Of a DNA stretch of 64,000 bases, positions 1-64,000 are shown in pieces. The translations under genes and the position numbers were made by a program. Location: NCBI RefSeq assembly GCF_022647325.1, contig NZ_CP071405.1:3844001-3908000 (forward strand). Direction: 5' to 3'. Below the pieces are notes generated by a model, which was not told where the DNA came from, ran no database searches, and saw nothing but the letters and a program-made list of their open reading frames with translations. Source of the stretch: Pantoea deleyi (GTDB lineage: Bacteria; Pseudomonadota; Gammaproteobacteria; Enterobacterales; Enterobacteriaceae). Each line of letters opens with the position of its first letter. The stretch's first letter is position 1.

Positions 1-754
1 CCGCTTCGCGCTCCGAGAGCAGCGAGTCGGCATCGCGCACGATAAAGCGCTTTACCTGTGGATCGTCGAGCACCAGAAAACGCCACAGGGTCGGATAGAG
101 CGTTTTCTCGTGCGACATATCGATCAGCCTGACATGCGGCTGATCCAGACGCTGCCAGACATGCTGCGGCACGCTGTCATCCAGATAGATACGGCAGGAC
201 CAGCCGGGATAGAGCGCCGGTGCCACCTCCACGTTTTTAATCAGGGTTTCACAGTAGCGAGGCTGATCGCCATACAGAGAGAAGGCGATAACGTTCTGCT
301 CTGGCCGACTGAGATCGGCGGGTTCGGGCTGCGCGGCCGGAAAGGCCACACGCTGTCCCTGACTGAAACGCGCATCCGAGCGCATCAGCGAGGCCAGCCC
401 ATACTGCGCCATCTCTTCGCGTCTGTTGAGCCAGCCGCACACCTCGGTTAAGCCATCCAGCCAGGTGTCGGAGGCGGTGGCCTGCACCGCAGGCGGCGAC
501 TGAAGGATCTTCTGATAGATTTTGTACGCTTTCGCGTGCTGGCCCAGACGCAGCAGGCAGAGAGCATAGTCGCTCAGCACCTGCATCTGATTTGGCATTG
601 ACCGCAGCACCTCTTCACAGCAGCGGGCGGCCAGCGCATAGTCGCCCTGTTGCATGGCGGCGCGGAAACGTTCGGCACTGCGTTCCAGCCGCGCATTGAG
701 AGCGGCGGGATTGAGACCAAGGGCAGGACGGCGGACAGGAGAGGTATGGCGCAT
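1..754 (-). CDS. TPR/glycosyltransferase-like protein, truncated by window edge
   Basis: The 3' end lies outside the window. The visible 251 residues form two parts. Residues 20-95 are helical with repeated Leu/Ala/Tyr spacing (for example GDYALAARCCEEVL), as in one or two TPR units. From about residue 140 an alpha/beta domain follows (NVIAFSLYGDQPRYCETL) and reaches FIVRDADSLLSE, whose DAD resembles the DxD metal/nucleotide-sugar motif of glycosyltransferases. The start at 754 is preceded by GAGG at good distance; an ATG six bases upstream sits too close to it. E. coli has rmuC beside udp at this point. I do not recognise a named homologue; a capsule or O-antigen type sugar transferase is an inference. 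Confidence 0.65.
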   Translation of the reverse strand, partial: MRHTSPVRRPALGLNPAALNARLERSAERFRAAMQQGDYALAARCCEEVLRSMPNQMQVLSDYALCLLRLGQHAKAYKIYQKILQSPPAVQATASDTWLDGLTEVCGWLNRREEMAQYGLASLMRSDARFSQGQRVAFPAAQPEPADLSRPEQNVIAFSLYGDQPRYCETLIKNVEVAPALYPGWSCRIYLDDSVPQHVWQRLDQPHVRLIDMSHEKTLYPTLWRFLVLDDPQVKRFIVRDADSLLSEREA

Positions 755-798
755 AAACATCCTCAGGTTTAACTGATGTTACGCGCCGTTAATGACCA

Positions 799-830
799 GC
801 AGCAGGTTCTGAGTCCGGAAAACCTGCTGC
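799..830. terminator. Inverted repeat downstream of udp
   Basis: A perfect 10-bp stem (GCAGCAGGTT and AACCTGCTGC) flanks a 12-base loop between the udp stop codon and the start of the next minus-strand gene. There is no T-run on either strand, so it is at best an imperfect terminator or an mRNA-end stabiliser for udp. Confidence 0.4.
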
Positions 831-842
831 CTGACGCGACCG

Positions 843-1604
843 TTACAGCAAGCGACGCGCCGCTTCGACCACAATCTTCACTGCGTCACTTTCTGTCTGC
901 TTCATCGTGACCGCATCCGGGATCTCTTTCTGCGTACGGTTCACAATCACGCCCGCCACCATGCCGGCTCGCAGACCCTGGCTGGCGCACATGGTTAACA
1001 GTGTAGCGGATTCCATCTCATAGTTGAGTACGCCCATCTCCTGCCACTCCTTCATCGATCCCCTGAAGCGACTGACCACGCGGCCTGAAACGGTGTCGTA
1101 GCGCTCCTGGCCCGGATAGAAGGTATCAGACGAGGCGGTGATACCGATGTGGGTCTTCGCGCCACAGGCTTCTGCGGCCGCGACCAGGGCGGTGGTGCAG
1201 CTGAAATCGGCCACTGCCGGGAACTCCATCGGTGCGAAGTGCAGGCTGGCGCCATCCAGGCGAACCGACGCCGTGGTCACCAGCACATCGCCGACGTTGA
1301 TATAGGGCTGGATCGCACCGGTGGTGCCAACGCGCAGGAAGGTGCGCACGCCAAGCTGCGCCAGCTCTTCGACCGCAATCGAGGTGGATGGGCCACCGAT
1401 GCCGGTTGAGCAGACGACGACAGGCTTACCATCCAGCTTTGCCAGCCAGGAGGTAAATTCACGGTGTGAGGCGAGATGCGTGGCATCTTCCATCAGTCCG
1501 GCAATCTTCTTCACGCGCTCCGGATCGCCTGGCACAATCGCCAGGGTAGCGCCCTGCAGGTCGGCTTTGGTCAGGCCCAGATGGAAAACGTCAGACTGTG
1601 TCAT
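843..1604 (-). CDS. udp: Uridine phosphorylase
   Basis: Cytosolic enzyme of pyrimidine salvage that splits uridine with phosphate into uracil and ribose-1-phosphate. The 253-residue protein has the exact length of E. coli Udp and matches it nearly throughout. Visible family landmarks are the phosphate-binding [11 protein letters not shown] (residues 24-34), [17 protein letters not shown] (around 67-83) and the substrate loop [18 protein letters not shown] (around 197-214). It is transcribed alone, away from ysgA. Upstream lie two CRP-type sites 52 bp apart, the arrangement used for joint CytR/CRP control of nucleoside genes. Confidence 0.97.
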
Positions 1605-1664
1605 TTTCAGACTCCTGTTAAGGGAAAGTATCGCGCCACTTTACGTCAGCACGCCGGATAAATA

Positions 1665-1680
1665 TGTGACAGCTTTCACT
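1665..1680. promoter_or_regulatory. CRP site (proximal), udp promoter
   Basis: TGTGA-N6-TCACT matches the CRP consensus TGTGA-N6-TCACA at nine of ten conserved bases. It lies 61 bases upstream of the udp start codon. Confidence 0.7.
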
Positions 1681-1716
1681 TAAGAAAATGAAAGTTACAT
1701 TTTTCAGACCACAGAT

Positions 1717-1732
1717 TGAGACTATCGTCACA
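1717..1732. promoter_or_regulatory. CRP site (distal), udp promoter
   Basis: TGAGA-N6-TCACA matches nine of ten conserved CRP bases. Its centre lies 52 bp from that of the proximal site, close to the spacing used in CytR-repressed promoters such as deoP2, where CytR sits between two CRP dimers. A CytR operator between them is inferred, not read. Confidence 0.6.
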
Positions 1733-1907
1733 CAAATACATCTTCCCGGTCGCGACTGTGCGCAGTAAGGCTGTGTCGGCGTTAGCGCAATGCTAAAGAG
1801 TGGGAGGATTTTATTCGCGGCTGATCCTGTAGCCCGGCACCTGGCGCGCGCAGTTTAACGCCAGGCTATAGTTACCTGATTGCGCAAATGCTTGCACGGA
1901 GAGACTA

Positions 1908-2741
1908 ATGAAACCCAGTGATAATATGGCACAAAAACCGGCGACGGACGGCTTTGCCCCTGCCGTGCAGCCCACCGCCGCCACCACCATCATGACCGAC
2001 AGTCCGGCCATTCAGGCGGGTGAAACCTCAGTGCCCAGCCAGGGCGAAAACATGCCAGCCTACTTCGCCAGACCGCAGGGCGCAGACGGCCCGCTGCCTG
2101 TGGTGCTGGTGGTGCAGGAGATCTTTGGTGTGCATGAACATATCCGGGACATCTGCCGCCGCCTGGCGCTGGAGGGCTATCTGGCTGTCGCGCCTGAACT
2201 CTATTTCCGCGAGGGCGATCCGTCGGAGTATCACGATATCCCGACGCTGTTCAGCGAACTGGTCAGCAAAGTGCCGGACAGCCAGGTGCTCTCCGATCTC
2301 GACCACGCCGCCAACTGGGCAGCCCGCAACGGCGGCGACATCCGCCGCATGGGCATTACCGGATTCTGCTGGGGTGGCCGCATCAGCTGGCTCTATGCCG
2401 CGCACAATCCCCAGCTGCGGGCCGCAGTCGCCTGGTATGGCCGACTGACCGGGGAGCGCACCCTGAAGCAGCAGAAGCATCCGATTGATATTGCTGTCGA
2501 TCTCAATGCGCCGGTGCTGGGCCTGTATGGCGGTCAGGATGAGGGGATCCCGCTGGAGAGCGTCGAGCAGATGCGTCAGGCGCTGCATGCCGCCAATGCC
2601 ACCGCCGAGATCATCGTCTATCCCGAAGCGGGACACGCGTTCAACGCCGACTACCGGCCGAGCTACCATGCGGAATCGGCCCAGGATGGCTGGCAGCGGA
2701 TGCTGGCCTGGTTCAGGCAGTATGGCGTCGCCTCACGATAA
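1908..2741 (+). CDS. ysgA: Dienelactone hydrolase family protein YsgA
   Basis: Alpha/beta hydrolase of the dienelactone hydrolase family, 277 residues, closely matching E. coli YsgA, which has the same place between udp and metE. The nucleophile elbow is GFCWGG (Cys as nucleophile, about residue 150). The acid is in YGGQDEG (about 208) and the His in [13 protein letters not shown] (about 244-256). The natural substrate is not firmly known. GGAGAGACTA directly precedes the chosen ATG; the internal Met at residue 7 lacks a ribosome-binding site. No signal peptide is visible, so it is probably cytosolic. Confidence 0.93.
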
Positions 2742-2742
2742 A

Positions 2743-2772
2743 TAAAAAACGGGCGCTTCTGCGCCCTTTTTT
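2743..2772. terminator. Bidirectional terminator ysgA/metE
   Basis: GGGCGC-TTCT-GCGCCC is followed by six T on the plus strand and preceded by an A-run that gives a T-run on the minus strand. It lies between two convergent genes and can end both transcripts. Confidence 0.88.
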
Positions 2773-2789
2773 CCCCGTCAGACCCTCGG

Positions 2790-5060
2790 CTACGCCGTCT
2801 CTCCACGCAGTTTCTTCGCCGCTCTCACCATATTCGCCAGCGCCTGGCGCGTTTCCGTCCAGCCACGCGTTTTCAGTCCACAGTCCGGGTTTACCCACAG
2901 CCGCGCCTCCGGGATGCGCTTCGCCGCCTTCAGCAGCAACGCTTCGATGCCTTCGACGCTGGGGACGTTGGGCGAGTGAATATCATAGACGCCGGGGCCG
3001 ATCTCATTGGGATAGTCGAAGTGTTCAAACGACGCCAGCAGATCCATGTCAGAGCGCGCGGTTTCAATGGTGATCACATCCGCATCCAGCGCCGCGATTG
3101 CCGCCATGATGTCGCTGAATTCGCAGTAACACATATGGGTGTGAATCTGGGTCTCGTCCCGCGCCACGCCCGCCGTCAGCCGGAAAGCCTCCACCGCCCA
3201 GTTCAGATAACCGGCCCAGGCCGAGTGATGCAGCGGCAGCCCCTCCCGCAGGGCCGGCTCATCAATCTGGATAATGCCGATACCCGCCTCCTGCAGATCC
3301 GCCACCTCATCCCGCAGCGCCAGCGCGATCTGTTTCGCGAGGGTTTCCCGTGGCACATCTTCACGCGGAAATGACCAGCAGAGGATCGTTACCGGGCCGG
3401 TCAGCATGCCTTTGACCGGTCTGTCCGTCAGCGACTGCGCATAACGGGCCCAGTCGACGGTAATCGGCGCCGGACGATAGACATCGCCGATGATGACGGG
3501 CGGCTTCACGCAGCGCGAACCGTAGCTCTGCACCCAGCCATTGCGGGTAAAGGCAAAGCCCTCCAGATGCTCGCCAAAGTACTCCACCATATCGTTACGT
3601 TCCGCTTCACCGTGCACCAGCACATCCAGCCCCAGCCGCTCCTGTTCGCGAATCGCCTGCCTGATATGCTCCGCGATACCGGTGCGATAATGGCGGCTGT
3701 CGAGCCGCCCCTGCTTAAAGTCGAGGCGCAGGCGGCGAATCTCCGTGGTCTGCGGAAAAGAGCCGATGGTCGTGGTGGGCCAGGCGGGCAGGCTCAGTCG
3801 CTGATGCTGCAGGCGACTCCGTACCGGCCAGGCGCTCTGGCGGGCACTCTGTTCGGGTGTAATGGCCTGCAGACGCTGCGCCACCACCGCATTATGCACG
3901 CGACGGGAGTGGGCGCGGGCGCGAATCGGCGCGCTCCAGGCGTCCAGCGATGCCGCATCGTTGCGGTTCAGGGCCTGACTCAGCAGCGACAGCTCACCAC
4001 ACTTCTGCAGCGCAAAGGCCAGCCAGCTTCTGACCTCCTCATCCAGATGCGTTTCAGTGCTGAGGTCGATCGGGCTGTGCAGCAGAGAGCAGGAGGAGCC
4101 GATCCAGAGCAACGGACGCCGGGCGGCCAGCGGTTGCAGGCGATCAAACCAGCGGCTCAGATCGGTGCGCCAGACGTTGCGTCCGTTGATGACGCCAAGC
4201 GACAACAGCCAGCTGGCGGGCAATTGCTGATGCAGGTGCTCAATATCGTCATCCCCATGAACCAGATCGACATGCAGCCCCTGCACCGGCAGCCTGCGGA
4301 TCACCTCAAGGTTCTGCCCGATGCGGTCAAAATAGGTGGTCAGCAGCAGTCTGCAGTGACCCTGCAGGGCGTCATATGCCGGTTGAAAGGCGTCGCGCCA
4401 TGCCTGCGGCAGCTCAAGGGCCAGGGCGGGTTCATCCATCTGGACCCACTCAATGCCACGCTTTGCCAGTTCCGCCAGCACCTGCTGATAGACGGGCAGG
4501 ATCGCCCTCAGCAGCGAGAGGCGTTCAAACGGCGCGCCTTTGACCTTGCCCAGCCACAGATAGGTCACCGGGCCCAGCAGCACCGGCTTGATGTTATGCC
4601 CCAGCGCCAGCGCCTCATCCACCTCATCCAGCAACTGGGTCCAGCTCAGCTTAAAGGTCTGATCCCGGCTGAATTCCGGCACCAGATAGTGATAGTTAGT
4701 GTTAAACCATTTGGTCATTTCGGCCGCTGCCGCAGGTTCGCCGGCGGGGGCGCGCCCCCGGCCCAGGCGGAACAGCGTGTCGAGGTCAATCGTGCCCGCC
4801 GGGTTCTGATGGCGTTCAGGCACATTGCCCAGCATCAGGCTGGTGGTCAGCACATGATCATACCAGGCGAAATCCCCCACCGGCAGCAGATCGACGCCAG
4901 CTTCTTTCTGTTGCTGCCAGTGACGAGCGCGCAGCTCGCGTCCCGTCGCCAGAAGCGCCGCCTGGGTGCTGTCGCCCGCCCAGTAACGCTCCAGGGCTTT
5001 TTTCAGTTCACGATGCAGGCCAATACGGGGAAAACCGAGGGTATGATTGAGGATAGTCAT
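2790..5060 (-). CDS. metE: Cobalamin-independent methionine synthase
   Basis: Transfers the methyl group of 5-methyltetrahydropteroyl-triglutamate to homocysteine, the last step of methionine synthesis, in the cytosol. 756 residues against 753 in E. coli. The zinc ligands are visible in HTHMCYCEF and in [11 protein letters not shown] near the C-terminus; [11 protein letters not shown] marks the start of the catalytic half. The start is set at [14 protein letters not shown], the conserved N-terminus, with GGAG eight bases upstream; the frame is open 16 codons further but without conservation. It is divergent from its activator gene metR, with MetJ-type boxes between. Confidence 0.97.
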
Positions 5061-5108
5061 GTGCCAGTCTCCAGATAAAGGTTCACGGTGCTTTAACCGG
5101 GCAGTCAA

Positions 5109-5140
5109 AGATGTTTAGCCGTCCAGATGTTTACACTGCT
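5109..5140. promoter_or_regulatory. MetJ operator (met box array)
   Basis: Contiguous 8-mers AGATGTTT, AGCCGTCC, AGATGTTT and ACACTGCT. The first three match the met box AGACGTCT at six of eight positions, the last at five. MetJ binds tandem 8-bp boxes cooperatively, so end-to-end phasing matters more than each score. It sits between metE and metR. Confidence 0.65.
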
Positions 5141-5204
5141 ATACTCTGCGGGTACTGTATGTTGCACAAGCGCAATATGTTCATTTTCGATGTGAAGGAC
5201 ACTC

Positions 5205-6131
5205 ATGATCGAACTCAAGCACCTGCGGACGCTTCAGGCTCTGCGCAATACGGGATCGCTGGCTGCGGCAGCGGCCCAGCTCCATCAGACGCAATCGGCG
5301 TTGTCTCACCAGTTCAGCGATCTGGAGCAGCGTCTGGGATTCCGCCTGTTTGTGCGTAAAAGTCAGCCACTGCGTTTTACCCCGCAGGGCGATATCCTGC
5401 TGCAACTGGCGGAGCAGGTGCTGCCGCAAATCCAGCAGGCACTCCAGGCCTGCGACGAGCCGCATCAGACCACGCTGCGGGTCGCTATCGAATGCCATAG
5501 CTGCATTCAGTGGCTGACCCCGGCGCTGGATAAATTCCGTCAGAGCTGGCCGCAGGTGGTGATGGATTTCAAATCGGGCGTGACGTTTGATCCTCAGCCC
5601 GCGCTGCAACAGGGTGAGCTGGATGTGGTGCTGACCTCCGATATTCTGGCGCGTTCGGGTCTGTTCTACTCGCCGATGTTTGATTTTGAGGTGCGACTGG
5701 TGCTGGCGACGGATCATCCGCTGGCGCAGCTGGAGCAGATCTCGCCGGAAGATTTGGCCGATGAAGTCCTGATGATCTATCCGGTCCAGCGTCAGCGTCT
5801 TGATATCTGGCGTCACTTTCTGCAGCCCGCTGGCGTCAGCCCGGCGCTGAAAAATGTGGATAACACGTTGCTGATGATTCAGATGGTCTCCGCGCGCATG
5901 GGCATTGCCGCGCTGCCGCACTGGGTAGTCGAGAGCTTTGAGAAGCAGGGGCTGGTCGTGACCCGTACGCTGGGCGAGGGTCTCTGGAGCCGCCTCTATG
6001 CCGCAGTGCGCGACGGCGAACAGCGCCAGCCGGTGCTGGAAGCCTTTATCCGCTTTGCCCGCCAGCACGCCTGTGAGCATCTGCCCTTTGTGCGCGATGC
6101 CGCGCGACCGGGTGCCGTGCTGCAGCGTTAA
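5205..6131 (+). CDS. metR: LysR-type activator MetR
   Basis: Homocysteine-responsive activator of metE and other methionine genes. 308 residues against 317 in E. coli; the C-terminal tail is shorter and differs. The N-terminal winged helix-turn-helix spans residues 1-60 ([20 protein letters not shown]), followed by the LysR linker helix and a periplasmic-binding-like effector domain. AAGGACACTC precedes the start. It diverges from metE, the classic layout for a LysR regulator and its target. Confidence 0.97.
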
Positions 6132-6172
6132 GCCGATCGGCACAAACCTGCGCGGGCGCGGGCAAAATCCCC

Positions 6173-6178
6173 TATAAT
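6173..6178 (+). promoter_or_regulatory. -10 element upstream of yehS
   Basis: A perfect TATAAT lies 36 bases before the yehS start codon. No good -35 hexamer is visible at 16-18 bp upstream. Confidence 0.5.
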
Positions 6179-6214
6179 GCGCAGCCTGTTGACCGACCAT
6201 GAGAAGATTTCACC

Positions 6215-6694
6215 ATGACTAACAACGATATTCTGCGCAGCGTGCGCTACATGCTTAACCTGAGCGATGCGAAAATGGTGGAGATTTTTGCGCTGGCAGA
6301 GTGCGACGTGCCGCAGACAGATATTCAGGCATGGCTGAAAAAAGATGACGATGCCGCGTTTCGCCCCTGCCCCGACGTGCTGATGGGGTATTTCCTGAAT
6401 GGTCTGATCTTCTATCGTCGCGGCAAAAGTGAAGATGCGCCTGCGCCATCCATCGAGCGCAAAATGACCAACAACATCTTCATGAAGAAGCTGCGCATCG
6501 CTTTCGATCTGAAAACCACCGACATTCCTGAGGTGCTGAAGCGTGCGAACTTTACGGTTTCGCAGGCCGAAGTCGGCGCGATTTTCCGCAAGCCTGACCA
6601 TAAAAACTACCGCGAATGCGGCGATCAGATCCTGCGTAACTTCCTGAAAGGGCTGGCAATGATTCAGCGCCCTAAGAGCGAAAAGCCTGCCTGA
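6215..6694 (+). CDS. yehS: DUF1456 family protein YehS
   Basis: 159 residues, the length of E. coli YehS. Two repeats of the DUF1456 module are visible: NNDILRSVRYMLNLSDAKMV (residues 2-21) and NNIFMKKLRIAFDLKTTDIP (from about 85), each followed by a helical segment and a DVLMGYFLNGL / DQILRNFLKGL element. It is a soluble cytosolic protein of unknown function. In E. coli the gene lies in another region, so its place between metR and yigM differs. It has its own -10 box. Confidence 0.92.
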   Translation: MTNNDILRSVRYMLNLSDAKMVEIFALAECDVPQTDIQAWLKKDDDAAFRPCPDVLMGYFLNGLIFYRRGKSEDAPAPSIERKMTNNIFMKKLRIAFDLKTTDIPEVLKRANFTVSQAEVGAIFRKPDHKNYRECGDQILRNFLKGLAMIQRPKSEKPA

Positions 6695-6786
6695 TCCCGT
6701 GCCATACGGTCGGAAAGAGCGGGCTATGCCCTGAGCTGGAGATCCATCCATTCCAATGCCTTCACCGTCGGTTTGTTTACCTTATT

Positions 6787-6807
6787 CGCGAGGTTTTCTC
6801 CCTCGCG
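6787..6807. repeat. Inverted repeat in yehS-yigM spacer
   Basis: CGCGAGG and CCTCGCG form a perfect 7-bp stem with a T-rich 7-base loop, about 90 bases after yehS. No T-run follows, so it is not a standard terminator. Confidence 0.45.
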
Positions 6808-6820
6808 GGCCAGCACGTGA

Positions 6821-6850
6821 CCGTGTTCAAACATTCAGGTTTGAACATGG
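6821..6850. repeat. Long inverted repeat in yehS-yigM spacer
   Basis: The arms TGTTCAAAC and GTTTGAACA pair perfectly, and the symmetry continues outward to 12 pairs with one mismatch, around a six-base centre (ATTCAG). It could be an operator or an RNA hairpin. Confidence 0.5.
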
Positions 6851-7190
6851 TGGCAAACGTTTTTCTGCTTAGCGCTTTGTTGATCAGCACACCCGGTATG
6901 CGCTCTGATTGTCTGAGGCAATAGTCATCAGGAGCCTGGCGTATAACGGTTCTGGTTCCTGTTGGTACGCTCTCGATCGATGACTAACCTGTAGTGTGAG
7001 CCTGGGCTGGCGGATAGTATTCAGTTTCTGAGGGGGATTAAGCAAGACACCAATCCCTTGCAGCCAGACTGACTAGTTCTACAGGCAATTAACCCCATTT
7101 ACTTCATGGCTATCGCCCACTCTTCTGCCTGTACCAATAAGCACGAAGAAGTCGTTAACGCTTCAGGGGTAACGCGCCTGAACGGCGAAG

Positions 7191-7212
7191 TGTCCGGGCC
7201 AGGATAGCCCGG
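7191..7212. repeat. Inverted repeat in yehS-yigM spacer
   Basis: TCCGGGC and GCCCGGA form a 7-bp GC-rich stem with loop CAGGATA. The only homopolymer run is AAAAAA on the plus-strand 3' side, which gives no terminator for a plus-strand transcript. Confidence 0.45.
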
Positions 7213-7264
7213 ACGACGAAAAAAGATGGCGATCCTTTACGAGGCGACTACGTCAGTCCGGAAG

Positions 7265-7296
7265 GCTGAACCGGCATCAGCCCGCCGGTTCAGCAT
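7265..7296. terminator. Strong hairpin downstream of yigM
   Basis: GCTGAACCGGC and GCCGGTTCAGC form a perfect 11-bp stem about 25 bases after the yigM stop codon. No T-run follows on the minus strand, so it is a candidate 3'-end hairpin rather than a proven terminator. Confidence 0.45.
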
Positions 7297-7318
7297 CGGT
7301 GCAGATACATTCACCGGT

Positions 7319-8179
7319 TTATCGATCGCGCCGCCCGACTACCCAGCGCTTATGCACCCACAGCGAGGCGACGATCACCAGCGCGCCCGCGATAAAGCTC
7401 GGCCAGTGCGGTTTCTCCTGCCAGATAGCCAGATTGACCAGCAACCCGGCGGGAACGTGCATGTTGTTCATGATGCCCAGCGTGCCGGCATCGACCTGCG
7501 TTGCCCCGTAGTTCCACATAAAATAGCCAAGACCGGACGCCGCCACCCCCAGCCAGACCAGGATGCCCCACTGCAGCGAGGTGGTCGGCAATTTCTGCGG
7601 ATTCCCCCAGGCTGACCAGGCGATCACCGCGATCGCGACCGCGCCCAGATAAAACCAGGAGAAGGCGGTGTGCTGCGGCATAGGCCGGGTCTCCTGCAGA
7701 CGCTTATACCCCACCATTCCCGCCGCGAAGCAGATGTTGGCGAGCTGCACGAGCAGCAGACCAAACCAGAAATGATCGCTGACTTTGTCATAGCGGATAA
7801 TCGCCGCCCCGGCCACCGCCAGCAGCGCACTGAAGATATAGCCGATACGCAGGGGACGACGACTGATCAGGTCATAAATCAGCGTCACATAGAGCGGCGT
7901 CATCACCGTAAACAGCAGGAACTCCGACACGCTGAGGTAGAGATAGGCTTCGAAACTCAGCAGGTACATCACGCCCAGCTGCAGCATCCCCACCAGCATG
8001 TATAGCAGCAGCGTTGACGGCCGATAGCCGCGCCAGCGCAGAAAGGGTAAAAACACCAGCGCAGCGAGCGCCAGTCGCATCAGCACAGAGAACCAGCTGT
8101 CCACCTGACCGGCGAGGTATTCACCAATCAGGCTGAACGAAAAGGCCCACAGAATAGTGGTAATGATCAGTAAGAACAC
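7319..8179 (-). CDS. yigM: Biotin transporter YigM (EamA/DMT family)
   Basis: Inner-membrane carrier of 286 residues with about ten transmembrane helices and two EamA repeats. It matches E. coli YigM, reported as the biotin uptake protein, almost throughout (IITTILWAFSFS at the N-terminus; YGATQVDAGTLGIMNNMHVP near residue 240). In E. coli it lies directly beside metR; here yehS and a long spacer intervene. The C-terminal tail is short and basic. I see no BirA operator upstream. Confidence 0.93.
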   Translation of the reverse strand: MFLLIITTILWAFSFSLIGEYLAGQVDSWFSVLMRLALAALVFLPFLRWRGYRPSTLLLYMLVGMLQLGVMYLLSFEAYLYLSVSEFLLFTVMTPLYVTLIYDLISRRPLRIGYIFSALLAVAGAAIIRYDKVSDHFWFGLLLVQLANICFAAGMVGYKRLQETRPMPQHTAFSWFYLGAVAIAVIAWSAWGNPQKLPTTSLQWGILVWLGVAASGLGYFMWNYGATQVDAGTLGIMNNMHVPAGLLVNLAIWQEKPHWPSFIAGALVIVASLWVHKRWVVGRRDR

Positions 8180-8410
8180 GGTAACAATCCCGAAATTAAC
8201 AGGCCGTCAGTGTAAACAATGTGTCGCCGCGAGGCTGCAAAATCTGGTTGACATCCGGTTATAAACCAGGCGACCGGAACAGCCCTTTCTGCGGCTATTT
8301 ACACGTCCTGACATAACTGTCGCCGGAATCGGTTTTCAGCCAGACAAAATGCGCGAAATGATCCATCTCGTGATCACTTTCGCTCTCATCTGTAATAAAA
8401 CTGTAACAAA

Positions 8411-8426
8411 TGTGTCATCCATCACA
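8411..8426. promoter_or_regulatory. CRP site upstream of glpT
   Basis: TGTGT-N6-TCACA, nine of ten consensus bases, lies 127 bases before the glpT start. Known E. coli glpT promoters are CRP-activated, which supports the assignment. Confidence 0.65.
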
Positions 8427-8458
8427 GTAACGTTGCGCAACTAACACTATTCTTTGCG

Positions 8459-8486
8459 CGAAATGGAACATCTTTTGTCCATTTCG
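8459..8486. promoter_or_regulatory. Perfect 9-bp inverted repeat upstream of glpT
   Basis: CGAAATGGA-N10-TCCATTTCG lies 67 bases before the start codon. It may be an operator or the base of a leader hairpin. It does not clearly resemble the GlpR operator. Confidence 0.5.
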
Positions 8487-8553
8487 TTCTGTCCACGTCC
8501 TGCCCCAACCTGCTGGGAATTAAAACCATAATGTGCCCTGGAGGGCTTCACTG

Positions 8554-9894
8554 ATGCTGAGTATTTTTAAACCTGCACCACGTCAGCCGCAGGTGGCAGA
8601 GGATCGCGTCGATCCTCTCTACCGTCGTCTGCGCTGGCAAATTTTCATCGGGATCTTTTTTGGTTATGCGGCCTACTATCTGGTCAGGAAAAACTTTGCT
8701 CTCGCCATGCCCTATCTGGTTGAGCAGGGTTTTTCACGTGGTGACCTGGGCTTTGCCTTGTCGGGCATTTCCATTGCCTACGGCTTTTCTAAGTTCATCA
8801 TGGGATCCGTCTCTGACCGCTCGAATCCGCGCGTCTTTTTACCGGCCGGTCTGATTCTGGCCGCCGCCGTGATGCTGATCATGGGGTTCGTTCCCTGGGC
8901 CACCTCCAGCATCATGGTGATGTTCGTGCTGCTGTTTATCTGTGGCTGGTTCCAGGGCATGGGCTGGCCGCCCTGCGGACGCACCATGGTGCACTGGTGG
9001 TCGCAGAAGGAGCGCGGCAGAATCGTCTCGGTCTGGAACTGTGCGCATAACGTGGGCGGCGGTATTCCGCCGCTGCTGTTCCTGCTCGGGATGGCGTGGT
9101 TCAACGACTGGAAAGCGGCACTCTATATGCCAGCCTTCGGTGCCATTGCGATTGCGATTCTGGCCTTTGCGCTGATGCGCGATACCCCGCAATCCTGCGG
9201 TCTGCCCCCGATTGAGGCGTACAAAAACGACTATCCACCCGACTATGACGCCAGCCACGAAGAGGAGCTGACGGCCAAACAGATCTTCATGAAATATGTG
9301 CTGCCGAATAAGCTGCTGTGGTACATCGCGCTGGCCAACGTGTTTGTCTATCTGCTGCGATACGGCATCCTGGACTGGTCGCCGACCTATCTGCGCGAGG
9401 TGAAACACTTCACGCTGGATAAGTCCTCGTGGGCCTACTTCCTGTATGAATATGCGGGGATTCCTGGGACGCTGCTCTGCGGCTGGATGTCGGATAAAGT
9501 CTTCCGCGGCAACCGTGGCGCGACCGGGGTCTTCTTTATGACGCTGGTGACTATTGCGACCGTGATCTACTGGCTCAATCCGGCGGGCAACCCCGGGGTC
9601 GATATGACCTGCATGATCGTGATCGGCTTCCTGATCTACGGCCCGGTAATGCTGATTGGTCTGCACGCGCTGGAGCTGGCACCGAAAAAAGCCGCGGGAA
9701 CGGCGGCAGGCTTTACCGGCCTGTTCGGCTACCTGGGCGGCTCTGTCGCCGCCAGCGCCATCGTGGGCTATACCGTCGACTACTTCGGCTGGGACGGCGG
9801 CTTTATGGTGATGATTGCCGGCTGCGTGCTGGCGGTGGTCCTGCTGCTGCTGACCATGGTCAGCGAACACCGGCACAAAAAGAGCCCTGCCTGA
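8554..9894 (+). CDS. glpT: Glycerol-3-phosphate:phosphate antiporter GlpT
   Basis: Inner-membrane major facilitator of the organophosphate:phosphate antiporter family; imports glycerol-3-phosphate in exchange for phosphate and also admits fosfomycin in E. coli. 446 residues with 12 membrane helices. Signatures are [15 protein letters not shown] (substrate Arg45 region), [19 protein letters not shown] and [14 protein letters not shown] (second binding Arg). The start at 8554 gives the conserved MLSIFKPAP with GGAGG upstream; an in-frame GTG seven codons earlier has neither. E. coli glpT is followed by glpQ and divergent from glpABC; neither is here, so it is an orphan. Confidence 0.96.
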
Positions 9895-9901
9895 AGGCAA
9901 T

Positions 9902-9932
9902 AAAAAAAGGGCCGGATAACCGGCCCTTTTTT
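9902..9932. terminator. Bidirectional terminator glpT/yigL
   Basis: GGGCCGG-ATAA-CCGGCCC followed by six T, with a seven-base A-run on the other side. It lies between the convergent glpT and yigL and should serve both. Confidence 0.9.
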
Positions 9933-9943
9933 ATGCGGATGGC

Positions 9944-10744
9944 TTAAGCCAGATAGAGCGTGCGCAGCGTCTGCGGCACCGCGTCATCGGCATTGGAACC
10001 AATCACATCCAGCTCCGGCAACGTATCTTTCAGCCGCTGATGCGCGTTCTGCATGATATAGCCCTTTCCGGCCATGCTCAGCATCTCCACGTCATTCATG
10101 CCATCGCCAAAGGCGATACAATTTTCCAGCGAGTGGCCCAGCTGTTTCGCGACCGCTTCCAGCGCATGGCCCTTCGATACGCCGCCCGCCATCACTTCCA
10201 GACAGGTCGGCAGCGAGAAACTGACATTCACCCGGTCGCCCCAGCGCGCCTCAATAGCCTGCTCCATCGGGATCAGATGCTCAGGATTTTCACAGGTGAA
10301 AAAGACCTTGCTGATGTTATCGGTGGGCAGCAGACCCGGCTCATAGACCTGATAATTAAACACCGACTCGCGGAAATAGTCCTGCTCAGCCGGGCTGGAA
10401 CGGCTGACAAACCACTCATCGTCGCGGTAGACGTGCGTCAGGATGTCGCGGTGGTGATATTGCAGGCCAAACAGATCGCTGGCGATATCCTCATCCAGAT
10501 TGTGGCTGAACACCAGCTCACCCTGGGCATTGTGCACGCGCGCGCCGTTTGAGGTGATCATATAGGCCGGAATCGCCAGGCTGTCGCGCATCTGGCCCAC
10601 ATCAATATGGTGACGACCGGTGGCGAAAATAAAGTGAATCTGTTTCGCGACCAGCTGCTGCAGCGTTTCACGCGCAAAAGGGGTCAGGCGATGTTCGGGA
10701 GAGAGCAGCGTGCCATCCAGATCGGATGCAACGATGTGATACAT
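9944..10744 (-). CDS. yigL: HAD-family phosphatase YigL
   Basis: 266 residues, same length and sequence type as E. coli YigL, a Cof-type HAD phosphatase shown there to act on sugar phosphates and pyridoxal phosphate. The motif I nucleophile is ASDLDGTLL (residues 7-15), motif II ATGR, and the motif III/IV region is SKGHALEAV with FGDGMNDVEMLSMAG. Soluble, cytosolic. It precedes no clear operon partner; pldB is upstream on the same strand, 52 bases away, as in E. coli. Confidence 0.95.
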   Translation of the reverse strand: MYHIVASDLDGTLLSPEHRLTPFARETLQQLVAKQIHFIFATGRHHIDVGQMRDSLAIPAYMITSNGARVHNAQGELVFSHNLDEDIASDLFGLQYHHRDILTHVYRDDEWFVSRSSPAEQDYFRESVFNYQVYEPGLLPTDNISKVFFTCENPEHLIPMEQAIEARWGDRVNVSFSLPTCLEVMAGGVSKGHALEAVAKQLGHSLENCIAFGDGMNDVEMLSMAGKGYIMQNAHQRLKDTLPELDVIGSNADDAVPQTLRTLYLA

Positions 10745-10796
10745 GAAAACCTCGGATAGCTGATTCAGCCGGTGTTAACCGGTCGGATAAATAACG

Positions 10797-11789
10797 TCAG
10801 TGATGCGATGAAAAAAAGTCGACCACTGCATTGAGTGCTTCGGCACGCATCTCATCTTTTTCAAACAGGATCTCGTGACGCGCACCGTCGATCACCCGTG
10901 GCGTGTTGCCTTCACACGGATGGCCCGCCGCGGCCATGGCGGCACAGAACAGATCCTGCGAACGATTGTCGACCACCCGGTCATCGCTGGCCTGCAGCAG
11001 CAGCAGCGGCGTGGTGATCTTATCAACCTGGCTGAGGATGTTGCGACCCGCATGGATGCCTTCACGCACCCAATGGTAGGTCGGTCCGCCCATGCGAAGC
11101 GCCGGGTCGTCCGCATAAAAACGCAGATTGCGCCGGTAACGCTCGGCGCTGTGCGTCAACCGATTGATGCCAAACGGGTGGGCGCGCCAGCGTCCGGTGC
11201 CCAGCGCATAGCCATCGCGCACGGCCGGTCGCTTCTCCGCCCAGTCCAGGATCCGGTGGGCCAGAAAGGAGGGCAACGGTAACGCGATGCCAAACATCGG
11301 CGCCACCAGCGCCACCGCATGAAAGGCCTGTGGCTGACGCGCCAGAAACAGTGTCAGGATCGCCCCACCCATAGAGTGCGCCAGCGCGTAACGCTGCTGA
11401 TAGTGACCGCTGACGATCTCTTTCAGATAGAGCGTTTCCAGATCGTCGACGTAGTGGGTAAATTCCGCCACATGGCCGCGATGGGTATCTTCCAGCAGGC
11501 GATCGGATCGTCCCTGACCGCGATGATCCAGGATGATCACGTCAAACCCGCAGTGGAACAGATCGTAGGCCAGCTCAGGATATTTTATGTAGCTCTCGAT
11601 GCGTCCCGGCACAATCAGGATCACACGCTGATGTTGCGATGATGTGAAACGCACATAGCGCAGCGTCAGATTGCCGACGCCGATGAATTCACACTCTTCA
11701 CGGCGGTGCCAGAAGTCGAGCAGCGGCCCGGTGGCGAAGGCCGCAAAGGCTTTTTCCCGTCTCAGCCAGCTGGCTTTATGTTGATCCAT
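10797..11789 (-). CDS. pldB: Lysophospholipase L2
   Basis: Alpha/beta hydrolase of 330 residues that removes the acyl chain from lysophospholipids at the inner membrane. The nucleophile elbow is AHSMGGAIL (about residue 141-149); LDHRGQGRS marks the preceding strand and loop; the acid lies in ASDDRVVDN and the His in DGARHEIL. The start at 11789 (MDQHKASWLRREKAF) has AGGAGGGCG directly upstream; the frame is open 40 codons further without conservation. It diverges from rhtB as in E. coli. Confidence 0.94.
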   Translation of the reverse strand: MDQHKASWLRREKAFAAFATGPLLDFWHRREECEFIGVGNLTLRYVRFTSSQHQRVILIVPGRIESYIKYPELAYDLFHCGFDVIILDHRGQGRSDRLLEDTHRGHVAEFTHYVDDLETLYLKEIVSGHYQQRYALAHSMGGAILTLFLARQPQAFHAVALVAPMFGIALPLPSFLAHRILDWAEKRPAVRDGYALGTGRWRAHPFGINRLTHSAERYRRNLRFYADDPALRMGGPTYHWVREGIHAGRNILSQVDKITTPLLLLQASDDRVVDNRSQDLFCAAMAAAGHPCEGNTPRVIDGARHEILFEKDEMRAEALNAVVDFFSSHH

Positions 11790-11901
11790 TCGCCCTCCTG
11801 TTGACCGGATACCGGGTCCTGAATGCCTGGTGCAGGCCGTAGCGCCGCGCTTAATTCTGGCGTATTGTGTCACAATTCCGCTACTAATGAGAGCCTGACC
11901 C

Positions 11902-12525
11902 ATGACCATCGAATGGTGGCTGACCTATCTGCTTACCACCACAATCCTCAGCCTGTCGCCGGGTTCCGGTGCCATTAACACCATGAGTACCGGGATCAGC
12001 CACGGCTACCGCGGCACGGTGGCGTCGATCTCTGGCCTGCAGGTCGGACTGGCGCTGCATATCATGCTGGTGGGTATCGGGCTGGGCGCGCTGTTTTCTC
12101 AGTCGCTGCTGGCGTTTGAAATTTTGAAGTGGGCCGGTGCGGCCTATCTGGTCTGGCTGGGTATCCAGCAGTGGCGCTCCGCAGGCGGGATCGATCTGGA
12201 TGCCGTCGCCAGAGCGATGCCGCGTCGTCGTCTGTTCAAACGCGCCGTGCTGGTTAACCTGACCAACCCGAAAAGCATCGTGTTTCTCGCCGCGCTTTTT
12301 CCGCAGTTTATCCAGCCGCATCAGCCGCTCTTTATGCAGTATCTGGTGCTGGGCGTGACGACCGTGGTGGTGGATATCATCGTGATGATTGGCTACGCCA
12401 CGCTGGCGACGCGGATTGCCGGCTGGATTAAAGGCCCCCGCCAGATGAAGTTAATGAACCGTATTTTTGGCGGACTGTTTATGGCGGTGGGCGCACTGCT
12501 CGCCAGTGCCAGAAAGATCGCCTGA
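11902..12525 (+). CDS. rhtB: Homoserine/homoserine lactone exporter RhtB
   Basis: LysE/RhtB-family inner-membrane exporter, 207 residues and about six helices, near-identical in layout to E. coli RhtB. Typical family signatures are [20 protein letters not shown] (residues 17-36) and [20 protein letters not shown] (about 116-135). It exports homoserine and its lactone. In E. coli rhtB and rhtC lie next to each other; here a DUF1460 gene separates them. Confidence 0.95.
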
Positions 12526-12583
12526 GTGCCGCGCGCCGACCGGCGCTGGTCGGCGCCTCGCTTTTCCCCTTCCTGCCCCGCCA

Positions 12584-13402
12584 TCAAGGCGCACTGACCG
12601 GCAGCGCACGCAGGACAATAATCCCCGGCTTAGACCGCATATAGTCGCGAAAAGGCATATCGACCACTTTGCGGGTGGTGGCCAGTGAAGAGGCGTTTCT
12701 GAACCATAACCGGCCATCATGCCGCACCGCGATGCCAGCATGCGTGACATCCAGCGCCGGTGCGGTGGCGTAGACGCCGACATAATCGCCAGTGCGGATC
12801 TGCGCCAACACCTGGGGCGTGATGGCTTTCGCGGGCAGATAGGTAATGCGACGGGAGATCACGCCGAGACCGGGCACCTGTGGTTTTCCGCGTCTCGCAC
12901 GATTCAGCAGCTTCACGACCGTCACCGCCTGCGGGCTAAGGCTGCCCGTCACATCTGCGGCGTTGCGCGGGGTTTCCGCGAACCAGTCAGAGAAGAAGTG
13001 GCGGCGGTTCAGGTAACGCACCTCGCCCCCCGCGTAGCGGGTGCGGATCAGGTTCGCCTCAAAGCTGGCGCGGTCACGGCTGGCGCTCAGTGCCTGAACG
13101 TAATCCAGCAGCGTGAAACAATCCACGCCGTGAAAATTCACCACCAGCGTTTCGGGGATCTCCGGCGACCCCTTAAGCGTGTGCGCCTGATAAGGCGTCC
13201 TGAGAAAGGCGGCGGAGATCTGCGCGATTCTCTCGCCCTGCGGCGCTGACAGCGGCGGTGCCTGCGCCAGGATCGCCGACACCCTGTCTTTTCTGACCGG
13301 TTCCGGCGCCGGGGGAGCCACGGATGCCGGTGCAGCACAGGCGCTTAGCGCGGCCGCGATGAGCAGCAGTAACAGACGTTTGATTCTGATTATCCTCTTC
13401 AC
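12584..13402 (-). CDS. DUF1460 family lipoprotein (amidase-like)
   Basis: 272 residues. A lipoprotein signal (basic MKRIIRIKR, hydrophobic LLLLLIAAALSAC) places the lipidated Cys at residue 22. The body fits the DUF1460 family of the NlpC/P60-like papain fold: FHGVDCFTLLDYVQAL holds the likely catalytic Cys, DVTHAGIAVRHDGRLWFRN the likely His. Relatives are described as N-acetylmuramoyl-L-alanine amidase-like, so a role in cleaving peptidoglycan fragments in the periplasm is possible but inferred. It sits between rhtB and rhtC, which are neighbours in E. coli, so it is an insertion relative to that order or a loss in E. coli. Confidence 0.8.
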   Translation of the reverse strand: MKRIIRIKRLLLLLIAAALSACAAPASVAPPAPEPVRKDRVSAILAQAPPLSAPQGERIAQISAAFLRTPYQAHTLKGSPEIPETLVVNFHGVDCFTLLDYVQALSASRDRASFEANLIRTRYAGGEVRYLNRRHFFSDWFAETPRNAADVTGSLSPQAVTVVKLLNRARRGKPQVPGLGVISRRITYLPAKAITPQVLAQIRTGDYVGVYATAPALDVTHAGIAVRHDGRLWFRNASSLATTRKVVDMPFRDYMRSKPGIIVLRALPVSAP

Positions 13403-13592
13403 AACAACAGGCCTTCCACGCCGACCCTACCGGAGGCCAGCGTTTCAGTATTTAACAAAGGGTGACGATTTATCTGCGGCAGCGGCAGAAAAAGAACAGA
13501 ATCGCGGAAGGCAAATCAGAAAGAGAAGGCTGAGGGTGGGACGTCTGCCGGTCGCGCCCTGCGCGTTCCGGCAGATCGGACTGCATCCGGGC

Positions 13593-14216
13593 TTAACGCG
13601 AGATAATAAGGTGGATACCGAAACCGGCAAACAGCACACCGGCCATGCCATCGACCCACTTCGCCAGACGCTGATACTTCGCGCGGATCCACGGCAGCGC
13701 AAAGATAGCCGCCACCAGCGCAAACCAGGCAAAGGTTTCGCCGATAATCAGCAGGAACAGGCCCCAGCGCTCCGCCGCACCCACATCATCGCCGACAAAC
13801 AGCGAGAAGACGCTGCCGAAGTAGATGATGGCTTTCGGGTTCGACAGGTTGGTCAGCAGCCCCTTGAGAAAACTCATGCCGCGTTTTGGCAGTTCCACCA
13901 CCGGCTCATCCTGCTGCGGCTGTTTGTGACGCTGGCGGGCCGAGCACATCAGTTGCCAGCCCATCCACAGCAGATAGAGTCCGCCACCGACCATAATAAT
14001 CTGATGCAGCCAGGCCATTTTTTCCAGGATCAGATGAAGGCCCATCAGCGCCACGCCCGCCCAGACCACAATCCCCAGCGTGATGCCCAGCACCCCCATC
14101 ATCGCCTCTTTACGGGAGCGGCTGGCGGCGGTTTGCGAAACGAAAAAGAAATCGGGGCCGGGGCTCATCAGCGCCACCAGATGCACCAGCGCGACCGTTG
14201 CAAATAACATCAGCAT
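13593..14216 (-). CDS. rhtC: Threonine exporter RhtC
   Basis: LysE/RhtB-family inner-membrane protein of 207 residues and about six helices, matching E. coli RhtC. MSPGPDFFFVSQTAASRSRK (about residues 17-36) and LLTNLSNPKAIIYFGSVFSL (about 120-139) are family signatures. It exports threonine and related amino acids. It is on the opposite strand to rhtB and follows recQ by 12 bases, so it may be read with recQ. Confidence 0.95.
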   Translation of the reverse strand: MLMLFATVALVHLVALMSPGPDFFFVSQTAASRSRKEAMMGVLGITLGIVVWAGVALMGLHLILEKMAWLHQIIMVGGGLYLLWMGWQLMCSARQRHKQPQQDEPVVELPKRGMSFLKGLLTNLSNPKAIIYFGSVFSLFVGDDVGAAERWGLFLLIIGETFAWFALVAAIFALPWIRAKYQRLAKWVDGMAGVLFAGFGIHLIISR

Positions 14217-14228
14217 AATCAGTGTCCT

Positions 14229-16055
14229 CTACTCTTCATCGAGATGCTCTTTGATCATCACCAGGAAAGGTTTGCCAAAGCGCTCCAGTTTGCGGTGCCC
14301 GACGCCGTTGACGCTCAGCATCTCTGAGGCGCTGACCGGCATCTGTTCTGCCATCTCTATCAGCGTGGCGTCGTTAAACACTACATAAGGCGGAATGTTC
14401 TCTTCATCCGCAATCGCTTTTCGCAGCTTACGCAGCTTGGCGAACAGTTTGCGATCGTAGTTGCCACCGTGAAACTTCGCCGGGCCGCTGCTTTTGGTTT
14501 TTGCGGTAATCAGACGCGGCACCGCCAGCATCAGCGGCACTTCGCCCCGCAGCACCGGACGCGCCGCCTCGGTGAGCTGCAGCGCGGAATGCATGGCGAT
14601 GTTCTGCGTCACCAGTCCCAGATGGATGAGCTGACGCAACACGCTGACCCAGTGTTCGTGGCTCTGATCTTTGCCCAGCCCGTAGACCGGCAGCTTGTCG
14701 TGGCCCTGTTCGCGGATACGCTGGTTGTTCGATCCGCGCAGCACCTCCACGATGTAGCCCATCCCGAAGCGCTGCCCGACGCGATAGATGCCGGAGAGCG
14801 CTTTCTGCGCCTCGACCAGACCGTCATAGCGCTTGGGCGGATCGAGACAGATATCGCAGTTATCGCACGGCTGCTGACGACCCTCGCCGAAATAGTTCAG
14901 CAGCACCAGACGACGGCAGGTCTGCGCCTCGGCGAACGCGCCCATAGCATTGAGCTTGTGGCGCTCGATATCCTGCAGCGGGCCGGGCACTTTCTCTTCC
15001 AGGCATTTACGCAGCCAGGCCATATCCGCCGGATCGTAGAGCATCATCGCTTCCGCGGGCAGGCCATCCCGTCCGGCGCGCCCGGTTTCCTGATAATAGG
15101 ACTCGATGTTGCGTGGAATGTCGAAGTGCACCACAAACCGGACGTTGGGCTTGTTAATGCCCATCCCGAAGGCGACCGTCGCCACCACGATCTGCAGATC
15201 GTCGCGCTGAAACGCTTCCTGCACCCGGCTGCGCTGTTCGCTGTCGATCCCGGCGTGGTATGCGCCGACGCTGAATCCCCGGCTCTGCAGACGCGCGGCG
15301 GTATCCTCCACCTTCGCCCGGCTGTTGCAGTAGATAATGCCGCATTTGCCGCGCTGATCCTGCACATAGCGCAGCAGCTGATCGGTGGGCTTGAACTTCT
15401 CCACCAGCGTGTAGCGGATGTTGGGACGGTCAAAGCTGCTGATCTGGATCAGCGGGTCCTGCATATGCAGCAGGTTAACGATGTCGTTGCGGGTGGTTTC
15501 ATCCGCCGTGGCGGTCAGCGCCATCACCGGTAACGCCGGGAAGCGCTGACGCATGCTGCCGAGTGCGCCATATTCCGGCCGGAAATCGTGGCCCCACTGA
15601 GAGATACAGTGCGCTTCATCCACCGCCAGCATCGCGGGTTGCCAGTGCGCCAGATTCTCCAGGAAGTTATCCATCATCAGGCGCTCAGGAGCGATATAGA
15701 GCAGCTTCACCCGACCCGTGCGGCAATCCGCCATCACGGCCTGCTGCTGCTCACGCGTCATGGTCGAGTTGAGACAGGCGGCCGCCACGCCATTCGCCAG
15801 CAGCTGGTCGACCTGATCTTTCATCAGAGATATCAGCGGGGAGACCACCAGCGTCAGCCCCTCGCGCACCAGCGCCGGGATCTGATAACAGAGCGATTTA
15901 CCGCCGCCGGTGGGCATAACCACCAGACAATCGCGCCCGTTCAGCGCCTCATTAATGATCGTCTGCTGACCGGGACGAAACTGCTGGTAGCCGAAGGTAT
16001 CCTGTAATACCTGCTGCGCCAGCGCTTCCTGATTGAGAACTGCCGAGGTTGCCAC
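14229..16055 (-). CDS. recQ: ATP-dependent DNA helicase RecQ
   Basis: 3'-5' superfamily 2 helicase of the RecF recombination pathway, 608 residues (E. coli 609). Walker A is [11 protein letters not shown] (about 49-59), the DEAH box is [16 protein letters not shown], and motif VI is [17 protein letters not shown] zinc-binding RQC segment follows with Cys at [12 protein letters not shown] and [11 protein letters not shown]. The HRDC domain closes the protein from about residue 530 ([20 protein letters not shown]). The start matches the E. coli N-terminus. pldA lies upstream on the same strand. Confidence 0.97.
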
Positions 16056-16079
16056 GCGATTCCTGTCTTACGTTAGGGA

Positions 16080-16958
16080 TTAGAACAAGTCGTTGAGCGT
16101 TACACCCACACCCAGACGCGTCTGGCGATGGTTGTAATCGATCAGTGATTCACCGTAGCCGCTGAATACCTGAGTATAGAAGCGAACGTGCTCGCTGATG
16201 GGGTAGCTCCAGCCCAGGGTGGCGCCGCCATAACCGCTGTTCCAGTTATAGTTGCCCTCTACGCTGAAGATGTTGTCGCCCAGTTTATAGCCCAGACGGG
16301 TGCGGTAATAGCCCATATATTTGGTGATATCGGGATTATCATCGTTGTTGGCGCCGTCCGGAATACGATACCAGGGCTTGATCTCCGCCAGGAAGTTCCC
16401 GTTCTCGGCCATCAGGCGCGCATAAACGCGGTTCCAGCTTCGTGAGGTCGGGTCGCTGCGTCCGTTGGATTCATGATTCAGACCCACTTCCACATCACGC
16501 AGCGTCCAGCCTCCCAGCGAATAGTCCGTGGCCCAGCCCAGGAAAATCTGCGGCTCATAGTTGGTCTCACGGAAAGGCGATGACTCACCGCGATTCGACA
16601 GCTGCCACCAGGAGCGCTGGGTATAGGACGCGGCCAGCACCGAGTTGTCGCCCAGAATACCGCGCCAGAGCGGAAATGCCAGGCTGAGCTGGAATTTCAC
16701 CTCATCCTTGCGGGCATTTTCTCCCCAGTTATAGGAGGAGATCGCCTCTTTGTTCATGTCGCTGGTGTAGGTATAGAGCAGATAGTTGTTCTCATACGGG
16801 TAGAGAACAAACGGGTTATCGTGCTTCTCCAGCAGGTTAGCAATAATGCTTCCCTGAACCTCTGGTGCGTCATGAACCTCTTTAATCTGGGCTTCATCCG
16901 CCTGCGCCAGCGCAGGGAAGATCAACATTGCCGCCAGCAAGGCGCGATGCTTACGCAT
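16080..16958 (-). CDS. pldA: Outer membrane phospholipase A
   Basis: Outer-membrane beta-barrel enzyme that hydrolyses misplaced phospholipids in the outer leaflet; needs Ca2+ and dimerises. 292 residues (E. coli 289). A signal peptide is visible (MRKHRALLAAMLIFPALAQA). The active site reads NHESNGRSDPTSRSWNR, holding the His and Ser of the His-Ser-Asn catalytic set. It ends in GVTLNDLF with the C-terminal Phe typical of barrel proteins. The start at 16958 has GGAG upstream; the frame is open 65 codons further, but that stretch is not conserved. Confidence 0.95.
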   Translation of the reverse strand: MRKHRALLAAMLIFPALAQADEAQIKEVHDAPEVQGSIIANLLEKHDNPFVLYPYENNYLLYTYTSDMNKEAISSYNWGENARKDEVKFQLSLAFPLWRGILGDNSVLAASYTQRSWWQLSNRGESSPFRETNYEPQIFLGWATDYSLGGWTLRDVEVGLNHESNGRSDPTSRSWNRVYARLMAENGNFLAEIKPWYRIPDGANNDDNPDITKYMGYYRTRLGYKLGDNIFSVEGNYNWNSGYGGATLGWSYPISEHVRFYTQVFSGYGESLIDYNHRQTRLGVGVTLNDLF

Positions 16959-17151
16959 AAAATTCTCCGGTGAGCGCTGCGTATCAAAATAACTGAAAGG
17001 GTGTCGTAAAAAGGAGGCCATTCTACACGCAAATGGCAGTGAGCATGAGTGCTGATTTCTTAAACTGGAAACACCCCCGCAGGCGGCATAGAATACACAA
17101 CTCATTAACGTTCCGCGCCCCTCTGGCCCGATTTTTTCAGGACACATCATC

Positions 17152-17622
17152 ATGTCATCACCCGTGCTGACACCGCAGGACGCTCGCCAGCTGGTCGGCG
17201 AAATTTTCGTTTATCACATGCCGTTTAATCAGGCACTGGGCCTGGAGCTGATGCGCCTTGACGCCGACTACGCCGAGATCAGCTTCAATAACAAAAGCAT
17301 GCTGGTGGGTAACCAGGTGCAGCAGATCCTGCACGGCGGCGTGATCGCAGCCGTACTGGACGTGGCGGCGGGCATGGTCTGCGTCAGCAATGCCTTAACC
17401 CGTCAGGAGAGCATCAGCGAGGCCGATCTGCGCCACCGGCTCTCGCGCATGGGCACCATCGATATGCGCGTCGACTATCTGCGGCCCGGACGTGGCGAGC
17501 GCTTTACCGCCACCAGCAGCCTGCTGCGCGCCGGAAACAAGGTCGCCGTCGCGCGCGTAGAGCTGCACAATCAACAGGGTGACTATATTGCCACCGCGAC
17601 CGCCACCTATCTGATCGGCTAA
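17152..17622 (+). CDS. yigI: Hotdog-fold thioesterase family protein YigI
   Basis: 156 residues, one more than E. coli YigI. The PaaI-type hotdog core shows in [18 protein letters not shown] (about residues 61-78) and [20 protein letters not shown] (about 104-123). It is probably an acyl-CoA thioesterase; I infer this from the family and do not know its substrate. It diverges from pldA and is followed 17 bases later by rarD, so the two are likely co-transcribed. Confidence 0.93.
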
Positions 17623-17639
17623 TCACTTCTGGATTTCAC

Positions 17640-18539
17640 ATGGATACGCAACAGACCCGTCAGGGCATCGGTTTTGCCCTGGGCGCTTACTTTATCTGGG
17701 GCATCGCGCCCGCCTATTTCAAGCTGGTAAAACAGGTTCCGGCGACGGAGATCATGACACATCGCGTGATCTGGTCTGCACTCTTTATGCTGTTGCTGAT
17801 CACCGCAAGCCGCAGCTGGCCCATGGTGCGATCCGTATTACGGCAACCCAGGAAAGTGCTGCTGCTGGCGGTAACGGCGCTGACGATTGGTGGCAACTGG
17901 CTGCTGTTTATCTGGGCGGTCAACAATCAGCATATGCTGGAAGCCAGCCTCGGCTACTTTATTAACCCATTGATCAATGTGGTGTTCGGTATGCTGTTTC
18001 TGCGTGAGCGTTTCCGTCGCCTGCAATGGCTGGCGGTCCTGCTGGCTGCGGTCGGCGTGCTGGTGCAGCTGTGGCAGTTTGGCTCGCTGCCGATCATTGC
18101 GCTCGGTCTGGCGCTGAGTTTTGCCGTGTATGGGCTGATGCGGAAGAAGATTCAGGTCGATGCGCAGAGCGGTATGCTGATTGAAACCCTGTGGCTGTTT
18201 CCGCTGGCGGCGCTCTATCTGTTTGGGTTTGCCGACAGCAGCACCAGTCATCTCTCCGCGAATCCGCTCAGTCTCAACCTGATGCTGATAGCGGCCGGCA
18301 TTGTCACCACCATTCCGCTGATGCTGTTTGCCGCAGCCTGTACCCGGCTGCGGCTCTCAACGGTGGGCTTCTTTCAGTATCTCGGCCCGACGCTGATGTT
18401 TATCCTGGCCGTCGCGTTTTACGGTGAAACGATCACGCCGGACAAGATGGTGACCTTCGGCTTCATCTGGCTGGCGCTGCTGGTGTTTATCTGCGACGCG
18501 GTGGCGTTTTCACTCCGTACCCGTGCGCGCATAGCGTGA
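17640..18539 (+). CDS. rarD: EamA family permease RarD
   Basis: 299-residue inner-membrane protein with about ten helices and two EamA repeats, matching E. coli RarD (296). Typical stretches are GFALGAYFIWGIAPAYFKL (residues 12-30) and LEASLGYFINPLINVVFGML (about 101-120). The name comes from an early link with chloramphenicol sensitivity; the substrate is unknown. Its last 30 bases overlap the 3' end of the convergent abrB gene. Confidence 0.94.
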   Translation: MDTQQTRQGIGFALGAYFIWGIAPAYFKLVKQVPATEIMTHRVIWSALFMLLLITASRSWPMVRSVLRQPRKVLLLAVTALTIGGNWLLFIWAVNNQHMLEASLGYFINPLINVVFGMLFLRERFRRLQWLAVLLAAVGVLVQLWQFGSLPIIALGLALSFAVYGLMRKKIQVDAQSGMLIETLWLFPLAALYLFGFADSSTSHLSANPLSLNLMLIAAGIVTTIPLMLFAAACTRLRLSTVGFFQYLGPTLMFILAVAFYGETITPDKMVTFGFIWLALLVFICDAVAFSLRTRARIA

Positions 18540-19562
18540 AATAAAGCGGGCTAACGCCGGTCCGGTCAGCAGGATGGTAAAGAGACGCAGCGTCTGTAAC
18601 GCCATCACAAACGCCATGTTGACCTGGGTGCCCGCCGCTATAATCGCCACCGTGTCCAGTCCGCCCGGACTGGTGGCGAGATAGGCCGTCATCAGATCGA
18701 TATCCAGCATCTGCGTCAGCATCCACGCCAGCCCGCCACACAACAGCATCAGCCCGAAGATCGAGGCCAGCATCTGCGGCAGCGTGCGCAGCGCCAGCAG
18801 GAATATCGGCCGGGTAAAGCGCAGCCCCACGCTCCAGCCGATCAGCGCATAAGCCATCGCCAGCAGCCATTCCGGCACCTGCAGCGCCACAAGATCGCTG
18901 CCGTTCAGCAGCGCGCCAGCCAGCGCGGGCATCAGCAGCGCGCCAGAAGGGATGCGCAGACGGGTGCCCAGCCACGCGCCCGTCAGCATCACCACCAGGG
19001 TCAGCGCAAAACCGTGATTCAGGGTGGGAAACCAGACTAACGACACGCTGTGCGCCTGATCGCCCAGCCCGATGCGCGCCACCAGCGCCGCCGCCGATGC
19101 GACAAACAGCACCCGCAGATACTGCATAAACGCCACCAGCCGCACGTCTGCGCCAAAGTCTCCCGCCATCGCCACCATCGCCGACGCGCCGCCCGGCGAC
19201 GATCCCCAGGCGCCGGTCGGGCCGGGCAGATGACTGAAGCGCACCAGCAGAAAGCCGGAGAGGCCGCTGGCCGCCAGCGTCAGCAGCAGCACCATCACGA
19301 TAATCGGCCACTCCTGAATCAGCGGGGTCAGGATCGACGGCGACAGGCTCTGGGCGATCATGCAGCCCAGCACGGCCTGAGCCAGCAGAAACAGCCGTTT
19401 ATCAATCCGCAGCGTGGCACCCGACAGCCCCATCACGACACCGACCACCATCGGCCCCAGCAGCAGCGCGGCTGGCACATGGAAAACGTGCAGCACCGCA
19501 CCGAGCAGTACCGAGATCAGCAGCAGCAGCGTCCACTGCACAGGCAACGACAGAGCATCCAT
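18510..19562 (-). CDS. abrB: AbrB family membrane protein
   Basis: 350 residues, strongly hydrophobic, two homologous halves of the AbrB duplication, each with a GAWGSSPGGASAMVAMAG / YLATSPGGLDTVAIIAAG element (about residues 118-135 and 294-311). It matches the E. coli inner-membrane protein AbrB, unrelated to the Bacillus regulator of that name. Relatives are annotated as putative ammonia monooxygenase or transporter; the function is unproven. It lies convergent to and overlapping rarD, whereas E. coli has it elsewhere. Confidence 0.88.
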   Translation of the reverse strand: MDALSLPVQWTLLLLISVLLGAVLHVFHVPAALLLGPMVVGVVMGLSGATLRIDKRLFLLAQAVLGCMIAQSLSPSILTPLIQEWPIIVMVLLLTLAASGLSGFLLVRFSHLPGPTGAWGSSPGGASAMVAMAGDFGADVRLVAFMQYLRVLFVASAAALVARIGLGDQAHSVSLVWFPTLNHGFALTLVVMLTGAWLGTRLRIPSGALLMPALAGALLNGSDLVALQVPEWLLAMAYALIGWSVGLRFTRPIFLLALRTLPQMLASIFGLMLLCGGLAWMLTQMLDIDLMTAYLATSPGGLDTVAIIAAGTQVNMAFVMALQTLRLFTILLTGPALARFISRYARTGTE

Positions 19563-19631
19563 AAGAAGTTAATTATTTGTAAAAACAGAAGGGTGAGATT
19601 ACGCAGAAAAGGGGACGGGAGCCAGTAAAAT

Positions 19632-19650
19632 GGGCCATCTCAGATGGCCC
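19632..19650 (-). terminator. Terminator-like hairpin after corA
   Basis: GGGCCATCT-G-AGATGGCCC on the minus strand (effective stem 7 bp, 5-base loop) followed by ATTTTAC, ten bases after the corA stop codon. The T-run is short, so termination may be partial. Confidence 0.6.
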
Positions 19651-19659
19651 GTCACGGTT

Positions 19660-20613
19660 TTACAGCCAGTTTCTGCGCTTGAAGTAGAGATAGGGCGCGA
19701 GTCCGGCCAGAATCATCAGGCCAATGGCACCGGGATAGCCAAAGCTCCACTTCAGTTCCGGCATAAACTCGAAGTTCATCCCGTAGCTGGAGGCCACCAG
19801 GGTGGGCGGCAGGAAGACCACGGAAACCACCGAGAAGATCTTGATGATGCGGTTCTGTTCGATGTTGATAAAGCCCATCGCCGCCTGCATCAGGAAGTTC
19901 ACCTTCTGGAACAGCGATTCGTTATGCGGCAGCAGCGATTCGATGTCGCGCAGGATTTCCCGCGCCTGCTCCAGCTGGTTGCCCGGCAGCCGCGCCTTAC
20001 GCACCAGGAAGTTCAGAGCGCGCTGGGTATCCATCAGACAGAGACGCACCTTCCAGCCGATATCTTCCAGCTCTGCCAGCCGCGACAGCGCCTGATCGTA
20101 CTCTTCGCCCTGCTGGCCTTCCATGATCACCCGGCTGAGTTTTTCCAGCGCGCTGTAGATGTTCTCGATCTCATCCGCCAGCTGCTCGATTTTGGTCTCA
20201 AACAGGTCGAGCAGCAGCTCAAAGGCGTTGCCGTCGATCAGGGTCTGGTTGCGGGCGCGCATGCGGTAGAGACGAAACGCAGGCAGTTCACGTTCGCGCA
20301 GCGTATAGAGCCGGCCTTCACGGATGGTGAAGGCCACGGTGGAGTTACCGGCGTGATCGTCAGCATCTTCATAAAAGAAGAAGGAGTGGATATGCAGCCC
20401 ATCTTCATCTTCGAAGAAACGCGCCGAGGCCTCGATATCTTCCAGCTCCGGCCGTGTCGCCAGGCTCTGGCCCAGCTCGGACTGCACCCGGTCACGTTCG
20501 CCCTCTTCCGGTTCGATCAGATCGACCCAGACGGAGGTGGTCAGTTTGTCGTTTTCGTCTTCCAGCTCCAGTCGCGTCAGGCGGCTGCGATCCAGTTTAA
20601 ATGCGCTCAGCAT
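19660..20613 (-). CDS. corA: Magnesium/cobalt transporter CorA
   Basis: Homopentameric inner-membrane Mg2+ channel. 317 residues (E. coli 316). A large acidic cytosolic domain comes first ([18 protein letters not shown] around 52-69), then a long stalk helix and two C-terminal membrane helices with the [14 protein letters not shown] selectivity loop (GMN motif) and the basic end YFKRRNWL. The start at 20613 gives the conserved MLSAFKLDR with GGGGAG upstream; the five codons before it are not conserved. A leader with a small open frame and a hairpin precedes it (20763-20851). Confidence 0.97.
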
Positions 20614-20762
20614 AGCAATACTCCCCATTGCAGACTAAATGGGACAAGGCTGTCCGCCGTTCCTCACAGGAACCGGCAACCTGAACACGGAAACAGAGTT
20701 TCAAAGGTAAATCAGTGCTGACTCGTGCGACGGAATCAAAAAGGGAGGTCGCTGATAACCGC

Positions 20763-20792
20763 TAAGGCTACCCGCGTAAAGAGGTAGCCTTA
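20763..20792 (-). promoter_or_regulatory. Hairpin in corA leader
   Basis: TAAGGCTACC and GGTAGCCTTA form a perfect 10-bp stem with a 10-base loop, about 150 bases before the corA start. The stop codon of the 27-codon leader frame lies inside the stem, so ribosomes finishing the leader would disrupt it. A C-rich stretch and CTTTTTG follow downstream. Confidence 0.65.
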
Positions 20793-20851
20793 GATGTTAT
20801 GCCTGCTAAACAGGTCATTGAGCCAGCATCGACTGGGCGTGTCCAAGGCAT
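20768..20851 (-). CDS. corL: Putative corA leader peptide (CorL-like)
   Basis: 27 codons, beginning MPWTRPVDAGSMT and ending KATSLRG, with GAGAGGAC directly before the ATG and the TAG inside the corA leader hairpin. Salmonella corA is known to be controlled through a translated short leader frame, corL, coupled to Rho-dependent termination. The position, size and coupling to a hairpin here fit that scheme. The symbol is assigned by analogy; I did not compare sequences. Confidence 0.6.
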   Translation of the reverse strand: MPWTRPVDAGSMTCLAGITSKATSLRG

Positions 20852-20913
20852 TGTCCTCTCATGATAATAGTGGGCGCATGTTACGCTGAGACGAAAAAGC
20901 CGTCAACCGCACG

Positions 20914-23076
20914 CTAAAGCGTTTCCAGCTTCGCGTAGGCCGCCACCAGCCACTTGATTCCCTGCCCCTGAAACGCCACCTGCAGACGGCTGTGCTCGCC
21001 GCTGCCTTCCAGATTGATGATGGTGCCTTCACCGAATTTAGCGTGGTGAACACGCTGGCCCAGCGCGAATCCGCTGTCATTTTTGGTCACCGGCGCACCC
21101 ATCCGCTGATGGTTCACCGGACGGCTGACGCTGGCGCGCAGACGCACCTCTTCGATGCAGGTTTCCGGCAGCTCGCCAATAAAACGGGAGGGCCGGTGAT
21201 ACACTTCCTTACCATAGAGTCGACGGGTTTCGGCGTAGGTCAGCGTCAGTTTGAGCATGGCCCGGGTCACGCCGACGTAGGCCAGACGACGCTCCTCTTC
21301 CAGCCGCCCGCCTTCGTCCAGCGACATCTGGCTCGGGAACATGCCCTCTTCCATGCCGACGATAAATACCTGGCTGAACTCCAGCCCTTTCGCCGAGTGC
21401 AGCGTCATCAGCTGAACCGCATCCTGCCATTTGTCGGCCTGACCTTCGCCTGCCTCCAGCGCCGCATGGGATAAGAAGGCCTGCAGCGGCATCAGATCCT
21501 CATCTTCATCCTGATAGCTGAACTGACGCGTTGCGGTCACCAGCTCCTCAAGGTTTTCGATACGCGCCTGACCCTTCTCACCTTTCTCCTGCTCATACAT
21601 CAGCCACAGGCCGGAGTCTTTGATAACCCGGTCAGTCTGAACATGCAGCGGTAAATCGGCGGTTTCGGTGGCCAGTGAATCGACCAGCTCACAGAAGCGT
21701 TGCAGGGCGGAGGCGGCGCGACCCGCCAGCGCACGGCTCTGCAGCAGTTCGCGGGTTGCCTGCCACAGCGTCATCTGGCGTTCACGGGCCGTCTGACGCA
21801 CCACATCCAGCGTACGATCGCCCACGCCGCGCGTCGGGGTGTTCACCACGCGTTCAAAGGCCGCGTCATCGTTACGGTTCGCCATCAGGCGCAGATAGGA
21901 GAGCGCATCTTTGATCTCCTGACGTTCGAAGAAGCGCATACCGCCATAAATGCGGTACGGCAGGCTGCTCTGCAGCAGCGCCTCTTCCAGCACGCGCGAC
22001 TGGGCGTTGCTGCGATAGAGAATCGCGCAGTCGTTGAGCGCGCCGCCGTTCTCCATCCAGACCTTGATGCGATTCACCACAAAGCGCGCTTCATCCAGCT
22101 CATTAAAGGCGCAGTAGATAGAGATCGGTTCGCCGTCGCTGCCTTCGGTCCACAGCTCCTTACCCAGGCGGCCATTGTTATTGGCGATCAGGGCGTTAGC
22201 GGCTTTGAGGATGTTGTTGGTCGAGCGGTAGTTCTGCTCCAGTCGGATCGTTTCTGCAGCCGGAAAATCCTGCAGGAAGCGCTGGATATTCTCGACCTGC
22301 GCGCCGCGCCAGCCGTAGATCGACTGATCATCGTCGCCCACGATGATCACCCGGCCGCTGTCGCCCGCCAGCATCCGGATCCAGGCGTACTGAATGTTGT
22401 TGGTATCCTGAAACTCATCCACCAGCACGTTGGTGAAGCGCTCGCGGTAGTGATTCAGGATGTGCGGCTTGTTGAGCCACAGCTCATGAGCGCGCAGCAG
22501 CAGCTCGGCAAAATCGACTAACCCGGCGCGATCGCAGGCTTCCTGATAAGCCTGATAGATACGCAGCCAGGTCTGCTCAATCGGGTTGCCGTAGCTTTCG
22601 ATATGCTTTGGCCGCAGGCCTTCATCTTTTTTGCCGTTGATGTACCACATGCCCTGACGCGCAGGCCACTGCTTCTCATCGAGGTTCATCGATTTGATCA
22701 GGCGCTTCAGCAGGCGCAGCTGATCTTCGCTGTCGAGGATCTGAAAATCCTGTGGCAGACCGGCATCAAGGTGGTGGGCGCGCAGCAGGCGGTGCGCCAG
22801 GCCGTGAAACGTCCCGATCCACATGCCGCCCTGGCTGGTGCCGATCAGCTGTTCGATACGATGACGCATTTCCGCCGCCGCTTTGTTGGTAAAGGTCACC
22901 GCCATAATTGAGTAGGGCGAGCAATTCTCGACCGACATCAGCCACGCAATGCGATGCACCAGCACCCGCGTTTTGCCACTGCCCGCGCCTGCCAGCACCA
23001 GCAGGTTACTGCGCGGGGCCGCAACGGCAGCGCGCTGATTGTCATTTAAACCATCGAGCAGTTCAGAAACGTCCAT
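20914..23076 (-). CDS. uvrD: DNA helicase II UvrD
   Basis: 3'-5' superfamily 1 helicase of nucleotide excision repair and mismatch repair. 720 residues, exactly the E. coli length. Walker A is [18 protein letters not shown] (about 29-46), Walker B FVDE-like VLVDEFQDTNN, motif [16 protein letters not shown], motif VI YVGVTRAM. The C-terminus carries the RNA-polymerase-binding Tudor-like tail (VHHAKFGEGTIINLEGSG). The start at 23076 (MDVSELLDGLND) matches E. coli; an upstream in-frame GTG does not. A LexA box lies 134 bases upstream. Confidence 0.97.
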   Translation of the reverse strand: MDVSELLDGLNDNQRAAVAAPRSNLLVLAGAGSGKTRVLVHRIAWLMSVENCSPYSIMAVTFTNKAAAEMRHRIEQLIGTSQGGMWIGTFHGLAHRLLRAHHLDAGLPQDFQILDSEDQLRLLKRLIKSMNLDEKQWPARQGMWYINGKKDEGLRPKHIESYGNPIEQTWLRIYQAYQEACDRAGLVDFAELLLRAHELWLNKPHILNHYRERFTNVLVDEFQDTNNIQYAWIRMLAGDSGRVIIVGDDDQSIYGWRGAQVENIQRFLQDFPAAETIRLEQNYRSTNNILKAANALIANNNGRLGKELWTEGSDGEPISIYCAFNELDEARFVVNRIKVWMENGGALNDCAILYRSNAQSRVLEEALLQSSLPYRIYGGMRFFERQEIKDALSYLRLMANRNDDAAFERVVNTPTRGVGDRTLDVVRQTARERQMTLWQATRELLQSRALAGRAASALQRFCELVDSLATETADLPLHVQTDRVIKDSGLWLMYEQEKGEKGQARIENLEELVTATRQFSYQDEDEDLMPLQAFLSHAALEAGEGQADKWQDAVQLMTLHSAKGLEFSQVFIVGMEEGMFPSQMSLDEGGRLEEERRLAYVGVTRAMLKLTLTYAETRRLYGKEVYHRPSRFIGELPETCIEEVRLRASVSRPVNHQRMGAPVTKNDSGFALGQRVHHAKFGEGTIINLEGSGEHSRLQVAFQGQGIKWLVAAYAKLETL

Positions 23077-23209
23077 AAGCACCGTTTACCAGAGAAGAAA
23101 CGCCGTCGTCGCGCTGTTGCGTTCGCCTGCCGCCGGGGTGCCGACGCAGAAAAGCGGCGACACAGACGCCAGCTCAGAGGCGGCAACAGCGCAGAAAAAA
23201 GGATGACGA

Positions 23210-23225
23210 CTGGATAAATTTACAG
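23210..23225. promoter_or_regulatory. LexA (SOS) box of uvrD
   Basis: CTGGATAAATTTACAG fits CTG-N10-CAG and matches 13 of 16 bases of CTGTATATATATACAG. It lies in the short gap between yigB and uvrD, right after the yigB stop codon. E. coli uvrD is a known LexA target. Confidence 0.8.
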
Positions 23226-23228
23226 CCA

Positions 23229-23945
23229 TTATAGCAGTGAGGTGAGTGATGCCAACCGTGAAATTTCGACATGCGGTAACAGGCGCGCATCCGGGATGTG
23301 CATCAGATTACCCTGCCGCAGATTAATCCAGCACGCCTGCAACCCGCCGCGCAGGGCACCCGCCACGTCGGTAGTGAGGTCATCACCCACATGCAGAATG
23401 TGCTGCGGCGCGATAGCCAGCCGCTGTGCGGCAAGCTGATACATATCCTGCCACGGCTTGGCACGTCCGTCCGGTCCGGCGCGCAGGGTAAACCGGAAGT
23501 ACGCCGCGATGCCCATTTTTTCCGGGCTGGCGTTGCCGTTGGTGATCGCCACCAGCGGCACTTTTTCCGCCAGCGCTTTCAGCGTCTGGTGCGTCTCCTC
23601 CGGCATCTCGACCTGGCTGCGCCAGTGGTGGAACACGTCCATCACCTCTGCCGCCCCTGCGGTGGCCTCGGCGGCAGAGAGACCCGCATTCAGCATTGCC
23701 AGCTCAACCGAGCGGCGTCGCCACTCCGACACATCGTGATAGATCTCCGGCTCACGCAGCAGCAGGTCGTCGCGCAGACGCTGATAATCCTGCGGCGTGA
23801 CGCTACGCAGCGCCGGATGATACGCCTGCAGCGCGGCGTGCGACTCCAGGGCGGTGCGGCGGATCACCGGATGGTTATCGTAGAGCGTGTCATCAAGGTC
23901 GAAAGTCAGGGCCTTAATGGCCGACAGCGGACGATAAAACTTCAT
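23229..23945 (-). CDS. yigB: HAD phosphatase YigB (flavin pathway)
   Basis: 238 residues, like E. coli YigB, one of the HAD phosphatases that dephosphorylate 5-amino-6-(5-phospho-D-ribitylamino)uracil in riboflavin synthesis. The nucleophile motif is [12 protein letters not shown] (residues 13-24), motif II AITNGN, motif [16 protein letters not shown]. It overlaps the xerC stop by four bases (ATGA type) and closes the lptM-dapF-yigA-xerC-yigB operon. Confidence 0.94.
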
Positions 23946-24847
23946 TCGTTCTTTCCTCGTTTGGCGCGGGGATGCGCCGCGTCATACACCGATGCCAGAT
24001 GCTGGAAGTCGAGATGGGTATAGATCTGGGTCGTCGACAGGTTCGCATGTCCCAGCAGCTCCTGTACGGCGCGCAGATCGCCGCTGGACTCCAGCAGATG
24101 CGTGGCAAAAGAGTGACGCAGCTTATGCGGATGAATATGGCTGGCGACACCCTGCCGGATGCCCCACTCCGCAAAACGCTTCTGCACATTGCGGGGCGAG
24201 ATGCGGTTGCCGCGCGTCGAAAGAAACAGCGCATCATCCTGGCCGCCAAAGGTGTCGCGCAGCGGCAGCCAGTGCTGGATCCAGGTGACCGCCGTGCCGC
24301 CAATCGGCACCCGACGCTCTTTGCTGCCCTTTCCCACCACCCAGACTTCGCCGGAATCGAGATCGACGTGACGGCAATCCATATTCACCAGCTCAGAGAG
24401 ACGCAGCCCGCCGCCATACATCACCTCAAGCATCGCCCGGTCGCGCACGGCCAGCGGATCGCTGAGGTCGATCTCCAGCAGCTGATTCACCTCATCAACA
24501 TCGATATTCTTCGGCAGATGGCGCGCCTTACGCGGGGTCATCACCCCTTTGGCCGGGTTAGCGGCAAGCAGCCCCTGGCTTACCTGCCAGTCGAGAAAGC
24601 TGCGCAGAGCCGAGAGTCGCAGCGCGAGGCTGCTGGCGGAAAGTCCGGCGCGACGGCTGCGTGCCGCCATGCTGCGCACCTGCGCCGGGTCCAGCGCGGC
24701 CCAGCTGCTGAGCTTCATCTCACCGGCAATGGCCGCCAGCGCGGCAAGCTGGCGCGCATAGCTGCTCTGCGTCAGGGGGCTGAGCTGGCGCTCCACCTTC
24801 AGGTAGCGCAGAAATCCGTCGATGGCCTCCTGCAGCCCCTGACTCAT
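23942..24847 (-). CDS. xerC: Tyrosine recombinase XerC
   Basis: 301 residues (E. coli 298). With XerD it resolves chromosome dimers at dif. An N-terminal SAM-like core-binding domain (residues 1-95) precedes the catalytic domain. Catalytic residues are visible: Arg in GGGLRLSEL, Lys in [12 protein letters not shown], His and Arg in [12 protein letters not shown], His in [11 protein letters not shown] and Tyr in [10 protein letters not shown]. It overlaps yigA and yigB by four bases each, so translation is coupled. Confidence 0.97.
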
Positions 24848-25548
24848 GCGCGCTCTACCCAGCGGGCGAGCAGGCCCGGCATCATCTGTGACAGATGCTG
24901 CAACAGCAGCGTGCCCATGCCCGATTGATAGTGCTGGCTGTCACGGCTGCTGAACACCAGCACGCCGAGATCGCCCTCTTCGCCCATCAGCGACATCGCC
25001 ACCGAGCCAATCGCTTTGGCCTGCGGCAGCAGCAGCAGCAGTTCCGGCCCGTTGATGCTGCCGAGATAGTGATGCTGATTGCCGAAGCGCTGAATGCGCA
25101 GCGGCTCAAACGCCTGACGCGACAGGCTCAGCTGGAAGAAATCGGACGGTGCGCCCAGCAGCCATTTATCGCTGAACAGCCGCACATTCGCGCCCGCCAG
25201 GCCCAGCTCACGTGCCCAGCGATGGAGACGGTTGAGCATATCCTGCAGGGAGTCCGCCGCGGCCAGATGGCTCTCCAGCGACAGCAGACGATCAAAGAGT
25301 TCGTGGTTGGCGCTGGCCTGTTCCATCAGCAGCGTGATCTCTTCTTCCAGACGCTGAATATGGTTGCGTTGCCGGGCCATATGCCATTCGACCAGCGACA
25401 CGCTGCCGCGCACCGGATGTGGCACGGTCATCTGTTCAACTTCGCGGGCATTGCGGATAAAGAATTCGGGATTCTGCCGCAGGTAATCACTGACGGCCTG
25501 ATCGTCCAGCAGAACCGAACTGTCAGCCTGCTCTTCGATATTTTTCAT
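24844..25548 (-). CDS. yigA: DUF484 family protein YigA
   Basis: 234 residues, matching E. coli YigA. N-terminal region [20 protein letters not shown], then a coiled-coil helix ([20 protein letters not shown], about 57-76) and a GAF-like domain in the C-terminal half ([20 protein letters not shown]). Function unknown. It lies between dapF and xerC with four-base overlaps on both sides, an arrangement kept across Enterobacterales. Confidence 0.93.
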
Positions 25549-26369
25549 AGATGAATAAACCCATCATAGACGTGTGTGGCAGGCCCGGTCATATAGAGCG
25601 GCTGACCAGGCCCTTTCCAGGTGATATGCAGCGTTCCGCCGGGCAGATCAACCCGGACCTTCGGGGCCAGAATGCCCTGCTGGATGCCGCACGCAACGGC
25701 AGCACAGGCGCCGCTGCCGCACGCCTGTGTTTCACCCGCGCCGCGTTCATAGACGCGCAGGCGGATATGTTCGGGATTAAGGATCTCCATAAACCCGACG
25801 TTGACGCGTTCCGGGAAGCGTTCATGGCTCTCCAGAATCGGGCCGAGCAGCTCGACCTGTGCGGTTTTGACACTGTCGACCTGAATGACGCAGTGCGGAT
25901 TACCCATCGACACCGCACCCAGCATCACGGTCTGTTCTGCCACGCGCAGCAGATAGAGATTTTCCGCTTTATTGGCGCGAAACGGCACCTGCTGCGGCTC
26001 GAAGTTGGGCTCGCCCATGTTCACGCGCACCTGATCATCAGGCGTGACGGTCAGGACCATGCGGCCATTCTGGGTACTGACGCGGATGTCGCTTTTGTTG
26101 GTCAGCCCTTTCAGCTGCACAAAGCGGGCAAAGCAGCGCGCACCGTTGCCGCACTGTGCCACTTCACTGCCGTCGGCGTTGAAAATGCGATAGTGGAAAT
26201 CGAGGTCGGGATCGTAAGGCGGTTCAACAATCAGCAGCTGATCAAAACCGATCCCCAGATGGCGGTCAGCCAGCCGGCGGATCAATTCCGGCGAAAAAAA
26301 GATATTTTGTGTCACGGCATCCACAACCATAAAATCGTTGCCGAGACCGTGCATTTTGGAGAACTGCAT
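25545..26369 (-). CDS. dapF: Diaminopimelate epimerase
   Basis: Converts LL- to meso-diaminopimelate for lysine and peptidoglycan synthesis, without cofactor. 274 residues, the E. coli length. The two catalytic Cys are in [19 protein letters not shown] (about 65-83) and [19 protein letters not shown] (about 210-228). The start at 26369 ([13 protein letters not shown]) has GGAG six bases upstream; an ATG eight codons earlier is less likely. It follows lptM by 28 bases. Confidence 0.97.
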
Positions 26370-26397
26370 TTTTTGCTCCGCCGGATAAGCCATCAGA

Positions 26398-26598
26398 TTA
26401 GTTCGCTTTTACGCCTGCATTGCCGGTTACCAGTCCGCCCACATCGGCTTTAGTGGCGTCCGCTTTCTGGCGTTCGGTCGGCGCCTGCTGTTTCTTCGGC
26501 TGATCCTTCGGCGGGAAGTAGAGCGGTCCTTTCAGGCCACAACCTGCAAGGCTGATTACTGCCAGTGTCATGGCCAACAGGCTTGTTACTTTCTTCAT
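26398..26598 (-). CDS. lptM: Small outer-membrane lipoprotein LptM
   Basis: 66 residues with a lipoprotein signal [20 protein letters not shown] (lipidated Cys 20) followed by [13 protein letters not shown], the hallmark of the YifL family. E. coli LptM stabilises the LptD/E LPS translocon and aids its disulfide maturation. The tail is hydrophilic. It is the first gene of the dapF-xerC operon, as in E. coli. Confidence 0.95.
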
Positions 26599-26745
26599 TC
26601 TTTATGCTCTTCATGTCCTTTACCTGGATGCTTATCATCGCAGTTGAAGGTGGAAAAGCAACAGGAAATCCCCGCAAATAGCGTGAACCGGGTGACAGGC
26701 CAGAAAGAGAGCGGCCACCTGCGGAGCGCAGGCAGCCCGTCAGCA

Positions 26746-29304
26746 TCAATGCACCTGATAGCGCGGTTGATAGTCGCTGTTGTCGTTGTCAGGCTGCGAC
26801 GTGCAGAGCTGCGTCAGCGTCTGACTGCGGAACGGAATGACCTGGAATCGCTCCCCGGTATTCACGATCTGGTAGAACTGCGGCAGGTTGAAGTTGATAA
26901 AGCTCGACCCATAGGTAAAACGGTCGTGTGACGAAGAGTAGAACCGGCTGACGTCGCGCACCAGCTCCTCTTTGCTGCCTTCGCAGTGATGATAGACCTC
27001 CACCCGGTTGGTCTCATCGAGGATATAGATGTTGAAGCCACGCTCGTCGGTGGTGTTCTCAAAGAAGAACTGAATGATCCCTTCGCTGGCGTAGCCGTTG
27101 ACCACCGGCGGCAGCGGCGTCTGATTGGTTTCGACTTTGATCGACAGACCGTGCAGCTTGTTGTTGGAGATCGCGCCATAAAACTCCACCGCGTTTTCCA
27201 GCTTCTGCACCGAAACGCTCATGCGTTCGAAGAAGAGTCCCCACGTCTGGCCCGCCATACGCAGGGCTTTGAAGCGGCCCGGCTCCTGACGTGTGCTGGA
27301 AAGACGCAGCTCGATACATTCTGACACCAGCTGCTGCACGCGCGTACGGATCAGCCCGCGCAGATGCTGGCTGTAGCAGAACACTTCCACCGTATCGGGC
27401 GGCGACGCATCCTGATGCATCTTGCCCAGAATGGTTTTCAGCCCTTCGATCATCGCCTGTTCGCCGCTGAAGTGCAGCGTACGCACCTCATTCCAGGAGT
27501 TACGATAGAGCAGATCGATACTTCCGATCAGGCACTGCTGCTGCTGACCAAAGCTGAAGACGTCCAGCTTGCGGAAGTCGAAGTGCACTACCTGATTGCG
27601 GAAGGCCGCCGTCGGATCGTGCTCAAGGTTGACGATAATCGCAAGATGGCGGATTTCGCACGGGCTGTAGAGCGCTTTTGGCGTCGGCGCAGGCAGACGC
27701 AGCGGGAAATGGCTGGAGACATCGTTCACCAGCTCCTGCAGCCGCGCCAGATCGCAGATTTCGTTGCCTTTAATATGCAGCCGGGTTTTGCGGGTCAGCA
27801 GACCGTTGAACCACGCCCACGCCACCAGCTTGTTCAGGTAGCGGTTATATTCCAGGGGCTGATGGCTGATGATCGAATCCATGTCCGGCGCCTGGTTATA
27901 GAGATACCAGCCAGGACGGTTGGCGCGGCCAGGCGGCACATGAATAAAGGTCAGATTAGGCTCGGAGAGATCGGGCGAGATCTGCGGGTTAACCAGCGTG
28001 ACCTTTCCCGGCAGCGCCTCGAAAGCCGCATAGAGTTTACGGGTCAGCACGCCGATATCCTGCGGGCTGGCGCTGACGCTTAAATTGTTGCGACGGGCAA
28101 AGCGGATCAGGTTGCGATAGCTCTGCATCATCGCATCCAGCAGTTCGTTATGCGCTTCGCGCACCCGCTCGATTTTCCACTCTGCACGGTTGTCCAGAAT
28201 GGCAATCTTTTCGTCGTTCCAGCCCCAGGCTTTCACCAGCTGCGATAAGATTTCGCGGCGCCAGCCGGTGCGGTGCTGATGATCGTCGGTGCTGAGTTTT
28301 TCGCACACTTTCAGATAGAAGCAGCGGCGCACCAGATCAAGACGCGGCTGATCGTCGATGCTGGTCAGATAATCGGTGACCCGCTCCAGCATCATGCAGT
28401 AGGGATCGAGCCCGAAGCAGATAATTTCGCCGTCGTGCAACCGCTGTTTGATATCCATCGCCAGCAGCTGCGTATTAGGATATTCCCAGCTGTAGGCTTC
28501 CAGCAGCAGCGTTTTCAGGACGGCTTTATAGGGGGAGTCGATGCTCTTATAGAGCTGCCACAGGCTGGCACCGAAATACTCTTCGGCCGAGAGCGTGCCG
28601 AGGCCGCCCAGATCGAGCCACTCGTTCGGGGTCAGTACGCCTTTGGCATAGAGCGACATCACGTAGTCGTCGTAGTGATGCTCTTCTTCGCCCGGCACCA
28701 TGTTCCACAGGATGCGTTTACCGGCCATACGAACCGCCGTACGGTAAAACTCATCCAGCAGTAAAATGTGTTGGGTAGAACCGCAATCTTCTCCGCCCAG
28801 GCTGCCACTTTCGTTGTGACGGAAACGGTTCTCATCAATCAGGAAGAAACTGACTTCCACGCCCATAGAGACGCACCACTTCTGCAGCAGCGTGCATTTG
28901 CGCTGCAGGTTCAGACGCTCCTCATTATCCAGCCAGGATTGATGGCAGACCCAGATATCAAGATCCGAGACGCTGTTCTGGCCAACAGAGGAGGTGCTGC
29001 CCATCGAGTAGATGGCCGTGATTGGCCGTTCGCCTTTCGGCGCATCGGCGTGGCGCAGGTCATTATCGCCGGTCAGGTCGGCCAGCAGCTGGCGTTGATT
29101 TTCATCAGGCGTGAAAAAGCTGATGCCATGTGGAACGTTACCTTCAAGGTAACCCGGCATCTGTGGATGTTGATAATGTAATAAGGTTGGCAGCAGACTG
29201 TAGACACGCTGAAAAGCGGGCCCCATGGCAGCCAGCGCACGATCAACGCGCAGCTGGTTGATTGCATCCAGTCTCTGTTTCAGTGTCTCAATATAGAGGT
29301 ACAA
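26746..29304 (-). CDS. cyaA: Class I adenylate cyclase
   Basis: Makes cAMP from ATP; partner of CRP and stimulated by phosphorylated EIIA-Glc. 852 residues (E. coli 848). The catalytic N-terminal half shows [20 protein letters not shown] (about 101-120) with the metal-binding Asp residues; the C-terminal half is the regulatory domain ([20 protein letters not shown]). The start codon is TTG at [19 protein letters not shown], the same weak start as in E. coli cyaA. E. coli has cyaY next, on the opposite strand; it is absent here. A CRP site lies upstream. Confidence 0.97.
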
Positions 29305-29620
29305 GACGTTTCGCCTGATTGTCCCAGTGTTTAAGCACCCTGTTTCCGCGCTCTGCCTCTGCTGGCGTAAAAAAGTGGGCAGATAATTGCTGGAAACGTG
29401 ATCAATCTAACACCCGGCAGATTGACCGTAAAGAAAGTTGCGCTACTTAACAGTTTAGCACGTTCTGACCCGCTTCCTGCATTTTCAGCACCGGATCGCA
29501 CGCGACGGCTTGAGAAACCGGGCCGTCAGCCGCGCGCCGACCCTTTTCAATCCGTTGAAACTGACAGTATTCGCCCAGAGATGATAGGATATTCAGTGAA
29601 CGATAAAAATGGTTAACAGC
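29305..29620. other. Divergent cyaA/hemC control region
   Basis: 316 bases holding promoters for both genes. The recognisable element is the CRP site at 29397-29412. No open frame here looks real. Confidence 0.6.
29397..29412. promoter_or_regulatory. CRP site of cyaA
   Basis: On the minus strand TGTTA-N6-TCACG (GGTGTTAGATTGATCACG), almost the same as the known CRP site in the E. coli cyaA promoter, through which cAMP-CRP represses cyaA. Confidence 0.75.
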
Positions 29621-30562
29621 ATGTTAGACAAAATTTTCAGAATTGCTACAAGACAAAGTCCGCTCGCACTGTGGCAGGCACATTATGTTCAGCAACGCCT
29701 CATGAGCGCCCATCCGGGCCTGCGCGTTGAGCTGGTGCCTATGGTCACCAAAGGTGACATTATCCTCGACACGCCGCTGGCGAAAGTCGGTGGCAAAGGG
29801 CTGTTTGTCAAAGAGCTTGAGCTGGCGATGCTGGAAGGCCGTGCCGATATGGCGGTACATTCCATGAAGGATGTGCCGGTCAGTTTTCCCGACGGGCTGG
29901 GCCTGGTGACCATCTGTGAGCGCGACGATCCGCGCGATGCGTTCGTTTCTCATCATTATGACTCTATCGATGCGCTGCCTCAGGGCGCCATCGTCGGAAC
30001 GTCGAGCCTGCGTCGTCAGTGCCAGATCAGCGCGCGTCGTCCGGATCTGGTTATCCGCTCACTGCGTGGCAACGTCGGCACCCGCCTCGGTAAACTCGAT
30101 GCCGGTGAATATGACGCCATTATTCTGGCCGTTGCCGGGCTGAAGCGGCTGGGACTGGAAGATCGCATTCGTCAGGCGCTGCCTGCCGACGTCTCACTGC
30201 CCGCCGTGGGCCAGGGGGCGGTCGGCATCGAATGCCGTCTCGACGACACGACCTTGATCGGCCTGTTACAGGCGCTGAACCACGCCGACACCGAAGTCTG
30301 TGTCAGAGCGGAGCGTGCCATGAATACCCGCCTGGAGGGCGGCTGTCAGGTGCCGATTGGCAGTTTTGCCGTGCTGGAAGGTGACGATCTCTGGCTGCGC
30401 GGCATGGTCGGCGCACCGGATGGCCGGGTCATGGTCAGCGGCGAACGCCGCGGCCCGCGCGCGCAGGCGGAACAGATGGGCATTTCACTCGCCGATGAAC
30501 TGCTGAACGGCGGCGCGCGTGAAATCCTGCAAGAGGTCTATCAGGGGCAGCCGCCGGCATGA
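29621..30562 (+). CDS. hemC: Porphobilinogen deaminase
   Basis: Joins four porphobilinogen units into hydroxymethylbilane. 313 residues, the E. coli length. [17 protein letters not shown] carries the catalytic Asp, [15 protein letters not shown] the substrate-binding Arg residues, and [12 protein letters not shown] the Cys that holds the dipyrromethane cofactor. The start at 29621 gives the conserved [19 protein letters not shown]; an in-frame ATG four codons upstream is also possible. It diverges from cyaA and overlaps hemD by four bases. Confidence 0.97.
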
Positions 30563-31287
30563 CCATCCTGGTGACGCGCCCGGAACCCGCAGCGGCAGAG
30601 CTGGTATCACGCCTGCATGCCATTGGTAAACAGGCGTGGAGCCTGCCGCTGATCGAATTTGCGCCGGGCGCTGACCTCCCCTCTCTGCCTCAGACGCTCG
30701 CCGGCCTGCGCGCCGATGACCTCGTTTTTATCCTTTCACAGCAGGTTATTCACTACGCACAGCACCGGATCAAAGCGTGGCCCCCTGAGCTGGACTATTA
30801 TGCAATTGGTCGCAGCACCGCACTGGCGTTTCATACCGTCAGCGGTCAGCAGGTGACCTGGCCTCATGCGCAGGAAACCAGCGAAGAGCTGATCCGGCTG
30901 AATACGCTTCAGCAGGTGGCCGGTAAACGTGCGCTGATCCTGCGTGGCGATCCCGGACGCGAACTGCTGGCAGAGACGTTAACCCGGCGCGGTGCCGAGG
31001 TGACGTTTGCTGCCTGCTATCAGCGCCGTCAGAAGCACTACGATGGCCCGGTTGAGGGGCGTCGCTGGCGCGATCGCGGCGTCTCTGTGCTGGTGGTGAC
31101 CAGCGGTGAAATGTTACAACAGCTTTTTTCGCTGTTCCCCGCAGTTGATCGCGAGGAATGGCTGCTCAACTGCCGACTGATCGTCGTCAGTGAACGTTTG
31201 GCTACTCTGGCCGCAGGATTGGGTTGGCAGGATATTCAGGTAGCCGATGGTGCCGATAACGATGCGCTGCTGCGCGCGTTACGCTGA
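30559..31287 (+). CDS. hemD: Uroporphyrinogen-III synthase
   Basis: Closes hydroxymethylbilane with inversion of ring D. 242 residues (E. coli 246). This family is poorly conserved, but the N-terminus [19 protein letters not shown] and the internal [20 protein letters not shown] are typical. The start overlaps the hemC stop (ATGA), so translation is coupled. hemX follows after 25 bases. Confidence 0.95.
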
Positions 31288-31312
31288 ACTTTAATAATGG
31301 GATGTGCCACAT

Positions 31313-32446
31313 ATGACGGAACAAAAAGACTCCTCCGCCATGGTTGAAGAAACCACCCCAGCGGTCGACCGCTCTCCTTCCAGCAACAGCACACCACCGC
31401 GTCAGGCGAAAAATGGTGGCATGGTGCTGGGAGCAGTGGCGATTGTCATCGCGCTGGCAATAGGTGCGGGTTTATACCTTAACGGGAAACATCAGGCCGA
31501 TTTGCAGGCACAAACCAATCAGAAGCTGAGCGATCAGTTAAGCGCGTTGCAGCAGCAGGCCAGCAGCGATAAACAGCAGCTGACACAGCAACTGAGTGGC
31601 GCAGAAAGCGCCCTGCAGACGGCGCAGGCCCAGCAGACCGCCTCTGCAAAAGAGCTGGAAACGCTGCGTGAAAAAATGGCCGTTATTTCCGGCAACGATG
31701 TGCGCAGCTGGCTGCTGGCGCAGGCGGACTATCTGGTGAAGCTGGCCGGCCGTAAACTCTGGAGCGATCAGGATGTCACCACTGCGGCGGCACTGCTGAA
31801 AAGCGCCGATGCCAGCCTGGCCGACATGAACGATCCCAGCGTCATGAACGTGCGTCGTGCCCTGACCCAGGATATCAGTAACCTCTCTGCCGTCACCCAG
31901 GTCGACTATGATGGCGTGATCCTCAAGCTCAATCAGCTGTCGAACAACGTTGATAATCTGCGTCTGGCGGATAACGACAGCGACGATGCGCCGATGGACA
32001 GCGACGGTGGCGAGCTGTCGGGGTCCGTGCGCGAATGGCGGCAGAACCTGGTGAAAAGCTGGCATAACTTTATGGATGATTTCATTACCATCCGCCGCCG
32101 CGACAATACCGCCCAGCCACTGCTGGCCCCCAATCAGGACGTTTACCTGCGCGAGAACATCCGATCACGTCTGCTGATTGCGGCGCAGGCTGTACCGCGT
32201 CATCAGGATGAGATCTACAAGCAGTCTATCGATACCGTTTCGGCCTGGGTTCGCGCCTGGTACGACACCAACGATGCTGCCACCAAAGCGTTTCTTGCCC
32301 AGCTGGATGAGCTGAGCCAGCAGAACATCAATATGGATCTGCCGGATAGCCTGGAAAGTCAGCCGCTGCTGGAGCAGCTGATGCAGACCCGCGTGCGGAA
32401 CCTGTTAGCGCAACCTTCTGCCGCTGCTACTCAGCAGGGAGGCTAA
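31313..32446 (+). CDS. hemX: Membrane protein HemX
   Basis: 377 residues. A Ser/Pro-rich cytosolic head precedes one membrane helix ([20 protein letters not shown], about 38-57), then a Gln-rich coiled coil ([20 protein letters not shown]) and a conserved domain ([20 protein letters not shown]). Although once annotated as uroporphyrin methylase, the sequence shows no such domain. Function is unknown; the hem operon position is conserved. A GTG three codons upstream is an alternative start. Confidence 0.93.
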
Positions 32447-32448
32447 GG

Positions 32449-33645
32449 ATGCTTAAGGTATTTATCCTCTTTATCCTGCTGATTGCGGGCGTGGTGCTGG
32501 GACCGATGATTGCCGGTCATCAGGGCTATGTACTGATTCAGACCGATAACTGGAACATCGAAACCAGCGTGACCGGCCTGGCCATCATCCTTATCATCAG
32601 CCTGCTGGTGATTCTGGCCGTCGAGTGGTTACTGCGCCGTGTGCTGCGCACCGGGGCCCGTACCCGTGGCTGGTTTACCGGACGTAAGCGCCGTCGTGCA
32701 CAGCGTCATACGCAGTCGGCGCTGATGAAGCTGGCAGAGGGCGATCATCGTCAGGCAGAAAAACTGCTCTCCAAAGATGCCGACCACGCCGATGTGCCGG
32801 TCGCGAACTACCTGCTGGCCGCAGAAGCCGCTCAGCAGCGTGGCGACGAAGTCCGTGCCAATCAGCATCTGGAGCGCGCTGCGGAGCTGTCTGAAAGCAA
32901 TACCATTCCGGTTGAGATTGCCCGTACACGGATTCAGCTGGCACGTAACGAAGATCACGCGGCGCGTCACAGCATCGACCGTCTGCTGGAAGTGGCGCCG
33001 CGTCATCCGGAAGTGCTGCGTCTGGCTGAACAGGCCTATATCCGAACCGGTGCCTGGAGTGCCCTGCTGGATATCCTGCCCGCCATGCAGAAGGCGCAGG
33101 TCGGCGACGATCTGCATCGCGAAGCCCTACAGCAGCAGGCCTGGCTGGGCCTGATGAATCAGGCGATGGCCGACCAGGGCAGCGATGGACTGAAGCGCTG
33201 GTGGAACACGCTGAGCCGCAAAACCCGTCAGGACACGACGCTGCAGGTGGCGATGGCGGATCATCTGATCGAATGTAACGACCACGACACCGCGCAGTCG
33301 ATCGTGCTGGAAGGCCTCAAGCGCCATTACGACGACCGCCTGGTGCTGCTGATGCCTCGCATTAAAAGCGGCAATCCGGAAGCGCTGGAGAAGGCGCTTC
33401 GCCAGCAGATTAAACAGCATGGCGCTACGCCGCTACTGCACAGTACGCTGGGACAGTTGCTGATGCGCCACGGCGAATGGCAGCAGGCGGCTGAAGCCCT
33501 GCAGCAGGCGCTGGAACAGCGTCCTGATGCCTTCGACTATGCGTGGCTGGCGGATGTTTATGACCGCCTGCATCGTCCGGAAGAGGCAGCGAAAATGCGC
33601 CGTGAAGGGCTGCTGCTGACGCTGAAGAATAATCCCAACGGCTGA
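32449..33645 (+). CDS. hemY: Membrane TPR protein HemY
   Basis: 398 residues. Two N-terminal membrane helices (VFILFILLIAGVVLGPMIAG, and AIILIISLLVILAVEWLL at about 45-62) precede a basic loop and a TPR-rich soluble part. The last repeats (AEALQQALEQRPDAFDYAWL) are clear. Homologous to E. coli HemY, unrelated to the protoporphyrinogen oxidase of the same name in Bacillus. It starts two bases after the hemX stop and is the last gene of hemCDXY. Confidence 0.95.
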   Translation: MLKVFILFILLIAGVVLGPMIAGHQGYVLIQTDNWNIETSVTGLAIILIISLLVILAVEWLLRRVLRTGARTRGWFTGRKRRRAQRHTQSALMKLAEGDHRQAEKLLSKDADHADVPVANYLLAAEAAQQRGDEVRANQHLERAAELSESNTIPVEIARTRIQLARNEDHAARHSIDRLLEVAPRHPEVLRLAEQAYIRTGAWSALLDILPAMQKAQVGDDLHREALQQQAWLGLMNQAMADQGSDGLKRWWNTLSRKTRQDTTLQVAMADHLIECNDHDTAQSIVLEGLKRHYDDRLVLLMPRIKSGNPEALEKALRQQIKQHGATPLLHSTLGQLLMRHGEWQQAAEALQQALEQRPDAFDYAWLADVYDRLHRPEEAAKMRREGLLLTLKNNPNG

Positions 33646-33663
33646 TGCCGTCTGGAGAAACAG

Positions 33664-33689
33664 AAAGCCGGGCTTGCCCGGCTTTTTTA
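33664..33689 (+). terminator. Terminator of hemCDXY
   Basis: AAGCCGGGC-TTG-CCCGGCTTTTTT, 20 bases after the hemY stop codon; a strong intrinsic terminator. Confidence 0.92.
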
Positions 33690-33721
33690 TGCCCGTCTTC
33701 TCATCCCACCCGGCCGCAGGC

Positions 33722-33921
33722 AAAAAAAAACACCTGCCACTGGCAGGTGCAAGATCAGGTCGGTAAGACAACCGGGAGATACCTGACTCAACGTAGTGTC
33801 TGTTAACCCTGTAAGGCTTGCGCGATACAGGCAGGCAGACAACAGGTATCGAAAATTGGCTCTGCATCATTCCCAGGTTTATGTAGCATCAGCAGACATA
33901 AGAGGTGGAATGAGCATCTAC
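33722..33921 (-). ncRNA. glmZ: Small RNA GlmZ
   Basis: The minus-strand RNA begins GTAGATGCTCATTCCACCTC, almost the 5' end of E. coli GlmZ, and shares CTTATGT, GGAATGA(T/C)GCAGAGCC and ACGTTGAGT in the same order. It ends in the hairpin CACCTGCCA/TGGCAGGTG followed by nine T. The length, about 200 nt, fits E. coli GlmZ (207). With Hfq it pairs to glmS mRNA and raises glucosamine-6-phosphate synthase; RapZ and RNase E inactivate it. It lies next to hemY as in E. coli. A sigma-54 promoter and GlrR boxes lie upstream. Confidence 0.92.
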
Positions 33922-33930
33922 AGCAGAAGT

Positions 33931-33948
33931 ATTGCACAAGCCATGCCA
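33931..33948 (-). promoter_or_regulatory. Sigma-54 promoter of glmZ
   Basis: On the minus strand TGGCATGGCTTGTGCAAT has GG and GC separated by exactly ten bases, the -24/-12 signature. GC lies 13 bases before the GlmZ 5' end. A sigma-70-like CAATACT overlaps, as described for glmY/glmZ promoters in relatives. Confidence 0.8.
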
Positions 33949-34032
33949 GGTTGATGACTATTTTTAAAGAAATTAAAATTCAGTCACTTAGACGTACCGG
34001 CCAGCCAGGCCGTGGCGACGCCGGAGCAGAAG

Positions 34033-34050
34033 TGTCGGCGTCCGGCGACA
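34033..34050. promoter_or_regulatory. GlrR binding site 1 (glmZ)
   Basis: TGTC-N10-GACA, a perfect match to the binding motif of GlrR (YfhA), the sigma-54 activator of glmY/glmZ. It lies about 120 bases upstream of the GlmZ start. Confidence 0.72.
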
Positions 34051-34064
34051 GCAGCGACTTTTTC

Positions 34065-34082
34065 TGTCTCTGAATGGAGACA
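34065..34082. promoter_or_regulatory. GlrR binding site 2 (glmZ)
   Basis: A second perfect TGTC-N10-GACA, 32 bases (about three helical turns) from the first; its arms extend to CTGTCTC/GAGACAG. Confidence 0.72.
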
Positions 34083-34127
34083 GCCAGCCTGAACTCTCCA
34101 TGAATCCAGCAATAACAAGGGGTTATC

Positions 34128-34145
34128 TGTCGGCAATTCACGACG
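34128..34145. promoter_or_regulatory. GlrR binding site 3 (glmZ), imperfect
   Basis: TGTC-N10-GACG, one mismatch to the motif, 63 bases (about six turns) from site 2. Confidence 0.5.
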
Positions 34146-34211
34146 CTGCGTTTATGTTCAGAAGATAGTGTCTGTTAAAGCTGGCAGAGACAGGAGTGCA
34201 GGCAGAAAGAC

Positions 34212-34268
34212 GTCAGATGACCGTCAGATCTGACGTTGGTATATCTGACCGCAGCCCATAAGTCAGAT
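34212..34268. repeat. Cluster of five GTCAGAT motifs
   Basis: GTCAGAT occurs at 34212, 34223 and 34262 and its complement ATCTGAC at 34228 and 34243. The copies at 34223 and 34228 form the palindrome CGTCAGATCTGACG. It lies between the glmZ control region and the tRNA-Pro repeats. No known regulator comes to mind. Confidence 0.5.
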
Positions 34269-34299
34269 ATTCAGGTGCACATACGCTTTTCAACAGACG

Positions 34300-34327
34300 A
34301 AAAAAAACCTGTCTTTTCAGACAGGTT
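34300..34327 (-). terminator. Terminator, repeat unit 1
   Basis: AACCTGTCT-GAAA-AGACAGGTT followed by a T-run on the minus strand; third and last of three identical terminators after the tRNA operon. Confidence 0.88.
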
Positions 34328-34461
34328 TCTAAAAATGGTCGGCGAGAGAGGATAACGCCGCTCTTCGAGCTGCGCCCTTCGGGCCGTTGCTGACGCAACG
34401 TTGTCTCGCTGCGCCCGGCGCAAACCTCCTCCGGAGGTTCTCATCCTCTTTTCAACAGACG

Positions 34462-34489
34462 AAAAAAAACCTGTCTTTTCAGACAGGTT
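34462..34489 (-). terminator. Terminator, repeat unit 2
   Basis: Same hairpin and T-run as in units 1 and 3, 162 bases from each. Confidence 0.88.
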
Positions 34490-34623
34490 TCTAAAAATGG
34501 TCGGCGAGAGAGGATAACGCCGCTCTTCGAGCAGCGCCCTTCGGGCCGTTGCTGACGCAACGTTGTCTCGCTGCGCCCGGCGCAAACCTCCTCCGGAGGT
34601 TCTCATCCTCTTTTCTGCAGACG

Positions 34624-34651
34624 AAAAAAAACCTGTCTTTTCAGACAGGTT
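34624..34651 (-). terminator. Terminator of the tRNA operon
   Basis: The 9-bp stem hairpin with T-run begins nine bases after the CCA end of tRNA-Pro; it is the first terminator that the transcript meets. Confidence 0.9.
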
Positions 34652-34659
34652 TCTAAAAA

Positions 34660-34736
34660 TGGTCGGCGAGAGAGGATTCGAACCTCCGACCCACTGGTCC
34701 CAAACCAGTTGCGCTACCAAGCTGCGCTACTCGCCG
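34660..34736 (-). tRNA. proM: tRNA-Pro (anticodon TGG)
   Basis: 77 nt with encoded CCA. 5' CGGCGAG pairs with CTCGCCG; the anticodon loop TTTGGGA gives TGG; GGTTCGAATCC is the T arm. Last gene of the operon argX-hisR-leuT-proM, as in E. coli. Its 3' 18 nt recur twice downstream in the 162-bp repeats. Confidence 0.97.
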
Positions 34737-34757
34737 ATTTTTTTAAACTGTTTTGCC

Positions 34758-34844
34758 TGGTGCGAAGAGAGGGACTTGAACCCTCACGTCCGTTAAGACA
34801 CTAACACCTGAAGCTAGCGCGTCTACCAATTCCGCCACCTTCGC
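34758..34844 (-). tRNA. leuT: tRNA-Leu (anticodon CAG)
   Basis: 87 nt with a long variable arm and encoded CCA. 5' GCGAAGG pairs with the 3' strand CTTCGC of the acceptor stem; anticodon CAG in CTTCAGGT. Third gene of the operon. Confidence 0.97.
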
Positions 34845-34860
34845 GTATCCCAGCAAAATC

Positions 34861-34936
34861 TGGGGTGGCTAATGGGACTCGAACCCACGACAACTGGAAT
34901 CACAATCCAGGGCTCTACCAACTGAGCTATAGCCAC
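34861..34936 (-). tRNA. hisR: tRNA-His (anticodon GTG)
   Basis: 76 nt with encoded CCA. 5' GTGGCTA pairs with TAGCCAC; anticodon GTG in ATTGTGAT. A G lies just 5' (complement of 34937), as needed for the extra G-1 of tRNA-His. Confidence 0.97.
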
Positions 34937-35034
34937 CACAATTCTTCATGATACAGATTACAAACCTGCAGCATTTAAATCTTTACTGCCAACCGCGGTA
35001 AATCAACCACCGAAGCTCATGCGCACAAACGATA

Positions 35035-35111
<77 letters not shown>

Positions 35112-35132
35112 GTAGCGCCGTTGCGGATGTGC

Positions 35133-35161
35133 ATACTAGAGATAAGCGCCCATCGTGTCTA
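35133..35161 (-). promoter_or_regulatory. Promoter of argX-hisR-leuT-proM
   Basis: On the minus strand TAGACA (-35) and TAGTAT (-10) with a 17-bp spacer, about 20 bases before tRNA-Arg. In E. coli yifK lies between wecG and this promoter; here only about 110 bases separate them. Confidence 0.75.
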
Positions 35162-35269
35162 GTGCTTTTTAAATAAAAAGACGCGTTTGATTACGCTTTG
35201 TGCATTTTGTCGAGAAATAGCGCATTCATGCGCAGGCAGAGACTAAAAATGCGGCATTTATCAGCAATA

Positions 35270-36010
35270 TCAGAGATCGCCTCGCCAGTGATAGCGCAAA
35301 TATTTCAGCAGTTTTAGCTGTCGGCGCAGCCGTGAGGGCTGACGAATAAGGCGATAGAGCCACTCCAGCCCCAGCCGCTGCCAGATTAGAGGCGCTCGCT
35401 TCACATGACCGGTGAAAACATCATAGGTGCCGCCTACGCCCATATAGAGGGCATCTGGCCAGTGCGCACGGCACGCCAGCATCAGCAGCTCCTGACGTGG
35501 CGATCCCAGCGCAACGGTTACCAGCTTTGCGCCGCTGGCCGCAATCCGGGCAAACAGTGCATCCTGTTCGGCTGGCGCAAAATAGCCATCCTGCGCCCCG
35601 ACAATATTCACGTTCCACTGACGACGCAGTTTAGCGCAGGTTTCATCCAGCACCTGCTGACGACCGCCGATCAAAAAGACCGGCGTCCCTTCCCGCCCGG
35701 CACGCTCCATCAGCGCTTCCCACAAATCCGCCCCCGCAATGCGCTGCACCCGCGCCTGGGGATACTTCTTGCGAATTGAGCGCACAATGCTGATGCCATC
35801 CGCGTAGGCATATTCTGCCTGGGTCAGCAGCGTGCGTAATCCCTCATCCCGCTCGGCGGTCAGGATCTTCTCCGCATTAATGGCCACTAAAATGCCGCTG
35901 CGCACCTGCTGCGGCGGCATCAGAAAACTCACCGCCGACGGCATGTTCTCGAAGCCATACAGCTCAACGCCACGAATCCGGTACTGCGGCGTTTCCGTTA
36001 ACTTTGTCAT
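35270..36010 (-). CDS. wecG: UDP-ManNAcA transferase WecG
   Basis: Adds N-acetyl-D-mannosaminuronic acid to GlcNAc-PP-undecaprenol, giving ECA lipid II, at the cytosolic face of the inner membrane. 246 residues (E. coli 246) of the WecG/TagA/CpsF family (GT26). Family motifs are [20 protein letters not shown] (about 67-86), [27 protein letters not shown] and [18 protein letters not shown]. The basic C-terminal tail ([18 protein letters not shown]) is typical membrane-attachment sequence. Last gene of the wec operon, 25 bases after wzyE. Confidence 0.96.
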
Positions 36011-36035
36011 ATCTTCCGTTAATCCCAGAGGTTAA

Positions 36036-37379
36036 TCAGAGCGGGCTGTGCACGACCCGCCTGCTGCGGTCGCGAATCAAACCTGCGCGATCCAGTAACC
36101 AGAAAAGTAATTTAGCCATGCCCAGGCACGCAGCAAAAATGATGCAGAAAAACACCACGCGAGAGCCGAACGCATCAAGACCTTCGCGTGCCAGCACGAT
36201 CATGTTAAACACCGCACCAAAACAGAAGCTTTGCAGGATGGCGCCGCTGTAGCGATTGGTCTCAAGACAGCCGCGCTGATAGATCGCATCAAAGGCTTTA
36301 ATAATCATCCCGACCGCGACGGCGCCGAGAGGAATCGCCCAGACGCCGCCCATCACCACCAGCGAGCCTATCAGCGTAGGTGAAATCGCCAGGCCAGAGT
36401 GGTTGTTCAGCACTTCCCAGGTAAAGTAGTTCGCGCTGTTCAGCACCGCCAGCGGCCGATCCGGCCAGAGCCAGGTCGGAATAAACACGTAAAAATCGCG
36501 CCACAGCGGAGCCAGTCCCTGAAACTCGATTCTGGCGTAGTTATCCAGCAGCAGGGCGAGGTTTTCCCACGGCGAAAACGTATCACGCGTCAGATAGAGG
36601 AAGGTATAGAACGCCTCATCGCCCATGACGTCCAGGTTATAGCGGCGCAGCGCCAGCCAGAACATCCCGGCAATCGCCATCACCCCGGCGGTTGCCAGCA
36701 TCCACAGCGTGATCCAGCCGCGGGTAATCCCGATAAACAGGAACAGGGCAAACGCGATAATGATATTGGCGCGAGTGCCCCCGACGAGCGCATAGGTCAG
36801 TAAACCAAAAGCCACGGTGACCACCAGGAACAGCAGCCAGTTGCGGCGCGTCGGGCGTAAAAAGTAGGGGATCAGCATCGCCGGAATAAAGAAGTAGAAA
36901 AATCGCTTAAGCGCCACGCCCGAGACTTCGCTGGAGAAGATCTGGTTGTAGGCGGTCAGGCGGAACAGCAGAAAGCCGTTGTGAATAAAGAACACTGTGA
37001 CGGTGCCCAGCGCCACCAGCGCCAGAATCACGCAGGTCAGATGGGTTTCGACGCGATTCATATGCAGCCAGGGTTTCGCCGGCGTGGCGCTGGCGGGCTT
37101 CAGGCGTATTTTATAGCTGACGTAATAGATGGCGTAAAACGCCGTGGCCGACAGCAGCGCCTCCAGCAGATTTTCAACCGGTACGACATCGACATTAAAG
37201 CGGAACACCAGCACCGAGGTCAGTGGAAAGCCGAAATAGAAAGTCAGCAGGAACAGCAGCGTGAAGAAGAGATGGAAGTTGAAACGGACACGCTTAAACT
37301 CCCGCCAGGTCAGGGTCAGGATAAACGCCAGCGACAGCAGATAGACCACCAGCAGGCCGCCAAACTGCATAAGACTCAT
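36036..37379 (-). CDS. wzyE: ECA polymerase WzyE
   Basis: Inner-membrane polymerase that joins ECA trisaccharide units at the periplasmic face. 447 residues (E. coli 450) with about 11 membrane helices. A large periplasmic loop ([20 protein letters not shown], about 300-320) matches the family. It overlaps wecF by four bases (ATGA) and is followed by wecG. Confidence 0.95.
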
Positions 37380-38443
37380 GATAACGCCCCTTCGCTGAGC
37401 TGTAACGCCGCCCGCCAGCCGGCGAGATAGCCCGGCGCAAAAAAGGCGATCGCCTGCTTATCGCAGCTCGCCAGCTGACGCCGCGCCTCCGCAATCACCG
37501 CAGGCGACAACGCATCTTCGCTGAACAGGACCGGCAGCTGCTGCTCAGCAACATCACGCCAGAAGGGATTTTTACGGGTCAGGACAAATGGCACACCGGC
37601 CTGAATCAGCAGACAGAGCGTTCCCACCCCCTGCTGACGTTCAAACATAAAATAACCGACATGGCAGCGCGCCAGCAGGGTCAGATAGTGCTCAAATGGC
37701 AGATTTTCACGGATCAGATTGACCTGCCCGTTCGGGAACAGCGTCTCTGCAGCGGCCTGAATCTGGCTGATATAAGCCTCGTTGCCCGGCGGATAGCCCA
37801 GCGGAACCTCGATGCACACCTGCTCGCCAAACTGCGCGCGAATCGCCTTCAGCCCTTCAATATGCCGGTTACTCGGATCGCCGGAGTTACCCAGCAGCAG
37901 CGTAAATGGCTCGGAAGGCGCAGACGCGACGGCGACGGCGGGCATGCGGGTCGGAAAATAGAGCAGTGAACCGGGCACGCGACGATGGCGCTGCTGATAG
38001 TGATGCAGGTCGCCACGGGTCGCAAAAACCTGAGCGACGCGGCCCTGGGCGATCCGGCGAATTTGATAGAACAGACGAAACTTCAGGCTGCGCGAATCTT
38101 CATAAAGATCGGCTCCCCAGACGTGCCAGTAGATCTGTGAGCGACGCAGTTTCCCACTGAGCAGCGCCAGCCAGATCCACGGGTTGAACTGACCGTGGCA
38201 GAAAAAGCGCTGCTGGCGATATCTGGCCCGCGCCACGACCGCCTGCGCCAGCGCTTTCTTGCTGGCAAAGCATTCGATCTGCAACGCGCTGAAGGGGGCC
38301 AGGCTTTCGGGCTGCTGCGTCACCACCATAAAATGGCGTGGCGAAGCCGCGGGCTGCTCAACGCTGAGGACATCGTTGAAAAAGCGCAGCACCGTCTGGT
38401 TGTGGTGAGGAATGTCCGATCCCAAAACGTGAATTAAAGTCAT
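37376..38443 (-). CDS. wecF: Fuc4NAc transferase WecF
   Basis: Adds 4-acetamido-4,6-dideoxygalactose from its dTDP form to ECA lipid II, giving lipid III. 355 residues, GT56 family. The N-terminus [20 protein letters not shown] and [20 protein letters not shown] (about 82-101) match E. coli. The start at 38443 overlaps the wzxE stop by four bases; the frame is open 12 codons further but lies inside wzxE. Confidence 0.95.
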
Positions 38444-39690
38444 TTTTTCCGGCAGTAAACAATAAAAGCGCCACAACACAGGGCAAAGTAAATCATATAG
38501 GTCAGCATATAAGCCTGTGCCGCTCCCGTCGCGCCATAGAGCGGGATCAGACAGCGCGATAACAGGGTCAGCAGCAGGAACTGGCTGATCTCTGTCAGAA
38601 CATAAAAGCGCAGCGAGGCTTTGGCGATCACCAGATATCCGAAAACATAGGCGCCCACTTTAAAAACATCGCCACACAACTGCCAGACAAAGAGATCGCG
38701 CATGCCGCGAAACGCCTCAGAGAACAGCAGGCTGATGGCGACATCGCGCAGCACCCAGACGCCAAAGCTGGCAACCGCGACGGCGGGCAGGACAAAGCGC
38801 AGCGCACGGCCAATCTCACGCGCGATGTCGCGTTTGTTGTCGAGTCGCGCCAGCGTCGGCAGCAGCCAGACGCTGAAGGTGGCAGTGATAAACTGCAGAT
38901 AGGCATCAGAAATGCTGGTGACGCCCTGCCATAATCCGACCTGCGCCCAGCCCTGCTGCTGCGCCAGCAGATTACGCATCAACACCCAGGCGACCGGCAG
39001 GGTGACGGCCGTAATCAGCGCCATCAGCGTATATTTCGCCAGATTCCCCGCCAGCTCAGGATGCCATTGCGGACGCAGCCAGCTCAGCGGCAGCGGCACG
39101 CGGCGTTTCAGCATGATCAGCGCCGGCAGCAGCAGTAAAGCCGGAACCAGCGCCAGCCCGATCAGTGCGCCCTGATAGCCACCGGTCCACCAGCAGACCA
39201 GATAGCCAGCCACACCGATCAGACTGCCGAAGATCAGCGCCAGCGCATTGCCACGCGCATCGCGATACCCCTTCAGCAGCGCCAGGGTAAAGTTGGCCCA
39301 GGCGATACCGAGCTGCAGAAAGGCCACCACGCGGATGACCCCCTGATAGTGGTCGTGACCGAACAGCGCGGTGCTGATGGGGCCCGCCGCCAGCAGAAAC
39401 AGCAGCGCCAGCACCCCGGAAAAGCCCATCACCAGGGTCGATGCCGTTCCCACCATCGCCCGCAGCCGGTCGGGCTGCTGCTGATACTGTGCGACATAGG
39501 TGGTGACGCCGTTGAAGATACCCGCGCCCGCCAGCACGCCCAGCACGGTAATCAGCTGACGGAAGTTCCCCGCCTGGCCGACGCCCTCGGGTCCGAAGCT
39601 GACCGCCAGCAGTTTAACGACCAGCAGACCGGCCACAATTTTTACCAGCGTGGACGATGCGGTCCACACTGAGGCTCTGGCAAGTGACAT
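38440..39690 (-). CDS. wzxE: ECA lipid III flippase WzxE
   Basis: MATE/MVF-like polysaccharide flippase of 416 residues (E. coli 416), about 12 membrane helices; moves undecaprenyl-linked ECA trisaccharide across the inner membrane. N-terminus [20 protein letters not shown] and [20 protein letters not shown] (about 31-50) match E. coli. Its ATG overlaps the wecE stop by one base (TGATG) and its stop overlaps wecF by four. Confidence 0.96.
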
Positions 39691-40820
39691 CAGGAGAAGA
39701 AGCTCAGCAGTGAGCTGATGACGGTGCTCTGGTTGTTATCTGACAGGTTATAGAACAGCGGCAGACGCAGCAGGCGTTCGCTTTCGCGGGTGGTAAAGCG
39801 ATCGTCACCGGCAAAGTGCGAGAATCGCTCACCGGCAGGCGAGCTGTGCAGCGGAATATAGTGGAACACCGTCAGAATCTCGGCCTCTTTCATCCAGTCG
39901 ATCAGCGCCTGGCGATCGTCCTGATCGCGCAGTTTGATATAGAACATATGCGCATTGTGTTCGCAGCTGGCCGGGATCGCCGGCAGGCTGATGCGGCCCT
40001 GAGCCGCCAGTGGCTGGAGAGCGTCATAATAGCGCTGCCAGATGCGTAACCGCTGCTGATTAATACGCTCAGCGGCCTCCAGCTGCGCCCAGAGATAGGC
40101 CGCCTGCAGGTCAGCCATCAGGTAGCTCGATCCCATATCGCGCCAGGTGTATTTATCCACCTGCCCGCGGAAGAACTGGCTGCGGTTGGTGCCTTTCTCA
40201 CGCACGATTTCGGCGCGCTCGACCAGACTGGCGTCGTTGATCAGCGTCGCCCCACCCTCACCGCCTGCGGTGTAGTTTTTGGTTTCGTGGAAGCTGAAGC
40301 AGCCGATATGGCCGATGGTGCCCAGCGCACGGCCTTTGTAGCGTGACATTACGCCCTGCGCCGCATCTTCAATCACAAACAGCTTATGCTTTGCCGCCAG
40401 CGCCATGATGGTGTCCATCTCGCAGGCCACGCCCGCATAATGCACCGGCACGATAGCGCGGGTTTTTTCCGTGATGGCCGCTTCGATCAGCGTCTCATCG
40501 ATATTCATGGTGTCCGGGCGCACATCAACAAACACAATCCGCGCGCCGCGCAGTACAAACGCATTGGCGGTAGAGACAAAGGTGTAGCTCGGCATGATCA
40601 CTTCGTCGCCAGGCTGCAGATCGATCAGCAGCGCCGCCATCTCCAGTGACGCGGTGCAGGAAGGCGTCAGCAGCACTTTTTTGCTGCCGAAACGCTGCTC
40701 CATCCACTGCTGGCAGCGACGGGTAAATCCGCCGTCACCGCAGAGCTTGCCGCTGTTCATTGCCGACTGCATATACTCGATTTCGGTGCCCACAACCGGA
40801 GGCGCATTAAATGGAATCAT
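39690..40820 (-). CDS. wecE: dTDP-4-keto-6-deoxyglucose aminotransferase WecE
   Basis: PLP enzyme that uses glutamate to make dTDP-4-amino-4,6-dideoxygalactose from the keto sugar. 376 residues (E. coli 376). The PLP lysine is in FSFHETKNYTAGGEGGA (about 175-191); the PLP-phosphate segment is PSCTASLEMAALL. The start at 40820 (MIPFNAPPVVGTEIEY) matches E. coli and overlaps wecD by 14 bases. Its substrate needs RffG and RffH activity, whose genes are only remnants here. Confidence 0.96.
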   Translation of the reverse strand: MIPFNAPPVVGTEIEYMQSAMNSGKLCGDGGFTRRCQQWMEQRFGSKKVLLTPSCTASLEMAALLIDLQPGDEVIMPSYTFVSTANAFVLRGARIVFVDVRPDTMNIDETLIEAAITEKTRAIVPVHYAGVACEMDTIMALAAKHKLFVIEDAAQGVMSRYKGRALGTIGHIGCFSFHETKNYTAGGEGGATLINDASLVERAEIVREKGTNRSQFFRGQVDKYTWRDMGSSYLMADLQAAYLWAQLEAAERINQQRLRIWQRYYDALQPLAAQGRISLPAIPASCEHNAHMFYIKLRDQDDRQALIDWMKEAEILTVFHYIPLHSSPAGERFSHFAGDDRFTTRESERLLRLPLFYNLSDNNQSTVISSLLSFFS

Positions 40821-41514
40821 GACCTTTCCTGTAAAACCAGTAGGCGGTGCTGTCGAGCCGGGCACCGCTGCGTAAATAGAGGCGCATTGCCGTGAGATTG
40901 CTGAGCTGGGTGGCAATCCGCAGCTGGTTCAGCTGCCGTACCCGCGCCCAGTCAGCCGCAGCCAGCAGCAGCCGCTGACCCAGCCCCTGGCCCTGCGCAG
41001 CAGGCAGCACGCCCAGCAGGCCAACACGGGCATCGCCATCGACCGCGCGAAGCGAAACAAAGCCCTGAAGCTGCCCTGCGGCATCGCTCGCCACCAGGCA
41101 CTGATCGTCAAATGAACCGCGCACCGCATTTTCAATCCACTGCGCGTAAAAGCGACCGCTGGCGTCCGGCGCATACCAGGGCGCACGGAAACGGCTCTGG
41201 CTGAACAGCGCAGACGCCGCCTCGCGCAACAGCGGGATCTGCGACTCGCGGGCAATGCGAATCCCCGCCTGCCGTTCCGTCTGCGCGACCGCCAGCGTCA
41301 GATCCGCCTCCCCTTCTGCCAGCTGAAACTGATGCTGCTGCAGCGTGTCGATCAGCGCGGTCTCGCTGGCCGCCACTTTCATCTGCATCAGCGCACAGGG
41401 ATGACGCAGCGCCTGCTCCAGTGGGGTGTCACCTTCGGCTTCCAGCCGCACGGTCTCAACACCGAAGAACGCGCTCTCCCAGCTAAGGGGATGAATATTG
41501 ACGTGGATGGGCAT
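40807..41514 (-). CDS. wecD: dTDP-fucosamine acetyltransferase WecD
   Basis: GNAT-fold enzyme that acetylates dTDP-Fuc4N with acetyl-CoA. 235 residues (E. coli 224). The acetyl-CoA loop is LLGVLPAAQGQGLGQRLLLA (about 168-187), followed by LRIATQLSNLTAMRLYLRSG. The N-terminal part HVNIHPLSWESAFFGVETVR matches less well. Its start codon lies within the reading frame of the rffH remnant, as wecD closely follows rffH in E. coli. Confidence 0.94.
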   Translation of the reverse strand: MPIHVNIHPLSWESAFFGVETVRLEAEGDTPLEQALRHPCALMQMKVAASETALIDTLQQHQFQLAEGEADLTLAVAQTERQAGIRIARESQIPLLREAASALFSQSRFRAPWYAPDASGRFYAQWIENAVRGSFDDQCLVASDAAGQLQGFVSLRAVDGDARVGLLGVLPAAQGQGLGQRLLLAAADWARVRQLNQLRIATQLSNLTAMRLYLRSGARLDSTAYWFYRKGHDSI

Positions 41515-41602
41515 GTAATAAATCCAGCAGATATTGGCCGTAGCCGATTTTTGTCAGCGCTTCGCCCGCGGCGCGCAGCCAGCTGTAACGCCAGGCGGCC
41601 AT
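41483..41602 (-). pseudogene. rffH: rffH remnant (C-terminal end)
   Basis: An open frame of 39 codons, MAAWRYSWLRAAGEALTK then IGYGQYLLDLLHAHPRQY, corresponds to the C-terminal 35 or so residues of glucose-1-phosphate thymidylyltransferase RffH (E. coli ends TGYGQYLLELLRARPRQY). The nucleotidyltransferase domain is wholly missing. Its stop codon lies 30 bases inside wecD. The frame has stayed open, so the deletion may be fairly recent or the tail kept for wecD translation. Confidence 0.82.
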
Positions 41603-41615
41603 GTGTAGCCGCCCT

Positions 41616-41684
41616 TTAAGCGGAGAAGCGCACCCGTGCCAAACCGATAAAACCGGCACCGCCGGTGATCAGAAAGCACTTCAT
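41616..41684 (-). pseudogene. rffG: rffG remnant (N-terminal end)
   Basis: Starting at an ATG that overlaps the wecC stop (ATGA), 22 codons read [20 protein letters not shown] then SA and stop. E. coli dTDP-glucose dehydratase RffG begins [20 protein letters not shown]. Only the Rossmann GxxGxxG segment survives; the rest is deleted up to the rffH tail. Confidence 0.82.
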
Positions 41685-42940
41685 CGCCAGACACCTTTGG
41701 TGTCGACAATCCAGTTCTGCTGCACGCAGGTGGCGTCGATGGCGCGGAAGGCGCGATGATCGACCAGCATCACCAGAATATCCGCCTGCGCCAGCGCCTG
41801 CTCAGCCGACACCAGTTCCGCATGGTCGGCGAGCGCGTCCGTCAGCTGCGCGATATGGGGTTCCACCACCCAGGTTGGGCCACTGTGCCACTCGGCGATG
41901 TTCCGGGCTACGCCAATGGCCGGGCTTTCGCGCAGGTCATCGATATTGGGTTTAAAAGCCAGGCCAAAACAGGCGATGGTGATATCGCTGGCGCGCTTGC
42001 CGGTCTGCGTCAGGCAGTCTGCCAGCGCCGTTTTTACCTGGTCCAGCACCCACTGCGGCTTGGCGTCATTGACCTCACGCGCGGTGCGGATCAGGCGAGC
42101 GAGTTCAGGATTCTGCGCCACGATGAACCAGGGATCGACCGCGATACAGTGGCCACCGACGCCCGGCCCCGGCTGCAGGATATTGACGCGCGGATGGCGA
42201 TTCGCCAGCGCAATCAGCTCCCAGACGTTAATGCCCTGGTCGGCGCAAATCAGCGACAGCTCATTTGCAAAGGCGATATTCACGTCACGGAAACTGTTTT
42301 CAGTCAGTTTACACATCTCGGCGGTACGGGCGTTGGTCTCCACACATTCGCCTTTTAAAAACAGCCGGTAGAGTTCGCTGGCGCGGGCGGAACAGGCGGG
42401 CGTCATGCCGCCGATAACCCGGTCGTTGTTAATCAGCTCAACCATGACCTGACCCGGCAGCACGCGCTCCGGGCAGTAGGCAATATACACGTCCGGCGCT
42501 TCACTCTGCTGTGGAAAGCGCAGGTCGGGCCGTGCCGCAGCCAGCCAGTCGGCCATCTGTTCGGTACTGCCCACCGGTGACGTTGACTCCAGAATCACCA
42601 GATCGCCTTTTTTCAGCACCGGCGCAATCGACTCTGCCGCAGCTTTCACAAAACGCAGATCGGGCTGATGTCCATCTTTGAACGGTGTCGGGACGGCAAT
42701 CAGAAAGGCGTCAGCGGCTTCCGGCTGGGTGGTGGCACGCAGATCGCCGCGCGTGACGGCGGCATGAACGACCTGATCCAGATCGGGTTCCACGATGTGG
42801 ATCGCGCCACGATTGATGGTTTCTACGGCGCGGGCGTTGATATCCACCCCCACCACTTTTTTTCCCTTTGAGGCAAAAACGGCTGCCGTCGGCAGCCCAA
42901 TGTATCCCAGTCCAATCACGGAGATGGTTTGAAAACTCAT
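41681..42940 (-). CDS. wecC: UDP-ManNAc dehydrogenase WecC
   Basis: NAD-dependent four-electron oxidation of UDP-N-acetylmannosamine to the uronic acid used by WecG. 419 residues (E. coli 420). N-terminal NAD site [20 protein letters not shown] (about 9-28), catalytic Cys region [20 protein letters not shown] (about 318-337), and [20 protein letters not shown] in between. It overlaps wecB by four bases; downstream the operon runs into the rffG/rffH scar instead of the intact genes. Confidence 0.96.
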
Positions 42941-44067
42941 AATTCGGCTCGATTATCTTTTAAGGCTTGTAAAATGCGACCACAGGCTTTGCCATCGCCA
43001 TAGGGGTTGTGGGCGTGGCTCATCGCCTGCCAGGCCTCGTCGTCGCGCAGTAATTCATCGACACTCGCCACGATTCTGGCGATATCGGTTCCCACCAGTC
43101 TGACGGTACCCGCGTCGACCGCTTCGGGGCGTTCGGTGGTGTCACGCATCACCAGCACTGGTTTACCCAGCGAAGGCGCCTCCTCCTGAATACCGCCGGA
43201 ATCCGTGAGGATCAGCCAGGCACGGTTCATCAGCCAGACAAACGGCAGATACTCCTGAGGTTCGATCAGGATGATATTCTCTATGCCGCTGAGGATGCGG
43301 TTGACCGGCTCGCTGACGTTGGGGTTGAGATGCACCGGATAGACGATCTGCGCCTCCGGATGCTGGCGGGCAATCTGCGCCAGCGCGCTGCAGATGCGTT
43401 CAAAGCCGCCGCCAAAACTCTCACGACGATGGCCCGTAACCAGCACCAGTTTCTTCGCGGGATCGAGGAACGGATAGCGCGCCGCCAGCTCCGCATTCAG
43501 GCTGGTGTCATCCAGCACCCGGTCACGCACCCACAGCAGGGCATCAATGACCGTGTTGCCGGTTACGACAATACGCACATCCGGCAGATTCTCCTGCAGC
43601 AGATTCTGGCGCGAGCGGGCGGTAGGCGTGAAGTGCAGGCGGGCAAGATGGCCGGTGAGCTTGCGGTTCCCCTCTTCCGGCCACGGCGACGCGAGATCGC
43701 CGGTGCGCAGCCCCGCTTCCACATGGCCGACGGGGATCTGCTGATAAAAGGCCGCCAGGCTCGCCGCCAGCGTGGTAGTGGTGTCACCATGCACCAGCAC
43801 GATGTCCGGCTTAAAGTCGAGCAGAACGGTTTTCATCCCCTCCAGAATACGGCAGGTGATCTCGGTCAGTCCCTGTTCGGGACGCATGATATTGAGGTCA
43901 TAGTCCGGCTGCAGACGGAACAGACGCAGCACCTGGTCGAGCATTTCGCGATGCTGGGCCGTGACGCAGAGTCGCGACTCAAACGCGGGATCCTGCGCCA
44001 GCGCCTGAACCAGCGGGGCCATTTTAATGGCTTCCGGACGAGTACCAAATACGGTCAGAACTTTCAC
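42937..44067 (-). CDS. wecB: UDP-GlcNAc 2-epimerase WecB
   Basis: Non-hydrolysing epimerase making UDP-ManNAc. 376 residues, the E. coli length, if the GTG at 44067 is the start ([23 protein letters not shown] upstream). An ATG six codons earlier is an alternative. Motifs are [18 protein letters not shown] (about 92-109), [19 protein letters not shown] and [20 protein letters not shown] (about 286-305). It starts ten bases after wzzE and overlaps wecC. Confidence 0.95.
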
Positions 44068-44077
44068 ACTGTTTCTC

Positions 44078-45160
44078 TCAATCATGCGTGTCTGACATAG
44101 GACGCGGACGACGTGCCAGCGCCACACCCGCGCCGGTTAATGCGCCAACCGCACCCCACAGAATCATCATGAACAGACGTCGCGGACTGTCACGGGAAAC
44201 CGGCTCTTCCGGCGTACGCAGATAACGGTACGTCTGGAACTGGCTGTTCAGTTTTGGCCCGGCCTGCAGCGTCGTCAGCATTGCCCTGTTTTGATCATAG
44301 CTGATATCAAACGCCGGACCGGTCGCGCGCAGGGTATCCAGCTGCCCCTGCAGAACCGGCTGCCCGAGCAGGAAGAGATCGCTGTCCGCCAGGTTCTCAC
44401 CCGCTTCACGCGTCTGTTTCTGACTGATGCCCTGCTGGCTGGCGATCTTCAGCGCCTGCTCAAGCCGATGCTGCTGGCGCTGGAAGACGGCATTCGCCAC
44501 ATCTTCCTGACGTTTTACCTGCGCCTGCAGCTGATTCGTGCGTGCCTGCCAGGCCCCTTTCAGCTCATCGTTCAGGTGACGCGCGGCGCGCTCACTGGCG
44601 TAAGCGATATACTGGCGCAGCAGATTGTTGGCGTCGCCCGCGGTTTCGGCTTTAAGTCTGACGTTGTCGGGCAGGTTATGCGCCGCGTCGGCGGGGGTGA
44701 AGAGAATATTGCCGATCATATCGTCGAGCAGAGCCGCATCGTTGTGCGCATTGCCCGTTTTGCGGCTTTTGTAGTAGTCGGTCTGCTGCCAGAACTCGCG
44801 ACGCGTATCCCAGGAGGCGAGCTGCATCGTGAACTCCTGATAGACCTCATCCATCACGGTCGGTGACGGCGCCGCCAGGGTTAAGGCGTTGTTGCGTGCA
44901 TCCAGGTTACTCAGGAACTGCTGTTGCGCATAGTAGGAACCCAGCATGTTGACCGTGGGTCGATCGGTGATCGCCGTGGTGCTCCAGACCTGTTTCATCA
45001 GCAGCGTGGCGAGCCAGGCGCCCAGCGCAAACAGCAGCGCCAGCCCGACAATCCAGCGCTTACCGCGCCATAAACGGCAGCCAAAGCTGCGTATATCCAG
45101 TTCGTTGTCCACAACGTCAGAAGGCATGCCAGCGTTATCCTTTATCAGCATCGGGTTCAT
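44078..45160 (-). CDS. wzzE: ECA chain length regulator WzzE
   Basis: Polysaccharide co-polymerase that sets ECA chain length. 360 residues (E. coli 348). Two membrane helices, near residues 37-55 and 333-350, flank a periplasmic helical domain (coiled coil around 190-260). [20 protein letters not shown] (about 77-96) and [17 protein letters not shown] before the second helix are family marks. The chosen ATG overlaps the wecA stop (ATGA); an internal Met at residue 12 has AAGGA upstream and is a possible true start. Confidence 0.94.
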
Positions 45161-46251
45161 TTATTTTTGGCTTCGCGGTAATGGCTCAGACGACGCTTGA
45201 TGCGCCGCACACGTCGCGCCACACGCCACGCATGTTTCAGGCAGTAGCCGTAAACCATAAAAGCGCCCAGGAACAGCAGCAGCATCACCCATTCCGGAAT
45301 GAAAGCCAGATATTCACCCAGCACACCGATACCGGCCAGGATCGCCGCTGCCACGGTAATCAGTACAAAGGCCTGACGCGAGCTGAAACCGGCTCGCATA
45401 ATCAGATGGTGGATGTGCTGGCGGTCAGCCGAAAACGGACTCATGCCTTTGCGCAGGCGACGATACATGATCGCCACCATGTCCATCAGGGGAATGGCGA
45501 TCAGCCACAGCGCGGTCACGGGGGTAATGGGATGACTCAGACCCTGGGTGGTTTCCAGCAGAATCCAGATAATGGTGAAGCCGATCATGGTGCTGCCGGC
45601 ATCGCCCATAAAGACTTTAAAACGACGACCGAGGAAGCCGAGATTGAGCAGGATATAGGGCAGCGTGGCGGCGATCATCGCAAAACACCACATCGCGAGG
45701 CTGGTCTGGCCGTCGAAGTAGAGGATGATGCCCATCGCGGCAAAGGTGACTGAAGAGAGCCCGCCCAGCAGACCGTCAATGCCGTCCACCATGTTGAAGG
45801 CGTTAATCGCGGCCCAGACGGCAAACAGCGTCAGCACATAGCCGAAGGGCCCGACGATCAGCTCGATCGGACCGACGATGAACCCCAGGCTGAGCAGGTA
45901 GAGTTTGGCACCAAACATCATCACCAGCGCGACAATGGCCTGCACGACCGCACGAATTTTAACGCTGATGTCGAAACGGTCATCCAGCGCCCCGACCAGC
46001 ACCAGCACACCGGCACAGCCCAGATAGAGCGGCGCATGGGGCAGATAGTAGTTGGTAATAGCGAACGTGAAGCAGATACCTGCAAACACAGAAATGCCGC
46101 CGACCAACGGAATCGCGCCATGGTGGCGTTTACGTGAGTTAGGCTTATCCACTAAACCAATTTTTTTAGCTGCTTTTCGAGCAAAAAAGAGGAAAGCCAA
46201 AGAAAAGAGAAAAATTAATCCAAGCTCAGTACTCATAGTGAGTAAATTCAC
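45157..46251 (-). CDS. wecA: UDP-GlcNAc:undecaprenyl-phosphate GlcNAc-1-P transferase
   Basis: Inner-membrane enzyme that starts ECA (and many O-antigens) by making GlcNAc-PP-undecaprenol. 364 residues (E. coli 367), about 11 membrane helices. Catalytic motifs are GALDDRFDISVKIR (about 88-101), NAFNMVDGIDGLLGG (about 149-163), KVFMGDAGSTMIG and the DRQHIHHLIMRAGF loop. It starts with GTG at MNLLTMSTELGL, as E. coli wecA does. First gene of the wec operon, downstream of rho. Confidence 0.97.
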   Translation of the reverse strand: MNLLTMSTELGLIFLFSLAFLFFARKAAKKIGLVDKPNSRKRHHGAIPLVGGISVFAGICFTFAITNYYLPHAPLYLGCAGVLVLVGALDDRFDISVKIRAVVQAIVALVMMFGAKLYLLSLGFIVGPIELIVGPFGYVLTLFAVWAAINAFNMVDGIDGLLGGLSSVTFAAMGIILYFDGQTSLAMWCFAMIAATLPYILLNLGFLGRRFKVFMGDAGSTMIGFTIIWILLETTQGLSHPITPVTALWLIAIPLMDMVAIMYRRLRKGMSPFSADRQHIHHLIMRAGFSSRQAFVLITVAAAILAGIGVLGEYLAFIPEWVMLLLFLGAFMVYGYCLKHAWRVARRVRRIKRRLSHYREAKNK

Positions 46252-46423
46252 GTTAAACGCTCTCAGCTAACATCCCGCACAACAATACGCGAAAAAGCTC
46301 GCCTGTCGCTGTGTCGGATTCCGAATTCTGCGTAAAGAGACGGACGAACGCGCAAACCTTCGCCATCGCTACCACAGTCATTATAAATGCTCCTGCCAGT
46401 GTTCAATCCTATAGCTCATAAAT

Positions 46424-46450
46424 GAAAAACGCCACGTTGAGACGTGGCGT
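46424..46450 (-). terminator. Terminator of rho
   Basis: ACGCCACGT-CTCA-ACGTGGCGT followed by TTTTTC on the minus strand, between rho and wecA. It separates rho from the wec operon. Confidence 0.85.
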
Positions 46451-46516
46451 CGGGTCGATTTTCTGCGCATCCGGACTAAAAAAGCCGAATCAGAGGTTCG
46501 TCCTGGCAGTTTCGGA

Positions 46517-47776
46517 TTAAGAACGCTTCATCATATCGAAGAATTCATCGTTGGTTTTGGTCATCGCCAGCTTGTTGATGAGGAACTCCATCGCATCGAT
46601 TTCGCCCATCGGGTGAATAATCTTGCGCAGGATCCACATCTTCTGCAGCTCTTCCTGAGAAGTGAGCAGCTCTTCTTTACGGGTACCGGAACGGTTGTAA
46701 TCGATCGCCGGGAAGACGCGTTTTTCAGCAATTTTACGCGCAAGGTGCAGTTCCATGTTACCTGTACCTTTAAACTCTTCGTAAATCACTTCATCCATCT
46801 TCGAACCGGTATCAACCAGCGCCGTCGCGATGATGGTCAGGCTGCCGCCCTCTTCCACGTTACGTGCCGCACCAAAGAAGCGCTTTGGACGATGCAGGGC
46901 GTTGGCATCCACACCCCCCGTCAGGACTTTACCCGAAGCCGGGACAACGGTGTTGTAGGCGCGCGCCAGGCGGGTGATGGAGTCGAGCAGGATAATAACG
47001 TCTTTCTTGTGCTCAACCAGACGCTTGGCCTTCTCGATCACCATTTCGGCGACCTGAACGTGGCGTGATGCAGGCTCATCGAAGGTCGAGGCGATGACTT
47101 CGCCTTTAACCAGACGCTGCATCTCGGTCACTTCTTCCGGACGCTCGTCGATCAGCAGCACCATCAGCACGCAGTCCGGATAGTTGTACGCCAGGCTCTG
47201 CGCGATGTTCTGCAGCAGCATGGTTTTACCGGCTTTCGGCGGTGCCACGATCAGGCCACGCTGACCACGACCGATCGGCGAAGCCAGATCCAGTACGCGG
47301 GCGGTTAAATCTTCCGTTGAGCCATTACCCCGCTCCATACGCAGACGCTTGTTGGCGTGCAGCGGTGTGAGGTTTTCGAACAGAATCTTATTACGCGCAT
47401 TCTCCGGCTTGTCATAGTTAACTTCGTTAACTTTCAGCAGTGCAAAATAACGCTCACCTTCTTTTGGTGGACGGATTTTGCCAGAGATGGTGTCACCAGT
47501 GCGGAGGTTGAAGCGGCGGATTTGGCTGGGGGAAACGTAGATATCATCAGGGCCGGCGAGGTAGGAGCTGTCTCCTGAACGGAGGAATCCAAATCCATCC
47601 TGAAGGATCTCCAGCACGCCATCACCGAAGATGTCTTCGCCGCTTTTCGCGTGCTGCTTCAGGATTGAAAAGATAATGTCCTGCTTGCGCATGCGAGCCT
47701 GATTTTCCAGCCCCATATTTTCGCCGAGAGTAATCAGCTCAGCAACCGGCGTATTCTTTAATTCGGTAAGATTCAT
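46517..47776 (-). CDS. rho: Transcription termination factor Rho
   Basis: Hexameric RNA-dependent ATPase/helicase that ends transcription. 419 residues, the E. coli length. N-terminal RNA-binding OSB fold with [16 protein letters not shown] (RNP1, about 60-75); Walker [19 protein letters not shown] (about 176-193); Walker [18 protein letters not shown] (about 259-275); Q/R-loop region [20 protein letters not shown]. The untranslated leader is about 350 bases, as expected for an autoregulated gene. Confidence 0.98.
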
Positions 47777-48128
47777 AGTGATGGGTTCTTAAACTCGGGG
47801 TAATACTCGGAATGTTTGTCGTGAATGGTATGGCAATTAATCCATGCCGTTAATGGCTCTTTTCGGCGCTTCCCGACGATCATCGTATGGAATGGCGATC
47901 GGTATGCAGGAAGATGTCCGAATGTGATGCCAGAGTTGGAGCTAACCGTAAGATTGCTGAACCGTTCTCTCGTTAAAAGGTACAGTGCGACAGGGTTCAA
48001 CAAGGGAAAACTTTAAGATGCTAACTACAAGGTAAGTGCGTAATGCAGTATGGGTAACTTAGCACGCCTGAAAGCGAACGTCCAGCAGCAGGAGATAAAT
48101 TCACCACTGCCAGACGTTCAGCCCTGAA
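47777..48128 (-). promoter_or_regulatory. rho leader region
   Basis: 352 bases between trxA and rho. The 80 bases before rho (GGCATGGAT, TGCCATACCATTCAC, TTTAAGAAC) closely resemble the E. coli rho leader, the site of Rho autoregulation. E. coli carries the rhoL leader peptide here; I find no convincing equivalent, since the only long frame would need a TTG start. Confidence 0.6.
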
Positions 48129-48461
48129 TTACGCCAGATTAGCGTTCAGGAACTCTTTCAGCTGGCCCTTAGACAGCGCGCCCACTTTGGTCGCGGCGAC
48201 TTCGCCATTTTTGAACAGCAGCAGCGTCGGGATACCACGAATGCCATACTTCGGTGCCGTGCCTGGGTTATCGTCAATATTCAGCTTAGCGATGGTCAGC
48301 TTGCCATCATACTCTTCTGCAACTTCATCAAGGATTGGCGCGATCATTTTGCAAGGACCACACCATTCAGCCCAGAAATCTACCAGTGTAACGCCGTCGG
48401 CTTTCAGCACGTCGGTGTCGAAACTGTCATCGGTCAGATGAACGATTTTATCGCTGCTCAT
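48129..48461 (-). CDS. trxA: Thioredoxin 1
   Basis: Cytosolic disulfide reductase, electron donor for ribonucleotide reductase and others. 110 residues (E. coli 109). The active site is [16 protein letters not shown] (residues 28-43) with the WCGPC motif, and the conserved cis-Pro lies in [14 protein letters not shown]. It is divergent from rhlB and upstream of rho. Confidence 0.98.
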
Positions 48462-48578
48462 GTTTTACTCCACAAGATTATGCCTGGCGAATTGGCGTAA
48501 TATATACCAATGTAGGTTGACTTTATTTCATCGGATACGCTTTCGTAAAGCGATAGTAAGCTGATATTCTACCACACT

Positions 48579-49871
48579 ATGAGCAAAACACACTTAACTG
48601 AACAGAAGTTTTCCGACTTCGCCCTGCACCCGAAAGTGGTGGAAGCCCTTGATAGTAAAGGCTTTCAATACTGCACGCCGATTCAGGCGTTAGCTCTGCC
48701 ATTTACGCTTTCAGGGCGTGATGTTGCAGGCCAGGCGCAAACCGGTACCGGCAAAACGATGGCGTTTCTGACGTCAACGTTTCATCATCTTCTTTCTCAT
48801 CCTGCGGCCGAAGGCCGGCAGGTAAACCAGCCACGGGCATTAATTCTTGCGCCGACGCGTGAACTTGCTGTGCAGATTCATGCGGATGCCGAACCCCTCA
48901 CCGCCTCAACCGGCCTGAAACTGGGTCTCGCCTATGGCGGAGACGGTTATGACAAACAGCTGAAAGTGCTGGAACAGGGCGTTGATATTCTGGTCGCCAC
49001 CACCGGTCGTCTGATCGACTACGCCAAGCAGAATCACGTCAACCTGGGTGCCATTCAGGTCATGGTGCTGGATGAAGCCGATCGCATGTTCGATCTCGGC
49101 TTTATCAAAGATATCCGCTGGCTGTTCCGTCGCATGCCGCCGGCCACTCAGCGTCTGAGCATGCTCTTCTCGGCCACGCTCTCCTATCGCGTCCGTGAAC
49201 TGGCGTTCGAGCACATGAACAGTGCGGAATATGTGGAAGTGGAACCGGAGCAGAAAACCGGCCATCGCATTCAGGAAGAGCTTTTCTATCCGTCCAACGA
49301 AGAGAAAATGCGCCTGCTGCAGACCCTGCTCGAAGAAGAGTGGCCCGATCGCGCTATCGTTTTCGCTAACACCAAGCACCGCTGTGAAGATATCTGGGGC
49401 CATCTGGCCGCCGATGGACACCGTGTTGGCCTGCTGACCGGCGACGTGGCCCAGAAGAAGCGCCTGCGCATCCTGGATGACTTCACCAAAGGTGATGTGG
49501 ATATTCTGGTCGCCACCGACGTGGCTGCCCGTGGTCTGCACATTCCGGCTGTGACGCACGTCTTTAACTACGACCTGCCCGACGACTGCGAAGATTACGT
49601 TCACCGCATTGGCCGTACCGGTCGTGCCGGTGCCAGCGGACACTCAATCAGCCTGGCCTGTGAAGAGTACGCGCTGAACCTGCCGTCGATCGAAGAGTAT
49701 ATCGGTCACAGCATTCCGGTCAGCAAGTACAGCAGCGAAGCGCTGTTAACCGATTTACCGCCGCCTAAACGTCTGCAGCGCAGCCGCTCCGGTAATGGCC
49801 CGCGTCGCGGAGGCAACAACGCTAATCGTCGCGGTGCGCCACGCAACAACAACCGTAAACGTTCAGGTTAG
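48579..49871 (+). CDS. rhlB: ATP-dependent RNA helicase RhlB
   Basis: DEAD-box helicase of the RNA degradosome. 430 residues (E. coli 421). Q motif [15 protein letters not shown], Walker [14 protein letters not shown] (about 50-62), [13 protein letters not shown] (DEAD box), SAT motif in [13 protein letters not shown] and [10 protein letters not shown] (motif VI). The C-terminal tail is Arg/Asn-rich ([20 protein letters not shown]), the RNase E/RNA-binding extension. gppA follows after six bases. Confidence 0.97.
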
Positions 49872-49877
49872 GCCATC

Positions 49878-51362
49878 ATGCTAAGCGCGTCGTCACTCTA
49901 TGCAGCGATTGATTTAGGGTCTAACAGCTTTCATATGTTGGTGGTGCGCGAGGTCTCAGGCAGTATTCAGACCGTTGCGAAAATTAAGCGCAAGGTTCGC
50001 CTTGCGGCCGGACTGGATAAAAATAACCTGTTGTCAGCCGAGGCGATGTCGCGCGGCTGGCAATGCCTCAGACTCTTCTCTGAACAACTGCAGGATATTC
50101 CCCTCGATCAGATTCGCGTGGTGGCGACCGCCACGCTGCGTCTGGCGGCTAACGCGCAGACGTTCCTCGACACGGCTCAGCAGATCCTCGGCTGTCCCAT
50201 CAACGTCATCAGCGGCGAAGAAGAGGCGCGCCTGATTTATCAGGGTGTGGCCCACACCACCGGCGGTTCCGACCAGCGTTTAGTGGTCGATATCGGCGGC
50301 GGCAGCACCGAGCTGGCGACCGGCGACGGCTCCCATGCCTCGGTCCTGTTCAGTCTGCCGATGGGCTGCGTCACCTGGCTGGAGCGCTTCTTCAGCGATC
50401 GTCATCTGGCAAAAGAGAACTTTGATCAGGCAGAGCGCGCTGCACGGGCAATGATCCAGCCTGTTGCCACCCAATTGCGTGAGCAGGGCTGGCAGGCGTG
50501 TGTCGGTGCCTCCGGCACGGTGCAGGCGCTGCAGGAGATCATGGTGGCCCAGGGCATGGATGAGCGCATCACGCTGAATAAACTTCAGCAGCTGAAGCAG
50601 CGCGCCATTCAGTGCGGCAAACTGGAAGAGCTGGAAATCGAAGGGCTGACGCTGGAGCGGGCGCTGGTCTTCCCCAGCGGCCTGTCGATCCTGATCGCCA
50701 TCTTCCAGGAGCTGAGTATCGACAGCATGACGCTGGCGGGCGGCGCCCTGCGCGAAGGGCTGGTCTACGGCATGCTGCATCTGCCGATCGATCGCGATAT
50801 CCGTACCCGCACGCTGCACAACGTCCAGCGCCGGTTCAGCATCGATGTCGAACAGGCCGACCGCGTGCGTCAGCTGGCTGAGAGCTTTTTCCGCCAGGTT
50901 GCCACGCCGTGGAAGCTGGATCAACACTGTCGCGAGCTGCTGCTCAGCGCCTGCGCGATCCACGAAATCGGCCTGAGCGTCGATTTCCGCCATGCGCCAC
51001 AGCATGCGGCCTATCTGGTGCGTCACCTGGACCTGCCCGGCTTTACCCCGGCGCAGAAGAAGCTGCTGGCCTGTTTACTGCAGAACCAGAGCGGCAGCAT
51101 CGATCTGGCGCTGCTGACCCAGCAGAACGCCCTGCCGCCGCGCCTGGCGGAACGGATGTGCCGTCTGCTGCGGCTGGCGATCATCTTCTCCACCCGTCGT
51201 CGCGATGACACCCTGCCTGCGGTGCGGCTTCAGGCGGACGATGATGCCCTGCATCTGACCCTGCCTGCGGGCTGGCTGGAGGCGCATCCGCTGCGCAGTG
51301 AACTGCTTGAGCAGGAAAGCCATTATCAGTCTTACGTCCACTGGCTGTTAACGCTGTCGTAA
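49878..51362 (+). CDS. gppA: Guanosine pentaphosphate phosphatase/exopolyphosphatase
   Basis: Converts pppGpp to ppGpp in the stringent response. 494 residues (E. coli 494). Ppx/GppA ASKHA fold with phosphate loop [15 protein letters not shown] (about 9-23) and second phosphate motif [15 protein letters not shown] (about 135-149). The C-terminal half carries an HD-like domain ([20 protein letters not shown]). It is coupled to rhlB and convergent to rep. Confidence 0.96.
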
Positions 51363-51374
51363 GTCCGGCCCGGT

Positions 51375-51403
51375 GAGGCGAATGTCTATCGCCTCCCCGT
51401 TTT
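51375..51403 (+). terminator. Terminator of rhlB-gppA
   Basis: GAGGCGA-N7-TCGCCTC followed by CCCGTTTT, 13 bases after the gppA stop codon; the T-run is short. Confidence 0.65.
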
Positions 51404-51409
51404 CCCGCC

Positions 51410-53431
51410 TTACCCCTTCTTCGCCTTATCCAGCATCGCTCTCAGCCCGGCGACCCGGCTCTGACCGGTTTTCATCCGCTCCTCGGCACTGACCACCTTG
51501 CGCTCAGTCTCCCACTGCAGATCGTCCTGCGGCAGCTCCAGCAGAAAACGACTCGGTTCAGGCCGGACCAGCTCGCCATATTGCCGGCGTTCACGACACA
51601 GGGTAAAGGTCAGCTCTTTCTGCGCCCGGGTGATGCCCACGTAAGCCAGGCGGCGCTCCTCTTCGATGTTGTTCTCATCGATGCTGCTCTGATGCGGCAG
51701 CAGCCCCTCTTCCATCCCGACGAGGAACACATAGGGGAACTCCAGCCCTTTTGAGGCGTGCAGCGTCATCAGCTGCACCTGATCCAGCTCCTCATCGCTT
51801 TCGCCGCGCTCCATCATGTCGCGCAGGGTAAAGCGGGTGACGACCTGCGCCAGCGTCATCGGCTCGTCGATATCGCTGCCCTCCAGCATTTCGGTCATCC
51901 ACTGAAACAGCGTATTGACGTTCTTCATCCGCATCTCGGCGGCTTTCGGACTGCCGGAGGTTTCGAACAGCCAGCTCTCGTAGTCGATGCCGCGGATCAG
52001 GTCGCGGACGGCATTGACCGGTTCGCGTTCGGCCAGCTGGATGATCTCATTCAGCCAGTGGGTAAAGCGCTGCAGGTGCTCCAGACCGCGTCCGGTAAGA
52101 GTCTGCCCCAGCCCGACATCAAAGCTGGCGTTAAACAGGCTTTTACTGCGCAGGTTGGCCCACTCGCCGAGTTTCTGCAGCGTGGCCGGGCCAATCTCAC
52201 GGCGCGGCGTGTTCACGATGCGCAGGAACGCGCTGTCATCCTCGGGATTGGTCAGCACGCGCAGGTAGGCGAGCAGATCTTTGATCTCCGGCCGTGAGAA
52301 GAACGAGGTGCCGCCCGAGATGCGATAGGGGATGCGGTTCTGCATCAGGAACTTTTCAAAGGTTCGCGACTGGTGGTTACCACGGTAAAGGATCGCGTAA
52401 TCTTTGTACTGCGTCCGGTTGATAAAATGGTGCGCGATCAGCTCGCCGGTCACCCGTTCGGCTTCGTGCTCTTCGCTGTTGGCGGTCAGCACCTTGAGTT
52501 CGCTGCCCTGCCCCAGCTCCGAAAAGAGCCGCTTTTCAAAAACGTGCGGATTGTTGGCGATCAGGATGTTCGCCGCTTTCAGGATGCGCTGCGATGAGCG
52601 GTAGTTCTGCTCCAGCTTCACCACCTCCAGCGCCGGGAAATCCTGGTTAAGCAGCACCAGATTCTGCGGCCGTGCGCCGCGCCAGGAGTAGATCGACTGA
52701 TCATCGTCGCCCACCACCGTGAAGCGCGCGCGCGCGCCGACCAGCAGCTTCACCAGCTCATACTGGCTGGTGTTGGTATCCTGATACTCATCCACCAGCA
52801 GGTAGCGGATACGCTGCTGCCAGCGTTCGCGCACCTCCAGATTACGCTGCAGCAGCAGCGTCGGCAGCAGGATCAGATCGTCAAAGTCCAGCACGTTGCA
52901 CGATTTGAGATGCTGGCTGTAGAGGGCGTAGCAGTGGGCAAAGATATGATCCTGCTGCGATCGCGCCTGCGCGATCGCGGTTGGCGGATCGACCAGATCG
53001 TTCTTCCAGTTTGAGATGGTGGAGATCAGCTGCTGTAACAGCGTCTTATCCTCTTCCAGCCACTCTTTCGTCAGCTCTTTCAGCAGCGCGAGCTGATCCT
53101 GATCGTCGAACAGCGAGAAGTTGGACTTCATGCCCAGCGCCGCCGTTTCGCGCTTGATGATCTCAAGACCCAGCGTATGGAACGTCGAGATCAGCAGGCC
53201 GCGCGCCTCTTTACGGCCCAGGGTCTGCGCCACACGCTCTTTCATTTCGCGCGAGGCCTTGTTGGTAAAGGTCACCGCCGCGATATGGCGCGCCTGATAG
53301 CCGCACTCACGAATCAGATGGGCAATTTTATTGGTAATCACGCGGGTTTTACCCGATCCCGCGCCCGCCAGCACCAGACAGGGACCGGTAACAAATTCGA
53401 CGGCACGTTGTTGGCTGGGGTTTAAACGCAT
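51410..53431 (-). CDS. rep: ATP-dependent DNA helicase Rep
   Basis: Accessory replicative 3'-5' superfamily 1 helicase that clears proteins ahead of the fork. 673 residues, the E. coli length. Walker [21 protein letters not shown] (about 19-38), [34 protein letters not shown] (motif III) and [16 protein letters not shown]. The C-terminal tail is short and Lys-rich. It diverges from ppiC, with 75 bases between. Confidence 0.97.
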
Positions 53432-53506
53432 AGAAGAAATCGCCTGATTGAATCAAAAGAAAGGGGTTTATACTGGGCGGCAATTATACACAACCGAGAT
53501 ACCAAC

Positions 53507-53788
53507 ATGGCGAAAACCGCGGCGGCTTTACACATCCTGGTCAAAGAGGAAGCGCTGGCAAAAGAGATTCTGGCGAAACTGGCGAAAGGCGGCAATTTCC
53601 AGCAGCTGGCAAAGAAACACTCAACCTGCCCTTCCGGCCGCAAAGGGGGCGATCTGGGGGAGTTCCGTCAGGGACAGATGGTACCGGCCTTTGATAAAGC
53701 GGTCTTTACCTGCCCGCTGCTGACGCCTTACGGGCCGGTAAAAACCAGCTTTGGTTACCACATTATCAAAGTGCTCTACCGCAACTGA
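53507..53788 (+). CDS. ppiC: Peptidyl-prolyl isomerase C (parvulin)
   Basis: Single-domain cytosolic parvulin, 93 residues as in E. coli. Typical stretches are [40 protein letters not shown] (about 37-56) and the closing [14 protein letters not shown]. coli has ilvC next to ppiC; here its stop codon abuts the stop of the convergent yhjG. Confidence 0.96.
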
Positions 53789-55849
53789 TCACTTCTTCTG
53801 CTTCATCTGCTGCAGTACGGTGCTGCACTGGTTATCTTCGTTGTCGCTGGGGGAGATCAGTGCCAGCAGCGCGGCGGCCGGACCGACCACCGCGCCCAGC
53901 GCCACGGCTGCGGCACCACGCGCCAGCAGCGGCCCCGTTTTAACGCCCGCGTCAGGATTTTTAAACGTGCCGCGCACATAGAGCGGCGAACGCAGCGTCA
54001 CGATACGGATGCCTTTACTCTCGGGATTGACCGAGAGATCCAGCCGCTCACTGGCAAAGTTCGCGTTGCCTGACACGTTGATGATCGCGTTCTCGGTATC
54101 GAACACAAACAGGTTGGGCGTCGCCAGACCATTCTGCAGCCGGATATCTGTGGCGGCGCAGTTGATACGCACCTGATCATCGCCAAACAGTTTGCCCACC
54201 AGATAGTTACCGACGTTCAGGCCGGCGATCTCCATCAGGCTGCGGCTGATCAGGCCATCGTTCATCAGCAGCTTAAGCTGGCCGTTGCTGGTCGCGAGCA
54301 GGTCGGCTACCGAGTTCCCTGTGCCGGTGAAGCTGGCGTCGCCATTAAGCTGGCCGAGGCTGTTCTGCATCGCCTGCACATCCGGGAACATCTGACGCAG
54401 GCGCAGCTTACGCGCATGCAGATCCACGCGCCCGCGCATCGGTGAGCGACTGCCATCAAGACGGATAGTGCTGTTCAGGTTGCCGCCTGCTACACCAAAG
54501 CGCAGCGGATCCAGCAGCAGGTCACCGTTTTTCATCTGCAGATGGGTATAAAGATCGCTTAACGGCAGCGAATTGCTGTGTTCGATACGTTTGCCGCTGA
54601 ACTTCACGTCGGCATCCATCACGTCCCAGCTTTTGGTCTCAAACTTATCGTGCGGCAGTACACGGTCGGCAGGCTGATTCGATTTCTCTCCGCGCCGGGC
54701 CTTCGCCTGTGCCGTTTTCTCGCTGCCTTTGCCGGAATCCACACCAATCAGCGGCCCCAGATCGGCCATCCGCAGCTGCTCGGAGGTCAGCTCGCCACTG
54801 AGGGTCGGGCGGGGTTTAACCTGGCTGTAGACCAGCGATCCATGAATATCGCTGTCACCGATGTGACCATTGAATTTCTCATAGCGATAGACCGCGCCCT
54901 GTTTGCCGCTGAATTTCGCGATCAGATGACCATCGGTTTCATAGGGCGGCGTGTCCGGCAACAGGACGCCGGTCAGGCCATACAGGTTCGCCAGCGTATC
55001 GCCGGCGAAACGCAGCCGCACGTTGAGCCCACCGAGGTTCATCGGATCCTGCAGGCCACCGGTCACCTGAACGCGGGTGGTGCCATTGCGGACATCGGCC
55101 TGAATCGGGAACGGGGTGTTCTGGCTGCGCAGCGACAGCATGCCGCCGATCTTCCCTTCGCCGCTGAGCTTCTCGTTGTTGTAGCTGCCACTGGCCTTCC
55201 AGCCAAAGACGAAGTCGCCCGCGCCTTTCTGCTGGTCATCGCCGCCGGCAATCTGCGCGTAAGGCACCGGTTTACCCAGCGGATTGATCTGAACGGTGAC
55301 GTCCGCGCGATTCACCGCATCGCGGTAGCGAATCTGCCCCTGATCAAACAGAATGTTATCCAGGCGGAATGACCAGGCGGAGGGCGTTTTCGCCTTCTCA
55401 TCGCTGTCACTGCTGGCGAGGTCGAACGTCCAGTTGTTCTTCTTATCGGCCGTCTGGATCAACCGGGCATCAGGCCGCTGCAGTTTAATCCAGGGGATAA
55501 ACAGCTCTTTGTGCAGCAACGACAGCGGGGCCAGCGTCGCATCGGCCCGCTGCAGATGCACCATGGTCACGTCAGGAATGCCGGGCGGGTTGCCCAGCAT
55601 GATATCTTCCGCATGCAGCTGCGGCCACGGCACCCAGCGCCGCCAGCCTGACTCGTCACGATGACGCACCCAGTCGACACCCAGATCTCCGCGAATCGCA
55701 AAGGGCCGGTTTAACTCGGTCGAGACTTTCTGATTGATAGTGGGTTTCAGGCGGTTCCAGTCAAAGGTTGCAATGATGACGATGATCACCACAATCAACA
55801 GCACCAGAATTCCCACGACCCAGCTGACTATTTTCCCGGTACGCGACAT
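53789..55849 (-). CDS. yhjG: AsmA family protein YhjG
   Basis: 686 residues, AsmA-like envelope protein. One N-terminal membrane anchor (KIVSWVVGILVLLIVVIIVI) is followed by ATFDWNRLKPTINQKVSTEL, the AsmA start motif, and a long beta-rich periplasmic part. It closely resembles E. coli YhjG. Members of the wider family (TamB, YhdP, YdbH) carry phospholipid across the periplasm; whether YhjG does is unproven. The start at 55849 has AAGGAGAAAG upstream; the open frame extends eight codons further. pdeH lies upstream, as in E. coli. Confidence 0.92.
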   Translation of the reverse strand: MSRTGKIVSWVVGILVLLIVVIIVIIATFDWNRLKPTINQKVSTELNRPFAIRGDLGVDWVRHRDESGWRRWVPWPQLHAEDIMLGNPPGIPDVTMVHLQRADATLAPLSLLHKELFIPWIKLQRPDARLIQTADKKNNWTFDLASSDSDEKAKTPSAWSFRLDNILFDQGQIRYRDAVNRADVTVQINPLGKPVPYAQIAGGDDQQKGAGDFVFGWKASGSYNNEKLSGEGKIGGMLSLRSQNTPFPIQADVRNGTTRVQVTGGLQDPMNLGGLNVRLRFAGDTLANLYGLTGVLLPDTPPYETDGHLIAKFSGKQGAVYRYEKFNGHIGDSDIHGSLVYSQVKPRPTLSGELTSEQLRMADLGPLIGVDSGKGSEKTAQAKARRGEKSNQPADRVLPHDKFETKSWDVMDADVKFSGKRIEHSNSLPLSDLYTHLQMKNGDLLLDPLRFGVAGGNLNSTIRLDGSRSPMRGRVDLHARKLRLRQMFPDVQAMQNSLGQLNGDASFTGTGNSVADLLATSNGQLKLLMNDGLISRSLMEIAGLNVGNYLVGKLFGDDQVRINCAATDIRLQNGLATPNLFVFDTENAIINVSGNANFASERLDLSVNPESKGIRIVTLRSPLYVRGTFKNPDAGVKTGPLLARGAAAVALGAVVGPAAALLALISPSDNEDNQCSTVLQQMKQKK

Positions 55850-55912
55850 TACGCTTTCTCCTTGCACATTCACGGTCTGGGTTAAAGATAGTCGAGACCA
55901 CGGCTAACGGCA

Positions 55913-56686
55913 TCAGGGAAGCTGGAGAGTAAGGTGATTCAGTTCGGGAAATGGAACCGGGCGCGAAAAGTAGTAGCCCTGCGCCGCAATCGCTGACGAG
56001 GCTTTAACCTGCTGCCACTGCGCTTCAGTTTCGACGCCCTCCACGATCACGCCGTTGCAGTAGCGGTTGATCAGCGCCAGCAGCATCGGAAACAGGCCGC
56101 GCCCTTCATCGCTGCTGTCCAGCAGCATAAACAGGTCGCGCGATAACTTGATGTAGTCATACTTCAGCTCGGTCAGCGCCGAAAAATTTGCCATCCCCGA
56201 GCCAAAATCATCCAGCCACAGCGGGCCCAGCTCCGTAATCTTCGCCACTTTTTCCGGCTGCGGCAGCGCCTGATGCTCAGTCAGCTCAAAACGGAGCCAG
56301 GGCAGACGGGCGATAAGACGGCGAATCACGGGCTGGTGCTGGATCGCGAGCAGAGAAGGCCCGTCGATGTTGACCGAAGCCATCACTGCATGGCGCTCAA
56401 AATAGGATGACCACTGCGTGAGCAGATCCAGCTGCTCATGCACCACGTTCAGGCGCTGCGCGACATCGAGCCCGGCAAACCAGGCTTCGGGAGAGAGCGG
56501 CTGGTCCGGCGCGGCGGGATGAGCCACGGCGGTCAGCAGCTCAATGGCGAGCAACCGGCCGCTTACCCGGTAGATAGGCTGAAAGCGATAGTGCCGCTGA
56601 CATTGTTGCCAGAAGAGCGGGCTTTCGGGGCAGTGATTGAGGTCAGTTGAAGACGGCAGCCTCTGAAGAATACTCTCCATTACCAT
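55913..56686 (-). CDS. pdeH: Cyclic-di-GMP phosphodiesterase PdeH
   Basis: EAL-domain enzyme, 257 residues, degrading c-di-GMP and so favouring swimming. Visible motifs are LLAIELLTAVAHP (EAL motif as ELL, as in E. coli YhjH), SVNIDGPSLLAI with the metal Asn, RFELTEH, WLDDFGSGMANFSAL (DDFG), YIKLSRDLF and VIVEGVETEAQWQ. No membrane or sensor domain. The start at 56686 has AGGA seven bases upstream; a second Met follows two codons later. It diverges from kdgK. Confidence 0.93.
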   Translation of the reverse strand: MVMESILQRLPSSTDLNHCPESPLFWQQCQRHYRFQPIYRVSGRLLAIELLTAVAHPAAPDQPLSPEAWFAGLDVAQRLNVVHEQLDLLTQWSSYFERHAVMASVNIDGPSLLAIQHQPVIRRLIARLPWLRFELTEHQALPQPEKVAKITELGPLWLDDFGSGMANFSALTELKYDYIKLSRDLFMLLDSSDEGRGLFPMLLALINRYCNGVIVEGVETEAQWQQVKASSAIAAQGYYFSRPVPFPELNHLTLQLP

Positions 56687-56886
56687 TTTTTTTCCTGGTG
56701 GGTAACTGGTCCCCAAAACGGGTGACGCTGCCGCGATTATCGGGGTTGCCTGTGATAATGCGATGAACAGCCCGGCCACATTAAACCGGGAGTTTATCAG
56801 CCATTTCGTTAAGATAATCGGCAAAACAGGCCGGAATTAGCCGCGCTTATCTGCCAGATCGGCACTATTCAGCACCTTAAGCTAAA

Positions 56887-56903
56887 TTAAAACGCTGTTT
56901 TAA
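56887..56903. promoter_or_regulatory. KdgR operator upstream of kdgK
   Basis: TTAAAACGCTGTTTTAA is a perfect palindrome around GCT. Its core fits the KdgR consensus TGAAA(C/T)(A/G)N(C/T)(A/G)TTT(C/T)A with small differences. It lies 64 bases before kdgK, a known KdgR target. Confidence 0.72.
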
Positions 56904-56967
56904 AAACGTTGACGTCTGCCATACCAGACGCGAGACTAGCGTGATATTTCACTGGGGGTTCCGAGCC

Positions 56968-57900
56968 ATGACGCAAAAGAAAATCGCCATCATTGGCGAA
57001 TGCATGATTGAGTTGTCTGAAAAGGGTGAGAACATTAAACGCGGTTTCGGCGGCGATACGCTTAACACCGCCGTCTATCTCGCCCGCCAGGTTGATACGC
57101 AGCAGCTGCGGGTCGATTATGTTACCGCACTGGGAACCGATTCGTTCAGCGACCAGATGATCGCCGCCTGGCAGCAGGAGCAGATCAACACCGACCTGAT
57201 CCAGCGTCTCAGCAACAAAATGCCGGGACTCTATGTCATTGAAACGGATGCCGACGGTGAACGTACATTCTGGTACTGGCGCAGCGATGCGGCAGCGCGT
57301 TACTGGCTCGACAGCCCGGAATCGGCGGCGATCGCCGAACAGCTCACCCACTACGATTACCTCTATCTCAGCGGCATCAGCCTGGCGATTCTGCCGTCAG
57401 CGAGTCGTGACCGGCTGATGGCGCTGCTGGCGCGCTGCCGGGCAAACGGCGGTCAGGTGATTTTCGATAACAACTACCGCCCGCGGCTCTGGACCGATCG
57501 ACTTAGCGCACAGGCCGCCTATCGCGCAATGCTCAGTCATACCGATATCGCCTTCCTGACGCTGGATGATGAACATCTGCTGTGGGGCGAACAGCCGCTG
57601 GAGGAGGTTATCGCCCGCACCCGCCAGGCGGGTGCCCGTGAGATCGTGATTAAACGGGGCGCGGACGCCTGCCTGGTGGCTCTCGATGATGCGCCGCTGA
57701 TCGAAGTTCCTGCGCTCCGCCTGGCGAAGGAGAAGGTGATCGACACCACCGCAGCCGGTGATTCATTCAGCGCCGGTTATCTGGCGCGCCGTCTGACCGG
57801 TGCCGCCGCAGACGCCGCCGCACAGCGCGGACACCAGCTTGCCAGCACCGTGATCCAGCATCGCGGGGCGATTATCCCGGCGGAGGCGATGCCTGACTGA
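56968..57900 (+). CDS. kdgK: 2-keto-3-deoxygluconate kinase
   Basis: Phosphorylates 2-keto-3-deoxygluconate, the common product of pectin and hexuronate breakdown, for the Entner-Doudoroff aldolase. 310 residues (E. coli 309), PfkB/ribokinase fold. N-terminus IAIIGECMIELSEKG, GFGGDTLNTAVYLARQ (about 29-44) and the catalytic DTTAAGDSFSAGYL (about 256-269, Asp of GD as base). The start at 56968 has GGGGG upstream and matches E. coli; an in-frame GTG nine codons earlier does not. Neighbours pdeH and yhjG are as in E. coli. Confidence 0.96.
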   Translation: MTQKKIAIIGECMIELSEKGENIKRGFGGDTLNTAVYLARQVDTQQLRVDYVTALGTDSFSDQMIAAWQQEQINTDLIQRLSNKMPGLYVIETDADGERTFWYWRSDAAARYWLDSPESAAIAEQLTHYDYLYLSGISLAILPSASRDRLMALLARCRANGGQVIFDNNYRPRLWTDRLSAQAAYRAMLSHTDIAFLTLDDEHLLWGEQPLEEVIARTRQAGAREIVIKRGADACLVALDDAPLIEVPALRLAKEKVIDTTAAGDSFSAGYLARRLTGAAADAAAQRGHQLASTVIQHRGAIIPAEAMPD

Positions 57901-57910
57901 ATGACAGGCA

Positions 57911-57953
57911 GCCCGCCAGAACAGTGCGCCTCCGGACGCATTTTCTGGCGGGC
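57911..57953. repeat. Inverted repeat after kdgK
   Basis: GCCCGCCAGAA and TTCTGGCGGGC pair perfectly over 11 bp; the inner TGCG/CGCA can pair too. It lies ten bases after the kdgK stop, without a T-run, between convergent genes. Confidence 0.5.
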
Positions 57954-57993
57954 GGGCGATAACGGTCAGAACCTGACCCGGCACAGGCTGGTT

Positions 57994-59751
57994 TTACGCA
58001 CAACGCGGCTGACTGAACTGCATCTGATAGAGCCGGGCATAGGCGCCGTTTTTCTCCAGCAGCTGCTGATGCGAGCCGCGCTCCACGATCTCCCCCTCTT
58101 CAACCAGCAGGATCTCGTCGGCCTTTTCGATGGTCGAGAGCCGGTGGGCGATAATCAGTGTGGTCCGGTTCTGCTGCAGCGTCTCCAGTGCTGACTGGAT
58201 CGCGCGTTCAGACCCGGTATCCAGCGCGGAGGTTGCCTCATCCAGGATCAGAATCGGGCTGTCGCGCAGCAGCGCACGGGCAATGGCGATGCGCTGGCGC
58301 TGCCCGCCCGACAGCAGTACCCCGTTTTCCCCGATCACCGTATCCAGCCCGTTCTCCATGTTATTGATGAACTCAAGCGCATGCGCCATCCGCGCCGCGT
58401 GTTCGATCGCCTCCCGGCTGAACACGGCCGTACGCGCATAGGCGATATTGTTGGCGATGGTGTCATTGAACAGGTGAACATGCTGAGAGACCAGCGCCAC
58501 CTGCTCGCGCAGCGAAGCCAGGGTGTACTCACGCAGATCGTGACCATCCAGTAAAATTTCGCCGCTGTCGATGTCGTAAAACCGCGTCAGCAGGCTGGCC
58601 AGGGTGGATTTTCCCGAACCGGATCGCCCCACCAGCGCCACGGTTTTACCGGCGGGCAGGGTCAGATTGATCTGCCGCAGCGCCGGCTTTTCCGCGCCCG
58701 GATAGGTAAAGGTGACATCGCGGAATTCAATCGATCCGCTGGCGCGCTGCACGACCCGGCGGCCCTCATCTTTCTCCTGTCCGGTATCAAGGATCGTGAA
58801 CAGGGTCTGGCAGGCGGCCATCCCGCGCTGGAACTGCGCATTAACGTTGGTCAGCGACTTTAAGGGCCGCATCAGCATCAACATGGCGGAAAAAATCGCA
58901 CTGAGGGTGCCCGCCGTCAGCGTGGCCATCACCGACGGGAAACTGGCCGCGTAGAGTACAAAGGCGAGCGCAGAAGAGGCGATCAGCTGAATAAGGGGAT
59001 CGGAGAGCGATGTCGCCGACACCATTTTCATCCCCTGACGACGCATCGTGTTACTGACCTGTCCGAAGCGGGTGGTTTCCGCCTGCTGACCGCCAAACAT
59101 CAGCACCTCTTTGTGCCCTTTCAGCATCTGCTCAGCATGGGTGGTCACCTGTCCCATGGTGTTCTGCATGTTTTTGCTGATGTGGCGGAAACGCCGGGAG
59201 ACGATGCGGATCGCCAGCGACACAATGGGGGCCAGCAGCAGCAGGATCAGTGAAAGCTGCCAGCTGTAATAGAACATCATCGCAAACAGGCCAAGAATAG
59301 AGGCGCCTTCACGCACCACCGTCACCAGCGAACCGGATGAGGAGGCGGCGACCTGCTCGCAATCGTAACTGATGCGGGAAAGCAGCGTGCCGGTCGACTG
59401 CTGATCGAAGAAAGCGACCGGCATCCCCATCATATGGCTGAAGAGGCGACGGCGCAGCGTCATCACCACGTTGCCCGACACCCAGGCGATGCAGTAACTG
59501 GAGATATAGCCGCTGACACCGCGGATCAGGATCAGCCCGACAATCACCAGCGGCATCCAGAGCAGAATACCGCGCTTATTTTTGCCAATCACGTCGTCCA
59601 GCAGCGTCCTGAGCAGGGTCAGCATAAAGGGATCGATGGCGGCATTGACGATCAGGGCGAGCCCCGCGACCAGCAGCCCCGCTTTAAACGGAGAAATCGT
59701 CGGCCACAGACGACGAAAGGTTTCGCGGGTAGAGAGATCGTTATCAGACAT
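57994..59751 (-). CDS. msbA: MsbA-like lipid A ABC exporter
   Basis: 585 residues (E. coli MsbA 582): six N-terminal membrane helices fused to one nucleotide-binding domain. Walker [17 protein letters not shown] (about 375-390), signature [18 protein letters not shown], Walker [17 protein letters not shown]-loop [13 protein letters not shown]. The resemblance to MsbA is high throughout ([20 protein letters not shown]), but [19 protein letters not shown] departs from the MsbA stretch LLKPLLDDGFGK. lpxK, the usual partner, is not adjacent, so this may be a second, divergent copy. Substrate inferred. Confidence 0.82.
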
Positions 59752-59842
59752 GCTATGAATCTTACCGTTGTGAAGGAACGGGCGATCTTATGTTAAACCG
59801 CATCAACCAACAGGAAACTGCGTGCGGCTGAATAAGGCCAAT

Positions 59843-59860
59843 CAGTCTCAAATGAGACTG
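59843..59860. promoter_or_regulatory. Palindrome upstream of msbA-like gene
   Basis: CAGTCTCA-AA-TGAGACTG, perfect 8-bp arms, 91 bases before the start codon of the minus-strand exporter. Possible operator. Confidence 0.45.
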
Positions 59861-60057
59861 GTACGTTAGCCTCAGCCGCGCAATAAACATCATTCTGCCG
59901 CCGGAATCATTATTCCCTCTTATGCGCGGGCAGTGCGATATCCGGCAAATTTTGGCTAATAAAGTGACCTCTTCCGGCCATTTAGATTAAGCAGAAAAAT
60001 TGTGATTTAAATCGGTCACACTGCGGGCAAACCGCTTAAACCCCTCTTATAATTTAT

Positions 60058-60073
60058 TGATTAATATTAATCA
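60058..60073. promoter_or_regulatory. Palindrome upstream of esterase
   Basis: TGATTAATATTAATCA is a perfect 16-bp palindrome, a few bases after the TATAAT box and so well placed for a repressor. The regulator is unknown. Confidence 0.5.
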
Positions 60074-60243
60074 GTTACCCGAATAAATCGGCCACCAGGC
60101 ATAGTCCGAATCTGGGTCGTTTTACCCTTTTCGGATGGACGACCGCCTGAAAAAAGACCATCTTTTAATCAAAAGACAGCAGGACGCTGTTCTCTCCGGC
60201 CGCGAACAAAAAATTAAAAGACTCTTCGCATCAGGATCTATTT

Positions 60244-61116
60244 ATGCACACAGAAATTATTAATATCTGGCCACACGGTGATGCACCTGGCGCCAGCGAT
60301 TCACGCGCACAGCCGCAGATTGTCGATATGGCAAAAGAGTATGAACCTTACGATCGCGCGGCCACCGGTGTGCGCTGCCCGGAGATCGCACTCTGGCATC
60401 CCGTCGAATCCAACGGTATCACCCTGCTGGTCGCACCGGGCGGGGGCTATCAGCGGGTAATGATCGACCGCGAAGGCAGCGCCCTGGCAACCTTTTTTAC
60501 CTCGATGGGTTACACCCTGGCGGTGATGACCTATCGCCTGCCCTATGATGGCCATCATGAAGGTCCCGACGCGCCGCTGGCGGATGCGCAGCGCGCCGTG
60601 CGCGTCCTGCGTGAACGGGCACAGCGCGGTCTTAACGGCAAATATATCGTTATGATGGGCTTTTCAGCGGGGGGACACGTAGCGGCCAGCCTGGGCACGC
60701 GCTTTGCGGAGAAACTCTATCCGGTGCAGGATGGCGCAGAAAACTTCTCTCCGCGTCCCGATGCGATGATCCTGGTCTATCCGGTGATCAGCATGCGTGA
60801 CGGCATCGCGCATGAAGGGGCGCGAACCCGTCTGCTGGGCGCATGGCCCGATCAGAAAACGATTGAGGCCTACTCGCTGGAAACCCGCGTTCATCCTCTG
60901 GTGCCGCCGACGCTGCTGATCCACGCCGCCGACGACGAAGCCGTTTCGGTGAACCACAGCATGGCGTTTTTTGGCGCACTGCGTGAACACAAGGTCCCGG
61001 CAGAGGTGCATTTTTATCAGAAAGGCGGGCACGGATTTGGTATCCGTGGCGTGGCCGACCTGCCCCTTGCCAGCTGGCCCATGTTAGTGACCGAGTGGCT
61101 CAGGGCAAAGACCTGA
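60244..61116 (+). CDS. Alpha/beta hydrolase, acetylesterase-like
   Basis: 290 residues without signal peptide, so probably cytosolic. Fold marks: oxyanion loop LLVAPGGGYQRVM (about 60-72), nucleophile GFSAGGHVAASLG (about 138-150), Asp in HAADDEAVSVNH (about 222-233) and His in KGGHGFGIRG (about 260-269). This is the carbohydrate-esterase/lipase layout (xylan or pectin oligomer acetylesterases of the PaeX kind). A role on acetylated plant oligosaccharides is an inference, helped by the nearness of kdgK. E. coli has nothing between kdgK and yhjJ. Confidence 0.78.
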   Translation: MHTEIINIWPHGDAPGASDSRAQPQIVDMAKEYEPYDRAATGVRCPEIALWHPVESNGITLLVAPGGGYQRVMIDREGSALATFFTSMGYTLAVMTYRLPYDGHHEGPDAPLADAQRAVRVLRERAQRGLNGKYIVMMGFSAGGHVAASLGTRFAEKLYPVQDGAENFSPRPDAMILVYPVISMRDGIAHEGARTRLLGAWPDQKTIEAYSLETRVHPLVPPTLLIHAADDEAVSVNHSMAFFGALREHKVPAEVHFYQKGGHGFGIRGVADLPLASWPMLVTEWLRAKT

Positions 61117-61118
61117 GG

Positions 61119-62612
61119 TTACGCGGCGGGCGGAACGTCTTTGACGTTGCTATCCGGCGCACTGGTTTCATTGCCGGTCGCCGGTGCCGTTGACGGCGCC
61201 ATCACTTTATCCCAGCTGTTCTGCAGGCTTTTGACGTTGGTTTCCGCTTCGCCTTCCGGCTGGATCAGCACCATCATCAGCTCCTGCGTCAGCTGCTGGC
61301 GCAGCTCCTGGTTTAACTGCTCGCGGGTCAGCCCGGCCAGGAACGTCTGACGCAGCTTCTGATACTGCTCAGGGGCGATATCGACCACGGCATTCTGCTG
61401 GGAGCGCAGCCGCTGGCTCATCAGCACGTCGGTGTCGGTGCGGGCGTAAGTGGTAAACAGCTTGTTCAGCTCCAGCAGCTTCTGCGCCATCAGCGCATCA
61501 AACTCCTCCTGCGGTAAGCCCTTGTCACGCACGTTTGCCAGCTCACGCGCCACCAGACTCATATTCTGCGCCAGACTGTCGTTGCGGCCATCCATGTTGA
61601 TGGAGCACTGCGCACGCTGATACAGCACGCGACAGTCAAAGCCGACCTGGATACCCTGCGCCTTGCTGTCACTGAGGGCGCGCTGGACATGCCAGAACAG
61701 CGCTTCACGCGCCAGATCGCCCTGCCAGTAACGCTGCAGATTCTGGGAGTCGCGAATCGGCTGCCACGGCGTATCCCACACCAGCGACAGACGATCCTGC
61801 GTCATGTTGCCGCTGACCAGGTTCACCGGCTCGTGCGGCAGCGGCGACAGGGTAGGCAGAGGCGCAGGCGCATCGCGTTTGCCGGTTAACGGCGAGAAGA
61901 TTTTGTTGATTTGCTCAGAGAGACTGCGGCTGTCGACATTACCAACCACATAGAGCGTCATCGCATCCGGGGTGTACCACTGATGATAAAAGTCGTTGAG
62001 CTGCGTTAAATCCACCGGCGCACGCGGCTGTGCGGCGGGATCGTGAGCCAGCAGCGCAGAGCCTTTCAGGCGATAGCGCCACCAGACATCCTGCGGATCT
62101 TTCGGCCAGGTGACGACCGGATCGGAGGCGCTGAGCGCGGTATTCACCACCGCATCGGTGATGGCCATGTTGCCCGCCGTGGCCGCCAGCCAGTTCAGGG
62201 CCTCTTTCAGCAGCTCGGGACGGTTGTTGGGCAGGCTCAGATTATATTGGGTGTAATCATAGGAGGCGATCGCGGGCGGCAGTGGATGCTGAGGATCCAT
62301 CGCCTGTTGCCATAGCGCGCGCTGCTGTTGCGTATCCAGCGCGGTGTTGTGCACCATCGCCAGACGCGGCAGCAGATGGCTGAAGCCGGTCTGTTGCGCA
62401 CTCTCCACCAGCGACCCGGTGTTCACCACCAGCCGCAGTTCGATGCGATCGCTGGGGCGTTGCGGTGTGGCCAGTAACTGCCAGTTAAATCCATTATCCA
62501 GCTTGCCTTCCTGCCAGGCCGGATCCGGTTGCAGCGTTTCTGCCTGGAGACCATAGCTGGTCGCAGCCAGCACTAATCCACCAACCAAAAGCCGAATTCT
62601 GGTGCCCTGCAT
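61119..62612 (-). CDS. yhjJ: M16-like periplasmic protein YhjJ
   Basis: 497 residues (E. coli 498). Signal peptide MQGTRIRLLVGGLVLAATSY..LQA, then an M16 (insulinase-like) fold. The zinc motif HxxEH is replaced by HLLPR in TGFSHLLPRLAMV (about 81-93), so peptidase activity is not expected; E. coli YhjJ has the same change. DFYHQWYTPDAMTLYVVGNV is the second typical stretch. The tail is Pro/Thr/Ala-rich. It sits between kdgK and dctA as in E. coli, apart from the two inserted genes; function unknown. Confidence 0.92.
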   Translation of the reverse strand: MQGTRIRLLVGGLVLAATSYGLQAETLQPDPAWQEGKLDNGFNWQLLATPQRPSDRIELRLVVNTGSLVESAQQTGFSHLLPRLAMVHNTALDTQQQRALWQQAMDPQHPLPPAIASYDYTQYNLSLPNNRPELLKEALNWLAATAGNMAITDAVVNTALSASDPVVTWPKDPQDVWWRYRLKGSALLAHDPAAQPRAPVDLTQLNDFYHQWYTPDAMTLYVVGNVDSRSLSEQINKIFSPLTGKRDAPAPLPTLSPLPHEPVNLVSGNMTQDRLSLVWDTPWQPIRDSQNLQRYWQGDLAREALFWHVQRALSDSKAQGIQVGFDCRVLYQRAQCSINMDGRNDSLAQNMSLVARELANVRDKGLPQEEFDALMAQKLLELNKLFTTYARTDTDVLMSQRLRSQQNAVVDIAPEQYQKLRQTFLAGLTREQLNQELRQQLTQELMMVLIQPEGEAETNVKSLQNSWDKVMAPSTAPATGNETSAPDSNVKDVPPAA

Positions 62613-62794
62613 GTGAACCCCTACTCAAATAATTCAAATATTGTCATCACTGGCGCGTAGAGCCGCTGTTATTAACGAATCGGCGGGCGCCGAATCGCGC
62701 TGTTATCCAACAACAAAGTGTTTGACCACAGGAAGTTCAGGATGTCGCGCAGCGAAGTGAAAAACGTCAAAAAAAACAAGTGGGGTTCATTATG

Positions 62795-62833
62795 CAAATG
62801 CCCGCTGTCAGGGCAAGCGACAGCGGGCATTTG
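62795..62833 (-). terminator. Long hairpin between dctA and yhjJ
   Basis: CAAATGCCCGCTGTC and GACAGCGGGCATTTG form a perfect 15-bp stem with a nine-base loop, 26 bases after the dctA stop codon. No long T-run follows, but the strength suggests a transcript end for dctA. Confidence 0.7.
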
Positions 62834-62858
62834 TGGCGATTTAAGTAAAATTCAATGA

Positions 62859-64000
62859 TTAAATGGAAGATTCAGACGCTTTATTCTCCTTATTCCGGCC
62901 TGCCAGGGTGTCGTCGAGCTGTTTGTGATCGAGCTGATCGACCCACTTCGCAACCACCACTGTCGCCACGCCGTTACCGATCAGGTTCGTCAGAGCACGC
63001 GCTTCAGACATGAAGCGGTCAATCCCGAGGATCAGCGCCAGACCCGCCACCGGCAGATGACCTACCGCCGAGAGCGTCGCCGCCAGCACGATAAAGCCGC
63101 TTCCGGTCACCCCGGCGGCTCCTTTGGAGGAGAGCAGCAGCACCACCAGCAGCGTAATCTGATGGAAGATGTCCATGTGCGCATTGGTGGCCTGCGCGAT
63201 AAACACGGCGGCCATGGTCAGGTAGATCGAGGTGCCATCCAGGTTAAATGAGTACCCCGTCGGAATAACCAGCCCCACCACCGACTTCTTACAGCCCAGC
63301 CTTTCCATCTTATCCAGCATGCGCGGCAGCGCAGACTCGGATGAGGAGGTGCCCAGCACAATCAGCAGCTCTTCTTTGATATAGGCAATGAACTTAAAGA
63401 TACTGAAGCCGGCAAACAGGCGGGCAATCAGCCCCAGCACGATCACGACAAACAGCACACAGGTGATATAGAAGCAGATAATCAGCTGGCCGAGCTGCAC
63501 CAGCGAACCCACGCCATATTTACCGATGGTGAAGGCCATCGCGCCAAATGCCCCTATCGGTGCCAGACGCATGATCATGTTGATGATGCCGAAAATCACC
63601 TTAGAGAAGCTTTCGATCACGTTGAAGATCAGCGTGCCGGTGTTACCCAGACGATGCAGGGCAAAACCAAACAGAATGGCAAACAGCAAGACCTGCAGAA
63701 TGTTGCCGCTGGCAAAGGCGCCAATCACGCTGTTGGGGATCACATCCAGCAGGAAGGCGACGATACCCTGCTGCTCGGCCTGCTGCGCATACACCGCCAC
63801 GGCTTTGGCATCCAGCGTGGCCGGATCGACGTTCATTCCGGCACCCGGCTGCACCACGTTCACCACAATCAGGCCGATAATCAGCGCGATGGTACTGACG
63901 ATTTCAAAATAGAGCAGCGCAACGGCGCCGGTCCGGCCAACCGCTTTCATGCTTTCCATGCCCGCGATACCGGTCACCACGGTACAGAAAATAACCGGGG
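62859..64000 (-). CDS. dctA: C4-dicarboxylate transporter DctA, truncated by window edge
   Basis: Sodium/proton symporter for succinate, fumarate and malate in the inner membrane (DAACS family). The 5' end is cut off; the frame is open to the last base, and the visible 380 residues cover all but about 50 N-terminal ones. Family marks are [20 protein letters not shown] (serine-rich loop), [20 protein letters not shown] (about two thirds along) and [20 protein letters not shown]. The C-terminal tail is hydrophilic. E. coli dctA also lies beside yhjJ. Confidence 0.95.

Follow-up and report, generated by a model that had tools for sequence, protein, structure and literature searches.

Loss of rffG and rffH from the enterobacterial common antigen operon of Pantoea deleyi and its probable pairing with the rml genes of the O-antigen locus

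In Enterobacterales, the enterobacterial common antigen (ECA) is customarily viewed as the constant coat and the O-antigen as the variable one. The window analysed here (64,000 nucleotides of Pantoea deleyi, contig NZ_CP071405.1, positions 3,844,001 to 3,908,000) carries an ECA operon in which rffG and rffH were not found at their place between wecC and wecD, raising the question of what would supply the step that requires their product. The genes wecA, wzzE, wecB to wecG, wzxE and wzyE are collinear and all above a curated cut-off. On the minus strand these are wecA, GlcNAc-1-P transferase (45157..46251, TIGR02380); wzzE, ECA chain-length protein (44078..45160, NF008645); wecB, UDP-GlcNAc 2-epimerase (42937..44127 as the listed ORF, TIGR00236); wecC, UDP-ManNAc dehydrogenase (41681..42940, NF008286, 790 bits); wecD (rffC), dTDP-Fuc4N acetyltransferase (40807..41514, NF008212, 303 bits); wecE (rffA), dTDP-4-keto-6-deoxyglucose transaminase (39690..40820, TIGR02379, 712 bits), the step requiring the product of the missing genes; wzxE, lipid III flippase (38440..39690, NF011679); wecF, Fuc4NAc transferase (37376..38479 as the listed ORF, its real start probably lying further in, NF052570); wzyE, ECA polymerase (36036..37379, NF002820); and wecG, ManNAcA transferase (35270..36010, NF002980). 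The order is that of the operon of E. coli K-12 (NC_000913; wecA-wzzE-wecB-wecC-..-wecD-wecE-wzxE-wecF-wzyE-wecG), whereas rffG-rffH are reduced to a scar in the window. Downstream of the operon, an ORF at 34213-34796 contains near-identical repeated segments (SPTIFRNLSEKTGFFSS...).

All that is left of rffGH between wecC and wecD is an rffG stub, a filler and an rffH tail, on the minus strand. The original prediction had read these remnants as a deletion scar, and the ORFs, a tblastn search and the spacing of wecC and wecD (166 bases in the window versus 1945 in the intact sister G042; G-numbers denote the compared genomes and G000 that of the window) bear this out. The stub ORF (41616..41684, from the ORF listing) has the proposed 22 codons, of which only about 20 come from rffG, its initial 43 bases being identical to rffG of G042; the remainder belongs to a filler of ~28 bases (about 41597..41624, placed by alignment with relatives) whose origin is neither rffG nor rffH. 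The tail ORF (41483..41602, from the ORF list and tblastn) matches residues 251-293 of E. coli RffH (53%, E 1.3e-7) and is indeed an rffH end. Its 39 amino acids, however, are not simply the last 39 codons of the gene as had been stated: they are counted from an in-frame ATG in the filler, 15 bases that relatives retain are missing, and the normal stop is gone (TAA to TCA), the tail terminating three codons on at TAG. Both translational junctions are kept, as predicted, the stub start overlapping the wecC stop via ATGA and the tail overlapping the wecD start. An assembly error as the source of the scar is unlikely, since separately sequenced species (G019, G034 and G049 at both junctions, G006 at the right one) carry the same junction sites and related filler. 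The deletion is thus true and was correctly read; taken alone it is an ordinary loss through redundancy, and its interest is raised above that of the first finding by the reciprocal pattern and the cross-species scars described below.

A search of the whole P. deleyi genome (4.68 Mb, 4 contigs) revealed a single RmlB (501 bits, C1:1453979-1454998) and a single RmlA (528 bits, C1:1455998-1456852) above curated cut-offs, on the same contig C1 (3.99 Mb) as the scar, which lies near C1:3885500. The rmlA and rmlB genes expected elsewhere in the genome are therefore present, as sole copies over cut-off and in one locus, and the case of a genome without rml genes, which would have spoken for a dead pathway, does not apply. 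The gene order is galF-galE-rmlB-rmlD-rmlA-rmlC, two further ORFs (at least one a glycosyltransferase, the second without a family match), wzm, wzt and gnd; the Rml proteins pass their cut-offs, and the names wzm and wzt rest on matches that fall under the cut-off of the galactan families. This arrangement, rmlBDAC between galF and gnd beside export genes, is that of an O-antigen rml locus. Since the only over-cut-off RmlB and RmlA sit there, ECA should depend on the O-antigen locus, which supports the proposal that its synthesis is tied to a separate surface polysaccharide. Barring some enzyme that scores under cut-off, the substrate of WecE would be available only via the rmlBA pathway, and the strain probably borrows the O-antigen rml copies for its ECA.

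The relation between the two loci was followed through Pantoea as drawn by GTDB, at one genome per species. Sequence identity linked 35 of the 60 genomes with wecD to named loci, mostly under the name Pantoea and in a few cases Mixta, Erwinia or Enterobacter; part of the plasmid of the P. deleyi genome came closest, at 84%, to plasmids of P. agglomerans, in a comparison that may lack near records. The gene wecD was found in 60 of 61 genomes, the remaining one (G043, 1.4 Mb) having neither wecD nor an RmlB over cut-off. The spacing of wecC and wecD falls into two classes, 17-228 bases in 28 of the 60 genomes (rffGH lost) and 1941-1958 bases in the other 32 (intact). In all 28 deleted genomes rmlB and rmlA are present at another site (with a frameshift in one rmlB); a second rmlB is missing in 21 of the 32 intact genomes and present in 11, and none of the 60 is without both rffGH and rml. 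The single genome that would contradict the rule, if its frameshift is real, is G012, in which rffGH is gone and the sole rmlB is frameshifted near codon 262 (L218, G012:C1:2761500-2766500). Two of the 11 intact genomes with a second rmlB carry a frameshift in rffG (G024) or rffH (G060), as would be expected of genes turning useless, and G060, in which rhlB is also broken, may contain sequencing errors. Among 20 genomes chosen for a closer look at the position of rmlB, 9 are deleted and have gnd located. In 8 of these 9, rmlB and gnd are no more than 15 kb apart; in G006 the two genes are on two contigs, each close to the contig start. The original prediction had proposed comparing the wec locus of sister species, and this comparison found intact rffGH in the sister G042, whose O-antigen site, the same as that of P. 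deleyi, is free of rml, its ORFs reading as wzm, wzt, glf and glycosyltransferases. The O-antigen site of G007 carries what reads as a mannose-type cluster; G057 and G059 have ORFs of almost the same sizes at this site. An in-frame fusion of an rffG start (about 22 codons) with an rffH end (about 63 codons) was observed in G014 (L060), where the deletion is apparently young.

Fisher's test of the association gave p-values of 3e-8 in the genus and 3e-11 in the family; it ignores kinship and, given the empty class with neither gene set, tests only one thing, the deficit of genomes with both sets not being independent evidence. Kinship was taken into account with a tree of 60 tips built from rho, trxA, rhlB, gppA and rep, over which the rffGH state changed at least 20 times. 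In 18 independent pairs rml changed in the opposite direction in 11.3 (mean), in the same direction in 0 and was unchanged in 6.7 (median p-value 0.001). As rep is incomplete in the analysed stretch of most intact genomes, the tests were rerun without it (59 rows, G041 with its broken genes left out), and the outcome of the pair test was similar. Deleted and intact genomes occur as sisters in G000/G042, G011/G007, G034/G059, G019/G002, G055/G056, G010/G037 and G003/G005. The loss does not follow immediately upon redundancy: a second rmlB persists alongside rffGH in 11 of the 32 intact Pantoea genomes, and most E. coli genomes retain rffGH.

A deletion in a biosynthetic operon could also be the initial step of ECA decay, with the remaining operon still to go, and the wec frameshifts in six deleted genomes (G011, G020, G032, G035, G036 and G054) as opposed to only one intact genome (G009) speak in that direction. 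Against this reading, dN/dS of wecD-wecG is 0.015-0.12 in 6 of 7 deleted/intact sister pairs, like that of the intact pairs tried, and wecB-wecG as a whole are under purifying selection (dN/dS at most 0.12) in the seven pairs, with the exception of wecD and wecE of G011, both of which are frameshifted. Moreover, two of the six frameshifted genomes, G020 and G032, are also hit in rho or gppA, and their wec frameshifts are therefore probably sequencing errors, and RmlB and RmlA accompany the deletion in 28 of 28 genomes. A dead pathway is accordingly very improbable as a general explanation. Because the other ECA proteins fit curated families and purifying selection is seen in 6 of 7 pairs, the pathway looks alive; judged by its genes, ECA is probably made in most deleted genomes, with decay possibly under way in a few. 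A comparison of dN/dS for relaxed selection on redundant rffGH found no clear increase. A frameshift-split wecD next to lost rffGH was noted at L057 (G011) and L082 (G036), where either ECA decay or sequencing error is possible.

The scar of the window turned out to be shared by species that are not its sisters. Both junctions lie at the identical place in G000, G019, G034 and G049, whereas G006, which has lost most of the stub, has the right junction only, and a related filler of ~28 bases is found in all five. The fillers agree pairwise at 12-23 of 28 bases, that of G000 agreeing with the others at only about half of its positions; shuffles of one partner gave p-values of 0.00005-0.02, the weakest pairs being G000-G006 (0.02) and G000-G049 (0.006), and when G000 was compared with all four others at once, 2 of 20000 shuffles did equally well. 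These values are somewhat flattering, as an alignment was used to delimit the fillers. Two sources of the filler were considered. A retained island of rffGH is unsupported at the sensitivity used, G049 alone giving p-values of 0.03-0.04 against two of three references. A repeated element is likewise unsupported, the consensus (at most 3 mismatches) being found only in scars among 61 genomes; this pattern recovers only G019 and G049 of the five scars, and an equally diverged source would escape it. The flanking genes reject the five carriers as one clade (p-AU 5.9e-90; 4.8e-5 without rep), the scar groups having been named after the trees were inspected, and a derived scar allele in species that do not form one clade is one of the features of a trans-species polymorphism. 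A second scar type, recognized by eye in G010, G018, G035 and G036, is not confined to one clade either (p-value 5.5e-5) and has a Shine-Dalgarno-like AGGAGC now upstream of wecD; a third type, likewise recognized by eye, in G021 and G033 is also not one clade (p-value 2.7e-6). Both of these scars are short, and convergence is possible for them. In-frame deletions favoured for translational coupling were considered as well and rejected, as about 5 of 13 types are in frame, near the one-in-three expectation; in-frame rffG-rffH mini-fusions were seen by eye in G014, G032, G021, G033, G055 and the clade with 21-base scars.

Several histories could produce such a distribution. Through redundancy, rffGH may have been lost repeatedly and independently, without old alleles and with the shared scars convergent, which would suit the about 13 scar types that by eye differ in length and sequence, the rffG and rffH frameshifts of G024 and G060, which have a second rmlB (that of G060 possibly being a sequencing error) and the distance of the G000 filler, with its weakest pair at a p-value of 0.02. 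Convergence, however, would have to produce five scars with one right junction, four of them with one left junction as well, and a non-rffGH filler of ~28 bases whose consensus occurs nowhere else in the 61 genomes, and, by eye, similar sharing in G010/G018/G035/G036 and in Escherichia; we consider it unlikely. The claim that rffGH was removed in one event fits the scar itself and stands to that extent, yet the event was not private to the lineage of the window, given the many losses in genus, family and Escherichia and the scar in non-sister species. Alternatively, scar alleles might have spread among species by homologous recombination in place of an old polymorphism, in line with the absence of a single clade of carriers. 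In 200-base windows around the scar, though, all 20 for G000 group with species and not with scar class, and those of G019 and G034 mostly group with intact sisters, stub and tail included, with exceptions in G019 (three in wecB, one in wecE) and G034 (two) and some ties. The strong divergence of the fillers argues against a recent spread, and transfer, while a possibility to be taken seriously, is rather doubtful. Finally, intact rffGH could have been regained through recombination into ancestrally scarred operons. The intact G042 shares the lost rffH stop with G000, as expected of a once-useless tail; a tree built from rffGH of the 32 intact genomes, on the other hand, by eye largely tracks species, so that regain from distant donors is unsupported and regain in general seems quite improbable. 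Shared scars together with species-like flanks are best accounted for by old alleles that coexist and recombine.

The pattern extends beyond Pantoea. The GTDB family was sampled with a single genome for each of 89 genera. Of these, 57 have wecD, and exactly these 57 also give an RmlB match (E below 1e-90), which lies solely at wec in 26, solely elsewhere in 26, at both places in 5 and at neither in 0, where elsewhere stands for any non-wec position and does not imply membership of an O-antigen locus; two poor genomes with partial matches, G201 and G223, belong to this set. A sample of the whole order was too wide to use, with wecD in only 13 of 119 genomes. Among 80 named loci, which overlap the genus set, rffG and rffH are both present between wecC and wecD in 31, neither in 44 and rffG alone in 5. 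The latter five (L180, L181, L182, L184 and L185), where rffH is missing, are all from Pectobacterium.

Of 5426 E. coli genomes, 5375 gave a match. The intact stretch was covered to 80% or more in 5257 of them, and the stretch in which wecC is joined to rffC was covered to 80% or more at a single site in 115, so that about 115 of 5375 are without rffGH. Both wec alleles hence occur within this species; the Pantoea sample comprises one genome per species. Seven of the 115 scars were read, all 40 bases long, and in the five genomes whose O-antigen locus was read (ST2747, O139, two O102 and one O2/O50) rfbB and rfbA lie beside galF in 5 of 5. Six Escherichia loci come from a collection of one genome per GTDB species. 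Three of them, from E. whittamii (L164), E. coli E69 (L165) and Escherichia sp. E1V33 (L167), carry a scar with a filler alike by eye, and the remaining three are intact (L163, L166 and L168). Scar sharing across species thus seems to recur in Escherichia.

Taken together, it is highly probable that the scar is a remnant of rffG-rffH, that RmlBA of the O-antigen locus feeds ECA and that wec alleles, seemingly old, are matched to the O-antigen type. RmlA and RmlB of that locus would supply dTDP-glucose and dTDP-4-keto-6-deoxyglucose for ECA, with WecE and RmlC/D sharing one pool, and deletion of rffGH would be tolerated only as long as the O-antigen carries rml. Deleted and intact wec operons would coexist, each paired with an O-antigen type by selection matching both loci, and would persist together because O-antigen loci are exchanged; both forms look like long-standing alleles that extend across species boundaries. 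More tentatively, presence or absence of rffGH might be a long-lived trans-species polymorphism maintained through epistasis with the distant O-antigen locus, where frequency-dependent turnover of types with or without rml would preserve both wec alleles across speciation, in Pantoea and independently in Escherichia; we regard this as a reasonable possibility short of an even chance. If true, the "invariant" common antigen would bear a concealed record of O-antigen switches.

If ECA does depend on rmlBA elsewhere (in the O-antigen locus where examined) in roughly half of the lineages sampled, O-antigen switches or rml mutations would consequently affect both coats; a wec operon without rffGH should then not be called dead. 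Related bacteria appear to have repeated the swap of rffGH for rml many times, repeatedly linking seemingly separate coats, and the rffGH/rml pair offers a tractable system, found in nature, in which two unlinked loci seemingly evolve in a matched way.

Redundancy of these enzymes has been described before. According to a review (PMC7439462, citing Marolda and Valvano 1995), RmlA/RmlB of ECA and O-antigen are at least partially redundant, that is, the same enzymes and the same O-antigen/ECA intermediate as here; there both copies are present, whereas in the window genome one is deleted and the other is the sole source. A study of E. coli EC958 (PMC3789825) reports that rmlA and rmlB mutants retain most O-antigen, which its authors suggest might be due to RffH/RffG. 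One locus covers for the other in both cases, in the opposite direction and in a laboratory mutant in EC958, and by natural loss in the window strain. Work on Salmonella made single and double deletions of the paralogs rffG and rfbB (PMC12136496). The published experiment found is replacement of RmlAB by RffGH, the converse being stated just as redundancy. A limited literature search, with subscription papers mostly outside its reach, found no report of natural rffGH loss or of the reciprocal pattern, and its novelty is provisional. A wec operon in which wecC is directly followed by rffC, like that of the window, is carried by a 97-kb plasmid of Kosakonia cowanii (NZ_CP019447), with a different scar of 9 bases between the genes. 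This plasmid locus (L043, p888-76-2) contains, besides the wec genes without rffGH, rho, trxA, rep, hem and cyaA genes.
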